From: Halorussus amylolyticus
GTDB taxonomy: Archaea > Halobacteriota > Halobacteria > Halobacteriales > Haladaptataceae
Direction: 5' to 3'
DNA: 64,000 bases
Assembly (NCBI RefSeq): GCF_004143485.2
Contig: NZ_ML974133.1
Span: 62,001-126,000, forward strand
Shown here: one piece after another, positions 1 to 64,000 of the stretch
Position numbering within the stretch: the first letter of the stretch is position 1
How the letters are laid out: each line of letters begins with the position of its first letter
The notes under the pieces: generated by a model
What the model saw: the letters and a program-made list of their open reading frames with translations, nothing else
The model's database searches: none
Told to the model about the DNA's origin: nothing
Made by a program: the position numbers and the translations under genes

Positions 1-637
1 TTCGACACCCCCTATCGCTGTTCGACTGCCTGTACCCCCCAACGCGGCGTCGCACGCCGTCACCTCGTCGTCACCGTACCCTGCTGCTTTCCGAGTTTCA
101 CCTCGAAACAGTCGAACACCGATTCACGTATAAAGAGCGACGACTGTTTTTGCCCCCCGAACTTAGGTATGACCTAATACCCGGCGGCTATCAGGGGCTG
201 AACATCCAGCAATGGAGAATACCAACACTAATCGGGAATGTCTGACCGCCTATCCGGAGATAGGCCGAGGGTAGTATCGAACGACAATCACGTCGGCGTT
301 TCGCCCCGCTCGCGACCCGATGACGATGCTGACGGCGGGAAATCGGGTAGAAGGCCGTGTTACGCCGTGTTTCGCCGCCGATACGCACGAGGAACGTGTC
401 GGCGAAAAAACTGTACGTCGTCGGAGATGTTAGGGTAAACTAACCGAACTGTCTGCTCGGTGAACGCTCCGCGGTCGGTCCGGGTTCGGCCCGGTTCTCG
501 CGCACTTATATGCCGTTATCCGAAAATTGTCGCCGATTCTCGACCTGACGCGGGGTTCCGTCCGTCGTTACCGCGAGTAATCCGAGGTGTCGCCGGAGCG
601 AGCGACAGTAGGCAGTTGCAGTCACGCGACCGGCGCC
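1..637. other. Non-coding left end
   Basis: I see no convincing gene here. The short ORFs at 191-438 lie on both strands, have no homologue I recognise, and do not show the third-position GC bias of the real genes. The stretch holds a TATA-like box on the minus strand near 127-134, facing left and probably serving a gene outside the window. It also holds two inverted repeats, TTAGGT-3-ACCTAA at 163-177 and GTTAG-7-CTAAC at 429-445. Positions 450-637 are the 3' flank of the leftward surface-protein gene. Confidence 0.5.
163..177. promoter_or_regulatory. DtxR/IdeR-like palindrome
   Basis: TTAGGTATGACCTAA is a perfect 6-bp inverted repeat with a 3-nt spacer. It resembles the TTAGG...CCTAA core known for DtxR-family metal-dependent repressors, including haloarchaeal Idr proteins. 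It lies about 35 bp upstream of a leftward TATA-like box, so the regulated gene would be beyond the left edge. The match is by motif only and the target gene is not visible. Confidence 0.35.
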
Positions 638-2971
638 TCAAGACAGGAGGCGGGCGAGACTGTCGCGCTTCCACCACGCGAGAGCCAACACGACAACTGC
701 GCCGCCGAGAGCGACGAGTCCGGCCGCGGGGACGTCGGAGGGAAGTCCGAACCCCCCGCGCTCGGCCTCGGTCACGGTCACTGGGACGCGATACGTGTCC
801 GACAGCACCGAGTCGCCGCGCTCGTTCTCGTAATTGAAGTCCATCGAGACGGGGTACACTTTCGGAATCGCGCCGCCCGCCGCGCTCATCCCGAACACGA
901 GGGTGGCCGACTCGCCGGGTTCGAGTCGGGGGACGAACGCCTCGTCGTTGTCGCTCGAAAGCGGGTCGCTCGCGAACAGTTTGGCCTCCACGTCTTCGAG
1001 CGTCTCGTTTCCGGCGTTCGTGACCCGGAACTCCACGACCGCCGACGACCCGGCGCTCAGGGTGGCGTTGACCGGTTCGACCTCGAACTCGTCTACGTCC
1101 GGGGCCACCTCGACGCGGGCGTCTATCGTCTCGCTGACCCGGAGGTCGCCGTCTTGGTTCCGGTACCGCACTCGGAACGACACCTGCCGGGGGCCGGGTT
1201 CGGCCTGCGTGTTCACGTCCACCGCGAACTCGAAGGGGACCGACTCGCCGGGCGCGAGGTCGCCGACCGCGTACTCGGTCTCGCGCGGTTGGAGGTTCGG
1301 ATTCTCGGTCTCGACGACGACCACCGCGTTCGAGGCGGGGCGGTCGCCCGTGTTGACGACCGACCCGAGCAGGTCGCCGGTCTCGCCGACCCGGAGGCTT
1401 CCGCCCACCTCCCGAACGTCGAACGTCTGCTCGTCGCCGACCGCGACCTGCGCGTCGAGTTCGTCGCCGAATCGGGTCTCGCCGTCCTGATTCCGGTAGC
1501 GAACTCGGAACGACACCTGCCGTAAGCCGGGGTCGGAGGCGTTCGGCACGTCCACGGTGTACTCGAAGTCGGCCGACTCGCCGGGACCGAGGTCGCCGAG
1601 TGCGACCTCGCTCTCGCGCGGTTGGAGGTTCGGATTTTCGGTCCTGAACACGACCACCGCGTCGGTGGCGTTGACTTCGCCGGTGTTGACGACCGTGCCC
1701 GAAACCGTGCCGCTGTCGCCGACGCGGAGGTCGCTCGTGGCGTTTCGGAGCGCGAACGTCTGCTCGCGCGCCACCGCGATGCGGGCGTCGAGCGGGTCGC
1801 TCGTCCGGGTGTCGCCCTCCCGATTTCGGTACTGCACGCTGAAATCGAGTTGTCGCGGGCCGGGGTCGGTCGTGTTCGCGGTGTCCACCCTGAAACTGAA
1901 GTTCGCCGACTCGCCCGGCCCGAGGTCGCCGACCGCGTACTCGGTCTCGCGCGGTCGAAGCGTGTCGTTCCCCCCGCCGAGGACGACCACCGCGTCGGTC
2001 ACGTTCGCGTTCCCGGTGTTGACCACCCGGCCGGTGACGACGCCGGTGTCGCCGACCGTGAGATTGCTATCGACGTTCCGCAGGCCGAACGCCTGCTCAC
2101 CCCCGACCGCGACCCCGAACGAGAGGCTGTCGGACCGGCCGCTCACGCCGTTGGGGTCCTGATACGAGACGACCGCGTCCGCGAGGTAGGTCCCCGGTGC
2201 GGTGTCCTCGCTCGCGCCGACCGTGACCTCGAAGGTCTGACTCTCGCCGGATTCGAGGCGACCGAGGAAGACGCTGGTGCGGTCTTGGGGTGTGTCTGCT
2301 CCGCCGAAGAAAATCGAGGAGTTGCCCGCCGAGAGCGCGACTCGCGTGTCGGTCGCCGTCTGCGTTCCGGTGTTGGTGACGTTCAATCGGTAGGTGGCGG
2401 TGTCGCCCGCGGGGACGCTCGTGAGATTTTCGGTCGTGACCGCGAACTCCGGGCGGTCCTCGACCACGACGGTCACGAACGCGGTCTGGGTCCGGGTGCC
2501 GTCGCCGTACTCCGGTTGGGCGTTCGTCCGGTAGCGCACGAAGTTGGTGTAGTCGTACGTCACCTCGACTGGAATCTGGTACGTGCCGGGGTCGAGCGAC
2601 TCCGACACGTCGAACGTGAACGCGAACGGTCCCGACGCGCCCTCGGGGACGCTCCCGGCGAGCACCTCGCCGGAGCGGACATCGATGCCTCTCCGAAGGG
2701 TGTCGTCCATCCGGTCCTCGTCGATTTCGAGCCTGACGTTCCGGGCGGTCGTGACCCGCTCCTCGTACTGGGCGGGACCGCCGCGGTCGATGTCGCCGTT
2801 GTTCGAGGCGAACACCTCCAGCGTGACTCGCTCGCCCGCGCCGATTCGATTCTCGGTCGCCGAGAGTTCGACGTTCGGACGGCCGACGACCGTTCCCTCT
2901 TCTTGGGCGAGTACAGGCGTGACTCCGGCGGCGACCACTAGCGCGACGACGAGGAGCGTTCCGGGCCTCAT
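638..2971 (-). CDS. Secreted CARDB/COG1361-type surface protein, C-terminally membrane-anchored
   Basis: This 777-residue protein has a signal peptide (residues 1-22, ending VLAQ) and a C-terminal transmembrane helix (about 748-770) followed by a basic tail. That makes it an exported protein with its bulk outside the cell. Between them lie repeated Ig-like beta domains of the CARDB/COG1361 S-layer type. Units beginning near residues 294, 404 and 513 share F-x-(L/V)-R-x-V, VVNTG and FRVRYRNQDG, a period of about 110 residues. Many N-x-S/T sequons are visible, fitting a glycosylated surface protein. No PGF-CTERM motif precedes the final helix, so ordinary anchoring is likely. The ligand or role is unknown; a cell-surface adhesin or transporter-accessory protein is possible. 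Confidence 0.85.
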   Translation of the reverse strand: MRPGTLLVVALVVAAGVTPVLAQEEGTVVGRPNVELSATENRIGAGERVTLEVFASNNGDIDRGGPAQYEERVTTARNVRLEIDEDRMDDTLRRGIDVRSGEVLAGSVPEGASGPFAFTFDVSESLDPGTYQIPVEVTYDYTNFVRYRTNAQPEYGDGTRTQTAFVTVVVEDRPEFAVTTENLTSVPAGDTATYRLNVTNTGTQTATDTRVALSAGNSSIFFGGADTPQDRTSVFLGRLESGESQTFEVTVGASEDTAPGTYLADAVVSYQDPNGVSGRSDSLSFGVAVGGEQAFGLRNVDSNLTVGDTGVVTGRVVNTGNANVTDAVVVLGGGNDTLRPRETEYAVGDLGPGESANFSFRVDTANTTDPGPRQLDFSVQYRNREGDTRTSDPLDARIAVAREQTFALRNATSDLRVGDSGTVSGTVVNTGEVNATDAVVVFRTENPNLQPRESEVALGDLGPGESADFEYTVDVPNASDPGLRQVSFRVRYRNQDGETRFGDELDAQVAVGDEQTFDVREVGGSLRVGETGDLLGSVVNTGDRPASNAVVVVETENPNLQPRETEYAVGDLAPGESVPFEFAVDVNTQAEPGPRQVSFRVRYRNQDGDLRVSETIDARVEVAPDVDEFEVEPVNATLSAGSSAVVEFRVTNAGNETLEDVEAKLFASDPLSSDNDEAFVPRLEPGESATLVFGMSAAGGAIPKVYPVSMDFNYENERGDSVLSDTYRVPVTVTEAERGGFGLPSDVPAAGLVALGGAVVVLALAWWKRDSLARLLS

Positions 2972-3243
2972 CGTCGCTCCGTCGGTCGAACGTTGGTCTG
3001 CTCAGTCGCTCGGTAGCGGTCGAACTCCCGGTGTCCCGTGTCGCGTCCCCGGTTCCCCATTCCTGACAGGACTTCGCGCGGCGAACCTAAGAAAGCATGG
3101 GCTACTAGGGGTGTACGCTTCGAGAGGCTGCCGACGTTCTTTCGCGGGTATCCGGACGATTCGTGTGTCTCTCGACTACCCGCACGTCACCAAGGGGGAC
3201 TGCAACGCCGAGTCGGTGACTCAGTCGGTCGAGAGGACCGCAC

Positions 3244-3382
3244 TCGCACGTCACCAATGAGGACCGCACCGCGACCGCAGGCCACGCCCTCCCCAGCCGA
3301 TTCCGTCGCTCACACCTTCGGCGTTCGCTCGGTCATCCCTCGCGCGCTTTGGGCGCGCCCTTGTGGCGCGCCAGCGCGCGCC
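3244..3382 (-). repeat. Family 1 hairpin element, copy A1
   Basis: Read on the minus strand this carries the family 1 order: GGCGCGCGCTGGCGC, a hairpin (GGCGCGCC arms), GCGCGCGAGGGATGA, the CGGCTGGGGAGGGCGTGGC block, a GCGGTCGCGGTGCGGT block and the GTGACGTGCGAG end. It faces copy A2 head to head, making a composite palindrome. No coding capacity is evident. Confidence 0.7.
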
Positions 3383-3420
3383 GTGACCCACGGACGAGGT
3401 TTCGCGTGACTCGACGTAGT

Positions 3421-3570
3421 TCGTGGCGCGTGCGGTCGCACCCCGAAGTGGGTGCGACGAACCGCGCGAGGGATGAGTATCGCAGGCCGAAGGCCGAGAA
3501 ACGCAGTCGGTTGGGGAGGGCGTGGCGTTCGCGGTTGCGGTGCCGTGCGGTCTCATAGGTGACGTGCGAG
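3421..3570 (+). repeat. Family 1 hairpin element, copy A2
   Basis: This is the forward copy next to A1. The hairpin is GTCGCACCC-cgaagt-GGGTGCGAC, a stem sequence different from the other copies but still a perfect 9-bp stem at the same place, directly before CGCGCGAGGGATGAG. It continues with CAGTCGGTTGGGGAGGG, the GCGGT-rich block, CTCATAGGT and GTGACGTGCGAG. Confidence 0.7.
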
Positions 3571-3690
3571 TGCAGTTTACGAAGTTGCACAGTTGGCAAA
3601 GCGATGCAGTTCACGAAGCTGTGCAGTTCACGAAGTCGTGTAGTTCGCAGAGTCGTACAGTTCACGAAATCGTACAGTCCACAGAATCAA
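3571..3690. repeat. Tandem array of about 18-bp units
   Basis: Roughly six to seven degenerate units of consensus GYAGTTCACGAAGTCGTR run between the family 1 element and the PfkB kinase gene. The units vary by one to four bases. The array is not in frame with a convincing protein and ends about 100 bp before the kinase start. Confidence 0.6.
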
Positions 3691-3788
3691 CGTTGACCGC
3701 AATCGAGAACACACAAATCATCGATACCACACAATCCAGCAAATCCTTTAGCACTCCGAACCGACCCCAAAAACAACGTCTCATATCC

Positions 3789-4781
3789 ATGACGGACTAC
3801 GACCCAGACGTTCTCGTCGCCGGAGAGACACTGATAGACTTTCTGCCCGAGACCCCGGGGCCGCTCTCGTCCGTCGAGGCGTTCTCCCGGCGGGCGGGCG
3901 GCGCGCCCGCGAACGTCGCGGTCGGACTCGCGCGCCTCGACGCGACCCCGTGGTTCTGGACGCGAGTCGGCGCGGACCCCTTCGGCGACCATCTGGCCGA
4001 GACGCTCGCGGGCCACGGCGTCCCCGACCGATTCGTGGAGCGCGACACCGACGCCAAGACCGCGCTCGCGTTCGTGAGCCACGACGACGACGCCGACCGA
4101 GAGTTCACCTTCTACCGCGACGGGACCGCCGACACCCGGGTCGAACCCGGCGCGATTCCGGACGAGACGCTCGATGCGGTCGAGTGGGTGTACGTCGGCG
4201 GCGTGATGCTCGCCGCCGAACCGGGCCGGACCGCGACGCTCGACCTCGCCGAGCGCGCGGCGGCCCGCGACTGCACCGTCGTCTTCGACCCCAACGCCCG
4301 GCCCGAACTCTGGACGAGCGCGAGCGAGTTCGCCGACCTCGCGGCAGAGATGCTCGGCCGCGCCGACGTGGTGAAAGCGACCCGCGACGACCTCCGCGAA
4401 GCGGGCATCGAAGCCGAAACGCCGTCGGCGCTCGCGCGGGCCGTGTGCGAGCGCGGGCCGCACACCGTCCTGCTGACGCTCGGCGAGTCGGGCGCGTTCG
4501 CGTTCGCGACCGACGACGCGCCGTGGGGACCGGACGAGACTTCACACTCCGGATACGAGGTGGACCCGGCCGACACCACGGGCGCGGGTGACGCCTTCAC
4601 CGCGGGTGCGCTCGCGGCGCTCGCTTCGGACGACGCTGTGCCCGCGAGCGAAGGCGCGTCTCCGCTCGCAGGCGCGTTGGAGTTCGCGAACGCGGTCGCC
4701 GCGGTCACCACGACCGCCGCGGGCGCGATGACTGCGCTCCCGACCCGCGAGGAGGTTCGGGCGTTCCGCGACTCGCGGTAA
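3789..4781 (+). CDS. PfkB-family sugar kinase (fructokinase-like)
   Basis: This 330-residue cytoplasmic kinase of the ribokinase/PfkB family transfers phosphate from ATP to a sugar or related alcohol. The N-terminal GGAPANVAVGLARL (about 37-50) is the PfkB substrate-side signature. DTTGAGDAFTAG (262-273) is the second signature, with D268 the expected catalytic base at the anion hole. The length is normal for the family. An open frame extends upstream to 3522 through the tandem repeats, but ATG 3789 is chosen because homologues begin with this D-V-L-V-A-G-E strand. Similarity favours fructokinase; the exact substrate cannot be read from sequence. It stands alone. Confidence 0.85.
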   Translation: MTDYDPDVLVAGETLIDFLPETPGPLSSVEAFSRRAGGAPANVAVGLARLDATPWFWTRVGADPFGDHLAETLAGHGVPDRFVERDTDAKTALAFVSHDDDADREFTFYRDGTADTRVEPGAIPDETLDAVEWVYVGGVMLAAEPGRTATLDLAERAAARDCTVVFDPNARPELWTSASEFADLAAEMLGRADVVKATRDDLREAGIEAETPSALARAVCERGPHTVLLTLGESGAFAFATDDAPWGPDETSHSGYEVDPADTTGAGDAFTAGALAALASDDAVPASEGASPLAGALEFANAVAAVTTTAAGAMTALPTREEVRAFRDSR

Positions 4782-4866
4782 CTCTCCGGGTCGTCGGCAA
4801 CCGGGACCGTCCGAACGTCGTCCGCCCCACTATATCGAATTTGTCATATCAGTATTAAGTATCTTT

Positions 4867-6858
4867 ATGGCTTATCATTCTCTACTGAGGGACATGATTT
4901 CTGTCGAAGACGCGAAGCCAGCCCTCAGCGGTGCCGGGGTGGCAGTTGCGGCGTCGTTCGCCGTGAATCCCACGCTCTCGGTCGCGGCGGGTGCGCTGGC
5001 CGCGACCGTGACGAAATCGCTCGTCAAGGCGAGGACGAACTTCCTCCTCGCGGGCGGCCTGATGTTCGTCCTCATCGGTCTCGTCGGGTCGGTCGCGGGG
5101 ACGCTCCCCGGTAGTCCCGTCATCGCGGTCGCTGGCGTGGTCGGCGGTCTCGTCGGCGGGGTGTTCCTCTGGATAGACGCCAAACTCCAGCAGTCCGCGC
5201 TGGGCCGAATTGCACGAATCATCTGGACGATTATCAACTTCAAGGCAACGCTCCTCGTCATCATCAAAATCAGTATCGTGCTCCCGCTCACCTTCTTCGC
5301 GGGCGTCGCGGGGGCCGAGATTCCCATCATCGGGGACGCCGCGTTCGTGCTGTACTGCTTCGCGGTGCTGGCGTCGTTCTACGCGATGGACCAAGGGAAA
5401 TCCATCCTTCAGGTTCGCCGAAAGGTCAGGCCGAAGGCGCAGGTCGAAGTCTCCGACGTCAAAACCGCCGCCCAGAAGGCGGAGTCGGCGGCGCAGAAAG
5501 CCGAGACCGCCGGAGCCACCGTCCGGGACATGGAGGACACCGACGACGTGAAAGCCGCCGCGTCGTCCGCGAAGGAGAGCGTCGGTTCCGCTCGGAAGAA
5601 AGTGAGCGGTGCGGTGTCCACCTCGGATTCTGACGGGGCCGAAGCGACCGTCGCGGACGCCGACGCCCCGGCGTCGGCGTCCGCAGCGACCGGCGGTGCA
5701 ACGGCCGACGACGAGACGACCCGCGGGAGAGCCGCTGCCGCGCCCGAGACCACCTCTGCGCCCGAGACCACCTCTGCACCCGAGACCACTTCTGCGCCAG
5801 AGACCACTGCCGAAACGACATCTCCGACCGACACGGCCGAATCCGTCGCTGGCGGGTCCAAAACCCCCGACTCGTCCGAAGCCAGTTCGTTCGGCTCGGA
5901 CTCGGTCGGGACGGGGTGGCTAGCCGACACCACGCTCGCGGTGAAAAACGCGGCCTCGAACCCGAAGTCGGTCCGGGTGGGCTGTCGGGTGGACGGCGAG
6001 CGAAAACTGGCCGACGACGTTCGGCTAGCGCCCGACGAACGCTCGGAGTGGGACGACCTACCCGACGACTCGGCGTTCGAAGTCGGGGTCATCGTCGAGG
6101 GCGGCCCGTCCGAAGGCAAGCGGTTCGCGTCCGGGGGGAGTCATCACGGCGAAATCGGCGTCTTGATACACGACGCCGCTATCGAGTTCACCGACTCGCT
6201 CCCCGCCGAGTCGTCGGCCGAGACCGGCGCTGAAACGGCGTCGGGAGACGCCGCGAGCGATAGCGCTGCGAACGCGACCGCGGAGACCGGCGACTCGGGC
6301 GCGAGCGAAGACGACGAATTCTGGGCCGATTTCGAGTCGTCGGCCGGGGCGACCGCGACCGGCGGTGCGACGGTCGCCTCTGAGAGCACCGAATCGTGGG
6401 ACAGCGCCGCGGAGCTGACCGACGCGATTCGCGAGTCGCCGTCGGCCGACCGAGTCGAACAGTTGGCCGAGTTCCTCGACGTTTCGGACCCGAGCGAGCG
6501 ACTGGAGGCGGTCACGGGGCTTCGGCAATCGACCGACGACTACCCCGAAGCGGTCGAGACGGCAGTGCCGTCGCTGGCGAGTCTGCTCGACGACGAAGAC
6601 GTGAAGATTCGGCAGGAAGCCATCGCCACGCTCCAGCGTCTCGCGAAGGCCCGTCCGGGCGCGGTCGCGGACGCGACTCGGGAGTGCGTGGACGCGCTCT
6701 CCGACGAGAATCCCAAGATTCGAACGATGGCGTGTCGCGTCCTCGGCGAGGTGGACGCCACCCACGTGACGGGGCGACTCGAAGCCCTCTCGAACGAGGA
6801 CCCGAACAAGGGCGTCCAAGTCGCCGCGTTTCAGGCGATACAGACGATGGACGACTGA
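4867..6858 (+). CDS. Membrane protein with Ala/Ser/Thr-rich linker and C-terminal HEAT repeats
   Basis: This 663-residue protein has an unusual domain order. Residues 15-180 hold about five hydrophobic segments. Residues 195-335 form an Ala-rich helical and Ser/Thr-rich linker containing a fourfold ETTSAP-type repeat. A beta-rich segment at about 350-440 contains the words LAVKNAASNPKSV and GEIGVLIHD. A second acidic low-complexity stretch follows, and residues 520-663 form HEAT-like helical pairs (PSLASLLDDEDVKIRQEAI and similar). It is probably a membrane-anchored scaffold with its HEAT domain in the cytoplasm. No enzyme motif is seen. ATG 4867 and ATG 4894 are both possible starts; the TATA-like sequence just upstream favours the later one. 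Confidence 0.75.
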   Translation: MAYHSLLRDMISVEDAKPALSGAGVAVAASFAVNPTLSVAAGALAATVTKSLVKARTNFLLAGGLMFVLIGLVGSVAGTLPGSPVIAVAGVVGGLVGGVFLWIDAKLQQSALGRIARIIWTIINFKATLLVIIKISIVLPLTFFAGVAGAEIPIIGDAAFVLYCFAVLASFYAMDQGKSILQVRRKVRPKAQVEVSDVKTAAQKAESAAQKAETAGATVRDMEDTDDVKAAASSAKESVGSARKKVSGAVSTSDSDGAEATVADADAPASASAATGGATADDETTRGRAAAAPETTSAPETTSAPETTSAPETTAETTSPTDTAESVAGGSKTPDSSEASSFGSDSVGTGWLADTTLAVKNAASNPKSVRVGCRVDGERKLADDVRLAPDERSEWDDLPDDSAFEVGVIVEGGPSEGKRFASGGSHHGEIGVLIHDAAIEFTDSLPAESSAETGAETASGDAASDSAANATAETGDSGASEDDEFWADFESSAGATATGGATVASESTESWDSAAELTDAIRESPSADRVEQLAEFLDVSDPSERLEAVTGLRQSTDDYPEAVETAVPSLASLLDDEDVKIRQEAIATLQRLAKARPGAVADATRECVDALSDENPKIRTMACRVLGEVDATHVTGRLEALSNEDPNKGVQVAAFQAIQTMDD

Positions 6859-6900
6859 ACCCCCAAATTTACGACCGAGAGCCGTCAATCGGAGGACACT

Positions 6901-7206
6901 ATGGACGCACAGCGACGGGTCGCCGAGTTCGTCGAGACCCACGACATCGACGCACCGCCCGAGTTTCGCCTGCTCGACCTCGCTTCGGAGTTCGGCGAAC
7001 TCGCCAAGGACGCGAACGTCTCGACCGACTACGGGTCGGACCCGGACGCACTCTCGCTCTCAGAGGACGAACTCGGCGACGCCGTCTTCGCCCTGCTCGC
7101 GCTCGCCGAATCGGTGGACGTAGACGCCGGAGACGCGCTCGATACCGCGCTCGCGAAGTACGAGGACCGCCTCGCGGCGACGGGCGAGGCGGGGTCGGGC
7201 GAATAA
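6901..7206 (+). CDS. MazG-like nucleotide pyrophosphohydrolase domain protein
   Basis: This is a 101-residue all-alpha protein. The pair SEFGELAKD and DELGDAVFALL matches the E-x-x-E ... E-x-x-D magnesium-site pattern of MazG-like enzymes, which hydrolyse NTPs or dNTPs to the monophosphate. The size is that of single-domain, dimeric or tetrameric MazG-like proteins. It starts 42 nt after the HEAT-repeat gene and is followed by a YbaK-type gene, so it may sit in a short transcript of housecleaning functions. The substrate is unknown. Confidence 0.75.
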   Translation: MDAQRRVAEFVETHDIDAPPEFRLLDLASEFGELAKDANVSTDYGSDPDALSLSEDELGDAVFALLALAESVDVDAGDALDTALAKYEDRLAATGEAGSGE

Positions 7207-7254
7207 CTGTCCGCCTCCCCGAACTATTTGAACCGTGCCGACACAACCCCCCTC

Positions 7255-7731
7255 ATGCACGACAGAGCGAAGGAGTTCGCCGACCGCGCGAGTCGCGAGT
7301 ACGACTTCGAAGTGGACGTCCACGAGTTCCCCGAGGGGACCAAGACCGCGAAGGACGCCGCCGACGCAATCGGATGCGATGTCGCCCAAATCGCGAGCAG
7401 TATCGCGATGCGCGCCGGCGACTCGCTCGTGGTGGTCGTCACCAGCGGCGCGAACCGGGTCAGCGAGGCCGAGGTCGCCGACCGCCGAGGAATCGCCGAA
7501 TCCGACGTGAGCATGGCCGACGCCGCCGAAATCAAGTCGGTCTTGGGGTGGTCCATCGGCGGCGTGCCGCCGTTCTGCCACGACGCCGAGGTGCCGGTCT
7601 ACGTGGACGAGACGCTGACCGAGTTCGAGACGGTGTGGGCCGCCGCGGGGACCCCGGAGGCCGTCTTCCCGCTCGACCCCGAGACGCTGGTCGAGCTTTC
7701 GGGCGGCGAAGTCGCCGACGTGGCTGAGTGA
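7255..7731 (+). CDS. YbaK/EbsC-family aminoacyl-tRNA deacylase
   Basis: This 158-residue protein of the YbaK/ProX editing family hydrolyses mischarged tRNA, typically Cys- or Ala-tRNA(Pro). Family features are the TKTAKDAADAIGC helix near the N-terminus, the central SGANRVSE strand and the conserved glycine-rich GWSIGGVPPF segment. ATG 7255 is preferred over TTG 7228, which would add nine residues with no family counterpart. It follows the MazG-like gene by 48 nt. The specific tRNA substrate is inferred only from the family. Confidence 0.85.
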   Translation: MHDRAKEFADRASREYDFEVDVHEFPEGTKTAKDAADAIGCDVAQIASSIAMRAGDSLVVVVTSGANRVSEAEVADRRGIAESDVSMADAAEIKSVLGWSIGGVPPFCHDAEVPVYVDETLTEFETVWAAAGTPEAVFPLDPETLVELSGGEVADVAE

Positions 7732-7753
7732 ACTTCGGTTTTCTATCGGGGAG

Positions 7754-7850
7754 GCGAATCTTCACAGACCACCCGAGACGTGAATCTTCACCAACCGCCG
7801 AGACGTGAATCTTCACCGACCACCCGAGACGCCATCCTTCACCGACCACG
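7754..7850. repeat. Tandem repeat, about 4 x 26 bp
   Basis: Four head-to-tail units share the core TCTTCACCGACCACCCGAGACG with small differences; the last one degenerates into CATCCTTCACCGACCACGGG. The array lies just after the YbaK-like gene stop and directly before a family 1 element remnant. I see no ORF or known motif. Confidence 0.7.
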
Positions 7851-7860
7851 GGATGCGCCG

Positions 7861-7956
7861 CGTCTGCGCGCTCGGTGAGCGCGCAGACGCACGCGGGGAG
7901 GAACGGGGCGCGGTGCGATTGCGGTGCGGTCTTCATAGGTACCGGGAGTCGCTCGC
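7861..7956 (+). repeat. Family 1 hairpin element, partial copy B
   Basis: The copy starts with a perfect 13-bp hairpin (7861-7873 pairing with 7877-7889, loop GGT). It then keeps GGGGAGGAACGGGGCG, the GCGATTGCGGTGCGGT block and the TCATAGGTACCGGGAGT end. The AGGGATGA part and the middle are missing. Confidence 0.55.
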
Positions 7957-7982
7957 TTCTCGGTTGATTCCTCTACGAGTTC

Positions 7983-8060
7983 GACGGACTCCTTCTTCCC
8001 GGCTGACTCCACGCGATTTCGACGGAGTGCTTCTTCTCGGCTGACTCCACGCAATCTCGA
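7983..8060. repeat. Tandem duplication, 2 x about 39 bp
   Basis: Two adjacent units share CGGCTGACTCCACGC and the flanking words CGACGGA and CTTCTT. They lie between element B and the DUF4149 gene. No function is apparent. Confidence 0.55.
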
Positions 8061-8141
8061 CCGACCCCTCTACACCGACGTTCCCCGAGACCACTCCTCG
8101 CATCCGAACACTTGATTTCGCCCGAATCCGAACCCCCGGCC

Positions 8142-8561
8142 ATGAGCCTGCTTCAAACCGCCCTCGCGGTCATCATCGACGCGGCGCTCGGCATCTGGCT
8201 CGGGAGCATCGTCTTCTTCTCGTTCGTGGGTGCGCCGACGACGTTCGACGTGCTCGGCGACGATGCCGGGCGGGTCGTCAACGCCATCTTCCCGAAGTAC
8301 TACGCGCTCGGGGAAGGTCTCGGCTTCGTGGCGTTCGGTGCCGCCGTGGTCGCGGACCCCGGCGGCCTGCGCGGGGGTGTCCTGCTCCCGGCGGTGGTCC
8401 TCGTCGGTCTCGCGTGCACCGCCTACGCCCACCGGATTCTCGTCCCGAAGATGGAGCGGGCGGGCGACGACGCCTTCGCTCGGTACCACAAGCAGTCGGT
8501 CGCGCTCAATGCGGGGACGATGCTCGCCGTCGCCGCCGGACTCGTCCTCTCGCATCTCTGA
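8142..8561 (+). CDS. DUF4149-type integral membrane protein
   Basis: This 139-residue protein has four predicted membrane helices. Hallmarks are the N-terminal LGIWLGSIVFFSFVGAPTTF segment and FPKYYALGEG, as in DUF4149 proteins of unknown function. ATG 8142 fits the family N-terminus; the frame is open further upstream to 8112 but the added residues are not membrane-like. The stop is 2 nt before the next start, so the two genes are almost certainly co-transcribed. Confidence 0.8.
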   Translation: MSLLQTALAVIIDAALGIWLGSIVFFSFVGAPTTFDVLGDDAGRVVNAIFPKYYALGEGLGFVAFGAAVVADPGGLRGGVLLPAVVLVGLACTAYAHRILVPKMERAGDDAFARYHKQSVALNAGTMLAVAAGLVLSHL

Positions 8562-8563
8562 AC

Positions 8564-8989
8564 ATGGCCGAAGGCACCTACACCCTGCTCGTGGAACTCC
8601 CGACTCCCGAAACGGTCGAGTTCGGCGCGAGAGGCGAACGCGACCTCTCGGCGGGGTGGTACGCCTACACCGGGAGCGCGTTCGGGCCGGGCGGATTCGC
8701 GCGCGTCGAGCGCCACCGCGAACTCGCCCGAGGCGAGCGCGGGGCCCGCCACTGGCACGTCGATTACCTGCTCGGCCACCCCGAAACCGAAATTTCGGCG
8801 GTCGTGAAGTCCACAGACGCGGACGTAGAGTGCGCCGTGAGTCGAGCCATCGACACCGAAGCAGTGGCCGGAATCGGGGCCTCCGACTGCGACTGTGATT
8901 CCCACCTCCGGTACGCACCCGACCGCGAACGTTTGGAATCGGCGGTCCGCGACGCGCACGCGAGCGCCCGTTCGGGCGCTCGCGAGTGA
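8564..8989 (+). CDS. DUF123 / GIY-YIG-like protein
   Basis: This is a 141-residue protein of the archaeal DUF123 group, which has a degenerate GIY-YIG nuclease-like fold. GWYAYTGSAFGPGGF corresponds to the G-x-Y ... Y-x-G core, and HWHVDYLL plus DCDCDSHLRYAP are typical of the family. Whether it has nuclease activity is not established from the sequence. It starts 2 nt after the DUF4149 gene. Confidence 0.8.
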   Translation: MAEGTYTLLVELPTPETVEFGARGERDLSAGWYAYTGSAFGPGGFARVERHRELARGERGARHWHVDYLLGHPETEISAVVKSTDADVECAVSRAIDTEAVAGIGASDCDCDSHLRYAPDRERLESAVRDAHASARSGARE

Positions 8990-9042
8990 ACCAATAAACA
9001 GTGGAGTGAACCATTAACTGCGCTCGGTACGCAGACACGAAT

Positions 9043-9258
9043 ATGAACCTCCAGCGGAACGTCGGCGGTCTCGACAGAATCGCTCGCGGAGTCGGTGGCG
9101 CAGCGCTCCTCGCGGTCGCGGTCGGCGCGTTCGTCTCGGGCCGACGGTCAATCGGCCTCCTCGCGGCGGTCGCGGGCGCTGGTCTGCTGTTCAACGCCGC
9201 CACGCAGTTCTGCGGCGTGAACGCGCTGTTGGGTATCGACACCTGCTCGAGAAAATAA
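9043..9258 (+). CDS. DUF2892-type small membrane protein
   Basis: This 71-residue protein begins with an amphipathic QRNVGGLDRIARG segment, followed by two membrane helices and a C-terminal Cys-containing FCGVNALLGIDTC. This is the YgaP-transmembrane/DUF2892 pattern, here as a stand-alone domain. Its role is unknown. It converges with pckA, with 9 nt between the stops. Confidence 0.8.
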   Translation: MNLQRNVGGLDRIARGVGGAALLAVAVGAFVSGRRSIGLLAAVAGAGLLFNAATQFCGVNALLGIDTCSRK

Positions 9259-9267
9259 GAATCTCGG

Positions 9268-10803
9268 TCAGTACACCGCGTCCCGAATCTCGTCGGCGAG
9301 GTCCTCGAACGTGGCGAGGTGGGTCCGGCGCTCGGTCCGCATCCGTTCCTGTGCGGCCTCGAAGTCCTCGATGTGGTCGGGGACGGAGAACTCCGAGACG
9401 TTCATCCCCGGCACCTCGCTCGGAATCGTGAGACCGAGTTCGTCGTCGGCCTCCCACTCGACGGTGCCGCGCGCGATTTCGCGGAGAATCGTCACCGACT
9501 CCTCGACGCCGATGTCCTTCGCCTTCGCGCCGATGTGGCCGGTGTTGAGGACGAAGCAGTCCACGCCGAGGTCGGCGATGAGTTCGCGGAACCGATTTCC
9601 TTCCTCGCCTTTCGACCCCACGATGAAGGGGTTCGTGCCGACCACGCGGATGGATTCGCCCGCCTTCGAGGGGTCGCCCGCGCTGGTCTGAATCGACTCG
9701 CCGAGCATGAACGCCGCGGCGGCCTCCTCGGGCGAGAGTTTGGCGACCGGCGGCATCGTCGGATTTCGGGTGATGAAGAATATCTGGTCCACCGAGTCGA
9801 GGTCGATGTCGTCGCCAGCAGACGAGAGGTGGTCGCGGCCGATGACCGCCCGGCCGTTCGAGGTGTGTTCGTCGCTGTCGAAGTCCACGGTGCCGTCGGC
9901 GTCCACCGCGACGTTTTCGAGGACCGCCGATTCGTGGGTCACGGCGTCGTACATCGCTGGCTGTTCGTCGGCGTCGAGTCCGATGGTCTTGACGTAGAGA
10001 CCTTCGCCCTCGCTTCCGGCGACGGTGCCGTCCGGCAGGAGCGCGCACACGTCGTCCTGAAGCATCGTGGCCGATTCGGGGTCGTCGAGCCAGAGACCGT
10101 GCGCGGTCAAGGTGGACTTGCCGGTCGCCGAGAGGCCGAGGAACAGTTGGCCAACGTCTTCGAGGTCGCCGGTCTCGTCGTCTCGGAGGCTCACGCGCTT
10201 GCTCCCGGCGTGGAGACCGAGACCGCCCTTCCGCTTGGCCTCGCGCATGAACAGTCGGAGGAACGACTTCTTGGCTTCGCCGGTGTAGTCGCTGCCGAGG
10301 ACCGCGGTCACGCCAGCATCGGGGAGGATTCGGATGGCGGTCTCGTCGTGGTCGGGCACCTGAATCGTCACGAAGTCGGGGTCGGCGTCGGCGTCGGAAC
10401 CGGCGTCGCCCTCGACCGGTTCGAACAGCTTCGCCCACGCGAGCGCGATGCGGGCCTCGGGCTTCGAGACGTAGAGCCGACAGACGTACGAGTGGTCGGG
10501 GTGGCGGCCCATCCGGCGGTCAACGCAGACCATCTCGGTCTCGCGGGCGTACTCGACCGCGGTCTCGATGCGGCCGTAGTCGCTCGGGCCGAACTCGTCG
10601 TCCACCGCGTTTTTGGTCTTGTCGGCGTTGCGCGAGCGCTCGCCGCTGACGTACGACGGCGAGCCGAACTCGGTCGTGGTTTCGAGGTCGGCCGAGAACT
10701 CGCGGAGTTCGTCGAGCGAGGGGTCGTACACGACGTTGTCCGCGTCGGCCGGGTGTGGGAGCGCAGTCGTCACCGATTGAACTGTCTGCCCGGTTTCTGA
10801 CAT
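9268..10803 (-). CDS. pckA: Phosphoenolpyruvate carboxykinase (ATP)
   Basis: This 511-residue enzyme converts oxaloacetate and ATP to phosphoenolpyruvate, ADP and CO2 at the entry to gluconeogenesis. The P-loop GLSATGKSTLT and the following metal-binding LQDDVCALLPDG (kinase-2-like) are clear. HTSNGRAVI and TRNPTMPPVAKLSPEEAAAAF are PEPCK signatures. It is slightly shorter than bacterial ATP-type enzymes. A TATA-like box 25-37 bp upstream of ATG 10803 suggests a leaderless or very short-leader transcript. Confidence 0.95.
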   Translation of the reverse strand: MSETGQTVQSVTTALPHPADADNVVYDPSLDELREFSADLETTTEFGSPSYVSGERSRNADKTKNAVDDEFGPSDYGRIETAVEYARETEMVCVDRRMGRHPDHSYVCRLYVSKPEARIALAWAKLFEPVEGDAGSDADADPDFVTIQVPDHDETAIRILPDAGVTAVLGSDYTGEAKKSFLRLFMREAKRKGGLGLHAGSKRVSLRDDETGDLEDVGQLFLGLSATGKSTLTAHGLWLDDPESATMLQDDVCALLPDGTVAGSEGEGLYVKTIGLDADEQPAMYDAVTHESAVLENVAVDADGTVDFDSDEHTSNGRAVIGRDHLSSAGDDIDLDSVDQIFFITRNPTMPPVAKLSPEEAAAAFMLGESIQTSAGDPSKAGESIRVVGTNPFIVGSKGEEGNRFRELIADLGVDCFVLNTGHIGAKAKDIGVEESVTILREIARGTVEWEADDELGLTIPSEVPGMNVSEFSVPDHIEDFEAAQERMRTERRTHLATFEDLADEIRDAVY

Positions 10804-10827
10804 CGAGTGAAGGCTGTGCGCGCGGAC

Positions 10828-10840
10828 GTATAATTATGCA
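10828..10840 (-). promoter_or_regulatory. TATA-like box of pckA
   Basis: On the minus strand this reads GCATAATTATACG, an AT-rich island in GC-rich DNA. It is centred about 30 bp upstream of the pckA ATG, the expected distance for a haloarchaeal promoter with little or no leader. Confidence 0.5.
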
Positions 10841-11030
10841 CCATTTACCAGCCTCAGCCTGTCAGACGCCGAAATTCTTGCTTTCGATGTGAGTGAATAA
10901 TTCTCGTTACTGCGCGCTGACGCGACCCCGTTCGTTCGTCCGAACACAGTTGTTTCGCCGCCACTTTACGGCCGATTCGCGCGGATGGGACCGCCTGTCG
11001 TCGAGAAAGAGTCGCTTATTCGGGCCGCGT

Positions 11031-11792
11031 TCAGCAGTCGATGACCACGCGGTCGCCGTCCTCGCGACACTCTTCGAGGGCGTGCTTGGCCGCCATGCCC
11101 GCCGACTGGGGGGTCGCAGACTGGCCGACCCCGACCTTGAGTTCGACCGAGACGGTGTCCTCGACGTGCCGGATGGAGTCCTCGTAGGCGTCCTCGTCCA
11201 AATCGGGACACACCGCGATGATGTTGTCGCCGCCGACGAAGAAGGCGAGACCCTCGTGGGCGCGCCTGAGATACTGCATGAGTTCGGCGTAGCCCTGCTC
11301 GATGTGGATGAACGAGTCGAAGGCGTTCATCCGGTCGGTGTACTTGCCGGTCGCGTCGTTCACGTCGAAGTGCGCGATTTGCACGTCGTCGTCGGCTCGC
11401 TCGTCGGGGTCGAGCGTCGTCCCCCGGAGGATTTCGGTCCGAGAGCCGTCTTGGGCGCTCCCGGCGTCTTGGAGGTGCGTGGTCGCGTCCGAGAGCGCGG
11501 CGACCGGACTCGGGTCCACGCCGACGCCGAGGCTGACGGTCACGGGGTAGCGGTTCGCGACCGACTCCTGAATCAGCGCGTGGGCGTCTTCGTCGATGCC
11601 GTTCGTCACCGCGACCATGTTGTCGAATCGGGTGAAGAAGACGTACCCCTCGCGGTTGCCGACCAACTGGGAGAGGTCGGCGTAGAGTCGCGACTGGAGC
11701 GTCTGGAGGTCCACCTCGCGGCGGGGTTCGGGGGTGACTGTCCACGGTCCGTAGTTGTCGATTTGAACGAGGGTTACCTGCGTGTTCGTCAC
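11031..11792 (-). CDS. gch3: GTP cyclohydrolase III (formylpyrimidine-forming)
   Basis: This 253-residue enzyme is the archaeal GTP cyclohydrolase III (ArfA type). It converts GTP to a formylaminopyrimidine nucleotide monophosphate, the first step of archaeal riboflavin and F420 deazaflavin synthesis. The protein is a tandem of two ferredoxin-like, cyclase-related halves: FFTRFDNMVAVTNGI with SLGVGVDPSPVAAL in the first, and FVGGDNIIAVCPDLDED with KVGVGQSATPQSAGM in the second. The length is typical. It stands alone on the minus strand, facing away from udk, with a family 1 element in the shared upstream region. Confidence 0.93.
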   Translation of the reverse strand: MTNTQVTLVQIDNYGPWTVTPEPRREVDLQTLQSRLYADLSQLVGNREGYVFFTRFDNMVAVTNGIDEDAHALIQESVANRYPVTVSLGVGVDPSPVAALSDATTHLQDAGSAQDGSRTEILRGTTLDPDERADDDVQIAHFDVNDATGKYTDRMNAFDSFIHIEQGYAELMQYLRRAHEGLAFFVGGDNIIAVCPDLDEDAYEDSIRHVEDTVSVELKVGVGQSATPQSAGMAAKHALEECREDGDRVVIDC

Positions 11793-11940
11793 AGTTGGTT
11801 CGGGGTTGGAATCGGTGGCTTATAAGCTATCCTAATCTCGGTAGGTGTTCCAGAAATGAGACTCGGAGAGCGGAGTTTATCGGTCTCCAGACGTATCGAG
11901 GTTCCGACCGGATTCCGATATTCATCGGCGTCTTCGAAGA

Positions 11941-12132
11941 AGCTAGCTACTCCCGGTACCTAGGAGAACCGCATTGCGATGCAATACGATGTATTGCATC
12001 GCACCGCACCGCACCGCGACGGCCACTCCCTCCCCAACCGACTGCGCTTCTCGCTCCCTGCGGTCGCTCCGATGCTCATCCCTCGCGCGCATGGGCGCAA
12101 CGCCAAACCGCGGCGTTGCGCCAGCGCGCGCC
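11941..12132 (-). repeat. Family 1 hairpin element, copy C
   Basis: Read on the minus strand this is a full copy. It has GGCGCGCGCTGGCGC, an 11-bp hairpin (12094-12104 with 12112-12122) around the loop GCGGTTT, GCGCGCGAGGGATGAG, GCAGTCGGTTGGGGAGGG, the GCGGTGCGGT block and a GGTACCGGGAGTAGCTAGCT end. Relative to copies D and E the stem changes GG/CC to AA/TT on both arms. A copy-specific 12-bp inverted repeat lies at 11976-12002. Confidence 0.8.
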
Positions 12133-12235
12133 GGGAGTGCTGGTAGCACCGAGCGCACGTGCATTTCTGGTTCAGATAAAAACGTACGGATTTCATTCCG
12201 GGGGATTCAAACCCCCGTCTTCCCTGCATCCGGTA

Positions 12236-12979
12236 ATGACCATCCCGTCGTTCGTCGTCGGCATCGCGGGCGGGACCGGGGCCGGGAAGACGACGGTCGC
12301 CCGCGAAATCACCGAGGAGGTCGAAGACTCGGTGACCCGTATTCCGATGGACAACTACTACAAGGACCTCTCGCACTTGGAGTTCGACGAGCGCGCCGAG
12401 GTCAACTACGACCACCCCTCGGCGTTCGAGTGGGAGCTACTTCGCGAGCACTTCGGCTCTCTCCTGTCGGGCCAGTCCATCGAGATGCCCCAGTACGACT
12501 TCTCGATTCACAACCGCAAGGACGAGACCGAGACGGTCGAACCGACCGACGTCATCGTTCTGGAGGGCATCTTCGCGCTCTACGACGAGGATTTGAACGA
12601 CATGCTCGACCTTCGGGTGTACGTCGAGACCGACGCCGACGTGCGAATCCTCCGGCGCATCGAGCGCGACGTGGTCGAGCGCGGCCGCGACCTGGAGGGC
12701 GTCATCGACCAGTACCTCTCGACGGTCAAGCCGATGCACGAGCAGTTCGTCGAACCCACGAAGAAGCGCGCCGACATCATCATCCCCGAGGGCGCGAACG
12801 CCGTCGCGGTCGGCCTGCTGGAGGAGAAGGTCCGGGCCGAGACGTACACCGATTCGGGGTCGGCGTGGCGACTCGGCGACGAGGGGGTCGAACGCGAGGA
12901 GCGCGGTCGCTACGCGGTCGGCGACATCCGGGAGAAATCGGCGGGGGAGCGCGACGGATTCGAGGAGTCGTTCGACTGA
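12236..12979 (+). CDS. udk: Uridine kinase
   Basis: This 247-residue P-loop kinase phosphorylates uridine (and usually cytidine) in pyrimidine salvage. GIAGGTGAGKTT near the N-terminus is the Walker A motif. IPMDNYYKDL is the uridine-kinase signature, and NYDHPSAFEW with EGIFALYDEDL match the substrate and lid regions. The frame is open upstream to 11795 through element C, but ATG 12236 is the start that gives the family N-terminus. The C-terminal 35 residues are acidic and polar, a haloarchaeal extension. It converges on the DUF5785-like gene with no gap. Confidence 0.93.
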   Translation: MTIPSFVVGIAGGTGAGKTTVAREITEEVEDSVTRIPMDNYYKDLSHLEFDERAEVNYDHPSAFEWELLREHFGSLLSGQSIEMPQYDFSIHNRKDETETVEPTDVIVLEGIFALYDEDLNDMLDLRVYVETDADVRILRRIERDVVERGRDLEGVIDQYLSTVKPMHEQFVEPTKKRADIIIPEGANAVAVGLLEEKVRAETYTDSGSAWRLGDEGVEREERGRYAVGDIREKSAGERDGFEESFD

Positions 12980-13300
12980 TTACGCGCTCTTCTTCTCGGG
13001 GTTGTCGCCCTTCGGGTGGTAGTCCCAGAACCCGCCGGCGCGCATCCCGCGGCCGACCGCCTTGTGGAACTCGACCATCGTGTCGAACTCGCCGTCCTCG
13101 ACGTGTTCGAAGATGTCGCCGACGCTGACGATTCGCTTGTAGTTGATGCGAATCGGCTCGTCGGCGTGGGCCTCCGCGAACTCCCGCGTCGAGAGCGGGA
13201 GGTCCTCCTCCTCGTCGATTTTCTTGGCGATAATCGCCATGCCGTACTTGCGCCCGCCTTCGCTTCCCTCTTCGCCGTCGGGGTCGTGCGGCCAGTCCAT
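12980..13300 (-). CDS. Conserved haloarchaeal small protein (DUF5785-like)
   Basis: This 106-residue acidic protein contains KYGMAIIAKKIDEEEDLPL, a central RINYKRIVSVGDIFEHV and a C-terminal FWDYHPKGDNPEKKSA. I recognise it as a conserved haloarchaeal family, probably DUF5785, of unknown function. The open frame continues far upstream, but those residues are the shadow of the opposite gene; ATG 13300 is the real start. Its stop abuts the udk stop. Confidence 0.75.
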   Translation of the reverse strand: MDWPHDPDGEEGSEGGRKYGMAIIAKKIDEEEDLPLSTREFAEAHADEPIRINYKRIVSVGDIFEHVEDGEFDTMVEFHKAVGRGMRAGGFWDYHPKGDNPEKKSA

Positions 13301-13444
13301 ACTCGAACGGTCGGTCAGGGGTCCCAAAAGGGTTTCTCTCGACCGCTGGCGCTGGTCGCGGGTAACGCTCTCGTGCTCGGGTAGGACGGCGCGACTCGCA
13401 CGAAAAACACGCCTTTCAAGGTCCGCGCCGACGGAGTTCCGGCC

Positions 13445-14203
13445 ATGACAGTCATCGCGGTCGTCGCCGACCCGCCCCGGCCAGGACTCGCGCTCGCGAC
13501 CCTCACCAAGTCGTCGCCGCTCTCGGACTCCGAGGCGGCCGACCTCTACGCCGCGAGCCTCAAAGACACCGTCCGCGCGGTCGAACGGAGCGGCGGCGAA
13601 CTGCTGGTGAACTACCGGCCCGACGAGATGCTCCCCGACGAACACGCGAGCGAGCAGAGCGCCGAGGCCGAACTCCGCGCGCTGGTCGCGGACGCGCTCG
13701 AAGACCCGAGCGAGGCCAGATTCGAGGTGCAGGTCGGCTCGACGCCGTCGGCGCGCGCTGGCAACACCGTCACCCATCTGCTCGACCGCGAGGAAGTCCA
13801 GTCGGCCGCGGTGGTGCCCGGCACCGCGCCGATGCTGACCCGCCAGACCATCGACGGCGCGGCCATGAAACTCCGGCGCAACGAGGTCGTCCTCGGCCCG
13901 AGCGCGCGCGGCGGCGTCTACTTCGCGGGGTTCACCACCGCCGACCTCGACTTCGAGGACGCCTACGCCGTCCCCGAAATCGAGACGCTGACGACCCGCG
14001 GCGCGGACGCGGGCCACGAAGTCGAGTTTCTGGCGACTCAGACGCGCGTCGAGACCGGCGCGGACCTGCTCTCGCTGGTCCCGGTGCTGAACGCTCGCAT
14101 CGCGGCCGGGCGAATCGTGCCCGAGCACACGACCACCCTGATTCGCGAGTGGGGGCTTCGGGTCGTGGAGGAAGACGGTGAGCCGACATTGGTTCGCGAG
14201 TGA
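13445..14203 (+). CDS. DUF2064-like protein (glycosyltransferase/nucleotidyltransferase fold)
   Basis: This 252-residue protein starts with a Rossmann-like strand followed by PRPGLALATLTKSSPLS and EAADLYAASLKDT. These align in pattern with DUF2064 proteins (P-x-P-G ... K-T-R-L ... LY-x-x-x-L-x-D-T), a family related to GT-A glycosyltransferases and CofC-like nucleotidyltransferases. The classical KTR is changed to ATLTK, so activity may differ. The C-terminus (ATQTRVETGADLLSLVPVLN) is haloarchaea-specific. It diverges from the DUF5785-like gene. Confidence 0.6.
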   Translation: MTVIAVVADPPRPGLALATLTKSSPLSDSEAADLYAASLKDTVRAVERSGGELLVNYRPDEMLPDEHASEQSAEAELRALVADALEDPSEARFEVQVGSTPSARAGNTVTHLLDREEVQSAAVVPGTAPMLTRQTIDGAAMKLRRNEVVLGPSARGGVYFAGFTTADLDFEDAYAVPEIETLTTRGADAGHEVEFLATQTRVETGADLLSLVPVLNARIAAGRIVPEHTTTLIREWGLRVVEEDGEPTLVRE

Positions 14204-14254
14204 AGCGTTTTTAACGTCCAACTCTTTTGGTATCTGTCGAAAGGTAGTTCTGAA

Positions 14255-15331
14255 TCACCAACTGCCGGAGAATTCGCACTCTAGACCCACCTTCACTGGA
14301 AGTTCCGATGCGTACCGTTTCTTATTGTCTGAGTTCAAGTTTGTGAGAAGATAGTATCCGCTAGAAAGTTCTTGTTGGCCCCTCATATCGGAACCGTTCG
14401 GGTGTTTGGGCTTGTCATTGATTAGCGCACGACTTCCCTGACCGGTTCCGGGAATATACGGGATTTCGATCTCCTCCAGAAGGTCTTCCTCCTCAATAAG
14501 ATAATTGACGAGGGAAGCCATCGTTTCAGATTGCACGTCTCCAGCAGTTCGATAGACCGTCTCCCCATTTCGACCGAGACAAATGACGTATTCTCCGTCC
14601 TCTGGTCCGACATCATCCCCGGATGATTCTCGGATGACCGCTGTCTGATGTGCCTGTTCTTCCAGCGTCTCGATCAGATCATCAACGAAGCCCTTCGCCT
14701 CGTTTTCGACTTGCTGTGACACAGAATTTCCAGCCACCTTGGTAACGACGCCAGTTACGTCCTCCGCAAGGTCTTCCTTATTTTTCCGGAGAGAAGTAAC
14801 TGCGTTCTGTACCGCTTCGATTTTCTCTGCAATCTGTCGCGATTCTCCGGAGTCGATGGACTCACGCGAAAGCGCCCGAAGGGGATGTTCGTTGCTTGGG
14901 ACGGTCTCAATCGAAAATTTCGCGAGGGAGATTTCGTTGGGCCTGTTGCTGGAAACGTCGCGGCGGAAAATCTCGAACTCGCGTCCGTTCGAGAGGAGTC
15001 CCCAATCGACACCGACTTGGCGCATGTAGCTTTTTAATTGGTTCTCGTGACTCTGTCCGAGCGGTGTGTCACACCCTTTCGCTTCTACAAAGACGACAGG
15101 CGTTCCCTCTCGCTTGAGAGCGTAATCGACCTTTTTTGTCCCCGACCCCATCTGGACGGAATGCTCAAGTTCAACATCCGAGCTGAGGATCTCCCATCCA
15201 AGAAGGTCGATTAGCGGTTCGATAATCTTCCGCTTGGTGTTCTCCTCGTCCATCTGCGGAGAGTTCTTAATAAGCTGAATTGATCGCTCGGTGTAGTGAG
15301 ATAAGTCCTTGGAGAGCGACATAGTGCTCAC
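14255..15331 (-). CDS. HsdR-N-type PD-(D/E)xK nuclease-domain protein
   Basis: This is a 358-residue protein. Residues 10-150 match the N-terminal nuclease domain of type I restriction HsdR subunits: a helix with KRKIIEPLIDLLGW, then KVDYAL (D69) and VVFVEAKG (E83, K85) forming the PD-(D/E)xK site. Residues 165-225 look coiled-coil. The C-terminal part (GYYLLTNLNSDNKKRYASEL) is a separate conserved domain. There is no helicase or methylase. GTG 15331 overlaps the upstream stop as GTGA, indicating translational coupling; ATG 15322 is an alternative. Base composition is clearly lower in GC than the flanks, a sign of transfer. It is likely a defence or selfish-element nuclease; the target is unknown. 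Confidence 0.75.
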   Translation of the reverse strand: MSTMSLSKDLSHYTERSIQLIKNSPQMDEENTKRKIIEPLIDLLGWEILSSDVELEHSVQMGSGTKKVDYALKREGTPVVFVEAKGCDTPLGQSHENQLKSYMRQVGVDWGLLSNGREFEIFRRDVSSNRPNEISLAKFSIETVPSNEHPLRALSRESIDSGESRQIAEKIEAVQNAVTSLRKNKEDLAEDVTGVVTKVAGNSVSQQVENEAKGFVDDLIETLEEQAHQTAVIRESSGDDVGPEDGEYVICLGRNGETVYRTAGDVQSETMASLVNYLIEEEDLLEEIEIPYIPGTGQGSRALINDKPKHPNGSDMRGQQELSSGYYLLTNLNSDNKKRYASELPVKVGLECEFSGSW

Positions 15332-16089
15332 TTCGACCCCCGAATGCGCTGAACAAGACCTGCAATCTGTTCTTCACTCTTATTGGTCACATCGTACTCG
15401 ACTTTTAATTTCAATTGCCCAGCGGCTTCGTCAGCTTTTAACACCATCTCATCAACTTCAGTGGAAACTCCACCAACATCGGTCGTGGTGTCCCTTGTCC
15501 CCTCCTCGACAGTTTCCTCTGGTTCGGGAGTTGGGTACTCATCGACAAGCTTGCTGATGAACTTCTCATGTTGGTCGGACACTTCAAGTCGCGTCTCGAA
15601 CCCTTTCCTGCCCGTGATGAACTTCCCGAGTCCAGCCGCCTGAGCGGTTTTTATTAAGAGATTGATTTCCCTGTCCGTGTGCTCCTCTCCGGTCGATGCT
15701 TCAGCCTTCTCTTTGAAGACGCTCTGTTTAATCGCCGGATTTCCGTTGACCTTCTCCACTAAATCACCGGCGTGAATGCGTAGGAGTGTATCCCGATAGG
15801 GTTCGTAGAACTCTATTGCCTCACGAAATGCTTTCCGTACGGACTCATCTCCTATATTCTCGGAGTAGCTAATACCCGAGCCACGACCGGTATTCTGAAC
15901 ATGACCATCCTCGACGGTTAAGAAGCCGAGTTTCACGCCATAGTTAATGCTGGCTCGAACCTGCCGTTGGTCAATATCCAATTGGCTGTAGAGGTCGTTC
16001 TTCTGGGAGCCGTTAACATCGCGTAAGTGGTTACAGAGGCTGTGTAGCGCCTCGGGTTTTGCTCGACTGGGGAGTTCGACGGAGGCCAT
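15328..16089 (-). CDS. Island protein with N-terminal winged-helix-like region (DUF5343-like architecture)
   Basis: This is a 253-residue protein. Residues 5-70 resemble a DNA-binding winged helix (KNDLYSQLDIDQRQVRASINYGVKLGFL). Then follow FREAIEFYEPYRDTLL and REINLLIKTAQAAGLG, an arrangement reminiscent of DUF5343 proteins, a disordered acidic stretch (175-200), and a C-terminal strand-helix segment. Its stop overlaps the start of the nuclease gene (GTGA), so the two proteins are made together. Low GC, as in the nuclease. ATG 16089 is preferred to GTG 16092. Its role is unknown: it could be a regulator, or a sensor that loads the nuclease. Confidence 0.65.
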   Translation of the reverse strand: MASVELPSRAKPEALHSLCNHLRDVNGSQKNDLYSQLDIDQRQVRASINYGVKLGFLTVEDGHVQNTGRGSGISYSENIGDESVRKAFREAIEFYEPYRDTLLRIHAGDLVEKVNGNPAIKQSVFKEKAEASTGEEHTDREINLLIKTAQAAGLGKFITGRKGFETRLEVSDQHEKFISKLVDEYPTPEPEETVEEGTRDTTTDVGGVSTEVDEMVLKADEAAGQLKLKVEYDVTNKSEEQIAGLVQRIRGSK

Positions 16090-16115
16090 CACATAACAGG
16101 TTTCTCATCCCCCGT

Positions 16116-16125
16116 CTAAATAGTT
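16116..16125. promoter_or_regulatory. Shared bidirectional TATA-like box
   Basis: CTAAATAGTT is centred about 31 bp before ATG 16089 (minus) and about 24 bp before ATG 16144 (plus). One AT-rich box could therefore drive both the nuclease operon and the divergent small ORF, each with little or no leader. Confidence 0.45.
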
Positions 16126-16143
16126 ACGGTGCGGGCGTGTAAG

Positions 16144-16293
16144 ATGTCCCGCGAAAAGAACCCGGATATTCAAGCATTTAACGTCCTCTGGACCGCTTTC
16201 TCATCTGAAGGGAAAATATGGTGGGAATGGGCTGTTTTGACGGCTATGTTCCGCCAGCGGTATATTTCCACTTATAGAAGATGGATTAAGTAG
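16144..16293 (+). CDS. Divergent Trp-rich small ORF, 49 residues
   Basis: The ORF starts at ATG 16144 and ends at TAG 16291-16293. It encodes a protein with four tryptophans (NVLWTAF, KIWWEWAVL, RRWIK) and a basic C-terminus, compatible with an amphipathic or membrane-associated helix. Three things support it as a gene: a TATA-like box 20-27 bp upstream, a strong hairpin with a T-run 2 nt after the stop, and the island's base composition. I recognise no homologue. It may be a regulator, toxin-like peptide or third component of the divergent nuclease operon, or a chance ORF. Confidence 0.45.
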   Translation: MSREKNPDIQAFNVLWTAFSSEGKIWWEWAVLTAMFRQRYISTYRRWIK

Positions 16294-16294
16294 C

Positions 16295-16319
16295 GAAAAC
16301 GCCGCCTCACGGCGTTTTC
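16295..16319 (+). terminator. Hairpin terminator after the 49-residue ORF
   Basis: GAAAACGCCG (16295-16304) pairs perfectly with CGGCGTTTTC (16310-16319) around a CCTCA loop. The 3' arm supplies a four-T run. It lies directly after the stop at 16293 and before the convergent small genes, so it probably ends transcription from both sides. Confidence 0.6.
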
Positions 16320-16385
16320 AACCAAATTCAATAAGATAGCTGAGGATGTTCGCAAATGATTCGACCACCGATCTGGTGTCCGTGT

Positions 16386-16532
16386 TTACTCTTCGGGTCC
16401 TGTAGAACGCCGAACCGAAACACCGTCTGCGGACAGACCGTGTTCCTCAGCAACGTCCAGCACGTTGGTCAGGAACTCCGTGGTCACGTCGTCCCGTGAG
16501 ACGCCTTCGAGGCGTAGAGTCAGCGTATCCAT
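16386..16532 (-). CDS. Small conserved-looking protein, 48 residues
   Basis: ATG 16532 to TAA 16386. It has a regular strand-helix-strand look: MDTLTLRLEGV, TEFLTNVLDVAEEHGL, then DGVSVRRS. The size and alternating pattern fit a small ligand-free domain such as those adjacent to haloarchaeal HTH regulators. It starts 3 nt after the stop of the upstream 39-residue ORF, so the two form a tight pair. I recognise no family. Confidence 0.55.
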   Translation of the reverse strand: MDTLTLRLEGVSRDDVTTEFLTNVLDVAEEHGLSADGVSVRRSTGPEE

Positions 16533-16535
16533 CTC

Positions 16536-16655
16536 TCACACCTCCGTCTCGCCGGTCGCCATCAGTTCACGTTGTATCGCGCGTTTGGGGTTCTTCGCGC
16601 TGATATCGGGTCGCTGTACGACAGTCTTTTGTCGGCGGATTTCGATAGTTGCCAT
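16536..16655 (-). CDS. Small basic protein, 39 residues
   Basis: ATG 16655 to TGA 16536. It encodes MATIEIRRQKTVVQRPDISA and continues KNPKRAIQREL. It is basic, unlike most haloarchaeal proteins, so nucleic-acid or antitoxin-like binding is conceivable. It is the first gene of a leftward pair with the 48-residue protein and diverges from the wHTH regulator across the operator-like region. No homologue is recognised. Confidence 0.5.
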   Translation of the reverse strand: MATIEIRRQKTVVQRPDISAKNPKRAIQRELMATGETEV

Positions 16656-16751
16656 TGGTCTTCCCTACTGAGAAGGCCATCGTCCGAGTGTTCTAGCACT
16701 CGGGCGTTTTCGCGGAATCGAACGCCCCGAGGGATTTCGGCCTTCTACCAA

Positions 16752-16800
16752 TAACCACGTAGTTACTGGCCATAAATATTTCCCTTCAATCACGTAGTCA
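16752..16800. promoter_or_regulatory. Operator-like repeat pair around an AT-rich box
   Basis: TAACCACGTAGTTA (16752-16765), a near-palindrome, and CAATCACGTAGTCA (16787-16800) share the core TCACGTAGT/CCACGTAGT. They are 35 bp apart centre to centre and flank CATAAATATT (16771-16780), a TATA-like box. The arrangement between divergent genes, one encoding a wHTH protein, suggests autoregulation. A related AACTACGT occurs at about 17203-17210 upstream of the tRNA. Confidence 0.5.
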
Positions 16801-16834
16801 CAGACTTGATGCCCACCGATTCCGAAGGCGGAGT

Positions 16835-17074
16835 ATGAAGCGGGAGCGAAACGAGTCGGGAGAGTACGTCGAGCAAGTGACGCCCGATGCGGTTCTCGAC
16901 GTTTTCGAGACAGCAGACCTACCGGTACTGACCGCGACGGAGGTGTCCGAAGAATTGGACTGTTCCCGAGCGTCGGCCTACAACAAACTGGAGCAGTTAG
17001 TCGCCCAAGGGGAAATCCAGAAGAAGAAAGTGGGCGCACGCGCAGTGGTGTATATTTTTATGAATGATGACTAA
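16835..17074 (+). CDS. Small winged-helix transcription regulator
   Basis: This 79-residue protein is a single wHTH domain. Helices VLDVFETADLPVLTATEVSE and CSRASAYNKLEQLVAQGEI are followed by a wing KKKVGARAVVYIF. It is the type of stand-alone regulator common near haloarchaeal mobile elements and small operons. It presumably binds the repeat pair 35-80 bp upstream and controls itself and the divergent 39/48-residue pair. Confidence 0.8.
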   Translation: MKRERNESGEYVEQVTPDAVLDVFETADLPVLTATEVSEELDCSRASAYNKLEQLVAQGEIQKKKVGARAVVYIFMNDD

Positions 17075-17239
17075 CAGCATCTCAATGCGTCTCGTGGGAG
17101 ATACGTCTGCATTCGATTGAATGGTCCTCGGACGTGCGGAGAGAATAACGACACTTTCAAATTTCTCGGGGTTAGACATAGACGTACACCTCGCTATTCG
17201 CGAAACTACGTAATTTACCGGGGTGGAACGCCGATTCGT

Positions 17240-17322
17240 GGTGGGATGGCAGAGCGGCCTATTGCGCCTGCCTTGAAAGCAGGTGGCGTCAAGCCTCCTG
17301 GGTTCAAATCCCAGTCCCACCG
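17240..17322 (+). tRNA. tRNA-Ser(TGA)
   Basis: It folds as a complete type II tRNA. Acceptor GGTGGGA pairs with TCCCACC and the discriminator is G. The anticodon arm is CCTGC-CTTGAAA-GCAGG with anticodon TGA. A long variable arm (GGC-GTCAA-GCC) typical of serine tRNAs follows, then T-arm CTGGG-TTCAAAT-CCCAG. There is no intron and no encoded CCA. It borders the low-GC island, but I found no second copy of its 3' end marking an attachment site. Confidence 0.95.
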
Positions 17323-17623
17323 CATTCTCCGACGAACAGACGCGATACGCAACCCCGGGAGCGGCGCTGTTGAAACGTTCGAGAAGTCACGACGTTGGCC
17401 AGTATCGGGGCCGAATGCGGACTCTCCCGAAAGCACGGTCGCTCCGATTCGTTGGTCCCAACCTTTAAATCTCCCCGCCGCGAAATAGTAAGTGAAGAAG
17501 AATTAAATTCTAGTTGACAATATTTATCCGCGAGCACCGGCTATCCTTCAGTCCCACTCGAAGTTCACCAACCCCGATTCGGTTCGGTCGTATCGCTCCC
17601 CGAACGACGACGGTTACGAGCCA

Positions 17624-18334
17624 ATGGCAGAGAAAAGATACCCTAACACTATCGACTGGGACGAGTACTGGAACGAGGCCGACGAGGACGTGCGAACGGA
17701 CACGAGTCCGAGCGCGGACCTCGTGTTGGAGCCCTTTGTCGAGTTCCTCGACGCGAGGCTGCCCGACGGACCGGACACCTACGCCGACGTCGGTTGCGGA
17801 CCGGGTGACTTGGTGTTCGAGGTCTCCGACCGCTACCCGGAGACGACCGCAGTCGGGTACGATTCCGCCGAGGCGGTCCTCGCGGAGAACCGCAAACGCG
17901 CACGAGCGACGAATTTGGACATCTCCTTCGAGCGGGCAGTCCTCCCGGAGTTCGAACCCGACCGCCGGTTCGATGTCGTCTCCTGTTTGTTCACGCTCTG
18001 CTACGTCGCGGACACCGAGCGCACGATAGAGCAACTCTACGACGCGGTCGAACCCGGCGGCTACCTCGTCATACACTACCACAATCGGCTTGCACAGGCC
18101 CACTACCGCACCCTCGCGGAATCGCCCCACGAGTATCTCGACGAGGACTCCGTTTGGAACCCCGAGACGTTCGCCGACCGATTCGAACTCGTCGTCGAGG
18201 GGGAGAGTCTACTGTCGTACGAGCGCATCCGTGAGATACTGGGGACGTGGCCACAGAGCGTTTTTTCGGTGGCCGACGACGCCGAACAGTACGGTGCCCA
18301 CCGCCACGAGCCGCTCGTCTACGTCCCGAAGTGA
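17624..18334 (+). CDS. Class I SAM-dependent methyltransferase
   Basis: This 236-residue Rossmann methyltransferase has motif I ADVGCGPGDLVFEV (about 49-62), an acidic motif II around VGYDSAEAV, and a motif IV region RFDVVSCLFTLCYV. The C-terminus EQYGAHRHEPLVYVPK is specific to the subfamily. The substrate cannot be inferred. AT-rich sequence with TATATT-like boxes lies 95-110 bp upstream, so a leader of some length is likely. The 300 bp between the tRNA and this gene hold nothing else that I can support. Confidence 0.85.
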   Translation: MAEKRYPNTIDWDEYWNEADEDVRTDTSPSADLVLEPFVEFLDARLPDGPDTYADVGCGPGDLVFEVSDRYPETTAVGYDSAEAVLAENRKRARATNLDISFERAVLPEFEPDRRFDVVSCLFTLCYVADTERTIEQLYDAVEPGGYLVIHYHNRLAQAHYRTLAESPHEYLDEDSVWNPETFADRFELVVEGESLLSYERIREILGTWPQSVFSVADDAEQYGAHRHEPLVYVPK

Positions 18335-18497
18335 CCGGACAGCCCTCAGTCTTCGGAGCGCCCCTGTTCGACGACTCCTTCGACTGGGAGTACGTTTGCA
18401 GGTGGCCTGAATTTCGGCGCGAAAATTGCTGCGACAACTTAAACAGCCTACACATGCAGTGACTAAACCAAAGACTCGGTCCCGCTTTTTCGGTCGC

Positions 18498-18824
18498 ATG
18501 GTGGCTTCTCGCCAGCCGACCGACGCGCACACGAAATCAGTCACGTACCGTGCCGACCCCGACGAAACCCCGAGCGAGGCGGTCGTCGCCGCGGTCGCCT
18601 CGGCCTCCGACTGCCGACCCACGGCCGCGGGCGCGGACGGGACGGCCCGCGTACTGCCACCGCTCTACGACGCCATCGACCCCGACGCGCTCGACGCGCT
18701 GTTCGCCGGTGGCGTCCGGTCGCCCGACCGGCCGCGAGCGACGGCGGGAAAAGTCGAGTTCGTCTACCACGGCCACCGCGTCACTGCACACAGCGACGGG
18801 TCCGTGGTCGTCGAACCCCGGTGA
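18498..18824 (+). CDS. HalOD1 output-domain protein
   Basis: This 108-residue stand-alone domain has the C-terminal pattern PPLYDAIDPDALDALFAGG followed by KVEFVYHGHRVTAHSDGSV, diagnostic of the haloarchaeal output domain HalOD1 found after response-regulator domains or alone. It is likely a signalling output or protein-interaction module. ATG 18498 matches the usual length; the frame is open further upstream to 18426. Confidence 0.85.
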   Translation: MVASRQPTDAHTKSVTYRADPDETPSEAVVAAVASASDCRPTAAGADGTARVLPPLYDAIDPDALDALFAGGVRSPDRPRATAGKVEFVYHGHRVTAHSDGSVVVEPR

Positions 18825-18850
18825 GCCGAGGCCGGGATTCACCGCGACTC

Positions 18851-18957
18851 ATAGTAATTGCTGTGACTCTGTATCTGTCTGCAGTCACAGACCGACGAGC
18901 TCACCCTCGACAGCCACGAATTTCGAGGGTGCCGAAAATAATCACGGCAATCACTAT
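18851..18957. mobile_element. MITE-like element with 16-bp terminal inverted repeats
   Basis: The left end ATAGTAATTGCTGTGA and the right end TCACGGCAATCACTAT are inverted repeats matching at 14 of 16 positions. Inside are two further hairpins, CTGTGACT...AGTCACAG and CACCCTCGA...TCGAGGGTG. The 107-bp unit is AT-richer than its surroundings, has no ORF, and ends on the stop codon of the GNAT gene. It looks like a non-autonomous transposon remnant; no target duplication is obvious. Confidence 0.55.
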
Positions 18958-19487
18958 CAGCTCTCCCACTCGTCGTCCAGCACCCCGTAGTAGCGCACAT
19001 CTACGTACTCACCATCGTGGTACGCCTCGTCGCGGTGGACGCCCTCCTGTTCGAAGCCGAGTTTCTCCCAGATTCGGCGCGAGGCGTCGTTGTGCGCGAG
19101 GACGCGGGCCATCACGCGGTGCATCCGGAGTTCGCGAAACGCGTAGTCGGTGACGAGTCTCGACGCCTCGGTGCCGTACCCCCGGCCGTGGTACTCGGCT
19201 GCGAGCCAGAGGCCGATTTCGCAGTGACCCATCCGATGGTCGATGTCGTAGAGACCGATACTGCCGGTCGCCTCGCCGTCCGCGCAAACGAGGAGGTGAA
19301 CGTCCTCGTCGCTGGAGATTCGCTCCTCGAAGTATTCGCGCTCCTGTTCGGCGTTGATTGGCTTCGCGGTCGTCAGCCCCTCGCGCACGTCGGGGTCGTT
19401 GATGGCGTCTCGCAGGAACTCTACGTCCTCGTCTTCGACGGTCCGGAGCGTAATCGAGTCGCCCCGGAGGAACACTGCACCGGGCAT
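18957..19487 (-). CDS. GNAT N-acetyltransferase (RimJ/RimL-like)
   Basis: This 176-residue protein opens FLRGDSITLRTVEDED. It has the acetyl-CoA signature EYHGRGYGTEASRLV (R/Q-x-x-G-x-G/A) and the C-terminal NDASRRIWEKLGFEQEG typical of ribosomal-protein-acetylase-like GNATs. The acceptor could be a protein N-terminus or a small amine. ATG 19487 is preferred because a TTATG-type TATA box lies 24-30 bp upstream; ATG 19514 would add nine residues. The stop overlaps the right end of the MITE-like element. Confidence 0.85.
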   Translation of the reverse strand: MPGAVFLRGDSITLRTVEDEDVEFLRDAINDPDVREGLTTAKPINAEQEREYFEERISSDEDVHLLVCADGEATGSIGLYDIDHRMGHCEIGLWLAAEYHGRGYGTEASRLVTDYAFRELRMHRVMARVLAHNDASRRIWEKLGFEQEGVHRDEAYHDGEYVDVRYYGVLDDEWES

Positions 19488-19569
19488 GCGAGACGCTACT
19501 TCGGGGGCGAACATAAGCGACGGGGAGGTGTGGGAACGACTCCCGCACAGGTCGATTTCCGTCGAGTCG

Positions 19570-20088
19570 TCAGAACTGGTGGTACGCGTCCCTGACTGAC
19601 GAGTTCGGCTCGACGGTCCGGCAGTTGCACGCGCGACACTCGAACGTCGATTCGAGATACACGCGGTCGGCCGCGTCGCGTCCGCCGCGCCGGACCTGCC
19701 GAACCCCGGTCCGTCGGCGCGAAAACGGGGTTCCACACTCCGAACACGACGAGTGGACGCGAACTGCGTAGTAGCCGACCGCGAACAGAAACGCCGCGAG
19801 TCCGACGACGGCGGCGTTCAGCGATGCGCCGACGCCACTCGGTTCCGCGACGAACGTACGGAGTTGCAGAAAGAACGTTCCCGCCCCGACGACTCCCGGC
19901 CCGCCGAACACGGCGGGCCGGAATCGGTCGGGGATTCGTGAATCGAGATGACGATAAAATGCGACGACCGCATCGTACGTCAGCGCGTCGTCGTCAGCGA
20001 ACGGACCCGCGCCGTGCAGGCGCGCGTCAGAGAATTTCTCGGCCGGTGAGTCGCGTCCTCGCTCCCCGTCGTTGGCCCCGTCCAACAT
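19570..20088 (-). CDS. Two-helix membrane protein with C-terminal zinc-ribbon-like cysteines
   Basis: In this 172-residue protein the N-terminal 45 residues are hydrophilic. Two hydrophobic segments lie near 60-80 and 88-110. The C-terminal region has CSECG and, 34 residues later, CRACNCR, a likely Zn-binding pair of knuckles. I recognise no family. It is transcribed in the same direction as the GNAT gene, with an 82-nt gap, but appears to have its own AT-rich promoter. Confidence 0.65.
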   Translation of the reverse strand: MLDGANDGERGRDSPAEKFSDARLHGAGPFADDDALTYDAVVAFYRHLDSRIPDRFRPAVFGGPGVVGAGTFFLQLRTFVAEPSGVGASLNAAVVGLAAFLFAVGYYAVRVHSSCSECGTPFSRRRTGVRQVRRGGRDAADRVYLESTFECRACNCRTVEPNSSVRDAYHQF

Positions 20089-20117
20089 TGACAGTCACTC
20101 GCACACGAGACCACTTT

Positions 20118-20143
20118 AAATTTTCTGGAAATTACAGAATTTT
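20118..20143. promoter_or_regulatory. AT-rich inverted repeat in the promoter of the zinc-ribbon membrane gene
   Basis: AAATTTTCTG (20118-20127) and CAGAATTTT (20135-20143) form an inverted repeat about 30-55 bp upstream of ATG 20088. It overlaps where the TATA box and TFB element should be. A repressor binding here would block transcription; the repressor is unknown. Confidence 0.35.
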
Positions 20144-20186
20144 GCCACAAATTCAAGGGCCGCCTCCGACTCCGCCGAGGGGGCCT

Positions 20187-21257
20187 TCAGTCGGCCGCAG
20201 AATCGCCCACGACCGCCTCCACGTCGGCGTGGTCGTGGAGCAGGTCGCCCATTCGCTCGACCGTCTCGGCGTCTCTGGTCCGGCCGCTCCGGACGACGTC
20301 CTCGGCGCGCTCGACCGTGGTGAGCGTGTCCGACTGGACGAGCAGAATCGGGACGCCCTTCTCCTCGGCCGCGCCGACGATGGCTCCCGGCGGGCGAAAG
20401 CCGCCGGTCAGAATCAGACACTTCACGCCGGGCGCTTCGAGCGCGACCCGCTGGAGGTCCGGCCGGTCGCCCCCGGTGATGAGCGCGGCGTCCTTCGTCC
20501 GCCGGAGGTGTCGGAGCGCGGAATCGCCGGACATCGCGCCGACGAGGAACCGCTCTACGAACGCGTCGGCGGGCGCGTCGGTGAGTTGCTCGGCCGAGAG
20601 TTCGGCGGCGAGGTCGGCGACGGTCACGCCCGCGAGCGCCTGCTCCCGCGGGACGACCCCGAGGACCGACACGCCGCGACCTTCGAGGAACGGCGTGACC
20701 TCGGTTTCGAGGTCGTCGAAACTCGCGTCGGGCACGGCGTTGAACAGCACGCCGAGCAGTCGGTCGCCCACGTCGTCGGCGGCCGCGAGAACGCCGTCCA
20801 CGTCACCGGCCTGTTCGTACCGAGAGATGAGCAGCACCTCGGCGTCGAGCAGTTCGGCCACGTCGGCGTCGGTGAGGTCCACGATGCCGCCCGTGGTGAG
20901 CTCGCCGCCGCCTTCGATGACCATGAGGTCCTTGCCCTCCGCGAGGGTGTCGAAGCTCTCGCGGACCTGCTCGCGGAGCTTCTCGGGGTCCTCCTTGCCG
21001 CGAATCGCCTGCTCGACGAACGTCGGCGAGTAGACCACGGGTTCGAGGTCGTGCATCTCGGCGTCCAAGTCGAGGAGTTCGCGCGCCAGCATCGGGTCCT
21101 CGTCGAGCGTCTTGCCGACGTTGCTCTGGAGGCGGGTCCCCTTGGGTTTCATGTAGCCGACCGAGAGGCCGCGCTCGGCGGCCAACCGGGCCAGCGCGAG
21201 CGCGACCGCGGTCTTGCCTGTGCTCTCTTCGGTCGCGGTGACGAGTACGGTTTTCAT
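20187..21257 (-). CDS. Phosphotransacetylase-family protein (BioD-like ATPase + DRTGG domain)
   Basis: In this 356-residue protein the N-terminal domain has a dethiobiotin-synthetase-like P-loop (TATEESTGKTAVALALARL) and VIEGGG. The C-terminal part (about 215-325) is a DRTGG-type domain. This is the N-terminal architecture of long phosphotransacetylases without the Pta catalytic domain, so it may sense or regulate rather than catalyse. It starts 10 nt after the ADP-forming acetyl-CoA synthetase gene, a pairing conserved in haloarchaea. That supports a role tied to acetyl-CoA/acetate metabolism. Confidence 0.8.
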   Translation of the reverse strand: MKTVLVTATEESTGKTAVALALARLAAERGLSVGYMKPKGTRLQSNVGKTLDEDPMLARELLDLDAEMHDLEPVVYSPTFVEQAIRGKEDPEKLREQVRESFDTLAEGKDLMVIEGGGELTTGGIVDLTDADVAELLDAEVLLISRYEQAGDVDGVLAAADDVGDRLLGVLFNAVPDASFDDLETEVTPFLEGRGVSVLGVVPREQALAGVTVADLAAELSAEQLTDAPADAFVERFLVGAMSGDSALRHLRRTKDAALITGGDRPDLQRVALEAPGVKCLILTGGFRPPGAIVGAAEEKGVPILLVQSDTLTTVERAEDVVRSGRTRDAETVERMGDLLHDHADVEAVVGDSAAD

Positions 21258-21267
21258 AGGTTTGTCC

Positions 21268-23379
21268 TCATAGTTCGTCCCTGTCCACGGTGAGTCGCAC
21301 GTCCACGGCCTGTACCCCGTCGGGACCGGCCACCAGCGGATTCACGTCGAGTTCGAGTATCGCGGGGAAGTCGGTCACGAGCTGGGAGAGTCGCTGGAGG
21401 CTCTCGACGATAGCCTCGCGGTCGGCGGGGTCGCGTCCCCGCGCGCCCCGGAGGAGCGGAGCCGACCGGATTCCATCGACCATCTCAGTTGCCTCGCGCT
21501 CGCTCACGGGCGCGACTCGCGTCTCGGTGTCTTCCAGCACCTCCACGAAGATGCCCCCGAGTCCGAACAGGAGCAGGGGACCGAACTGCGGGTCGCGGTT
21601 CATCCCGATGATGGTCTCGGTCCCCGAATCGAGGTCCACCATCTCCTGGACCTGCACGCCCAGAATCTCGGCGTCGGGCTGGTAGTTCCGCGCGCGGGTC
21701 ACGAGGTCCTCGAAGGTGTCGGCCACGTCCTCGTCCGGAACGCCGACCCGGACGCCGCCGATGTCGGACTTGTGGAGGATGTCGGGGCTGACGATTTTCA
21801 TCACGACCTCGCCCTCGATGTCTCGGGCGGCCGAAACCGCGTCTTCCGGGCGCTCGGCAATCTCGCCTTCGGGCGTCGGGATGCCGTAGGCGTCGAGCAG
21901 GCCCATCGCCTCGACGCCGAGGCGATTGTCGCCGCGCTCGTCGGCGCGTGCCAAAATTTCGCGGGCGCGCTCGCGGTCCACGTCGAAGGACTCGGGGGCC
22001 TCGTACTCGCGCTCGCGAATCTCGCGGTATCTGACGAGCGAGTCGAGACTCCGGACGGCGCGCGCCGGGTCGAAGTAGTTCGGGATGCCGTGTTCGCGCA
22101 GCACCATCTTCGCCGACTCGGTTCGCTCGCCGCCCATCAGCACCGACGCGACCGGCTTGCCGTACTCGGCCTGTCGTTCCCCGATTACCTCCGCGAGGTC
22201 GTCGAAGTCGATGACCGCGGTGGGTGCCGAGAGGACGACCGCACATCCGACGTTCTCGTCGGCGAGCGCGATGTCCAACGCTTGCTCGAATCGGTCGATG
22301 TCGGCGTCCCCGATGGCGTCGATGGGGTTGTAGATGTTGGCCTCCTCGGGCATCGCCTCCGAGAGCTCCGCGAGGGTGTCCTCCGAGAACGATGCGAGCG
22401 AGAGGCTCGAATCGCCCACCGCGTCGGTCGTCATCACGCCCGGTCCGCCAGCGTTGGTCACGATGGCGACCTCCTCGGAGTCGGGAATCGGCTGGCCCGC
22501 GAGAATCTGGGCGAAGTCGAACAGCTCTTGGACGTTCTCGACCCGGAGGACGCCCGCCTGTTCGAGTCCGGCCTCGTAGGCCTGCTCGCTCCCCGCGAGC
22601 GTGCCCGTGTGCGAGGAGACCGCCTGCGCCCCGGCCTCGGTTCGGCCGGACTTGACCATTACGATGGGCGTGTCGGTGGTCGCCTCGCGCGCCGACTCGA
22701 TGAACGCCCCGCCGTCTTCGATGCCCTCCAAGTAGCCCAAAATCACGTCGGTATCGGGGTCGTCGCTCCACGCCTCCACGAAGTCGGTCTCGTCCAGCAC
22801 GGCCTTGTTGCCGAGTGAAACCACGTCCTTGAAGCCGATGCCCTCGTCGTTGGCCCAGTCGAGGACCGCGGTGATGAACGCCCCCGACTGGCTCATGAAG
22901 GAAATCGACCCGGGGAGCGCGTTCTCCGGGCCGAAGGTGGCGTTCAGCCCCGAGGGCGTGCTCATCACGCCCAGACTGTTCGGGCCGACCAGATTCAGGT
23001 CGTACTCGGCGGCGACCTCGGTGAGTTCGCGCTCCCTGCTCGCGCCCTCGCTTCCGGTCTCGCCGAATCCGGCGGTGATGACCACCACGTTCCGGATTCC
23101 GGCCTCGCCGCAGTCCCGGATGGCGTCCACCGCGATGCTCGGGGGGACGACCACCACCGCGAGGCGAACGTCGTCCGAAATCGAAGCCACGTCGGGGTAG
23201 CAGTCGAGTCCCAGCACCTCGTCGTACTTCGGGTTCACCGGGACCGTCTCGCCAGCGAAGTCGGCCACCAGATTCCCGGTGATGGCGCGCCCGATGGACC
23301 CCTCGGTCTCGGTCGCGCCCACGACCGCGACTCGCTCGGGCGCGAACAGTCCGTCCAAACCGCCCGTGTTCTCGTCCAC
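21268..23379 (-). CDS. acd: Acetate-CoA ligase (ADP-forming), fused alpha-beta
   Basis: This 703-residue enzyme interconverts acetyl-CoA, ADP and phosphate with acetate, ATP and CoA. Domain order is an N-terminal CoA-binding Rossmann domain (VAVVGATETEGSIG), succinyl-CoA-ligase-like domains, and a C-terminal ATP-grasp domain (about 485-690; VVMKIVSPDILHKSDIGGV). H257 in SSHTGTLAG is the expected phospho-histidine. The fused single-chain form is usual in haloarchaea. It is the first gene of an operon with the BioD/DRTGG protein. Related acyl-CoA substrates are possible. Confidence 0.92.
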   Translation of the reverse strand: MDENTGGLDGLFAPERVAVVGATETEGSIGRAITGNLVADFAGETVPVNPKYDEVLGLDCYPDVASISDDVRLAVVVVPPSIAVDAIRDCGEAGIRNVVVITAGFGETGSEGASRERELTEVAAEYDLNLVGPNSLGVMSTPSGLNATFGPENALPGSISFMSQSGAFITAVLDWANDEGIGFKDVVSLGNKAVLDETDFVEAWSDDPDTDVILGYLEGIEDGGAFIESAREATTDTPIVMVKSGRTEAGAQAVSSHTGTLAGSEQAYEAGLEQAGVLRVENVQELFDFAQILAGQPIPDSEEVAIVTNAGGPGVMTTDAVGDSSLSLASFSEDTLAELSEAMPEEANIYNPIDAIGDADIDRFEQALDIALADENVGCAVVLSAPTAVIDFDDLAEVIGERQAEYGKPVASVLMGGERTESAKMVLREHGIPNYFDPARAVRSLDSLVRYREIREREYEAPESFDVDRERAREILARADERGDNRLGVEAMGLLDAYGIPTPEGEIAERPEDAVSAARDIEGEVVMKIVSPDILHKSDIGGVRVGVPDEDVADTFEDLVTRARNYQPDAEILGVQVQEMVDLDSGTETIIGMNRDPQFGPLLLFGLGGIFVEVLEDTETRVAPVSEREATEMVDGIRSAPLLRGARGRDPADREAIVESLQRLSQLVTDFPAILELDVNPLVAGPDGVQAVDVRLTVDRDEL

Positions 23380-23456
23380 GGTCGAGGTTCGTCGGGTCCG
23401 CGCTTAAAAGTGGCGTCCGCGCGTCGCTTCGATACGAGGCCCGCGAAAGCCACGGC

Positions 23457-23484
23457 GGAGGGGTCGGGCACGCCCGACCCCTCC
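23457..23484. terminator. Strong GC hairpin in the acd/CBS intergenic region
   Basis: A perfect 13-bp inverted repeat (GGAGGGGTCGGGC, 2-nt gap, GCCCGACCCCTCC) lies about 80 bp upstream of acd and 130 bp before the CBS gene. There is no T-run, so it may be an attenuator-like structure or an unrelated palindrome rather than a terminator. Confidence 0.35.
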
Positions 23485-23612
23485 GTCGCGCACGGAAATC
23501 CCCACCACTCGGTGCCGGACAGCTTCGAGATAGAGAATCACTAACGTAAGTCGGTCGCGCGCATAAGTCTGCCGGGGATACCTTTTAGAGAGGCCATGTC
23601 AAAGACTCGCAC

Positions 23613-24149
23613 ATGGAAGGCGAAGTGACTGTCAGGGACGTGATGTCCCGCGAATACGTCGGCGTGAGCGAGTCCGACACGGTCCTCGGGGCGGTCCGAC
23701 TCATGCACGAGGAGGGGGTCGGAAGCGTTATCGTTCTCCGGGGGAGCGACCCGGTCGGCATCATGACCGAGTCCGACGTACTCGGCGTGGTCGCCGCCGA
23801 GACCGACCCGTCCGAGACGCCGGTCTCGGCGGTCATGTCCCGGCCCGTCGTCTCGGTCGAGACCGACCGCGCCCTCTCGGACGCCGCGGCCACGATGTCG
23901 AGCGAAGACATCCGGCGCGTCCTCGTCACCGACGACGGCGACCTCGCCGGAGTTCTCGACGAGCGCGACGTCATCTCGGCGTCGGCCTCGCTTTCGGGCG
24001 TCCCCTCGCTCGGGACCGAACCCCCCGCGATGGCTGACGACCGCGCGGAGTACTCCGACAGGAGTATCTGTGAGACGTGCGGGTCGCTGAGCCGAGAGCT
24101 ATCCAACGTGAACGGCCAGCTCATCTGTGTCGATTGTCGCGACGTGTGA
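23613..24149 (+). CDS. Two-CBS-domain protein with C-terminal zinc ribbon
   Basis: In this 178-residue protein two CBS motifs (about 5-60 and 68-125) should form a Bateman module that binds adenosyl ligands: VRDVMSREYVGVSESDTVLG, then GSVIVL, and VSAVMSRPVVSVETD, then RRVLVTDDGDLAG. A C-terminal zinc ribbon follows (C153, C156, C172, C175). The combination suggests an energy- or ligand-sensing regulator contacting nucleic acid or protein. A TACCTTTTA box lies about 30 bp upstream. Confidence 0.88.
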   Translation: MEGEVTVRDVMSREYVGVSESDTVLGAVRLMHEEGVGSVIVLRGSDPVGIMTESDVLGVVAAETDPSETPVSAVMSRPVVSVETDRALSDAAATMSSEDIRRVLVTDDGDLAGVLDERDVISASASLSGVPSLGTEPPAMADDRAEYSDRSICETCGSLSRELSNVNGQLICVDCRDV

Positions 24150-24310
24150 ACGTCGGTCGTGCATGTAGAGTGTCACGTCTCGCGGCGGGATTTCGGATTC
24201 GGGCGCGTTCGACGGCCGTTCGAGCGACATCCGCCCGTCTGCGGGCGTATCTGAGTTGGAAAAGTTATTATGGGTCGGGTGGCACAAGGTGACGTGTAGA
24301 GTGTTGACAA

Positions 24311-25423
24311 ATGGGTGTATCTGAAACGTATGCACGTGGTCGCCGACTCGCTGGCGAACAGCCGTTCGCCATCGTCGTCGGTCTCGTCGCAGTCTGGCTC
24401 GTATGGTTCCTCGTCGAAGGACTCGTCACTGGGCGTATTCGAGTCTCGAACGTCCTTTCGTACGCGTGGGACGGACTGCTACGAGGGCTGATAGTCGGCC
24501 TCGCCGGAATCGGGCTTTCGATGACGTACAGTATTCTCAACTTCGCGAACTTCTCCCACGGGGATTACATCACCAGCGGTGCCTTCTCCGGGTGGGCGGT
24601 GACGTACCTGCTCGCGGGACTGGGTGAAGCGAACATCGGCTCGCTTCTGCTCGTGGGGGCTGGCGGCTCGGTGTTCGGCGGCGCGCTCGGCATCGGCATC
24701 ACCACCTCGCCGCTCGCGGTAGTCGTCGGGATGCTCATCGCCGGTGCGGCGTCGATTGGACTGGCGCTGTTCATCGACCGATTCGTCTACAAGCCGATTC
24801 GTGACGAGAGCGGAATCGCACTGCTCATCACCAGCGTCGGCGTGGCGTTCGCGCTCCGATACATCATCGTGTTCGTCTTCGGGACGGACGTTCGCGGCAC
24901 GACCTCCGCGGGCGAGGTGCCGCGAGTGAGCTTCTACCTCATCGACGGCTCGTTCCGAATCAACGCCCACGACATCACGCTTCTCGTGGTCGCAGTCGGC
25001 CTGATGCTCGGCGTCCACCTCCTGCTCCAGACGACCAAACTCGGGAAGGCGATGCGCGCGATGTCCGACAACGAGGACTTGGCTCGCATCACGGGCATCC
25101 CGACCGAGCAGGTCATCCGCGCGACGTGGATTGTCGGCGGCGGCCTCACGGGAATCGCGGGCTACATGTTCGTCCTCTGGAAGGGGACGCTCGGATTCAA
25201 CGACGGGTGGCTCCTGCTGTTGCTCGTGTTCGCCGCGGTCATCCTCGGCGGCATCGGCTCCATCTACGGAGCCATCGCGGGCGGCATCGTCATCGGGCTG
25301 ACCGCGTCGATGTCGGTCATCTGGATTCCTTCGGAGTTCGGCCGCGCGGCGGCGTTCTTCGTGATGATAGTGATTCTACTGTTCAAACCGCAGGGCATCT
25401 TTAGCGGGAGGACGACAGCATGA
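24311..25423 (+). CDS. livH: Branched-chain amino-acid-type ABC permease LivH
   Basis: This 370-residue inner-membrane subunit has 8-10 helices. MTYSILNFANFSHGDYI is the LivH signature and MRAMSDNEDLARITGI the cytoplasmic coupling-loop region contacting the ATPase. It is longer than bacterial LivH because of an N-terminal extension with one extra helix. It is the first gene of an operon in which livM and livG each begin inside the previous stop (ATGA). AAAGTTATTA at about 24260 is the likely promoter. The transported ligand could be branched-chain amino acids, urea or another amide; no binding protein is adjacent. Confidence 0.9.
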   Translation: MGVSETYARGRRLAGEQPFAIVVGLVAVWLVWFLVEGLVTGRIRVSNVLSYAWDGLLRGLIVGLAGIGLSMTYSILNFANFSHGDYITSGAFSGWAVTYLLAGLGEANIGSLLLVGAGGSVFGGALGIGITTSPLAVVVGMLIAGAASIGLALFIDRFVYKPIRDESGIALLITSVGVAFALRYIIVFVFGTDVRGTTSAGEVPRVSFYLIDGSFRINAHDITLLVVAVGLMLGVHLLLQTTKLGKAMRAMSDNEDLARITGIPTEQVIRATWIVGGGLTGIAGYMFVLWKGTLGFNDGWLLLLLVFAAVILGGIGSIYGAIAGGIVIGLTASMSVIWIPSEFGRAAAFFVMIVILLFKPQGIFSGRTTA

Positions 25424-26778
25424 CAGAAACAACCCTTTACGACCGGTTCGAGCGCGTCATCGACACCGACCCGAAGCTCGTGGTCGCCGTACTCGCGGTC
25501 ATCTACCTGGCGTACATCGCGTCGGGAGTCGCGTTCGGGTACAGCCTCCGGGGACAGCTCAATTCGCTCGCGAACCTCACCTTCTACATCGGGGTGTTCG
25601 GCATGCTCGCGCTCGCGTTGAACCTCCACTGGGGGTACACCGGGCTGTTCAACATCGGCATCGTCGGCTTCATGGGTATCGGCGTCTACGTGACCGCGAT
25701 ACTCGCGAAACCCCCGGTCGCACAGGGCGGTGCCGCGCAGGTCGGCGGCTTCGGCCTGCCGCTGGGAATCGCGGTCATCGGCGGCGTCTTTATGGCGGCG
25801 TTCTTCGGCCTGCTGGTGGGGCTTCCCGCGCTCCGCCTGCGCGCGGACTACCTCGCAATCGTCACGATTGCGTTCTCGGAAATCGTCCGGTTCACGATGA
25901 TGTCCCGGACGTTCCAGGAGTTCACCGTCCCCGACACCGTCCTCGGCTACGACCTCGCGGCCGACACGGTCGGACTCGGCGGCGGCGGCGGTCTCATCCT
26001 CAACTACGCCTCACCGCTCGAAGCGCTGTTACACGCGCTGTATCTCTGGGAGCCGTACCTCGGCTTCGTGAGCTTCGTGCAGGCGAACCTCATCGCCAAC
26101 AACCCCCGGCCGGTGGTGGACGGCGTCGTGTACGGTCTCCTGCTCCTCGCCGTCTGTGGCCTCTACTACTGGCTGCTGACCTGGACCGGCGAATCGCCGT
26201 TCGGCCGGGTTCTCAAAGCGATTCGCGAGGACGAGGACGTGGCGAACGCGCTCGGGAAGGACACGAACCGCTTCAAGCTCAAGTCGTTCGTCCTCGGGTG
26301 TGCGCTGATGGGCTTCGGCGGCATCCTCTGGTACGCTGGTCGGGGGAGCATCACGCCGCCGTCGTTCCGACCCAACATCACGTTCTTCGTCTGGATTGCG
26401 CTGATAATCGGCGGGGCCGGCTCCAACACCGGGAGCTTCCTCGGCGGCGCGGTGTTCGCGGCGCTCCTGTACGAGGGGCCGCGCTACATCAAGAACCTCA
26501 TCGAAGTCGCGTTCAACCTCGGCGACGGTCCCGGAAACTTCGGACAGGCGATGGCCGCGCTCGGGTCGCTCGACCCGGTGCCCTTCGTCCTGTACACGCT
26601 CAACAGTATCAGCGAACTCCGACTCGTCATCATGGGCGTCGTGCTGATTTGGCTGATGCACAACCGTCCCGAGGGGATGCTCGGCCACCGGAAGGAGACC
26701 GCGGCGAGCATCGACCTCTCGCGGCCGGGCGGAGCCAAGTCCGACGCCGCGGCGGCTGACGGAGGTGACCAGCAATGA
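25420..26778 (+). CDS. livM: Branched-chain amino-acid-type ABC permease LivM
   Basis: This is a 452-residue membrane subunit. LALNLHWGYTGLFNIGIVGF and LRLRADYLAIVTIAFSEIVR are LivM signatures. GRVLKAIREDEDVANALGKD is the EAA-like coupling loop. A large extracytoplasmic or inserted segment near residues 185-225 and a polar C-terminal tail add length over bacterial LivM. It overlaps livH and livG by 4 nt on each side. Confidence 0.92.
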   Translation: MTETTLYDRFERVIDTDPKLVVAVLAVIYLAYIASGVAFGYSLRGQLNSLANLTFYIGVFGMLALALNLHWGYTGLFNIGIVGFMGIGVYVTAILAKPPVAQGGAAQVGGFGLPLGIAVIGGVFMAAFFGLLVGLPALRLRADYLAIVTIAFSEIVRFTMMSRTFQEFTVPDTVLGYDLAADTVGLGGGGGLILNYASPLEALLHALYLWEPYLGFVSFVQANLIANNPRPVVDGVVYGLLLLAVCGLYYWLLTWTGESPFGRVLKAIREDEDVANALGKDTNRFKLKSFVLGCALMGFGGILWYAGRGSITPPSFRPNITFFVWIALIIGGAGSNTGSFLGGAVFAALLYEGPRYIKNLIEVAFNLGDGPGNFGQAMAALGSLDPVPFVLYTLNSISELRLVIMGVVLIWLMHNRPEGMLGHRKETAASIDLSRPGGAKSDAAAADGGDQQ

Positions 26779-27608
26779 GCGAAGCCGACGAGTCGGCCGG
26801 GGAACCGTCCATCCCCATCGAGGACACCGACGAGATGAGCACCGTCCCGCTCGAAGTCGAGAATCTGCGGAAGACGTTCGGCGGCATCACCGCGGTGGAC
26901 GACGTGAGCTTCGAGGTCGAGAAGGGGTCGCTCACCGGTCTCATCGGTCCGAACGGGGCCGGGAAGTCTACGACGTTCAATCTCATCACCGGGATGCACG
27001 ACCCCGATTCGGGGACGGTTCGGTTCAACGGCGAGGAGATTACGGGTCTCGCGCCCCACGAAATCGCGAATCGCGGGCTGGCCCGAACGTTCCAAATCGC
27101 GCGCGAACTGGAGGAGATGACGGTGCTGGAGAACATGATGCTCGCGCCGAAGGGCCAAATCGGCGAGACGCTGTGGCGGTCGGTCACGCCGGGCGTCAGA
27201 AGCGACGTACAGCGCCAAGAGACCCAACACTTAGAACGCGTGTGGGAGGTGCTCGATTTCTTCGAAATCGACCACCTCGCCGAGGAGTACGCGGGCAATC
27301 TCTCGGGCGGTCAGCGGAAACTGCTGGAGATGGCGCGCGCGCTCCTGACCGACCCCGACATGCTCCTGCTCGACGAGCCGTTCGCGGGCGTGAATCCGTC
27401 GCTGGAGAAGCGACTGCTCGAACACGTCCACGAACTCCGCGAGCAGGGCTACACGTTCCTCATCGTCGAACACGACATGGACCTCATCATGGAGAACTGC
27501 GAGCGAGTCATCGTCATGCATCAGGGACGCGTGCTGAAGGACGGCACGCCGGCCGAAGTCAAACAGAGCGAGGAAGTCATCGAGGCCTACCTCGGAGGTG
27601 AAGTATGA
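26775..27608 (+). CDS. livG: Branched-chain amino-acid-type ABC ATPase LivG
   Basis: This is a 277-residue ATP-binding subunit. Walker A is GPNGAGKST, the ABC signature is LSGGQRKLLEMARAL, Walker B is MLLLDEPFAGV, and the switch histidine is in IVEHDMDL. An acidic N-terminal extension of about 20 residues precedes VPLEVENLRKTFGGI. A strong Shine-Dalgarno GGAGGTGA (26761-26768) precedes the ATGA overlap with livM. It ends in a GGAGGTGAAGTATGA context that also starts the 31-codon ORF described next. Confidence 0.93.
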   Translation: MSEADESAGEPSIPIEDTDEMSTVPLEVENLRKTFGGITAVDDVSFEVEKGSLTGLIGPNGAGKSTTFNLITGMHDPDSGTVRFNGEEITGLAPHEIANRGLARTFQIARELEEMTVLENMMLAPKGQIGETLWRSVTPGVRSDVQRQETQHLERVWEVLDFFEIDHLAEEYAGNLSGGQRKLLEMARALLTDPDMLLLDEPFAGVNPSLEKRLLEHVHELREQGYTFLIVEHDMDLIMENCERVIVMHQGRVLKDGTPAEVKQSEEVIEAYLGGEV

Positions 27609-27700
27609 GTTCGTCGAGACGTTCCTGCTCGCGCCTCGGGCGCTGTGCGGGCCGCGACTCGCCACCTCACACTCACGCACGCCGGAGGTGGTTCGCGTGA
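27605..27700 (+). CDS. 31-codon ORF bridging livG and livF
   Basis: ATG 27605 lies in the livG stop (ATGA), preceded by GGAGGTGA at 27594-27601. The frame stays open for 31 codons and its TGA (27698-27700) overlaps the GTG start of livF (GTGA). The encoded peptide is strikingly basic and Cys/Arg/His-rich (MSSSRRSCSRLGRCAGRDSP then PHTHARRRWFA), unlike normal haloarchaeal proteins. It is best explained as a coupling ORF that carries ribosomes from livG to livF; a functional peptide is possible but unproven. Confidence 0.4.
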   Translation: MSSSRRSCSRLGRCAGRDSPPHTHARRRWFA

Positions 27701-28401
27701 GCTTACTCGAAGTCCGCGACCTCGACGCCGGGTACGGCGAACTGCAAATTCTGACCGACGTGGACCTCGACGTGGCCGACGAGGAGTACGTCACCATCGT
27801 CGGCCCGAACGGGGCCGGGAAGTCCACCGTGATGAAGTCGGTGTTCGGCCTGACCACCCACATGGGCGGGACGGTGACGTTCGCCGACGAGGACATCACC
27901 GCCACCAAGCCCGAGGACGTCATCCACAAGGGACTCGGCTACGTCCCGCAGAACGACAACGTGTTCGCCGAGCTGAACGTCGAGGAGAACCTCGAAATGG
28001 GCGCGTACATCCTCGACGAAGTGCCTCAAGACGCGCTTCGGATGGTGTACGACCGCTTCCCGATTCTCGAAGAGCGCAAGGACCAGAAGGCCGGGACGAT
28101 GTCGGGCGGCCAACAGCAGATGCTCGCGATGGGGCGCGCGCTGATGCTCGACCCCGACCTGCTCCTGCTCGACGAGCCTTCTGCTGGCCTCGCGCCCGAC
28201 CTCGTGGACGAGATGTTCGACAAAATCGACGAAATCAACGAGGCGGGCACCGCGGTCCTGATGGTCGAGCAGAACGCCAAGGAGGCTCTTCGGCGGTGCG
28301 ACCGGGGCTACGTCCTCGTGAACGGCCAGAACAGATACGTGGACGAGGGGGACAAACTGCTGAACGACGAGGACGTCCGGCAGGACTTCCTCGGCGGGTA
28401 G
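27697..28401 (+). CDS. livF: Branched-chain amino-acid-type ABC ATPase LivF
   Basis: This 234-residue ATPase is close to bacterial LivF in length. Walker A is GPNGAGKST, the signature is MSGGQQQMLAMGRALM, and Walker B is LLLLDEPSAGL. GTG 27697 is chosen because it follows GGAGGTG (27684-27690) and gives the family N-terminus SLLEVRDLDAGYGELQ. The longer GTG 27598 start would add 33 non-homologous residues that read through the coupling ORF region. It is the last gene of the transporter operon, followed by a hairpin terminator. Confidence 0.92.
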   Translation: MSLLEVRDLDAGYGELQILTDVDLDVADEEYVTIVGPNGAGKSTVMKSVFGLTTHMGGTVTFADEDITATKPEDVIHKGLGYVPQNDNVFAELNVEENLEMGAYILDEVPQDALRMVYDRFPILEERKDQKAGTMSGGQQQMLAMGRALMLDPDLLLLDEPSAGLAPDLVDEMFDKIDEINEAGTAVLMVEQNAKEALRRCDRGYVLVNGQNRYVDEGDKLLNDEDVRQDFLGG

Positions 28402-28421
28402 TCGAAGTCTCGGCGGCGACT

Positions 28422-28451
28422 CGAAGCGTCGGCGGAACCGCCGACGCTTCG
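28422..28451 (+). terminator. Hairpin after livF
   Basis: CGAAGCGTCGGCGG (28422-28435) is followed by its exact complement at 28438-28451, with a two-base loop. A GGCTTTTGG T-run comes 14-20 nt later. Position and form fit the end of the liv operon. Confidence 0.55.
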
Positions 28452-28521
28452 GTCCGCACCTCGGCTTTTGGAAGAGTTCCGACACGCGAACGCTTTTTGC
28501 CGCGCTCTCGGTGATACGAGT

Positions 28522-29367
28522 ATGCGAGTCTTCATTTCGGCCGACATGGAGGGCGTCTCGGGCATCGCGGGCGCACCCGACGTGGTCCGGGGCGAACCCG
28601 AATACGAACGCGGCACGGAACTGCTCCACGGCGACGTGAACGCCGCAATCGAGGGCGCGTGCGCTGGCGGCGCGGCCGAAGTGCTAGTCAACGATTCTCA
28701 TTCGAGCATGCGGAATCTCGACCGCACCGATTTGGACGACCGCGCGACCCTGATTCGGGGCGGCACCAAGCCGCGGTCGATGATGCAGGGCCTCGATTCC
28801 GACCACGACGTGGCCTTCTTCGTCGGCTATCACGCGATGGCGGGCACTGCGGGCGCGGTCCTCAATCACACCTTCTTCGGGTCGAAGCTCCTCCGTCTCC
28901 GAGTCAACGGCGCGGAGGCGGGCGAACTCGGGTGGAACGCCCGGCTCGCCGCCGCGGAGGGCGTTCCGGTCGGTCTCGTGACCGGCGACGACTACACCGC
29001 CGCGGAGGCCCGCGACGAACTCGGAGAGACGCCCGAGACGGTCGCCGTGAAGACGGGTATCGACCGCTTCACGGCCGAGTGTCCGCCGCCTACCGAGTCG
29101 CAAGCCGCGATTCGCGACGGAGCCGAGCGCGCAGTCGAGCGCGCCGCGGCGGGCGACCTCGAATCGCCCCCGGTCGAGACGCCGACCCGAATCGCGGCCG
29201 ACTGGGCGACGACGAATCTCGCGGCGCGCGCCGCGTGCGCGCCGGGCGTCGAGCGCGCGGGCGACCGCACGAGCGCGGTCGCCGGCGACGACTATCCGGA
29301 GGCGTTCGAAGCGACCGTCGGGATGCTCCGGGCGGGCGGTCCCGGCGAGAACGAGTTCTACGGGTGA
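28522..29367 (+). CDS. M55-family D-aminopeptidase-like peptidase (DppA type)
   Basis: This 281-residue protein has the M55 metal-binding pattern: ISADMEGVSG near the N-terminus (D8, E10), VVNDSHSSM-like LVNDSHSSMRN, and VGYHAMAG. Family members are zinc enzymes that release N-terminal D-amino acids or cleave small peptides. ATG 28522 gives the canonical start. It follows the transporter by 120 nt across a terminator, so it may be transcribed separately. Peptide- or amide-related uptake by the transporter is a possible functional link. Confidence 0.85.
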   Translation: MRVFISADMEGVSGIAGAPDVVRGEPEYERGTELLHGDVNAAIEGACAGGAAEVLVNDSHSSMRNLDRTDLDDRATLIRGGTKPRSMMQGLDSDHDVAFFVGYHAMAGTAGAVLNHTFFGSKLLRLRVNGAEAGELGWNARLAAAEGVPVGLVTGDDYTAAEARDELGETPETVAVKTGIDRFTAECPPPTESQAAIRDGAERAVERAAAGDLESPPVETPTRIAADWATTNLAARAACAPGVERAGDRTSAVAGDDYPEAFEATVGMLRAGGPGENEFYG

Positions 29368-29391
29368 GCGCCGGGACTGTCGGCGTACGCC

Positions 29392-30477
29392 TCACTTCTC
29401 GGTCGTATCGACCCGCGACACTCCGTTCACGTCCTCGCGCTCGACGCCGTCGAACGCCAGCACGTAGTCCGGGCCGAACGCCGACCCGGGCGTCTGGAAC
29501 CCCGGCGCAACTTCTCCCGAGAGGACGCGCCGGGCCGACTCGACGGCGGTTCGGGCGGTCAAATCGTACGTCTCGGGCGTCCGGAGACGCGCGACCGCAC
29601 GATTCCCATCGTCGTCCGCGACCTCGCCCCAGATTCGGCTCTCGTTCCGCGCGCGCTCGTCGGCGGTCGGCCCTGAAACCGTCGCGTCGGCGAGTCGCTT
29701 CAGGCCCGTTCGAACCGGTCGCGAACCGAGGAGCGGCGCGAGCGGTCGAGTCGCCCGCATCACCTCAGCGGTGTACTCCGGCACCGCGGCGTACGTCTCG
29801 ACGTTCGGAATCGAGGTGGTGTAGTAGGCCGAGGACACGTCGCCCCACGGAATGGTGATGGTGGGTTTGGCCCCCTGCCCGAAGTCGATGCGCCGGGTCT
29901 TCCACGCCGAGGGAACCGGTCGAATTTCGCCGTGCTCCCGAACCGCACCCGGTCGTCCGAGTCCCTCGATTACCGACTTGGCCGTGCCCGACGAGAGTGT
30001 GCCGGGAGCGTCGATAGCGAGCGCGAGCCGAGTCGCATCGGGGAGTCGGTCGTGGAGGTGCGCCGCGAGGCAGTCGGTCGGCACCACGTCGAACCCGACC
30101 GCCGGGAGCAGAGTCACGTCGGCGTCCTCGGCGTCACGGTCGCGTCGGGCGACGGCTTCGAGCGCGTCGATTTCGCCCGTGATGTCGAGGTAGTCGGTTC
30201 CGGTCTGTAGGCAGGCCGAGACGACCGGTCGCGCGGTCTTCGAGAACGGCCCGGCGCAGTTGAGAACGGTCGAAAACTCCGAGAGTTGTCGCTCGACCAC
30301 TTCGGGGTGTTCGAGGCTAAACACCCGGTGGTCGAGTCCGAGGTCGGTCGCCTGTCGCTCGACTTTCTCGGCGCTTCGCCCGGCGAGGACGGGCGAGAGT
30401 CCGGCTTCAACCGCGCACTCGGCGATTAACGACCCCGTGTAGCCGTACGACCCGTAGAGCAGGAGTTCGTTCTCCAT
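29392..30477 (-). CDS. Saccharopine-dehydrogenase-like NAD(P)-binding protein (trans-acting enoyl reductase family)
   Basis: In this 361-residue protein the N-terminal Rossmann fold opens LLLYGSYGYTGSLIAECAVE. VLNCAGPFSKTARPVVSACL and TDYLDITGEIDALE are diagnostic for the saccharopine dehydrogenase-like/enoyl-reductase group. True saccharopine dehydrogenase activity is unlikely because haloarchaea lack that lysine route; reduction of a lipid or polyprenyl double bond is a better guess. ATG 30477 is preferred over the longer frame to 30504. It diverges from leuS. Confidence 0.82.
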   Translation of the reverse strand: MENELLLYGSYGYTGSLIAECAVEAGLSPVLAGRSAEKVERQATDLGLDHRVFSLEHPEVVERQLSEFSTVLNCAGPFSKTARPVVSACLQTGTDYLDITGEIDALEAVARRDRDAEDADVTLLPAVGFDVVPTDCLAAHLHDRLPDATRLALAIDAPGTLSSGTAKSVIEGLGRPGAVREHGEIRPVPSAWKTRRIDFGQGAKPTITIPWGDVSSAYYTTSIPNVETYAAVPEYTAEVMRATRPLAPLLGSRPVRTGLKRLADATVSGPTADERARNESRIWGEVADDDGNRAVARLRTPETYDLTARTAVESARRVLSGEVAPGFQTPGSAFGPDYVLAFDGVEREDVNGVSRVDTTEK

Positions 30478-30599
30478 GATTCGTACTTGGGTCGTGACGG
30501 GCAAAACTCACGGGGCCACGGCGTACGTCGTTTCAGTCACGCATCCGCGTCTGGCAGAAGGGAAAGGTATAGTATCGTCGTGACCTGACTTTCGATATA

Positions 30600-33308
<2,709 letters not shown>

Positions 33309-33385
33309 TCGGCCGAACCCGTCCGTAGTCGGCCGGACCCGTCCGGGGCGTCCGCTCGCGGGCGCTCGCGGACCGACCGGAGTCG

Positions 33386-33694
33386 CTAATCGAACGTCTC
33401 CTCGCACCGCGAACACGTCACCCGCTTTTTGCCGCTCGGACTCCGCTCGACCGTGAGGCCGCCGCCCGTGTCGCACTCGGGGCAGACGCCGTTGCCCGTT
33501 TCGCGGGCCTGCTGGCGCGCTATCCACGCGAGGTTTCGTTCGAGTTGGGCGACACGGTCGGCGAGCGCGTCGAGCGACGATTCGAGGGCTTCGATTCGGT
33601 CGGCGTCCGAATCGACTCCCGCGTCGGAGTCGCCGCCCGTCGATGGGGTTTGGCGCGTCTCGTCCGTGGGTGAGTCTGTGTTTTCGGCGGTCAT
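33386..33694 (-). CDS. Small coiled-coil zinc-ribbon protein
   Basis: This protein of about 102 residues has a disordered acidic N-terminus, a heptad coiled coil (RIEALESSLDALADRVAQLE) and a C-terminal zinc ribbon (CPECD ... CSRCEETFD). The form is typical of small haloarchaeal DNA- or RNA-associated proteins. ATG 33694 is preferred; ATG 33739 would add 15 residues that run through a near-perfect palindrome more likely to be regulatory. It converges on leuS. Confidence 0.7.
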   Translation of the reverse strand: MTAENTDSPTDETRQTPSTGGDSDAGVDSDADRIEALESSLDALADRVAQLERNLAWIARQQARETGNGVCPECDTGGGLTVERSPSGKKRVTCSRCEETFD

Positions 33695-33707
33695 GTCTGA
33701 GTACCGG

Positions 33708-33727
33708 AACTCGCACTCGTGCGAGTT
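33708..33727. promoter_or_regulatory. 9-bp inverted repeat just upstream of the zinc-ribbon gene
   Basis: AACTCGCAC, TC, GTGCGAGTT forms a perfect 9+2+9 palindrome 14-33 bp upstream of ATG 33694, where a promoter-proximal operator or 5'-leader hairpin would lie. Confidence 0.4.
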
Positions 33728-33942
33728 GTTCGGTACCATATGTCACTCTCCTCCCTCAAAAGTCTGTCCGACGGGCGGGTACGGTGCTGGTCATCCGAGC
33801 GGGCTTTCGTCGAGTCCAGCCGTCGCACTCAAATCAAAACAGTGATGCGTTCGCCGACGCCAACAATTAACTCCCACGCGGCCGTACTGCAGGTACCGCG
33901 GCACCGCTGCACGGCCGGACTCTCGAACACAGGAGATATCGA

Positions 33943-34899
33943 ATGGTCACTGACCGACAACTCCGACGGAGTAAGACGATACAGCAGCGGACTGGCAGAA
34001 CCTTCTACTTCGCGACGCGACTGCTCCCCGAGCGGGTGCGCCACCCGACCTACGTCCTCTACGCGTTCTTCCGCGTGGCCGACGAAGTCGTAGACGGCGC
34101 GACCGACCTCCCGCCCGAGGAACAGCGCGAGCGACTGGAGCAACTGCGCGCCGAGGCGCTGGGTCGCCGGGAGACCGACGACCCCGTCCTCGCCGCCTTT
34201 CAGGAGGTGCGCGAGGAGTACGCCATCCCGGACGACGAAATCGTGGAGTTCATCGACGCGATGCTGACCGACATCGAGAAGAGTCGGTACGAGACGTACG
34301 ACGAAGTCGAGTCGTACGTCCGTGGCTCCGCGGCCGCCGTCGGGGTGATGATGCAGTCGATTATGGGTATCGAGGACCCCGACCGGGCGCAACCCCACGC
34401 GGTCGCGCTCGGCGAAGCGTTCCAGTTGACGAACTTCCTGCGCGACGTGCGCGAGGACATCGAAGACCACGACCGCATCTACCTGCCGGGCACGACCCGG
34501 GAGCGTCACGGCGTGACGGAGGCCCAAATTCGGCGTTGCGACCCGACCGAGGGCTTCCGCGCCGCGATGGCCGAGGAGGTCCGGCGCGCCGAGCGCCGGT
34601 ACCGAACGGGCGTCGCGGGAATCGAGTTTCTCCCCGAGGACTGTCAGTTCGCGGTGCTGTACGCCGCGGTACTGTACGCAGAATACCACCGACTCATCAG
34701 GGCGCGAGACTACGACGTGCTCACCTCGCCGCCCGAACTCAGCACGCCGCGAGCGACGTGGCTCTGGGCGAAGACCCGGTGGCACTGGCAGTGGTCGGGC
34801 GACCCCGAGACGGTGTTCCGGAAGGTCAGCGCCGTGCCGGACGGCGACGACGCTTCGGGGAGCGCGGAGTTCCCCGGCGGAACCCCGCACGTCGATTAG
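33943..34899 (+). CDS. crtB: Phytoene synthase
   Basis: This 318-residue enzyme condenses two geranylgeranyl diphosphates to phytoene, the committed step to bacterioruberin. Both aspartate-rich motifs are intact: D47-EVV-D51 and D168-VRE-D172. QLTNFLRDVREDIEDHDRIY is the second squalene/phytoene synthase signature. The length is normal. It converges with the crtD-lyeJ-cruF operon and its stop overlaps the cruF stop by 4 nt, so antisense effects between the two are possible. Confidence 0.95.
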   Translation: MVTDRQLRRSKTIQQRTGRTFYFATRLLPERVRHPTYVLYAFFRVADEVVDGATDLPPEEQRERLEQLRAEALGRRETDDPVLAAFQEVREEYAIPDDEIVEFIDAMLTDIEKSRYETYDEVESYVRGSAAAVGVMMQSIMGIEDPDRAQPHAVALGEAFQLTNFLRDVREDIEDHDRIYLPGTTRERHGVTEAQIRRCDPTEGFRAAMAEEVRRAERRYRTGVAGIEFLPEDCQFAVLYAAVLYAEYHRLIRARDYDVLTSPPELSTPRATWLWAKTRWHWQWSGDPETVFRKVSAVPDGDDASGSAEFPGGTPHVD

Positions 34900-35753
34900 C
34901 TCGACTCGGGGCGCTTTCGACCCACTACGTCGAAGTCGAATCTATCTGTTTTGAGGAGTCCCGCGAACAGCGCGCCAGCCAGCGCCACGGCGACCCAGTT
35001 GCCGAAGTAGGCGTTGGTCGCGCCCCAGAGCAGGACGAAGCTCACGAAGTCGTCGAGCATGAACTCACAGTCGTCGAGTCGCGCCGCCAGCGCGTCCGTA
35101 TCGAAGGCGTACTCGACGGCCGACACCGCCACGAGGCCGCTCAAGACCCACCCGGCGTAGTTCGACAGCGGGACGCCGTAGTAGAGACCGCCGCCGTCGT
35201 ACGCCCAGAAGCCGATTGCCACCGCCGCCGGGTCCAAGACGAGGTCCACCACGAGCACGAGTCCGAGCGCCGTGACCACCCGCGTCCGGGGGGTGAGTCG
35301 CGGAAACAGCAGGAGCGCGAGCAGGTAACTGTTGACCACGAGCGGGAGGAAGAAGACCGGCAGGCCGACCGGCACGCCAGCCACCATCGGTCCCAGTTCG
35401 GTCTGGTAGTGGAACTCGCCGTAGGGAAGCCCGGTCGTGATGCCGATAAATTCGATGAGATAGCTGTACGCCGTCACGGCCAGCAGGCCCGCGACGGCCT
35501 TCCGGTCCACGAGTGGCGCGAGACCCGCGACGAGGGGCGTCCGCATCACGAGCGTTCCGAACAGCACGAGCGCGGGGTTCATCGCGAGCCACGGCGGGAG
35601 CAGTTCCTCGTGGCTCGCCACGAACAGCACCGCGCCTACTATCGGGAAGACGACCGCGATGGTGAACCGATTCTGGTGAACGAGGTCCGAGAGCGCGGTC
35701 TCGACCGCATCGCGGTCGAGACCGCCAGCGAGCGACGGGACGGCGCTACCCAC
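34896..35753 (-). CDS. cruF: Bisanhydrobacterioruberin hydratase
   Basis: This is a 285-residue membrane protein with about seven helices. By family and context it hydrates the C50 carotenoid bisanhydrobacterioruberin to bacterioruberin. The conserved segments EFIGITTGLPYGEFHYQTEL and DLVLDPAAVAIGFWAY mark the CruF/DUF422 family. It overlaps the end of lyeJ by 8 nt. The gene order crtD-lyeJ-cruF is the known haloarchaeal bacterioruberin cluster. Confidence 0.92.
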   Translation of the reverse strand: MGSAVPSLAGGLDRDAVETALSDLVHQNRFTIAVVFPIVGAVLFVASHEELLPPWLAMNPALVLFGTLVMRTPLVAGLAPLVDRKAVAGLLAVTAYSYLIEFIGITTGLPYGEFHYQTELGPMVAGVPVGLPVFFLPLVVNSYLLALLLFPRLTPRTRVVTALGLVLVVDLVLDPAAVAIGFWAYDGGGLYYGVPLSNYAGWVLSGLVAVSAVEYAFDTDALAARLDDCEFMLDDFVSFVLLWGATNAYFGNWVAVALAGALFAGLLKTDRFDFDVVGRKRPESS

Positions 35754-36573
35754 GGACGACCCTCCAGAGACCGCCGAGAGTCAGCACCATCCCGACGAAC
35801 GCGTTTATCGCGGGGAACCACCAGTAGGCCCGCGACACCGACACGTCGGTTTCGGACACCCAAATCGCGAGCAGGGGGTAGAGCGCGAGAAGCGCCCCGG
35901 CCCGCCAGTCGAGCAGGCCGAAGGCTCCGGCCGCGAGGAGCCAGCAGACCGCGCAGTACGCCAGCGTCTTGCGCTCGCCCAACACGGTCGCAGTGGTCCG
36001 AATCCCGGCCCGGCGGTCGGGGTCGATGTCCGGAACCGCCGAGAAGGTGTGCATCGCCATCGCCCAGAGCCACCCGCCCGCCAGCGCGAGCGCGGGCGGG
36101 TGGCGGCCCGCGAGCGCGGCGTACGCGGCCGCGCCCGGCAGAACGTACAGGCCGTTCGAAATCGAGTCGAGCGGCGGCTTGGTCTTAAGCCTGAACGGCG
36201 GCGCGCTGTAGGCATAGCCGAGGACGAGGAAGCCCGCGACCCAAATCGCCGCCCGAAACGGGACGACGGCGGCGAGCGCGACTCCCGTGAGGCCGCAGAC
36301 CGCGACTATCGCGACGACCGTCTTCCCGCCGCGATACCGCGCTTCTCTGTCCTCCTTTTTCGGATTCTCGGCGTCGATATCCGCGTCGAACACGTCGTTG
36401 ACGCCGTAGAGGTAGACGTTCGCTGGCACGAGGAAGTACGCGAACAGCGCGACTGCGACGGGGTCGAACAGGTCAGGAACCGCCGACGCGCCGTAGGCGA
36501 CCCCGACGAGGACCGGCCCCGCGAGGTAGAGCCAGAACCGAGGCCGCGAGAGGACGAGGAGGTAGCGGAGCAT
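35746..36573 (-). CDS. lyeJ: Lycopene elongase/hydratase (UbiA-family prenyltransferase)
   Basis: This is a 275-residue UbiA-fold membrane prenyltransferase. GVNDVFDADIDAENPKKED is the first aspartate-rich motif (N-D-x-x-D-x-x-x-D) and VPDIDPDRRAGIRTTATVLG the second. It adds C5 units from dimethylallyl diphosphate to lycopene ends and hydrates them. ATG 36573 begins right after the crtD stop. The longer frame to 37020 is the crtD shadow. Confidence 0.93.
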   Translation of the reverse strand: MLRYLLVLSRPRFWLYLAGPVLVGVAYGASAVPDLFDPVAVALFAYFLVPANVYLYGVNDVFDADIDAENPKKEDREARYRGGKTVVAIVAVCGLTGVALAAVVPFRAAIWVAGFLVLGYAYSAPPFRLKTKPPLDSISNGLYVLPGAAAYAALAGRHPPALALAGGWLWAMAMHTFSAVPDIDPDRRAGIRTTATVLGERKTLAYCAVCWLLAAGAFGLLDWRAGALLALYPLLAIWVSETDVSVSRAYWWFPAINAFVGMVLTLGGLWRVVRG

Positions 36574-36575
36574 GG

Positions 36576-38057
36576 CTACGCTCCGTAGTCCTCGGCGACG
36601 GCGTCGGCGGTGTGCTGGCCGCCGATGAGACACATCGGGACGCCGATGCCGGGCGTGGTGTACGACCCCGTGAAGTAGAGGCCCGAGACCTCCGACGACC
36701 GGCGATTGGGGCGGAGCGGCCCGGTCTGTCGCAGGGTGTGGGCGAGACCGAGCGCGGTGCCCTCGACGCTGTTGTATCGCTCGGTGAACTCCGAGACCGA
36801 GAATCGCTCTTCGACGACGATTCGGTCGCGGAGGTCCACGCCCGCGTTCTCGGCGATGTCGTCCAACACGAGGTCGCGGTACCGGTCGCGGGTCTCCTCG
36901 TCGTCGTCCAATCCGGGCGCGATGGGGACCAGCGCGAACAGATTGCTGTGACCCTCGGGCGCGACCGTGTCGTCGGTCTCGCTCGGCACGCAGAGGTAGT
37001 ACGCCGGGTCGTCGGGCCATCCGGGGTCGTCGAAGGTGCGTTCGAAGTGGGGGTCCCAGTCGGTCGGGAGGACGAGCGAGTGGTGTGCGAGCGGGTCCAC
37101 GTCGCCCTCGACGCCGAGGTAGAGCAGGAACGCCGAGGGCGCGTAGGTTCGCGAGTCCCAGTAGTCGGCGTCGTACTGGCGCTTCTCGGGCGGGAGGAGT
37201 TCCTGCTCGGTGTGGGCGTAGTCGGCGTCGCTGACCACGAGGTCCGCGCGGATGGTCTCGTTTTTGGTCTCCACCCTGAAGTTCCCCGCCTCCCCGCGAA
37301 TCGCTTCGACTTCGTAGTCCGTTCGGTACTCGACACCGAGTTCGGTCCCCAACTCGGTGATGCCGTCCACGACGCCGCCCATCCCGTCCTCGGGGTAGTA
37401 GACGCCGAGGTTGAAATCGACGTGGCTCATCAGATTGTAGAGCGCGGGCGTGTTCTTGGGCGACCCGCCGAGGAAGACGAGGGTGTACTGCATTATCTGG
37501 CGGAGTTTCGGGTGGTCGAAGTAGTCCGCGACGTGGTCCTCCATCGACCCGAGAAACGAGAGGCCCCGAGCGTGGCGAAACACGTCCCAGTCCACGTAGT
37601 CACGAAACCGGGGCCGGTCGGTGTAGACGAAGTGCTCCATCCCGATTTCGTAGGTGTTCTCGGCCTCCGCGAGATACGCGTCGAGCATCTGTCCCGCGCC
37701 CGATTCGTACGCTTCGAACGTCTCCTTCGTCTCCTCGCGGTCGGGCGTGATGGTCACCTCGTCGCCGTCCTTGAAGAAAATCCGGTAGTGGGGGTCGAGA
37801 TGCTCCAGTTCGTAGTACTCCTCGGGCGAGCGGTCGAAGTGCCCGAAAAATCGCTCGAACACGTCGGGCATCAGATACCACGACGGCCCCATGTCGAACC
37901 GGAAGCCGTCGCGTTCGAGCACGCTCGCCCGCCCGCCGAGTTGGTCGTTCTTCTCCACGACTGTCACGTCGGCCCCCGAGTCGGCGAGATAGCACGCCGT
38001 CGAGAGGCCGCCGAACCCGCTCCCGATTACGACGACCGACTTGTCCGCGAGTGTCAT
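36576..38057 (-). CDS. crtD: Carotenoid 3,4-desaturase (CrtI/CrtD family)
   Basis: This is a 493-residue FAD amine-oxidase-fold desaturase. VVVIGSGFGGLSTACYLA is the dinucleotide-binding motif and GGRASVLERDGFRFDMGPSW the CrtI flavin signature. The C-terminal YFTGSYTTPGIGVPMCLIGG is the second carotenoid desaturase signature. Position at the head of crtD-lyeJ-cruF points to the C50 3,4-desaturase. Sequence alone does not exclude phytoene desaturase. ATG 38057 follows a TTTTAT box by about 28 nt, and a G12 run lies further upstream. Confidence 0.92.
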   Translation of the reverse strand: MTLADKSVVVIGSGFGGLSTACYLADSGADVTVVEKNDQLGGRASVLERDGFRFDMGPSWYLMPDVFERFFGHFDRSPEEYYELEHLDPHYRIFFKDGDEVTITPDREETKETFEAYESGAGQMLDAYLAEAENTYEIGMEHFVYTDRPRFRDYVDWDVFRHARGLSFLGSMEDHVADYFDHPKLRQIMQYTLVFLGGSPKNTPALYNLMSHVDFNLGVYYPEDGMGGVVDGITELGTELGVEYRTDYEVEAIRGEAGNFRVETKNETIRADLVVSDADYAHTEQELLPPEKRQYDADYWDSRTYAPSAFLLYLGVEGDVDPLAHHSLVLPTDWDPHFERTFDDPGWPDDPAYYLCVPSETDDTVAPEGHSNLFALVPIAPGLDDDEETRDRYRDLVLDDIAENAGVDLRDRIVVEERFSVSEFTERYNSVEGTALGLAHTLRQTGPLRPNRRSSEVSGLYFTGSYTTPGIGVPMCLIGGQHTADAVAEDYGA

Positions 38058-38112
38058 GTCGATTCGTCGGGGCGCGACCCACATAAAACGATGCGGCAGG
38101 CGGATTTCGGCC

Positions 38113-38124
38113 GGGGGGGGGGGG
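38113..38124. repeat. G12 homopolymer upstream of crtD
   Basis: Twelve consecutive G (C on the coding strand) lie 56-67 bp upstream of the crtD ATG and about 20 bp upstream of its TATA-like box. This is the longest homopolymer I noticed in the window and is placed where tract-length changes could alter promoter spacing. Confidence 0.8.
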
Positions 38125-38206
38125 TCGGCCCAATACTACGCAGACAGACATGATTTAACACCGATACACTTATAGCTGAATCGGGACCCCTTTCCAACGA
38201 GAGACG

Positions 38207-38515
38207 ATGGACGGGGCGAAGTTCGCGCTGTTGCTCGGCGTGGGTCTACTGGCGTTCCTGTTCGTGACGACGCTGTACGTCGTCTGGACCCGAATCGTCG
38301 GTCTCGACCCGACGGTCGCCCAGCGATTCGCCGCGCTCCCGAGTCCGATTCAGGCGGCTGTCGCCGCGATTTCGGGCGTGATTCTTGGCAGTGTGAGCAT
38401 CGCCGTCCCGACGGTGCAGACGGGTGTCGTCGCGATGGTCATGCTCGCGGCGAGCACGTTCGCCGCGCTGTTACTGTTCGAACTGGTCCAACAGCGACAG
38501 GCGGTTTGGACGTAG
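38207..38515 (+). CDS. Small three-helix membrane protein
   Basis: This 102-residue protein has three hydrophobic segments: FALLLGVGLLAFLFVTTLYV, AAVAAISGVILGSVSIAV and GVVAMVMLAASTFAALLLFE. It ends in a polar QQRQAVWT tail. I recognise no family. It diverges from crtD; a CACTTATAG box 30-35 bp upstream is its probable promoter. Confidence 0.7.
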   Translation: MDGAKFALLLGVGLLAFLFVTTLYVVWTRIVGLDPTVAQRFAALPSPIQAAVAAISGVILGSVSIAVPTVQTGVVAMVMLAASTFAALLLFELVQQRQAVWT

Positions 38516-38529
38516 CCGCCCGCCTCCAC

Positions 38530-39243
38530 TCACCGTTTCGCGAGCGCGGCCCGATAGTGTGGCCCGTCGTCGCCGTAATCGACCGTTTCTACCTCCCACC
38601 CGGTTCCGACCGCGGCCTCCCGGAGGCGGTCGGGCGAGAACAGACGAAACAGCAGGGTTTCGCCCGTGTCGTCCTCGTATTCGAACCACATCACCCGCGA
38701 GGCCAGTCCCGGCGTCGGGTCCGGCCGGTAGCCCAACAACTCCGAGACGCGGTTCCGGTCGGGGTCGTAGCAGTCCACCACCGCAGTCGCGTCGGGTCTC
38801 GTGACGTGCGCGAGGTCGCCCAAGAATCGGCGGAGTCCCTGCATCGACCCCGCAAGACCCAACTGCGTGCCGATTGCGAGCGCCGATTGGAAGCGGTCGC
38901 GCTCGAACGACTCGCGGAGGTCGAACATATCCCCTCGGCGAGCGTCTTCGACGCCGCGCTCGGCCATCGTCTCAACGAGGTGGTCGCTGACTTCGACGGC
39001 GACGGTCTCGAACCGTTCCTGAAAGTGAAGGGTGTGACGGCCAGCGCCCGCCCCCACATCGAGTAACGGGCCGTCGAGTCGGGAATCGAGCCACGCACCC
39101 GATTCGTCCGCCGCGTCGAACTCGCCGAAGTAGAACCGCTCGATGGGGTGGTCGAGGGTCTGCTCGCCGTCGCGCTGAATCAGCGGTTCGTCCTGTTCGC
39201 CCCGGTGGAAGTCGCGAATCGCGCGACCGAACGGGTCCGGCAT
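38530..39243 (-). CDS. Class I SAM-dependent methyltransferase
   Basis: In this 237-residue protein motif I is GPLLDVGAGAGRHTLHF (about 55-71) and motif II VAVEVSDHLVETMAERG. HVTRPDATAVVDCYDPDRN corresponds to the motif IV/V region. ATG 39243 gives the conserved haloarchaeal N-terminus PDPFGRAIRDFHRGE; upstream residues in the open frame have no counterpart. The substrate is unknown. Proximity to carotenoid genes may be coincidence because the pathway needs no methylation. Confidence 0.82.
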   Translation of the reverse strand: MPDPFGRAIRDFHRGEQDEPLIQRDGEQTLDHPIERFYFGEFDAADESGAWLDSRLDGPLLDVGAGAGRHTLHFQERFETVAVEVSDHLVETMAERGVEDARRGDMFDLRESFERDRFQSALAIGTQLGLAGSMQGLRRFLGDLAHVTRPDATAVVDCYDPDRNRVSELLGYRPDPTPGLASRVMWFEYEDDTGETLLFRLFSPDRLREAAVGTGWEVETVDYGDDGPHYRAALAKR

Positions 39244-39349
39244 ACGCGAACCGTCGGCCACTGGTGACAAAAATTCTCGTGAGAGACGGTACCGTGAAGC
39301 ATCCGCCACCGGCGATGGAGTTACGAAGGCGCGAAAAGACGGACGAGAC

Positions 39350-39616
39350 ATGGCCACCGTCGGCGACCACTACCGACCGACCGCGGACGACCGAACACCC
39401 GGCGTCTACCGCGTCGTCGGCGCGTCGGAGGAGGTGACGCTCCTGCGAGTCGCCGACGGGCGTCGGCGACACACCGGCGAGATACGACGCGTCCCGTCGC
39501 GCGCGCTCGACGCCGAGTTCGAGCGCGCGGACGACCCCGACGCGGGACTCTCGCCGGTTTCACTCGCGCGGAACGTCCTCCAAGGCCTCTACTGGCAGAT
39601 AAGGCAGTTTCTGTAG
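39350..39616 (+). CDS. Small conserved-looking haloarchaeal protein
   Basis: This 88-residue soluble protein opens VGDHYRPTADDRTPGVYRVV. It has a beta-rich core (EEVTLLRVADGRRRHTGEI) and a C-terminal helix VSLARNVLQGLYWQIRQFL. The regular pattern and codon use support a real gene, probably related to haloarchaeal uncharacterised small domains, but I do not recognise it. It diverges from the methyltransferase gene and converges on btuD. Confidence 0.6.
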   Translation: MATVGDHYRPTADDRTPGVYRVVGASEEVTLLRVADGRRRHTGEIRRVPSRALDAEFERADDPDAGLSPVSLARNVLQGLYWQIRQFL

Positions 39617-39643
39617 CTCGGTAGGTGCGGAAATTCGTGTAGC

Positions 39644-40909
39644 TTATTCGGCGTTTGCGCGCCGGGAGCCTTCGGATTCGGCTTCCGCCACTGCTCTCTC
39701 GACTGCCGACAGGAGGTCGTCCGGGCCGACGACGTGCCCGCGCTCTCGGAGTTCCGCGTAGGTCGCGGCGGCGTCGCTCCCCGCGAAGTTGCGCTCCTCG
39801 AACGGGCGTTCCTCGACCACGACGACGGAATCGGCTTCGCGCGCGGCTCGGAGGTTCGGGAGGTTTCCAACGCCGACCTCCACGTCGGCGAGGACGGTCA
39901 CGTCGGCCGCTCTGATTCGGGATTCGACCTCGCGCCGGGCGGCGTCGCCGACCGGCGCGAACGGTTCCTCGGTCACGGCGTCGAGACCGAGCGTCCGGGC
40001 GGTTTCGAGGTCCGAGTCGCCCTCGTTGAGCGCGCCGACCGACACCTCGTAGCCCGCGGCCGAGAGGAGATAGAGCAGGCCCGAGACGGTGCCGCCCCCG
40101 CCGACGACGTGGACTCGCCCCTCGCGCTCGTCGGGGCGCTCGGGCAGGGCCGTGACGTAGGTCGAACCGGTGACGGGGTGGCTGGAGACCACCGCCCGCG
40201 TGTCGAACGCGGCTTCGAGATGGTCCTCCGAGAGGACCGACTCGGGCGGGCCGTTGGCGCGAATCTCGCCGCCCGCGAGCAGGAGGAGTTCGTCGCAGTA
40301 GTGGGCCGCGAGGTTCAGGTCGTGGATGGCCGCCACCACGGTCTTTCCGTCGTCGTCCGCGAGGTCCCGGACGAGTTCGAGCGTCCGGACCTGATGATTG
40401 ATGTCGAGGCTCGCGGTGGGTTCGTCGAGCAGGAGGACCGGCGCGTCCTGAGCCAGCGCGCGAGCGAGCAGGACGCGCTGGCGCTCGCCGCCCGACACCG
40501 CGGTAATCGGGCGGTCGGCCAAATGCGCCACCTCGGTTCGCTCCATCGCGGCCGCGACCCGCTCGCGGTCGGTCTCGCCCTCGGTCGAGAACCGCGATTG
40601 GTAGGGGTTGCGCCCCATCGCGACTATCTCCTCGACCGGAAAATCGAACGAGAGGCCGGTGTCCTGTGGCACGACCGCGATTCGGCGACTCGCCTCCTTC
40701 GAGGAGAGGGCCGCGATTCTGTCGCCGCCGACCCGGACCTCGCCCGCGTCGGGCGCGAGCGCGCCGGTGATAGTCCTGAGAAGCGTGGTCTTGCCCGCGC
40801 CGTTCGGCCCGACGAGACCCACGAACCGGCCGTCCTCGACGGTGGCGGTTATTCGGTCGAGGATTCGATTGCCGCCGAGTTCGACCGTCACGTCGTCTAT
40901 CTCTATCAT
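39644..40909 (-). CDS. btuD: Cobalamin ABC transporter ATPase BtuD with C-terminal extra domain
   Basis: In this 421-residue protein residues 1-255 are a FecE/BtuD-type ATPase: GPNGAGKTT Walker A, VSGGERQRVLLARALAQD signature, VLLLDEPTASLD Walker B, and the H-loop in VVAAIHDLNLAAHY. Residues 275-405 form an additional Rossmann-like domain starting GRVHVVGGGGTVSGLLYLLS and including DSVVVVEERPFEERNFAGSD. That is about 140 residues more than bacterial BtuD. It may bind a cofactor precursor or couple uptake to corrinoid metabolism. It lies downstream of btuC with a 310-bp gap holding a family 2 element. Confidence 0.88.
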   Translation of the reverse strand: MIEIDDVTVELGGNRILDRITATVEDGRFVGLVGPNGAGKTTLLRTITGALAPDAGEVRVGGDRIAALSSKEASRRIAVVPQDTGLSFDFPVEEIVAMGRNPYQSRFSTEGETDRERVAAAMERTEVAHLADRPITAVSGGERQRVLLARALAQDAPVLLLDEPTASLDINHQVRTLELVRDLADDDGKTVVAAIHDLNLAAHYCDELLLLAGGEIRANGPPESVLSEDHLEAAFDTRAVVSSHPVTGSTYVTALPERPDEREGRVHVVGGGGTVSGLLYLLSAAGYEVSVGALNEGDSDLETARTLGLDAVTEEPFAPVGDAARREVESRIRAADVTVLADVEVGVGNLPNLRAAREADSVVVVEERPFEERNFAGSDAAATYAELRERGHVVGPDDLLSAVERAVAEAESEGSRRANAE

Positions 40910-40988
40910 CGATTTGTGACCCCCCTTATCTCTCGGTTTATATCGAGGTCCCCGAAGAAATCACGGCTGGCAAAGCCGAGAACAGCCA

Positions 40989-41113
40989 GAAAGCCCCCGC
41001 CCGGTCGCGGTCGCTGTGCGGGATATTTCCGCGCTCTCCGCACCGCCCGCGCGGAAATAGTCGCCCGCACAGACGACCACGGGCCTTCGGCCCGCGACCG
41101 GGCGGCCCCTTTC
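40989..41113. repeat. Family 2 TIR/hairpin element, copy F1
   Basis: This is a 125-bp element. The ends GAAAGCCCCCGCCCGGTCGC... and the complement of GAAAGGGGCCGCCCGGTCGC... form terminal inverted repeats of 22 bp with three mismatches. The interior is a long stem, 41016-41034 pairing with 41049-41070. Beyond the right end the sequence reads CAGTCCCACC, shared in kind with copy F2. It lies between btuD and btuC and carries no ORF. Confidence 0.75.
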
Positions 41114-41219
41114 AGTCCCACCCGATGTTGTCTGAGTCGCCGAGCATTTGCTGGTGGTTTGTGTCGCTGAGCGCGACGATTCCAAACTCGGCCGAGCGTG
41201 CCCGCGTCCAAAACCCACC

Positions 41220-42326
41220 TCACAGCGCATGCACCTCCCGCGTTCGGAGGAGATAGAGGAAGAACGGCGCGCCGAGAAACGCCGTCACGATGCCGACCGG
41301 GAGTTCGGCCGCGCCCGAGCGCGCGACCGTGTCGGTGGCGACGAGGAAGACCGCACCCGCCAGCGCGGAGGTCGGCAGGAGAACCCGGTGGTCGGGTCCG
41401 ACGAGCAGTCGCATGACGTGGGGGACCACGAGACCGACGAAGCCGATGACGCCCGAGACCGCGACCGCCGCGCCAGTCACGACGCTGGCGACCGCGAGCA
41501 GGAGGCGCTTGGTGCGCTCGACCTCGACGCCGAGCGCGTGGGCGTCCTCCTCGCCGAGCAGGAGGACGTTGAGGTCACGGGCGTACGCGAACAGAACGAC
41601 GAATCCGAGTACCGCGACCGGGAGCGCGAACGTCACGTCGTCCCACGACGCGACGTGGAGGTGGCCCATCAGCCAGAACACCGCCTCGCGGAGGCTCTCG
41701 CCGCTGTGGAGCAGGAGAAACGAGACGACCGCGCCCAAGAACGTCTGGACCGCCACGCCCGCCAGCAGGAGGGTCGCCACCGGCGTCCGGCCGTCCTCGG
41801 TCGCGAGCAGGTAGACGCCGAACGCGGCGACCATCGCGCCGAGGAAGGCGGCGGTCGGAAGCCCGAACGGGATGGCGAACGGAATCGCGATGGTGGCGAC
41901 CGCGCCCACCGCCGCGCCCGACGAGACGCCGATGATGGACGGGTCGGCCATCGGATTTCGGAAGAATCCCTGCATCACGACGCCCGCCGTCGCGAGCGCG
42001 AAGCCGACCACCGCGCCGAGCGCGATTCGGGGAAGCCGAAGGGTCACGACAATGGTCTCGGCTGTTTGGGGCACCGCGAAGTCGAATATGGGGGTGAATT
42101 CGAACGCCGGAAACGGGACCGGAACCGCGACCGCGAGTTCGGCGATTCGGAGCGAGCGCGTGCCGAGTTCGACGCCGGTCGGGACTGCGAGCGCGTTCAA
42201 CAGCACCTTTCCGACGACGACGTAGTCGAGCGACACCGGACCGATTGCGGCGCTCACGACGACCACGATTGCGAGCGCCGCCGCTAATCCCGCCGACCAC
42301 GCGGCGGCGCGCGCACCCCAGCGCAT
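41220..42326 (-). CDS. btuC: Cobalamin/iron-type ABC permease BtuC
   Basis: This 368-residue FecCD-family permease has about ten helices. [20 protein letters not shown] and [22 protein letters not shown] are strongly conserved family signatures. [20 protein letters not shown] is the coupling-helix region. It diverges from btuF and shares its upstream region, giving a compact btuF / btuC-btuD uptake locus. Cobalamin rather than siderophore is inferred from the binding protein. Confidence 0.9.
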
Positions 42327-42386
42327 GTCTGAAAGCCAGCTTGCTTTAGGTAAATACTTATTGGATACGGTCGGAACGGAGAGTAG

Positions 42387-43562
42387 ATGAACTCCAAGAT
42401 TGCGAGCGCGCTACTCGCGCTGTTGATAGTCACCGCTGGCGTTCCGGTCGGAGTTTCGGCCGGAGCGTCGGCCGGAGTCACGGCGAGTACAGCACAGGAG
42501 GACTGTTCGTTCCCGGCCGAGCATACGGACGAAACGCAAACCGAGGTCAGCGTCGAAGAACGGCCCGAGCGCGTCACTGTCCTCGGACCGAGCGCAGCCC
42601 AAACGATGTGGGAACTCGGCGGCGAATCGCAGGTCGTCGGCGCGCCAATCGACCCGTACACCGCGTACCTCGACGGCATCGAGGACAAGCAGAACGTCTC
42701 GGCTCCGGGCCGGACCTACGTGAACGTCGAGAAGGTGGTCGCCACCGAACCCGACCTCGTCCTCGCACCGAACGTCATCCCGAACGAGACGGTCGAACAG
42801 CTCCGTGATTCGGGGCTGACCGTGTTCAAGTTCGGCGAAGCGACCTCTATCGAGGACATCTACGAGAAGACCGAACTGACGGGTCAGCTCACGGGCAACT
42901 GCGAGGAGGCCGACGAGACGGTCTCGTCGATGCAGGACCAAGTCGAGACGGTGCAGGAGACCATCGAAGGCGAGGATAGCCCGCGCGTGTTCGTCTCGCA
43001 GGGCGGCGGCTGGACCGCCGGAAACGCCACCTTCGTCAATCACCTGGTCGAACTCGCGGGCGGCACCAACATCGCGGTGGAGGCCGACATCTCCGGCTAC
43101 CAGCAGATAAGCGAGGAGGTCATCGTCGAGCAGAATCCCGAGTGGATAGTCCAACTCGGCGCGTTCGGCACCTACCCGCAGACCGACGCGTACAACGGGA
43201 CCGACGCGGTTCAGGACGGCAACGTCGTCACCGTCGATAACAACTACGCGAGCCAGCCCGGACCCCGAGTGGTCGAGCCGATGGTGACGATGGCCCAGGC
43301 GTTCTACCCCGACGCCTACGCCGAGGCGAACGGCACTGCCACCACCACCGAGACGACCACGGAAGCGCCGACCACCGACACGCCCGAAACGACGACCACT
43401 GCCGAAACCACCGAGGACGCGATGGCCGACGCGACCACCGCTGAGACCGAATCGCCCGACGAGTCGCCGTCCGGCGACTCGTCGGGCGGCGTGCCCGGCT
43501 TCGGTGTGCCCGCCGCGCTCGCGGCGCTCGCGGGGGCCGCGCTCCTCGCGCGCCGGAACTGA
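42387..43562 (+). CDS. btuF: Cobalamin-binding protein BtuF-like with PGF-CTERM anchor
   Basis: This 391-residue exported protein has a signal peptide (about 1-28), then a helical-backbone periplasmic-binding domain: [33 protein letters not shown], and [21 protein letters not shown] Thr/Glu-rich linker (about 315-355, [15 protein letters not shown]) is followed by a terminal [22 protein letters not shown]. The PGF motif, hydrophobic helix and basic end are the PGF-CTERM signal, which is cleaved by archaeosortase and replaced with a lipid anchor. It is divergent from btuC. Confidence 0.9.
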
Positions 43563-43634
43563 CCGCCGAACGTCGCGCCCTTTTCGTTCTTCCGAACAGG
43601 AAAGCTGTTTAACGGGCCGGTCCGACCTTCGGGT

Positions 43635-43916
43635 ATGGTCGAGAAAGTCCTCTGGCCCGCGTACTTCGACGCGGAAAAGAGTCGGAACGAAGGTCGCCGG
43701 GTCGCGGCGGAGTTGGCCGTCGAGGAGCCGACGGTAGACGAAATCGCGAAGGCGGTCCAGCAGGTGGGCTACGACGCGATAATCGAACGCGACAAGGCGT
43801 ACTCCCGGGAGAACTGGACGGAGCGAGGCCGAGTGCTGGTCAAGAACGCCGACGACTCCTCGAAGAACGACCTGATTCAGGCGGTCGCCGCCTACGTCAC
43901 GGCGCTGAGGGACTGA
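43635..43916 (+). CDS. srp19: Signal recognition particle 19 kDa protein
   Basis: This 93-residue protein binds the tips of SRP RNA helices 6 and 8 and promotes SRP54 assembly. [20 protein letters not shown] is the hallmark N-terminus (W-P-x-Y-x-D). [18 protein letters not shown] matches the C-terminal RNA-contact region. Its stop overlaps the gar1 start by 1 nt (TGATG), a pairing conserved in haloarchaea. Confidence 0.95.
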
Positions 43917-44143
43917 TGCATCGACTCGGCGAAGTCGTCCGGACCGCACAGGGTCTCGCCATCGTGCGATGCTCGGACGACGACCACCCCGACGTGGGCA
44001 CGCAGGCGGTGGACGAACAGCTAACGACGGTCGGCCGGGTCGTGGACGTGTTCGGGCCGGTCGCCCGTCCCTACGTGGCGGTGTCGCCCGACGAGGGAAT
44101 CGCACTCCCGACCCTGCTCGGCAAGAAACTCTACGCCAGATAA
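43916..44143 (+). CDS. gar1: H/ACA RNP component Gar1
   Basis: This 75-residue beta-barrel protein contains the order RLGEVVRTAQGLAIVR, VGRVVDVFGPVARPYVAV and LPTLLGKKLYAR, typical of archaeal Gar1. It binds Cbf5 and aids product release in guide-RNA-directed pseudouridylation. It is translationally coupled to srp19. Confidence 0.93.
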   Translation: MHRLGEVVRTAQGLAIVRCSDDDHPDVGTQAVDEQLTTVGRVVDVFGPVARPYVAVSPDEGIALPTLLGKKLYAR

Positions 44144-44168
44144 AATCGGCTCGCGAGAGTCCCGGCGA

Positions 44169-47100
44169 CTACCGGGACCGCCCGAACAGCACCGCCGCGG
44201 CCCCGAATCCGAGGAGTGCACCGAGGTCGGTCGCGCTCGCCGGGACTCGGTCGGACGACGCCGCGGTGGTCTCATCGACGGCGGTCGTCTCGTCCCCCAC
44301 GCCGTCTTCTTCGGGCGTCTCGTCGTCTATCTCGTCTTCCTCAGTCGTCTCGTCGTCGAACACGTTCTCGGTCGTCTCATCGACGACCACGCCGTCTCCC
44401 TCCTCGGTGGTCGGAAGCGCGGCGGTCGTAGTGGCGGCCTCCTCGCCACCGAAGTCCACGACCGCCGTGTCGAAGACGAGTTCGTCGGTCTCGTTGAGGT
44501 ACGGGATGTCAACGTCTTCGTCTTCGGGGTAGCTGAACGCCTCGTCCTCGTCGGTGTCGCGGTGGGGCACCGAGAGCAGTACCTGCTCGCCGGTGAGATC
44601 CTCATCGAGTTCGACCGGCACGTCCTCGTACTCGCCGGGTTCGAGGTACTCCGAGGCTCCCACGAACTCGGTCTCGCCGTCGTAGAGCGCGACGAATCCG
44701 CCGTCCGGGACGAAGACGGATTCAATCACTACTTCGTCGTCGGCGGTCTGGTTCTCGAAGGTGACGTTGGCGAACTCGGCTTCGGCCGTCGTCGTCGCTT
44801 CCGCTGTCGTGGTGACTTCTGCGGTGGTGGTAGTCTCTCTGACGGTCGTCGGTTCGACTTCCGCAGTGGTCGTTTCGGCCACCGTGACTTCATCGACCGT
44901 CGTCGTCTCCACACCGATGCCTGTCGTCTCTTCGACTTCGGTCGCTTCGGCGGTCGTCGTTCCTTCGATGGTCGTCGTCTCGTCCGGCAGAATCGTGGTT
45001 TCCTCGACGGTCGTTTCTTCGGCGGTGGTTTCTTCGATAGTCGTTTCTTCGGCGGTGGTTTCTTCGATAGTCGTTTCTTCGGCGGTGGTTTCTTCGACGG
45101 TTGTCTCCTCCACAGTCGTCTGCTCGACGGTCGTCGGGAGTTCGGCGGTCGTGGTTTCGACTCCCTCGCCGTCGAACGCCACGATTGCAGCGTCCGAGAT
45201 GAGTTCGTCGGTCTCGTCGAGGTACGGGAAGTCCTCCTCGCCGCCGGTCTCGGCGAAGTCGTACGTCTCGTCGTCGTCGGTGTCGCGGTGTGGCACCGAG
45301 AGCAACACCTGCTCGCCGTCGAGGTCCTCGTCGAGTTCGACCGGCACGTCCTCGTACTCGCCGGGTTCGAGGTACTCCGAGGCTCCGACGAACTCGCCGT
45401 CGCCGTCGTAGAGCGCGACGAATCCGCCCTCGGGAAGCGCGACCGAATCGACGTCCACGTCGCCGTTTTCGGCGCTCTTGTCCTCGAAGACGACGCTCGC
45501 GACGTCGGGAACGTCCGGTTCTGGCTCGGTCGTTTCCTCGGCGGTCGTCGTTTCTTCTGCTGTCGTTTCCTCGACTCCCGTAGTCTGTTCGACAGTCGTG
45601 GTTTCCTCGGCCGTGGTGGTCTCTTCGACCGTGGTTTCTTCCGCAGTCGTGGTCTCCTCGACTGTGGTCGTTTCCTCGGTAGTCGTGGTCTCCTCTGCGG
45701 TCGTGGTTTCTTCCGCAGTCGTGGTCTCCGCGACTGTGGTCGTCTCCTCAGCCGTAGTCGTCTCCGCGACGGTCGTCGTCTCCGGAGTCGCCGTCTCGGT
45801 CGTCGTCACCTCCTCGACCTGCGAGGAGGATTCGCTCGCGGTCTCCTTAAGTTCCTCCGGGGAGATATCGGGGTTTTCGGCGAGCGCGTCGCTCGCTTGG
45901 GTCGCGCCCTGTCGCGCCGCGGTCCGAATCTGTCCGACCTCCTCGACGCCCTCTTCGGCCGCGGCCTGCGCCGCGCCGGACGCCGAACCGAGCGAGATGA
46001 CCTGAATCTGCTGAATGTTCACTTCCTGAATCTGGACGACCGTCCCGGCGGCCGCACCCTGCGATGCCGCCTGAATCTGCTGGACGTTCGCGACCTGACT
46101 CTGTGAGATGCCGCCGGTCGCCGCGCCCTGCGAGGCCGCCTGAATCTGGCGGACGTTCACGACCTGATTCTGAATCGCCGACCGGAGCGCGCCGTGGGAC
46201 GCCCCCTGCGAAGCGGCCTGAATCTGGGCGACGTTCGCCTCCTGGGACTGGACGAGCGAACCGTACGCCCCGCCCTGCGTGGCGGCCTGAATCTGGCGGA
46301 CGTTGACTGTCTGGCTCTGGACGATGCCGCCCTTGGCCGCGCCGTTCGCGGCGGCTTGGACCTGCCGGACGTTCACGACCTGATTCTGGACCGCCGACCG
46401 GACCGCGCCCTGGGCCGCACCCTGCGCGGCGACCTGAATCTGGACGATGTTCACGATTTGGACCTGCACGACCGTGACCTGCACCAGCGCGCCGCGGGCC
46501 GCGCCTCGCGCGGCCGACTGAATCTGGTCGACGTTGACCTCTTGGGTCTGGACGACGGCACCGGTCGCCGCCCCGGTCGCCGCGACCTGAATCTGCTCGA
46601 TGGTGACCTGCTGGGTCTGGCTCACCGCACCCGCGGCCGCGCCCTTGCACGCCGACTCGGTTTTGTCGGGGCGCTTGGACTTCTTCACGCCGCCCTTGGC
46701 CGCGCCGAGCGCGGCGACCTGCACCTGCTTCACGTCGGCGCGCTGGGTCTGGACGAGCGCGCCGTCCGACGCACCGCGTGCGGCGGCCTGAATCTGCTCG
46801 ACAGCGACCTTCTGACGCTGGTCGAGCGAGCCGTAGGCCGCGCCCTGCGCGGCCTCCTGAATCTTGCCGAGGTGGTCCACGTCGTTTTCGGCCGCCGACT
46901 TCGCCGCGCCGTGGGACGCGCCCTGCGCGGCCGACTGAATCTGTTCGACGCTGGCTTTCTGTCGCTGTGCGAGCGCGCCGTGGGACGCGCCGTACGCCGC
47001 GCCCTGAATCTGGCGGACGTTCGCGGTCTGGTCCTGCTGTATCGGGCCGGCGGTCGCGCCCTGCGCGGCGACTTGCACCTGCTCGACGTTCGCGTCCTGC

Positions 47101-47525
47101 GACTGGACGAGCGCGCCGTGGGCCGCACCGCGCGCGGCCGACTGAATCTGGCGGACGTTCGCGGTCTGGCTCTGGGTCGCCGCCTCGACCGCGCCCTCGA
47201 CCGCGGCGCGGCGCTTCTCGGGTTCGACGGTCGCGCCCGACTCACGTGCGAGGAGTGCACCCTCTATCGCGCCGCGAGTCGCGGCCTGCCGTCGCTGATT
47301 CTCGTTCGCCTGATTGCTGCCCTGCGCGGCACTCTCGCCGCGAATCTCGGCGGTCTGCGTTTCGGCTAGCACTTCGGGACCGTCAATCGCGGCCCCCGCG
47401 CGCTCGGCCGCCGACGAGTCGGCGGCGCTCGGGGTCCGGTCGGCCGGTACCGCGCCGACTGCCGCGCCCGACGTTACGAGCAGGCCGACGACGAGGACGG
47501 TCACTGCGTGTCCGATTGTTGGCAT
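44169..47525 (-). CDS. Giant exported repeat protein: 23-residue QIQ/GA repeats plus two DUF7282-like domains
   Basis: This 1118-residue protein has a signal peptide (1-25). Residues 123 to about 530 hold some sixteen repeats of 23 residues (three of 26), consensus NVxQIQxAAxGAxxGxxxQxQ. Thr/Glu-rich linkers at about 575-670, 800-915 and 1030-1090 separate two near-identical beta domains (about 675-790 and 915-1030). These share GGFVALYDG, VGASEYLEPGEYEDVPVELD and VLLSVPHRDTD, a DUF7282-like domain. A short C-terminal membrane segment with RSR anchors it. It is extracellular by design; the repeat region could be a fibre, adhesin or filament. ATG 47525 is chosen because the longer frame lacks a signal peptide. 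It stands alone, with family 2 copy F2 upstream. Confidence 0.85.
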   Translation of the reverse strand: MPTIGHAVTVLVVGLLVTSGAAVGAVPADRTPSAADSSAAERAGAAIDGPEVLAETQTAEIRGESAAQGSNQANENQRRQAATRGAIEGALLARESGATVEPEKRRAAVEGAVEAATQSQTANVRQIQSAARGAAHGALVQSQDANVEQVQVAAQGATAGPIQQDQTANVRQIQGAAYGASHGALAQRQKASVEQIQSAAQGASHGAAKSAAENDVDHLGKIQEAAQGAAYGSLDQRQKVAVEQIQAAARGASDGALVQTQRADVKQVQVAALGAAKGGVKKSKRPDKTESACKGAAAGAVSQTQQVTIEQIQVAATGAATGAVVQTQEVNVDQIQSAARGAARGALVQVTVVQVQIVNIVQIQVAAQGAAQGAVRSAVQNQVVNVRQVQAAANGAAKGGIVQSQTVNVRQIQAATQGGAYGSLVQSQEANVAQIQAASQGASHGALRSAIQNQVVNVRQIQAASQGAATGGISQSQVANVQQIQAASQGAAAGTVVQIQEVNIQQIQVISLGSASGAAQAAAEEGVEEVGQIRTAARQGATQASDALAENPDISPEELKETASESSSQVEEVTTTETATPETTTVAETTTAEETTTVAETTTAEETTTAEETTTTEETTTVEETTTAEETTVEETTTAEETTTVEQTTGVEETTAEETTTAEETTEPEPDVPDVASVVFEDKSAENGDVDVDSVALPEGGFVALYDGDGEFVGASEYLEPGEYEDVPVELDEDLDGEQVLLSVPHRDTDDDETYDFAETGGEEDFPYLDETDELISDAAIVAFDGEGVETTTAELPTTVEQTTVEETTVEETTAEETTIEETTAEETTIEETTAEETTVEETTILPDETTTIEGTTTAEATEVEETTGIGVETTTVDEVTVAETTTAEVEPTTVRETTTTAEVTTTAEATTTAEAEFANVTFENQTADDEVVIESVFVPDGGFVALYDGETEFVGASEYLEPGEYEDVPVELDEDLTGEQVLLSVPHRDTDEDEAFSYPEDEDVDIPYLNETDELVFDTAVVDFGGEEAATTTAALPTTEEGDGVVVDETTENVFDDETTEEDEIDDETPEEDGVGDETTAVDETTAASSDRVPASATDLGALLGFGAAAVLFGRSR

Positions 47526-47748
47526 GGGTCTCTTACGCACGCACATCGGCTCCGGATTTGAACCCCGAGAACGGTTGATTCCGTTCGCGGGATTAGGCCG
47601 GGCCGACTCGGTTTTCAGCCGTCGATACCGCGGATTAACGCTCGTTACTCGGCGGCGCGTCGGGCGGTCATCGGCGCATCCGGCGGGACTGGGCAGGTGA
47701 CACATCTGGCGGGGAATCGACCAGTGGACCACTCTGTGGGGTGGGAAT

Positions 47749-47865
47749 GAAAGGGGCCGTCTGCTCGCGTTCATTTCAGTCGCCTCAGCGACCCCTATCC
47801 GCGCCGGTGCGGTGCGGTGAGGCGCGGATATGTCGCTGAGCGACCGCGAGCGGGCGGGGGCTTTC
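47749..47865 (+). repeat. Family 2 TIR/hairpin element, copy F2
   Basis: This 117-bp element has ends GAAAGGGGCCG and CGGGCGGGGGCTTTC. A central stem runs from 47779-47805 to 47821-47844 and includes TATCCGCGCC pairing with GGCGCGGATA, where F1 has TATTTCCGCGC pairing with GCGCGGAAATA. TGGGAATGA precedes the left end, matching TGGGACTGA beside F1. It lies between the giant repeat gene and the presenilin-like gene. Confidence 0.75.
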
Positions 47866-48014
47866 TATATCCTTTCAATTCTGTTATTCCTACTTCAGAG
47901 CAGTCGAGACCATTCAAAACCACTCCAAAAGACGCCAACGACTTCGAACACAAATCACACCGCCCACCACTCGAATCCACAACCGCAAAGTCCGAGGGCT
48001 GTGAGGTCTCCGGC

Positions 48015-49043
48015 ATGAAAGACAGAACGCGCGTGTTCGCGGCGACCGGATTCACCGTCGCGCTGTTTCTCCTTGTCCAACTCGGCGCGCTCGCGCTGGT
48101 CGAACCGTTCCAGCAGGCGGGCTACCAGCAGGTCGAGAACCCCTCGGACCCCACGAACAGCCTCGTCTATCTCGTCGCCATACTCGTGATGACCGCCATC
48201 ATGCTCGCCATCATCAAGTTCGAGGTGGACTGGCTCCTCCGGGGCGGCATCATCCTCACGACCGGCCTGCTGTCGTGGTACGTCTTCTCGGTCGTGGTCC
48301 CGCCGGTCGTCACCGCCACGGTCGGGGGCGCACCGGTGAACGTCCTCGCAGTCGGGGCCGCCGCGGCCGTCGCGCTCGCGCTGGTGGTCCACCCCGAGTG
48401 GTACGTCATCGACGGCGCGGGCGTCGTCATCGGCGCGGGCGCGGCCGGACTGTTCGGCATCAGTTTCGGCCTGCTCCCCGCGATTCTCCTGCTCGCCGTC
48501 CTCGCAATCTACGACGCCATCAGCGTCTACGGCACCGAGCACATGCTGACGCTGGCCTCCGGCGTGATGGACCTCAAGATTCCGGTCGTCCTCGTGATTC
48601 CGCTCACGCTCTCGTACTCGTTTCTCGACGAGGACGAATCGAACGAGACGGAGGATGGAGATGAGGCGGGCGAGTCGGAAGACCGCGAGGAAGCGGAAAC
48701 GGTCGCGGAAGAATTTGAGAACCACGACGAGGCCGAGCGCCCCGAAATCACCGACCGGGACGCCTTCTTCGTCGGTCTTGGCGACGCGGTGATGCCCTCG
48801 GTGATGGTCGCCAGCGCGGCGTTCTTCGCGCCCCCCGAATCGCTCGTCTCGGGCATCGCGCTCAATCTCCCCGCGCTGACCTCGATTATCGGGACGATGG
48901 CGGGCCTGCTCGTCCTGATGTGGATGGTGGCGAAGGGCCGCGCCCACGCCGGACTCCCGCTGCTCAACGGTGGCGCAATCGGCGGGTATCTCGTGGGAGC
49001 TTTGGCGAGCGGAATGACGCTCACGGCGGCGTTGGGACTGTAG
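48015..49043 (+). CDS. Presenilin-like intramembrane aspartyl protease (A22 family)
   Basis: This 342-residue membrane protein has nine predicted helices. The catalytic aspartates are D167 in IYDAISVYG and D257 in [10 protein letters not shown] (GxGD). The C-terminal AGLPLLNGG (315-317) is the PAL-like motif. An acidic Glu/Asp-rich loop (205-245) separates helices 6 and 7, as in archaeal presenilin homologues. It cleaves membrane-spanning peptides; natural substrates are unknown. ATG 48015 begins the family N-terminus. The frame is open upstream to 47817 through the 3' part of element F2. The 190 bp after F2 carry AT-rich promoter-like sequence. Confidence 0.93.
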
Positions 49044-49149
49044 CTCGATTTCGTCGTTTTCGCTCGTTTTCGTTCGACCCGACAGCCGACACTCGGCCCC
49101 GAGTGCCGACTCCGCAACGTTTAACTACCGAGTCATAACACTAGGTGGT

Positions 49150-50076
49150 ATGTCGTTCGACGGATTCAGCGACGTGGACGAAGCACAGGTCACCAACGCG
49201 ATTACGGACGCGTGGAGCGAGGAGTTCCTCGGTCGAACCGACACCGACGTACTCGTGGTCGGCGGCGGTCCCTCGGGATTGATGGCCGCGAAGGAACTGG
49301 CGAGTCGGGGGGTCGAAGTCACCGTCGTCGAGAAGAACAACTACCTCGGCGGCGGCTTCTGGCTCGGGGGCTTCCTGATGAACAAACTCACCGTTCGCGA
49401 CCCCGCCCACGAGGTCCTCGACGACCTCGGCGTTCCGTACGAGGCCAGCGACGAGGCCGACGGTCTCTACGTCGCCGACGGCCCGCACGCCTGCTCGGCG
49501 CTCATCGAGGCGACGTGCGACGCCGGGGCCGCCATCCAGAACATGACCGAGTTCACCGACGTCGTGGTCAGGGAGGACCACCGGGTCGCGGGCATCGTGA
49601 TGAACTGGACGCCGGTCCACGCGCTCCCGCGCGAACTCACCTGCGTGGACCCGATTTCGGTCGAGTCCGACCTCGTCATCGACGCGACCGGTCACGACGC
49701 CGTGGTGGTGTCGAAGCTACAGGAGCGCGGCGTCGTCTCGGCCCCCGGCATCGAACACGCCGACGAACACAACACCGGGATGGACGCCTCGGGCGACGAC
49801 GAGTACGGCGCGCCCGGCCACGACTCGCCCGGTCACGACTCGATGTGGGTCAACGAGAGCGAGGACGCCGTGGTCGAACAGACCGGTCTCGTCCACGACG
49901 GACTCGTCGCGACGGGTCTCGCGACCGCGACCACCCACGGGCTTCCGCGGATGGGGCCGACTTTCGGCGCGATGCTCCTGTCGGGCAAGCGCGCGGCCCA
50001 GTGCGCGCTCGACGAACTCGACGCCGACGCCCCCGCCGTGTCGCTGACCCGGACGCCCGCCGCTGGCGACGACTGA
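49150..50076 (+). CDS. thi4: Thiamine thiazole synthase Thi4 (Cys type)
   Basis: This 308-residue FAD/NAD-fold enzyme makes the adenylated thiazole precursor of thiamine. [18 protein letters not shown] is the dinucleotide-binding motif and [14 protein letters not shown] a Thi4 signature. C165 in LTCVDP is at the position of the sulfur-donating cysteine of yeast Thi4 and the essential Cys165 of the Haloferax enzyme, so a single-turnover (suicide) mechanism is likely. It is followed by thiDN with a 1-nt gap. I see no TPP riboswitch in the 106-bp leader region. Confidence 0.95.
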
Positions 50077-50077
50077 G

Positions 50078-51436
50078 ATGTCGGGCGTTCCGGTCGCGCT
50101 GACCGTCGCCGGGTCCGACAGCGGTGGCGGCGCGGGCGTGCAGGCCGACCTCGCGACGATGACGGCCCGCGGCGTCCATGCTACGAGCGCGCTCACCGCC
50201 GTCACCGCCCAGAACACGACCGGCGTTCGAGCGAGCGAGGTGCTCGCTCCCGACCTCGTGACCGACCAGATAGACGCGGTCTTCGCAGATTTCGAGGTCG
50301 GGGCGGTCAAAACCGGGATGCTCGGCGACGACCGCGTGGTCGCGGTCGTCGCCGACGCGCTCGCGGGCGCCGACGTTCCGGTCGTCGCGGACCCCGTGGT
50401 CGTGGCCGAATCTGGCGACCGACTGCTCTCGCCTCGCGGGGTCGAGCGCGTCCGCGAAGCCCTCCTGCCCGCGGCGTCGCTGGTCACGCCGAACGTTCCC
50501 GAAGCCGAATTCCTCGCTGACCTCACCATCGACGGCCCCGACGACGCCCGAGAGGCGGGTCGTCGGCTCTGCGAACTGGGTGCCGATGCCGCCCTCGTCA
50601 CCGGCGGCCACTTCGAGGGCGACCCCGCGGACGTGCTGGTGGCCGACTCGGGAGACCGGACCACTTCGACCCGGACGTTCCGCGCCGACCGCGTGCCCGA
50701 CGCCGCGACCCACGGGAGCGGATGCACGCTCTCGGCGGCTATCGCGGCCGAACTCGCCCGCGGTACGGAACTCCCGGCGGCCGTCGAACGCGCCGAGCGC
50801 CACATCGACCGCGCGATTCGGTGCGGCCGCGAAGTCGGGTCGGGAGTCGGACCGGTCGAACACCTCGCGCCGACGAAGGCCGCCGCGGGGTCCGCGGCGG
50901 CCTGCGACGCCGTCCGGGAAGTCGTCCGGGAATTCGAGCGCCGGAACGTCTCGCGCCTGCTTCCGGAGGTCGGAACGAACGTCGCGGTCGCGCCCGACTG
51001 CGCGGTCGAACCCTCGGACGTGGTGGCGGTCGAAGGCCGGATACACCGAGTCTCCGCCGGTTCCTCGGGCGACGTGACCAGAGCGACCGGCGGGGTCGCC
51101 CCCGGTGCGTCCGACCACGTCGCCCGGTTCCTGCTCGGAATCCGCGAGACCGACCGCGGAATCTCGGCGGCCTGTAACGTCCGGGCCGACGAGGAGGTGG
51201 TCGCCGAGGTCCGCGACCGGTGGGAAACCGTGACGGTTGACCGTGCGAACGAACCCGAAGACGCCGACGGGACGATGGACTGGGTCGCGCGGGAAGCGAT
51301 GGCGGGCCGGGAGTCGGCACCCGACGCGGTGGTGGACGGCGGGGCCGTCGGTAAGGAGTCGATGATTCGAGTGGTGGCGGCCGACGCCGAGAGACTTGCC
51401 GAGAAAATCACTCGCCTCGCCGCCGAACTGGAGTGA
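50078..51436 (+). CDS. thiDN: ThiD-ThiN fusion: HMP/HMP-P kinase and thiamine-phosphate synthase
   Basis: In this 452-residue protein residues 1-260 are ThiD: VAGSDSGGGAGVQADLAT near the N-terminus, MTARGVHATSALTAVTAQNT, and DAATHGSGCTLSAAIAAEL as the kinase catalytic loop. Residues about 275-450 are ThiN, the archaeal thiamine-phosphate synthase replacing ThiE (LLPEVGTNVAVAPD, then GGVAPGASDHVARFLLGIRE). Together with Thi4 it covers joining of pyrimidine and thiazole halves. The operon is thi4-thiDN. Confidence 0.95.
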   Translation: MSGVPVALTVAGSDSGGGAGVQADLATMTARGVHATSALTAVTAQNTTGVRASEVLAPDLVTDQIDAVFADFEVGAVKTGMLGDDRVVAVVADALAGADVPVVADPVVVAESGDRLLSPRGVERVREALLPAASLVTPNVPEAEFLADLTIDGPDDAREAGRRLCELGADAALVTGGHFEGDPADVLVADSGDRTTSTRTFRADRVPDAATHGSGCTLSAAIAAELARGTELPAAVERAERHIDRAIRCGREVGSGVGPVEHLAPTKAAAGSAAACDAVREVVREFERRNVSRLLPEVGTNVAVAPDCAVEPSDVVAVEGRIHRVSAGSSGDVTRATGGVAPGASDHVARFLLGIRETDRGISAACNVRADEEVVAEVRDRWETVTVDRANEPEDADGTMDWVAREAMAGRESAPDAVVDGGAVGKESMIRVVAADAERLAEKITRLAAELE

Positions 51437-51579
51437 CCTCCGGCGACCTCCGCTCGCTCGACGGTCGTGCCATGTCATCACGAATGATTTGCGAACGACC
51501 ACCCACCCCTAGCTCGAACGACATACTCAAGTGCGAGTAAATATTTAGTAGAGCTATGAACTGGGAACATCCCCGAAAC

Positions 51580-51663
51580 ATGCCCAACGCACAGCACAAG
51601 AAAAAGGAGTCCAAGTCCGGAACCAGTTCGAACTTCATCGCGGCGATGATGCTCGCGGCCTGA
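51580..51663 (+). CDS. 27-codon small ORF with strong promoter
   Basis: ATG 51580 to TGA 51661-51663 encodes MPNAQHKKKESKSGTSSNFI then AAMMLAA: a basic head with a short hydrophobic end. A very AT-rich box (AAATATTTAG, 51538-51547) lies about 33 bp upstream, giving a short-leader transcript. An in-frame ATG at 51556 would add eight residues but would fall before the expected transcription start. A T-run follows the stop at 51693-51697. It is a plausible small-protein gene; no family is recognised. Confidence 0.45.
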   Translation: MPNAQHKKKESKSGTSSNFIAAMMLAA

Positions 51664-51743
51664 ACTCCGGAAAACACCTCGATTCCACGTCTCGATTTTT
51701 CAACGGTCACTCGAAGCCGAATCCGACTACCCCCAAGTCCCAA

Positions 51744-52742
51744 CTACCGCCCGGTCAGCGCCTCGCTCGCTGGCGCGAACGAGATGGTCGAACCGAGACC
51801 CTCGTCGGTCGCTTTCTCGTAGAGCATGTGTGCCGCCGCCACCGTCTCGATGCCCGTACCGCCGCTGTCGAACACCGTGATTTCGTCGTCTGACTCCCGG
51901 CCCGGCACCTTCCCGGCCACGACCTCGCCGAGTTCGGCGTAGACGTGGTCTTCGGAAATCGCGCCCGCTTCGACCGCCGCGAGGAACGACCCCGCATCTT
52001 GGGTCGCGCGGTCGCGGAGGTCCGGGACGTACTTCGCGCGCTCGATGGTCGTCACGTCGAGTTCCTGCTTCTTCGGGTGGTACTGACCCATCGCGGTGAC
52101 GTGAGTCCCGTCGGCGAGCAGGTCGCCGTCGAACACCGGGTCGCTCGCCGTGGTCGCGGTGATGACGATGTCGGCCTCCTCGATTGCGGCGGCGCTGGAG
52201 GCGACCGCGGCCACCGACGCGTCCAACTGCTCGTTCATCTCTCCGGCGAACGACTCGCGGGACTCCTTGGTCGGCGAGTACACCCAGACGCTTTGGAGGT
52301 CGCGGACGGCCGCGGCCGCCCGGAGTTGGCCCCGTGCCTGCGGACCGCTTCCGACGAGTCCGACCGTCTTGGCGTCGTCGCGGGCGAGCGCGTCGATGCC
52401 GACCGCGCCCGCCGCGCCGGTTTTGAAGGGGTTCATGCTCGCGCCGTCGAGGAGCGCGAGGGGTTCGCCGCTCTCGGCGTCGAACAGCGGCGTCATGAAC
52501 CACGCGTCCTGTGCGCCGAATCCGGCGGCGTACATGTACCCGCCCATCGCGCCCGTGTCGGGCAGGAGCGTCGAGTAGGTGGTGAGCATCCCCGGCGGGT
52601 CGGGGTTGGTGAGTCGCGTTCGCGGGTAGGCGGGCGCGCCCTCGCCGCGCTGGCGGTAGCCCTCGCGGACCGCATCGACGTACTCGGCTGGCGTCGCGAG
52701 TCCGGCCACGTCCTCGCTGGTCAGAAACAGCGCATCGGTCAT
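51744..52742 (-). CDS. Ornithine cyclodeaminase/mu-crystallin family dehydrogenase
   Basis: This 332-residue NAD(P)-dependent enzyme has ALFLTSEDVAGLATPAEYVD at the N-terminus, GLVGSGPQARGQLRA as the Rossmann motif and DIVITATTASDPVF. The central SGEPLALLDGASMNPFKTGA matches the family core, with D in the usual catalytic context. Members make proline from ornithine or reduce cyclic imino/amino acids (alanine dehydrogenase type in archaea). ATG 52742 gives the conserved start. The substrate is uncertain. Confidence 0.87.
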   Translation of the reverse strand: MTDALFLTSEDVAGLATPAEYVDAVREGYRQRGEGAPAYPRTRLTNPDPPGMLTTYSTLLPDTGAMGGYMYAAGFGAQDAWFMTPLFDAESGEPLALLDGASMNPFKTGAAGAVGIDALARDDAKTVGLVGSGPQARGQLRAAAAVRDLQSVWVYSPTKESRESFAGEMNEQLDASVAAVASSAAAIEEADIVITATTASDPVFDGDLLADGTHVTAMGQYHPKKQELDVTTIERAKYVPDLRDRATQDAGSFLAAVEAGAISEDHVYAELGEVVAGKVPGRESDDEITVFDSGGTGIETVAAAHMLYEKATDEGLGSTISFAPASEALTGR

Positions 52743-52883
52743 AAACGGCACAACACAGTCCAGCCTCAAATTTGTTGAGGCAGGGGCGAACGAGGGGTTC
52801 GGTCGCCGAGCGCGTCTCGGTGGAAAACCGACGCTTCGCCGGTGGCTGGTCCACTAGTCGAAGCTCGGTGGACCAATCTACTC

Positions 52884-53029
52884 GGCGCGCGCTGGCGCGG
52901 CGTGCGGTTTGCGCCGCGCCAAGGCGCGCGAGGGATGAGGACCACAAGGAAAGAGCGACCGAAGGGAGCGACTGACTGAGGACCGCAGTCGGTTGGGGAG
53001 GCGTGTGGCACTCATTTGTGACGTGCGAG
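52884..53029 (+). repeat. Family 1 hairpin element, copy D
   Basis: This is a complete copy: GGCGCGCGCTGGCGC, a hairpin 52894-52902 with 52912-52920 around T-GCGGTTT-G, GCGCGCGAGGGATGAG, CGCAGTCGGTTGGGGAGG and a GTGACGTGCGAG end. The segment AAGGAAAGAGCGACCGAAGG in the middle corresponds to GAGCGAACGAGCG in copy E. Confidence 0.8.
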
Positions 53030-53193
53030 AAGCCGTGATATCTGAAGAATCAGTGCTGTTGCACTCGGGGAAGTAACCGTCGTGGCGCTCGAAAAACGGA
53101 ATCGAAGCAGTCGAGAGAGCAGAGCCGGGGAGTTCGAAAAATCAGAAGAGAGCGGAAAACCGAGAAAGTAGTCCAGAAAACAGAAAAACCGAT

Positions 53194-53427
53194 TCAGTCG
53201 GCGGCTTCGAAGCCGGGCGATTCGGTCGCCGACTGGGTCGCGGGAGCCGCGGGCGTGTCGTCGACCGGACCGTTCACGAACAGCGCGTGGCCGATGAGAC
53301 CGACTGGGACGGTTGCAGCGACCGGAATCGCCGTGGTCATCGAAAAGCCGACAGCACTCAGCGCGGCGGCGATACCTATCAGCGAAAGCGGGATGAGTCC
53401 GAGGATGAGGTCGTAGTACCCAGTCAT
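53194..53427 (-). CDS. Small two-helix membrane protein
   Basis: In this 77-residue protein a short YYDLILGLIPLSLIGIAAAL helix and a second helix (MTTAIPVAATVPVGLIGHAL) are followed by a disordered Ala/Thr/Pro tail. Similar tiny membrane proteins are common in haloarchaea, but I cannot name the family. ATG 53427 follows a GAATTATATACCC box by about 25 nt. The 164 bp before its stop end (53030-53193) show no gene. Confidence 0.7.
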   Translation of the reverse strand: MTGYYDLILGLIPLSLIGIAAALSAVGFSMTTAIPVAATVPVGLIGHALFVNGPVDDTPAAPATQSATESPGFEAAD

Positions 53428-53805
53428 AATCTATTACATTATATGCGGCATGGGTATATAATTCTTTCCCGTACCTGAAACACTCGTTTTTGATAGGCGA
53501 ATTAGATGCATCTGATACCGTCTCTATAAGTTATGGGTACGGCACCAATGGGGTTTCGGAGGTACGAGGCCTACAAATAACTGTTAGCGGCGTTTCAGGC
53601 GTTCCGGAGTATTACTAATAGTAATTCGGTACTCGCGCCGAACGACGGCCACTTCGCCATTCGAGTCGGTGATTTGGCGTTTCGACCGCGACTGTCGCCC
53701 GTCGGATACGAACGGTCGGCTGACCACCTGACTCTGAATGTCTGTCTGATGCACGGCAGGAATGCGAGCCAGCAGGGCGACTCCCGCCGAACTGCTCGTC
53801 GTCGC
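53428..53805. other. AT-rich intergenic region
   Basis: It contains the promoter of the 77-residue membrane gene (TATA-like sequence at 53452-53462), a small palindrome ATTACT-AAT-AGTAAT near 53612-53626, and otherwise no ORF or motif that I can support. Confidence 0.5.
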
Positions 53806-54225
53806 CTACCGGAGGCCAGCGACCGCGCCGCGCCACGTCGAGAAGGAGAGGACGCCGACGCCGGTCACGACGAGCGCGAACGTCCACGGCGAACTCCCGT
53901 GGAAGTACGCGGTCGAGCGGAGCGCGAGACCGATTGGCGCGGCGACCAACCACGCGCCGACCGCCCGGAGAATCGACGTTCGAGCCGTGCGCGTCGCGCC
54001 CGGCGCGTACGCGCCGAGCGCGAGCGCCCCGACGACCCACCCCACGAGGAACGGCGCGATGGTGCCTGCGACCCGGCCCGGCATCGTAATCGGGTCCACC
54101 CCGTGGTTCAGCGACCCGAGAATGAGGAACCCGGCGAGTACCAGCAGGTCGCCGAGCGCGAGGCGGGCGGTCCCCGGCGAGCGGTCGAACCGCGACCCCA
54201 ACAGCGTGGTGACGGCGTTGCTCAT
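53806..54225 (-). CDS. DUF3054-type membrane protein
   Basis: This 139-residue protein has four membrane helices. The first carries ALGDLLVLAGFLILGSLNHG. TMPGRVAGTIAPFLVGWVVG and ILRAVGAWLVAAPIGLALRS follow in the DUF3054 pattern, a family of unknown function. ATG 54225 is the family start; the longer frame is a shadow of the next gene. It lies 23 nt downstream of the methyltransferase gene, likely in one transcript. Confidence 0.82.
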   Translation of the reverse strand: MSNAVTTLLGSRFDRSPGTARLALGDLLVLAGFLILGSLNHGVDPITMPGRVAGTIAPFLVGWVVGALALGAYAPGATRTARTSILRAVGAWLVAAPIGLALRSTAYFHGSSPWTFALVVTGVGVLSFSTWRGAVAGLR

Positions 54226-54248
54226 GCGTCGGTGTAGGGACCGGTTCG

Positions 54249-54833
54249 TTATGTGTTCCGCGGTACGCGCCCGACCACGGTGTACTCGTAGCCCTGCGCT
54301 CGGAATCGGGCGTCGAGTCCGGCCGCGCCCGCCCGACGCGCGAGGTCGTCGGGCGCGAAGAACGTCGAGTCGAATCCCCAGAGGTGTTCCCCGATTTCTC
54401 CGATTCGTCCCACCAGCGTCGTGGGGTCGATTTCCCGAATCACCAGCACGCCACCGGGTCGGAGGACGCGGGCGGCCTCCCGGATGGCTTCGTCGGGGTC
54501 GCCGAAGTGGTGGAGCGCGTCCATGATGAGAATCGCGTCTACGCTCTCGGGGTCGAACGGGAGGCGCGCGGCGTCGGCCCGGACCGCCTCGAACCCCTTT
54601 CGGCGAGCCTCGCGGGCCATTCCGGGCGCGGCGTCCACCACGATTCGGTCGGCGTCCTCGACGACGCCCGCGCCGCGCCCGGTGCCGCCGCCCACGTCGA
54701 GGACGCGCTCGATATCGCGCTCGGCGAACGCCAGTCCGGCCCGGATTTCCGTGGCGTCGGGCGTCGGTGCGAACCAGTCGTAGCGCCGTGCGAGTCGGTC
54801 GAACCACGCGGTGTCGCCGAGTGGGTGGCTCAT
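54249..54833 (-). CDS. Class I SAM-dependent methyltransferase (UbiE-like)
   Basis: In this 194-residue protein motif I is VLDVGGGTGRGAGVV (about 43-57), with ADAARLPFDPESVDAILIMD as motifs III-IV and VLRPGGVLVIREIDP as motif V. The N-terminal WFDRLARRYDWFAP is common in haloarchaeal methyltransferases of this group. ATG 54833 overlaps no other gene and diverges from the GNAT gene with a 68-bp spacer. The substrate is unknown. Confidence 0.85.
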   Translation of the reverse strand: MSHPLGDTAWFDRLARRYDWFAPTPDATEIRAGLAFAERDIERVLDVGGGTGRGAGVVEDADRIVVDAAPGMAREARRKGFEAVRADAARLPFDPESVDAILIMDALHHFGDPDEAIREAARVLRPGGVLVIREIDPTTLVGRIGEIGEHLWGFDSTFFAPDDLARRAGAAGLDARFRAQGYEYTVVGRVPRNT

Positions 54834-54901
54834 GTTCGGAGCCACGGCCCGAAGCCAGAAAAAGCCGAAGGGCAGTTGTCGGCCGGGACCCAAGCCCGGG
54901 C

Positions 54902-55465
54902 ATGGAGTACGCGCTGCTCGGGTGGCCCGACGACGGTCCACAGCTCAGGCTTGACCACCGGGAGTTCAGCTACGCCGGGAAGTTCGTGATGTCGAACACC
55001 GGGAAGGCGGTCGTCCGAGGCGACGAGCGCGACGGCGAACGTGACGGCGAATACGACGACCTCCTCGGCGCAATCGCGTTCAACGAGGACCGAACCGACT
55101 CGGCGACCGCGTGGCTCCGGTACGTCACGGTCCGGCGCGACCGCCGGGGGGAGGGCATCGGTGCGCGACTCGCCGGGTTCGCGGCCGACCGCCTCGAATC
55201 TCGGGGCTACGACCGCGTGAAAATCGCGGTCAACAACCCCTTCGCGTACCACGCGCTCCACAAGGCGGGCTTCGGCTACACGGGCGAACAGACCGGTCTC
55301 GCGGAACTGGTCCTCGCGCGACCGGCCGACCGGTCGCGCGAGGATTATCAATCGGGTCTCAACGTGTACCGAGGACGGGGCGACGACCTCGCGCCCGAGG
55401 AGCGCGATTTTCTGGACGCGAAAGCGGGCGCGGGACCGCCCGACGTGATTTCCGTGCCGAAGTAG
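54902..55465 (+). CDS. GNAT N-acetyltransferase
   Basis: This 187-residue protein has the central block WLRYVTVRRDRRGEGIGARL, the GNAT acetyl-CoA signature (R-x-x-G-x-G), followed by DRVKIAVNNPFAYHALHKAG. The C-terminal RSREDYQSGLNVYRGRGDDL is specific to a haloarchaeal subgroup. ATG 54902 begins MEYALLGWPDDGPQLRLDHR; upstream residues of the open frame lie in the promoter region. The acceptor is unknown. Confidence 0.85.
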   Translation: MEYALLGWPDDGPQLRLDHREFSYAGKFVMSNTGKAVVRGDERDGERDGEYDDLLGAIAFNEDRTDSATAWLRYVTVRRDRRGEGIGARLAGFAADRLESRGYDRVKIAVNNPFAYHALHKAGFGYTGEQTGLAELVLARPADRSREDYQSGLNVYRGRGDDLAPEERDFLDAKAGAGPPDVISVPK

Positions 55466-55676
55466 GGAGGAGAGCGCGGTCGCCACCCAATTTGTCACCG
55501 TCAGAGCCTGACTGACGCCCGGCGCGCTCGCGGTCTCAGACCCGAGCGCGTCGGGCCTTCGAGGGGAGTAGTACCGCGAATCTCGAACGTGTCGCCGATA
55601 GTCGCGTTTCGCACCGCGGCCGACGCCGATAAGACGAGCGCGACCGAATCACGCTCACCTTCTGGGGGTTTCGAGC

Positions 55677-57206
55677 ATGAGCCAAGGGGAAATTCCGGGC
55701 CGACACGAATCGCTGTGGACCGCCACGACGCCGCGAACGAATTTTCCGGCGCTCGACGGCGATTTACGAGTCGATACGGCGGTGGTCGGCGGCGGCATCG
55801 TGGGTGTGACTGCGGCGCTCCACTGTGCGGAGGCCGGGCGAGAGGTCGCGCTCCTCGAATCGGGTCGAATCGTCGAGGGCGTGACCGGCAAGACGACCGC
55901 GAAGGTCACCGCCCAGCACGGCCTGCGATACGCCGACCTGCTCGACCAGCACGGTCGCGGGGCGGCCCGCGACTACGCCGACGCCAATTCGGCGGCCATC
56001 GAGGAGGTCGCTCGCCGGGTCGAGGACCACGACATCGACTGCGATTTCGAGCGACTCCCGGCGTACACCTACGCCGCCGACGAGGACCAGCGCGAGCAGG
56101 TCGAGCGCGAGGCCGAGGTGGCCGAGAGTCTGGGGCTTCCGGCGTCGTTCGTGGAGGATCCGCCGTTCCCCCGGGATGCGCCCAGCGCGGTGAAGTTCGC
56201 GGAGCAGGCCCAGTTTCATCCCCGAAAGTACCTGCTCGACCTCGCCGACCGGATTCCGGGCGAGCGGTCGCACGTCTTCGAGGAAACGAAGGTGACGGGC
56301 GTCGAGGACGGCGGCGATGATGCTCCCTGCGAGGTCGAAACCGAGCGCGGGACCGTGACAGCCGAGAACGTCGTGGTGGCGACTCACTTCCCCATCGAGG
56401 ACCCGGCGTTCTACTTCGCGCGCCAGCACCCCAAGCGGTCGTACGTCCTCGCGGTCCGACTCGCCGAGGAACCCCCTCGGGGAATGTTCTATCGGGACGC
56501 CGAACCGTACTTCTCGGTTCGGCCGCATCCGACCGACGACGGCACCCTGACCCTGATTGGTGGGCAGAACCACAAGACCGGGAAGGGCGGTTCGACCGCC
56601 GAGCGGTACCGAAAGTTGGTCGAGCAGGCCCGCGACCACTTCGAGGTGGAATCGGTCGAACACCGGTGGTCCACGCAGGACTACGTGACCGCCGACAAGA
56701 TTCCGTTCGTCGGGGAACTCGGACCGGGCTACGAGAACGTCTACGGGGCCACTGGATTCGCCGGATGGGGCATGACCAACGGAACTGCGGCGGGGATGCT
56801 CCTCGCGGACCTCGCCAGCGACGGGACCCGACCGTGGGCCGAGACGTTCGACCCCCAGCGATTCGACCCGGGTGCGTCGGGCGCGAAACTGGTCTCGGAG
56901 AACGCCGACGCGGGCGCGCAGTTCGCCCGCGACTGGGCCACGGTCGCGCTCTCGGCGGACACCGACGAACTCGCGCCCGGCGAGGGGGAGGTCGTCCGGC
57001 GCGGCGGCAAGCCCCTCGCCGTCTCGCGCGACGAGGACGGCGAGATTCACGCGGTGTCGGCGGTCTGCACCCACATGAAGTGTCTCGTCCGGTGGAACGA
57101 CGGCGAGGAGTCGTGGGACTGTCCGTGTCACGGCTCGCGGTTCTCGGTCGATGGGGAGGTGCTGGACGGGCCTGCTGTGGAGGACCTTCCGGGACGTGGG
57201 GGGTGA
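55677..57206 (+). CDS. FAD-dependent oxidoreductase fused to Rieske [2Fe-2S] domain
   Basis: In this 509-residue protein residues 1-390 are a DAO-type FAD oxidoreductase: DTAVVGGGIVGVTAALHCAE, then GATGFAGWGMTNGTAAGMLL. Residues about 420-509 are a Rieske domain with C464-x-H466 and C482-x2-H485 as cluster ligands. The fused form is known from bacteria and haloarchaea and may oxidise amines or choline-like compounds with electron transfer through the cluster. It stands alone; the 210 bp before it contain no other gene that I can support. Confidence 0.9.
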   Translation: MSQGEIPGRHESLWTATTPRTNFPALDGDLRVDTAVVGGGIVGVTAALHCAEAGREVALLESGRIVEGVTGKTTAKVTAQHGLRYADLLDQHGRGAARDYADANSAAIEEVARRVEDHDIDCDFERLPAYTYAADEDQREQVEREAEVAESLGLPASFVEDPPFPRDAPSAVKFAEQAQFHPRKYLLDLADRIPGERSHVFEETKVTGVEDGGDDAPCEVETERGTVTAENVVVATHFPIEDPAFYFARQHPKRSYVLAVRLAEEPPRGMFYRDAEPYFSVRPHPTDDGTLTLIGGQNHKTGKGGSTAERYRKLVEQARDHFEVESVEHRWSTQDYVTADKIPFVGELGPGYENVYGATGFAGWGMTNGTAAGMLLADLASDGTRPWAETFDPQRFDPGASGAKLVSENADAGAQFARDWATVALSADTDELAPGEGEVVRRGGKPLAVSRDEDGEIHAVSAVCTHMKCLVRWNDGEESWDCPCHGSRFSVDGEVLDGPAVEDLPGRGG

Positions 57207-57242
57207 GACGTTCGATTTCTCGAACTTGACTTCCCGACAGTC

Positions 57243-57389
57243 GGCGCGCGCTGGCGCGGCGTGCGGTTTGCGCCGCGCCCAAGCGCGCGAGGGATGAAGT
57301 GAGTGAGCGGAGCGAACGAGCGAATCGGCTGGGGAGGGTGTGGCCTGCGGTCGCGGTGCGGTCTCATAGGTATCGGGAGTAGCTAGCTC
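57243..57389 (+). repeat. Family 1 hairpin element, copy E
   Basis: This is a complete copy with hairpin 57253-57261 pairing with 57271-57279 around T-GCGGTTT-G, GCGCGCGAGGGATGAAG, AATCGGCTGGGGAGGGTG, GCGGTCGCGGTGCGGT, and a CTCATAGGTATCGGGAGTAGCTAGCTC end like copies B and C. It lies between the FAD/Rieske gene and fen. Confidence 0.8.
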
Positions 57390-57493
57390 CTGCTCGAATC
57401 GTCAGACCCGCTTCTCTCCGTTACGCAATTTCCCAATTCCGACCCACCCGAGACCAGTAGCTTTCAAACCCTCACACCACCTACCACCACATA

Positions 57494-58477
57494 ATGGGAA
57501 ACACCGACCTGCGCCAACTCGCGGTCATCTCCGAAGTTCCCTTCGAGGAACTCGACGGCGACACAGTCGCCGTAGACGCCCACAACTGGCTTTATAAGTA
57601 CCTCACGACCACCGTCAAGTGGACGCGCGACGAGATTTACACCACCGACGACGGCACCGAAGTCGCCAACCTCGTCGGTATCGTGCAGGGACTCCCGAAG
57701 TTCTTCGAGAACGACCTCACGCCCGTCTTCGTCTTCGACGGCGCCGTCACCGACCACAAGGCCGCCGAAATCGAACAGCGCCGCGAAGACCGAAAGAAGC
57801 GCGAAGAGCAGTTAGAACGGGCCCGCGAGGAGGGCGATGCCATCGAAATCGCGCGACTCGACGCCCACACCCAGCGACTCACCGACACGATTCAGCGCAC
57901 GACCCGCGACCTGCTCGACCTGCTCGACGTGCCCTACATCGAGGCTCCCGGCGAGGGCGAGTCCCAAGCCGCCTACATGAACCGGACCGGCGCAGTCGAT
58001 TACTGCGGCACCGAGGACTACGACGCCCTGTTGCTCGGGGCACCCCTCACCCTCCGCCAACTGACGAGCAAGGGCGACCCCGAACTCATGGACTTCGAGG
58101 CCACCCTCGAAGAACACGACGTGACGTGGGAGCAGTTGGTGGACATCGGCATCCTCTGCGGTACGGACTTCAACGAGGGCGTCCCCGGCGTCGGCCCGAA
58201 GACCGCCTTGAAGGAGGTCAAGGAGTACGGCGACATCTGGGGCGTCCTCGAAGCTCGCAGTGCGAGCATCGACAAGGACGTGGACATCATCCGCGAACTG
58301 TTTCTCGACCCCACGGTCTCGGACGACTACGAGTTCGACGCCGAGATGGACCCCGACATCGACGCGGCCCGCGAGTACGTGGTCGGCGAGTGGAGCGTCC
58401 ACGAGGACGAAGTCGAGCGCGGCTTCGAGCGCATCGAGGAGTCGGTCGTCCAGACCGGTCTCGACAAGTGGACCTGA
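57494..58477 (+). CDS. fen: Flap endonuclease 1
   Basis: This 327-residue structure-specific nuclease removes 5' flaps during Okazaki-fragment maturation and repair. The N-region has [13 protein letters not shown] and PVFVFDG. The I-region has [15 protein letters not shown] and a conserved [15 protein letters not shown]. The helix-hairpin-helix [13 protein letters not shown] follows. The C-terminus QTGLDKWT resembles a PCNA-interacting PIP box. The length is normal. Confidence 0.96.
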
Positions 58478-58505
58478 GAAGGGGTGTTTGGCGTGAGAAG
58501 TCCGC

Positions 58506-58539
58506 GCGGGCGCGACCGGCCGCGGCCGGTCGCGCCCGC
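58506..58539. terminator. 34-bp perfect palindrome after fen
   Basis: A perfect palindrome centred on CCGCGG is nested inside outer arms GGTGTTTGG (58483-58491) and CCAAACACC (58543-58551), followed by TTTT. The whole 70-bp unit could fold as a long hairpin and end fen transcription before the next gene at 58581. Read through, it would place a stable structure in the leader of that gene. Confidence 0.55.
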
Positions 58540-58580
58540 AGACCAAACACCTTTTCTCGGTGCCACTCGTCCCCGCGAGT

Positions 58581-60140
58581 ATGATTATCCTCGGACTCGA
58601 CGGCGCGACGTTCTCGCTCATCGAGCCGTGGGTGGCGTCCGGCGACCTCCCCAACTTCGAGCGCCTGCTGGACGAGAGCGTCCACGGCGACCTCGAAAGC
58701 ACGGTGCCCGAAATCACGGTGCCCGCGTGGCCCGCGTTCGCGACGGGTCGGGACCCCACCGAACTCGACATGTACGGGTTCACCCACTTCAACCGCGAGA
58801 CGCGCGAAAACGACCTGAGCCACGACGAGTTCGTCCCCGGAAAGATGTGGGACGCGGTGGACGACCAGGGCGGTTCGGCGGTCGTGTTCAACATCCCCGG
58901 GTCGTACCCGTGGCAGGCCATCGACGGCACGATAATCGCGGCGGCCCCCGAGTACAAGGAGGAGTACGCTCACCCGCCCGAGCGGTGGGACGAGGTGAAC
59001 GACCTCGTGGACGGTTACAAGCTTCGAAACGACGAACGGCCCGGCTCTCGGGCCTACGTGGACCTGAGCCTCGAACTGGTGGACAAGCGGTTCGAGGCGT
59101 TCGAACACTTCATCGAGACGGAAGACCCCGACCTCGCGGTCGGTCTCGTACGCGCGACCGACCGCGTGGCTCACCACTACTGGGGCGCAGATAGCACTCC
59201 ACCGGCCTCGACCGACAACGCCATCCTCGAGGTGTACCGGCGCGTGGACGACCGCCTCGGGGATTTCCTCGACGCCCACGACGACGAGGACCTCGTGGTG
59301 ATGAGCGACCACGGCTTCGAGAAGGTCCGGAAGAACTTCGCGGCGAACGTCGCGCTCGAACGCGCCGGACTCGTCTCGCTGACCGACTCGGGCGACTCGA
59401 CCAAGGCCGCGATGGGAACTGCCCGCGACCTCGCCAGCGACGCGCTCGGCAAGGTTGGACTGCTCACGCTCGCCCGGAAAGTCGTTCCCGAGAGCGCGCT
59501 GACCGGCGTACCGACTGGCGACCACCTCGGTCTCGACAACGCCCTGAGCACGGGCCGAATCGACTGGGACGAGACGGCCGCGCTCGCCGACGTGGGCCAG
59601 AAGACCGCGCTGGTGTACGCGCTCGCCGACGACCCCGCGGAAATCGAGCGAATCTGCGAACGCGCGGAGACGGCACTCCGAGACGGCGCCGAAGGCGAAG
59701 GTCTCGCGGTCCGATTCGAGCGACTCGACAGAGGCGGCCCCCACACGCCGGACCTCGCCATGGTAATCGAGACGCCTGAGGTCCACACGTCCTCGCGGTT
59801 CGACGCCGAGGACCTCCTGTTCGATGTCGATACGAGCGGGCACGCCCGCGAGGGGATTTTCCTCGCGCGGGGGCCGTCGTTCCGCGAGGGCCGTATCGAG
59901 GGAGCGCACATCACCGACATCGCGCCGACAGTCCTCCACGCGCTCGGCTACCGCCTGCCCGCGTCGATGACCGGTGACGTGCTCGACGTGTTCGCCGAGG
60001 GAACCGGACCCGCGGGCCGCGACCCCGAACGCTACGACTTCGTGGGCGGCGACGCCACCGCGACCGGCGGGGTCTCGGGCGACGACGAGAAGGAGGACGA
60101 GGTGAAGGGTCGCCTGCGCGAACTCGGGTATCTGGAGTGA
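58581..60140 (+). CDS. Alkaline-phosphatase-superfamily phosphodiesterase/phosphatase (paralog 1)
   Basis: This 519-residue protein of the type I phosphodiesterase/nucleotide pyrophosphatase group has the first metal ligand in ILGLDGATFS (D7), a substrate-site PAWPAFATG, and the second metal motif MSDHGFE (D243, H244). The C-terminal HITDIAPTVLHALGYRLP is the third conserved block. There is no signal peptide, so it is cytoplasmic. It precedes a paralog, a flippase and aglB, suggesting turnover or processing of nucleotide-linked or lipid-linked glycan intermediates. ATG 58581 is chosen over the upstream extension. Confidence 0.87.
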   Translation: MIILGLDGATFSLIEPWVASGDLPNFERLLDESVHGDLESTVPEITVPAWPAFATGRDPTELDMYGFTHFNRETRENDLSHDEFVPGKMWDAVDDQGGSAVVFNIPGSYPWQAIDGTIIAAAPEYKEEYAHPPERWDEVNDLVDGYKLRNDERPGSRAYVDLSLELVDKRFEAFEHFIETEDPDLAVGLVRATDRVAHHYWGADSTPPASTDNAILEVYRRVDDRLGDFLDAHDDEDLVVMSDHGFEKVRKNFAANVALERAGLVSLTDSGDSTKAAMGTARDLASDALGKVGLLTLARKVVPESALTGVPTGDHLGLDNALSTGRIDWDETAALADVGQKTALVYALADDPAEIERICERAETALRDGAEGEGLAVRFERLDRGGPHTPDLAMVIETPEVHTSSRFDAEDLLFDVDTSGHAREGIFLARGPSFREGRIEGAHITDIAPTVLHALGYRLPASMTGDVLDVFAEGTGPAGRDPERYDFVGGDATATGGVSGDDEKEDEVKGRLRELGYLE

Positions 60141-60185
60141 CCAAACCGATAGCTTGATACGTTTTTTAACGATTCGATGCTAACG

Positions 60186-61721
60186 ATGGAACTGCTCGTC
60201 ATCGGTCTCGACGGCCTCTCGACCAACATGCTGGACCGGTTCGGTATCGAACCGGAGTACATCTCCGGCGTCTTGGACGAAGGCGTCTCGGGTGACCTCG
60301 TGAGCGTGGACACGCCGACGACCCTCCCGGCGTGGACCTCCTTCGCGACCGGGAAAGACCCCGGTTCGCACGGTCTCACAAACATGATTCAGCAGTCGCC
60401 CGACTACGAGACGACCCCGCTGAAGACGAACACGACCGACGCCGCGGCGTACGACCTCATCGACGACGCGATGTTCGTCAATCTCCCCGCGTCGGTCGCG
60501 CGGGAGGCGACCGCCGAGAACACCCACCTCGTCTCGGCGATGCTCGCCGAAGACGAACACGACGCCGTCCCCGAACACCTCCAGGAACTCGACGCCTTCG
60601 ACGGCTACCTCCTCGACCACGACAAGGCGCTCAAGAAGCGCCCGAGCGTCTACTTCGACCACGTCTGCGACATCACGCGCGCCCGCCGCGACTTCGCGAA
60701 AGAAGCGTTCGAGACGTACGACCCGAGATTCGGCTTCGTCCTCTTTTCGACGCCCGACTGGGCGGGCCACCTCCTCTCGAACTTCTCGGACGACGAGACG
60801 CGCGGCGGCTACTACCGTCAACTCCTCGATGTGGTGGACGAGTGCACCGCCGACCTCGCCGCGATGGCGGACAACGTCGTGCTGATGAGCGACCACGGCT
60901 TCGAGCGCAAGCACACCAACGTCCACGTCAACGACTACCTCCGCGACGAAGGGTATCTCCGCGAGGAGAGCGCCGACCTCTCGGCGACCCAACTCGCGGT
61001 CCAACTCGCGAAATCGGTCGGCAAGCGCTCTGACTTCCTCTACGAGCGAATCCGACAGGTGTACAACTACATCATCGCGACCGACGTGGGACAGAGCCTG
61101 CAGGAGGCCGCCGAACCCGACATCGACTACCCCGCGTCCGATGCGTGGCAGATACGATACGGCTGTCTGTACGTCAACGACGACCGGTTCGACCACCCGA
61201 CGGTCGAGAACCCCGACGCGCTCCGCCGCCAACTTCGTGACGAACTCGCTGGCCTGACCGACGACGAGGGACGACCGCTGTTCCGTGACGTGCTGCTGGC
61301 CGACGAAGCCTACGCCGACCCCGGCGAGTGGGCACCCGACGTAATCGCCCGACCCGCGCAGGGCTGTTACCCGACGATGCTCGCATCGCCGACCGGCGGC
61401 TACGCCAGCCACACCAACAACTACAACCACCGGTACCGGGGTCTGTTCGCCGCGACCGGTCCCCTGTTCGCCGACGAGTCGAGCGTCGAGGCTTCTATCG
61501 TGGACGTGCTCCCGACCGTGATGGCGGCGCTCGAACTCCCGCTCTCGCCGGAGTTCGACGGTGAGGTGATTCGAGACGCGTTCGCCGACGACGTGACCGT
61601 CGCGTACCGTGACGCGAGCGACGTTCCCGAACCCCGGACGCGAACCGCCTCCGAAAGCGACCAGGCGGCCCGCGACGACGCCGTCGAGGACCGCCTCGAA
61701 GACCTCGGGTATCTCGAATGA
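60186..61721 (+). CDS. Alkaline-phosphatase-superfamily phosphodiesterase/phosphatase (paralog 2)
   Basis: This 511-residue protein has the same fold as its upstream neighbour: VIGLDGLSTNM (D8-like), LPAWTSFATGKDPGSHGLTN, MSDHGFERKHTNVHVNDYLR (D236, H237) and a C-terminal VDVLPTVMAALELPL. It diverges in the middle (HVCDITRARRDFAKEAFETY), suggesting a different substrate. Its ATGA stop overlaps the flippase start, so the two are co-translated. ATG 60177 would add only three residues. Cytoplasmic. Confidence 0.87.
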   Translation: MELLVIGLDGLSTNMLDRFGIEPEYISGVLDEGVSGDLVSVDTPTTLPAWTSFATGKDPGSHGLTNMIQQSPDYETTPLKTNTTDAAAYDLIDDAMFVNLPASVAREATAENTHLVSAMLAEDEHDAVPEHLQELDAFDGYLLDHDKALKKRPSVYFDHVCDITRARRDFAKEAFETYDPRFGFVLFSTPDWAGHLLSNFSDDETRGGYYRQLLDVVDECTADLAAMADNVVLMSDHGFERKHTNVHVNDYLRDEGYLREESADLSATQLAVQLAKSVGKRSDFLYERIRQVYNYIIATDVGQSLQEAAEPDIDYPASDAWQIRYGCLYVNDDRFDHPTVENPDALRRQLRDELAGLTDDEGRPLFRDVLLADEAYADPGEWAPDVIARPAQGCYPTMLASPTGGYASHTNNYNHRYRGLFAATGPLFADESSVEASIVDVLPTVMAALELPLSPEFDGEVIRDAFADDVTVAYRDASDVPEPRTRTASESDQAARDDAVEDRLEDLGYLE

Positions 61722-63178
61722 GCGGTCAGGACGACACCACCGACCTCAGCCTCGGCCGCGAGACCGCCGTGGCAGTCGTCGCCAAACTCGTCCTCGCGGC
61801 GATGGGGTTCGTCGGCGTCGTCGTGTTCGCCCGCGTCCTCGGCACCGAGGGAGTCGGCAAGTACTACTTCCTGCTGGCGATGGCAAAGGTCACGACCCAG
61901 ATTCCGGGCGGGGTCAGCAACGCCATCAAAAAGCGGGTCAGCGAGGTCGGCGTCGACCCGGCCGAGTTCTTCGGTCTCGGACTCGTCGTCAACGCCGCGT
62001 TCACGAGCGTCGTCCTCGCGGTCGCGGTCGTCGGCTACCCCTTCTTGAAGTCGCAGGTCGGCCCGTTCGCGTTCGCGCTCGGCGTGGTCGCCATCGTCGC
62101 CTCGCTCGGTCTGTTCTCGCTCGTCAATCGGCTGTACGCGGGTATCGGCCACCCCGGGGCCTCGTTCTGGACCGACACGATTCGGAGCGTCCTGACGCTG
62201 GTGGCGCAGGTCGCGTTCCTCGTCGCGGGGCTGAACGTCCTCGGTCTCATGGGTGGTCTCGTCCTCGCGACCCTCGTGACGACGGTGGGCGTGGCGGTAC
62301 TGACGAACGTCCGACCTCGAATCCCGACGCGCGAGACCGCAGAGCGAGTCTCGACGTTCGCCAAGTGGAGCGTTCCGAACGCCCTGTTTCAGAACCTCTA
62401 CATGCGCCTGGACGTGCTCATCCTCGGCTTCGTCGTGAGTAACGCCGCGGTCGGTCTGTACGAACCCGCGATGCGACTGACCGTTCCGGCGGCGTTCATC
62501 GCGACCGGCATCGGCGACTCGCTCACGGTGAAAGCGAGCGGCCTGAGTTCGCTCGACCGCGACGTGGGCGAAGACCTCCGAAACGCGCTCTCGTACGCCT
62601 GTCTGTTCGCGATACCGATTTTCTTCGGGGCGCTCGCGATTCCGGAGGCGCTGATGGTGGTCATCTACGGCGAGGAGTTCCGCGCGGGCTGGGTCGCGCT
62701 CGTCGGTCTCGCGCTGTTCCAATTGTTCAACACGTATCGGCTCCCGTTCGACAACGTCGTGAGCGGAATGAACCGCCCCGACCTCCGGTTCCGAGTCAGC
62801 GTCTTCACGCTCGCCATCAACGCGCCGCTCGCGATTCTGCTCGGCCTCGAATACGGTCTCGTCGGTGTCGTGGTCGCGACTGTCATCGCAGAGACGGTCA
62901 GAGTCGTCACCTACCTGCTCATCGCTCGCCGACTGTTCGACGACGTGTTGCTCCCGCGCCCGCTGTTCGAGCAGTTCGCCGCTGGCGCGGTCATGTTCGG
63001 GGTCGTCTACGGAGCGTCCGAAGCGGTCGCGATAACCGACGCGATAACGCTCGCCGCTGTCGTCGGTCTCGGCGCGGTCACGTACTTCGGCGTCCTGCTC
63101 GCGGTTAGCTCCCACTTCCGCGTGACGATTCGAGGCGTCCTCGCGGACTTCGGTATCGAGCGCGCGCCCGGCCTGTAG
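61718..63178 (+). CDS. Polysaccharide/lipid-linked glycan flippase (MATE-like, AglR type)
   Basis: This 486-residue protein has 12-14 membrane helices of the oligosaccharide flippase family. LGRETAVAVVAKLVLAAMGF and VFARVLGTEGVGKYYFLLAM form the canonical N-terminus; FAKWSVPNALFQNLYMRLDV starts the second half. It probably moves dolichol-linked sugars across the membrane for N-glycosylation. The context is 3-4 nt overlap with the phosphodiesterase paralog and aglB 82 nt downstream. Which glycan it handles cannot be inferred. Confidence 0.88.
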   Translation: MSGQDDTTDLSLGRETAVAVVAKLVLAAMGFVGVVVFARVLGTEGVGKYYFLLAMAKVTTQIPGGVSNAIKKRVSEVGVDPAEFFGLGLVVNAAFTSVVLAVAVVGYPFLKSQVGPFAFALGVVAIVASLGLFSLVNRLYAGIGHPGASFWTDTIRSVLTLVAQVAFLVAGLNVLGLMGGLVLATLVTTVGVAVLTNVRPRIPTRETAERVSTFAKWSVPNALFQNLYMRLDVLILGFVVSNAAVGLYEPAMRLTVPAAFIATGIGDSLTVKASGLSSLDRDVGEDLRNALSYACLFAIPIFFGALAIPEALMVVIYGEEFRAGWVALVGLALFQLFNTYRLPFDNVVSGMNRPDLRFRVSVFTLAINAPLAILLGLEYGLVGVVVATVIAETVRVVTYLLIARRLFDDVLLPRPLFEQFAAGAVMFGVVYGASEAVAITDAITLAAVVGLGAVTYFGVLLAVSSHFRVTIRGVLADFGIERAPGL

Positions 63179-63260
63179 TGTAACGAGTCGGACACGCGGG
63201 CGAGTTCGCCCGTCCCGAGATGACAAGGCTTATGCGCGTTTTGCCAGTTCTTTCGAGTCA

Positions 63261-64000
63261 ATGAGCCAGCAGACTGAGCAGGTCGAAGACTCGACGGACT
63301 CCGTCGAGTCGTTCCTCGACGCAGTCGAGGACTGGTATCACGTCCCCGTGCTGGTCGCCGCGTTCGCGTTCATGCTCTGGGTACGTCTCCAGTCGTACGA
63401 CCGATTTATCCAGAACGGCGAGGTGTTTCTCGCCGGAAACGACGCGTGGTATCACCTCCGTCAAGTGACCTACACCGTGGCGAACTGGCCACAGACGATG
63501 CCGTTCGACCCGTGGACCTACTTCCCGTTCGGGACGAGCGTCGGACAGTACGGGACGCTGTACGACCAGCTCATGGCGACGGCCGCGCTCGTGGTCGGTC
63601 TCGGAAGCCCCTCCGAGCAGACCGTCGAGATGACTGTCTTGGTCGCGCCCGCCGTGTTCGGCGCGCTCGTTTTGATTCCGACGTATCTCATCGGCAAGCG
63701 CCTCGCCGGTCGTCTCGGCGGGGTGTTCGGCGTGGTCGTGCTCGCGCTCCTGCCGGGCACGTTCCTCCGGCGCGGCCTCGTCGGATTCGCCGACCACCAC
63801 GTCGCGGAGGTCCTCTTCCAGGTAATCGCGGTTCTCGCGATGATGGTCGCGCTGACCGTCGCCGAGCGCGAGAAACCGGTGTACGAACTCCTCGTGGACC
63901 GCGACTTCGAGGCGCTTCGCAGACCGGTCGGCTACAGCGCGCTCGCGGGTCTCGCGACCGCGTTCTACCTCTGGACGTGGCCGCCGGGCGTCCTCATCGT
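63261..64000 (+). CDS. aglB: Dolichyl-monophosphooligosaccharide--protein glycotransferase AglB (5' part, cut by window end)
   Basis: The first 246 codons of the archaeal STT3/AglB oligosaccharyltransferase are present. D61 in GNDAWYHLR is the first catalytic metal-binding acidic residue. GFADHHVAE (D178-H-H) is the second DxD-like motif. Multiple membrane helices follow. A GGCTTATGC box lies about 30 bp upstream of ATG 63261. The C-terminal WWDYG-bearing domain would lie beyond the window. Confidence 0.93.
   Translation, partial: MSQQTEQVEDSTDSVESFLDAVEDWYHVPVLVAAFAFMLWVRLQSYDRFIQNGEVFLAGNDAWYHLRQVTYTVANWPQTMPFDPWTYFPFGTSVGQYGTLYDQLMATAALVVGLGSPSEQTVEMTVLVAPAVFGALVLIPTYLIGKRLAGRLGGVFGVVVLALLPGTFLRRGLVGFADHHVAEVLFQVIAVLAMMVALTVAEREKPVYELLVDRDFEALRRPVGYSALAGLATAFYLWTWPPGVLI

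Follow-up and report, generated by a model that had tools for sequence, protein, structure and literature searches.

We describe a large exported, putative surface protein of Halorussus amylolyticus whose N-terminal half is probably, as judged from its sequence and that of its relatives, an alpha-solenoid of an undescribed type with one helix per 23-residue repeat. The gene lies in a window of 64,000 nucleotides, the whole stretch of DNA that was analysed. In two haloarchaeal families most genomes retain the protein, and the half that defines it is without a family model.

A putative exported protein with an N-terminal repeat array

The open frame begins at an ATG at window position 47525 on the minus strand, and the same frame is free of stops in its orthologues. 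The features of the gene, in window coordinates, are as follows.

44169..47525, minus strand: whole gene, 1118 aa, open frame with an ATG start (MPTIGHAV...); the 3' coordinate includes the stop
47445..47525, minus strand: N-terminal hydrophobic segment, residues 1-27 (hydropathy)
45891..47312, minus strand: repeat block, residues 72-545, about 19-20 units (position-matrix scan and alignment with 16 orthologues)
45960..47168, minus strand: seventeen repeats, residues 120-522, with divergent repeats at 215-237 and 282-304 (position matrix)
46884..46961, minus strand: 26-residue repeat, residues 189-214, 3-residue insertion after ...KSA (position matrix)
46461..46544, minus strand: 28-residue repeat, residues 328-355, 5-residue insertion TVVQV (position matrix and alignment)
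46383..46460, minus strand: 26-residue repeat, residues 356-381, RSAVQN (position matrix)
46167..46244, minus strand: 26-residue repeat, residues 428-453, RSAIQN (position matrix)
45501..45890, minus strand: Thr/Glu-rich linker 1, residues 546-675, 37% Thr, 31% Asp+Glu (composition)
45168..45500, minus strand: DUF7282 domain 1, residues 676-786 (PF23951)
44778..45167, minus strand: Thr/Glu-rich linker 2, residues 787-916, 39% Thr (composition)
44445..44777, minus strand: DUF7282 domain 2, residues 917-1027 (PF23951)
44172..44243, minus strand: C-terminal hydrophobic segment, residues 1095-1118, ending RSR (hydropathy only)

Residues 7-26 have the highest hydropathy of the whole protein, and we read the N-terminal segment as signal-like, a putative Sec signal peptide. 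The first-pass annotation had likewise proposed export, which the hydrophobic N-terminus bears out, and also anchoring at the C-terminus, which is plausible only: the candidate membrane anchor, ATDLGALLGFGAAAVLFGRSR, is recognised by hydropathy alone and is weakly hydrophobic (mean Kyte-Doolittle 1.7 over 17 residues). PGF-CTERM (PF18204), sought at this C-terminus, gave no match there and one in the adjoining BtuF-like protein. The two DUF7282 domains that had been proposed match PF23951 in two stretches (E 2e-52, 176 bits against a cut-off of 27), but they are 67% identical to each other and not, as had been thought, near-identical. The DNA of linker 1 contains tandem repeats of 15-72 bp.

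In residues 72-545, 19 units were placed by a position matrix that had been refined with family members; the uniform array seen at first pass is thus real, and its count of sixteen was low. Seventeen of the units lie in residues 120-522, 15 of them clear and 2 divergent (at 215 and 282), preceded by degenerate units at 72 and 98, and an additional weak unit follows the 19 at about residues 523-545. Most units are spaced by 23; four spacings of 26 (one within the degenerate N-terminal part) and one each of 28, 22 and 21 also occur, and the matrix confirmed RSAxQNQVV as the 26-residue variant. The 28-residue repeat and the one after it read VQVQIVNIVQIQV, and a VVQIQxVN stretch is kept here across the family. 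The array consensus is Q-x-V-[NST]-V-x-Q-[IV]-Q-x-A-A-x-G-A-A-x-G-A-L-x-Q-S.

No family model covers the repeat

No Pfam or NCBIfam model covers the repeat block of the window protein, and a sequence search of the PDB, with the single sequence and with the profile, found no relative of it. The first-pass annotation had recognised no named family for the repeat, in agreement with these searches, and a confident hit to a described repeat family, which would have spoken against its proposal, did not appear in any of the three databases. When 17 repeat blocks and the window protein were compared with Pfam, there was no TPR, HEAT, ARM or PPR match. A literature search of limited extent found no paper on the 23-residue repeat.

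The array is widespread among haloarchaea

Of 59 genomes, from close to distant relatives, 27 contain relatives of the repeat block. For wider searches we built a profile from 17 arrays. Among 391 genomes drawn evenly across the class it detected the array in 110, representing 36 of the 86 haloarchaeal genera sampled; a restriction to close strains, which would have told against the first-pass proposal, is contradicted by this spread. Its own family carries the array in 25 of 28 genomes. In a second haloarchaeal family, which we take to be Natrialbaceae, 103 of 125 genomes and 26 of 29 genera have it. Nearly always a carrying genome has one full-length copy. Because more than 100 other genomes contain this array, and its individual repeats can be recognised in them, it is not a product of chance.

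Outside the order, a draw of 393 genomes of the phylum gave no match but one weak one (E 2e-4), to a 142-aa DUF6781-like helical protein encoded by G654, a genome from a different class. Kinship with DUF6781 was considered and is unproven, given this single weak match in another class and an empty PF20572 search of this genome at E 10. We found no relatives of the repeat block in phage records or viral contigs, and a plasmid search with the low-complexity filter on found relatives only in Halomicrococcus and Halobaculum.

A 351-aa exported-looking protein (L088:3386-4441) contains strongly diverged similar repeats (E 2e-8 to the profile) without the Gln pattern and is possibly a distant relative of the array proteins. 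On another contig, L029:6653-8908 encodes a second form of the repeat, rich in Asn (NQNVNINVIQNAAxGAAxGA), at spacings of 21/24/25/26, and adjoins an asparagine-synthase-family gene (PF00733). Similar loci are probably present in G021 and G025-G027.

C-terminal modules and gene neighbours vary

All full-length proteins that we read have the repeat block in their N-terminal part, and the C-terminal modules that follow it vary: one to three DUF7282 domains, CARDB, TSP3 with up to 17 repeats, a CAP domain, or Thr/Pro/Glu-rich sequence alone. Array proteins span about 700 to 2300 aa and contain some 15-20 copies of the repeat. Averaged over 113 proteins, Asp and Glu make up 7.7% of the block and Lys and Arg 6.1%, versus 25.5% and 1.7% in the remainder. 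An acidic surface is usual for halophilic proteins, and a near-neutral block is unusual in an exported haloarchaeal protein.

Neighbouring genes are common to members of the genus and not to different families. On these grounds the array gene appears to act alone, and an operon partner was rejected. Its neighbours in the window are BtuF/BtuC-like genes and a divergent presenilin/signal-peptide-peptidase-type protease (47817-49043; PF06550, E 1e-88), which is retained beside the array gene in several Halorussus loci. Elsewhere in the window, a Thi4-family gene (49150-50076) adjoins a phosphomethylpyrimidine kinase-ThiN fusion of thiamine synthesis (50078-51436), and positions 1146-1955 hold a 333 bp tandem repeat of 2.4 copies with 74% matches. 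Positions 14000-18000, with a GC content of 0.53-0.55 versus about 0.66, are probably an acquired island; they encode a protein (14255-15331, minus strand) that contains an HSDR_N domain of type I restriction.

The repeat carries a putative helix signature

Across 836 distinct repeats the consensus is Q1 x2 V/A3 [STND]4 V5 x6 Q7 [IVL]8 Q9 x10 A11 A12 x13 G14 A15 A16 x17 G18 A19 [LVI]20 x21 Q22 x23. Position 3 is hydrophobic, position 4 is Ser, Thr, Asn or Asp in 86%, position 7 is Gln in 88% and position 8 is Ile, Val, Leu or Met in 90% of the repeats, a pattern that reads as a putative capping box and hydrophobic staple with its N-cap at position 4. Proline is confined to positions 1-8 and 23, apart from a trace of 0.2% at position 19; the other positions from 9 to 22 have none. 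Within the repeat, positions 9-22 are coupled at distances of i+4 and i+3 and not of i+2.

Some features of the repeat are beta-like. Conservation strictly alternates at positions 1-11 (best angle 180 degrees, permutation p 0.0004), and the Val/Ile/Gln-rich stretch given above and the Asn-rich paralogue NQNVNINVIQNAA have high strand propensity. Alternation at positions 1-9 beside helix-like couplings at 9-22 is what one would see in a mixed repeat, with a strand at 1-9 and a short helix at 10-21, stacked as an alpha/beta solenoid of the leucine-rich-repeat sort. We hold this to be very unlikely: the N-cap motif at position 4 falls within the would-be strand, and the neighbouring helices of such solenoids are parallel and in register, as opposed to the antiparallel neighbours and parallel n/n+2 repeats described below.

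Structure prediction gave one helix per repeat when AF2 was run with six in-register rows (pLDDT 53.8) and strands when it was run on the whole block with two rows (pLDDT 45). Both models are of low confidence and disagree, and they are too weak to decide, so that the fold proposed here is one that we infer. A Foldseek comparison of the helical model with the PDB, for which that model is itself too weak, found nothing at E<=0.001, the best matches being designed helical repeats and toroids. The low pLDDT of both runs, the Ala/Gln/Gly-rich composition and the tandem repeats at the DNA level would also suit a low-complexity, largely disordered spacer in which the repeat is kept only by duplication and conversion. 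That explanation is highly improbable in view of the retention of individual repeats, in identity and order, across genera, the strongly conserved positions over 119 arrays, and the structured covariation.

Covariation suggests antiparallel packing of neighbouring repeats

Mean-field DCA was applied to 1572 adjacent repeat pairs, a sample with few effective sequences (Neff about 80-320) that is contaminated by array-position identity. The strongest couplings between adjacent repeats, 19-12, 11-18, 16-11, 12-17 and 14-16, are antiparallel, and repeats n and n+2 couple in parallel at 11-14, 14-14, 14-18 and 19-16. As controls we paired fixed non-adjacent array positions in 60 sets, which keeps phylogeny and array-position identity and breaks adjacency. 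The antiparallel band of neighbours scored 0.51 versus 0.04 +/- 0.07 in these controls (maximum 0.24), and the parallel score of n/n+2 was 0.24 versus a control maximum of 0.19. Couplings between repeats 3-8 steps apart were at background, as was the in-register parallel band of neighbours. By mutual information, each half of the family showed the antiparallel band (0 of 200 shuffles), and the in-register parallel band was also somewhat raised (1 of 200).

Two further comparisons were less clear. A charge-pair test of helix versus strand was uninformative, its signal being dominated by array-position identity, and the period-2 similarity of repeats expected of a two-layer solenoid was seen outside the protein's own family and not in the window protein. 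The covariation nevertheless suggests the packing that defines an alpha-solenoid, antiparallel for n/n+1 and parallel for n/n+2, in a statistical and not a structural sense. We favour the alpha-solenoid because of this packing and of the i+3/i+4 couplings, whereas in a solenoid of the curlin type neighbours should be parallel and in register.

In a curlin-like beta-solenoid, a functional amyloid, each repeat would form one rung, with Gln ladders, and the protein would polymerise at the surface into matrix fibres. The period of 23 equals that of the average curlin repeat (23 +/- 5), and the residues of positions 1-7 (Q-x-V-N-V-x-Q) are spaced, with Q for N, as in curlin motif a, N-$-Psi-$-Psi-$-Q (PMC10192328). 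The alternation at positions 1-11, the low-confidence AF2 strands and the Val/Ile/Gln- and Asn-rich variants lean the same way, and Haloferax volcanii biofilm is stained by an amyloid dye, with no gene established for this binding (PMC4180959). Curlin repeats, however, contain two motifs with X-G-X-X between them (PMC10192328); here motif b and X-G-X-X are absent, and positions 8-23 read IQxAAxGAAxGALxQS. A PF07012 search at E 10 matches nothing in this genome (E. coli, the control, does match), and no curlin match was found in any of the 17 blocks at E<=1. The N-cap signature, the proline distribution and the i+3/i+4 couplings at positions 9-22 also argue against it, as do neighbours that couple antiparallel and not in register. 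We consider this reading unlikely; on the PF07012 searches and the covariation it was rejected as first choice and kept as a rival. Of the first-pass proposals, the regular solenoid-type repeat is supported, and the curlin or amyloid-like fibre is not.

A model of the array protein

In the alpha-solenoid that we propose, each repeat would form one helix of about 17 residues (about positions 5-22), with its N-cap at position 4 and a short Q-S-Q-x-V turn to close it. Neighbouring helices would run antiparallel and next-neighbours parallel, giving a rod-like domain. The small residues A11, G14, A15 and G18 would allow unusually tight helix packing, and the variable positions 6, 10, 13 and 17 would face the solvent. 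The conserved Gln 1, 7, 9 and 22 would lie near the hairpin ends, forming Gln rows on both edges of the rod, and insertions of 3 residues (one turn) and 8 residues would extend single helices.

Linkers rich in Thr and probably glycosylated would connect the exported rod to exchangeable C-terminal modules. The rod may hold or present these modules or may itself bind other components of the envelope, and its low charge would suit a packing surface. Most likely, the protein serves as a stiff, nearly charge-neutral scaffold or as an adhesion rod or stalk of the envelope, a role and orientation that we infer indirectly.

If the model holds, this would be a compact extracellular solenoid of single-helix repeats and would be stable close to salt saturation despite lacking the usual acidic surface. 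We think it quite unlikely, and mention as speculation, that this class of single-helix Ala/Gly-zipper solenoids polymerises edge to edge through its Gln edges into a surface lattice or filament of most members of whole haloarchaeal families, perhaps switching to beta-fibres as a candidate amyloid-dye-binding biofilm matrix. For the dye binding of Haloferax volcanii in particular, the array protein is possibly a candidate and no more. The protein offers a target for structure determination and repeat-protein design, and for asking how haloarchaeal envelopes and biofilms cohere.

Comparison with known systems

DUF7282 (PF23951) occurs twice in the C-terminal half of the window protein and also in orthologues from other families, but the repeat block lies outside it and is found without it, with TSP3, CAP or no known domain. 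The DUF6781-like protein of G654 (PF20572) resembles the array in its V-x-x-x-V-x-x-A-x-G-A-x-x-G-A repeats of about 22 residues, whereas it is charged, cytoplasmic-looking and only 142 aa long. Curlins (CsgA/CsgB, PF07012) are likewise exported repeat proteins with a period of about 23 and a Q-x-Psi-x-Psi-x-Q spacing like that of motif a; the window protein differs in being very large and multidomain, with a helix signature and with no profile match, motif b or X-G-X-X arcs. The alpha-solenoids (TPR, HEAT, ARM and PPR; classes reviewed in PMC11514114) share with the model tandem helices with antiparallel neighbours and parallel next-neighbours, as the covariation suggests for the array. The window protein, unlike these, has no Pfam match to its repeat, is exported and Ala/Gly/Gln-rich, and would pack tightly through small residues, with one helix per 23 residues in place of a helical hairpin of 34-47 residues.
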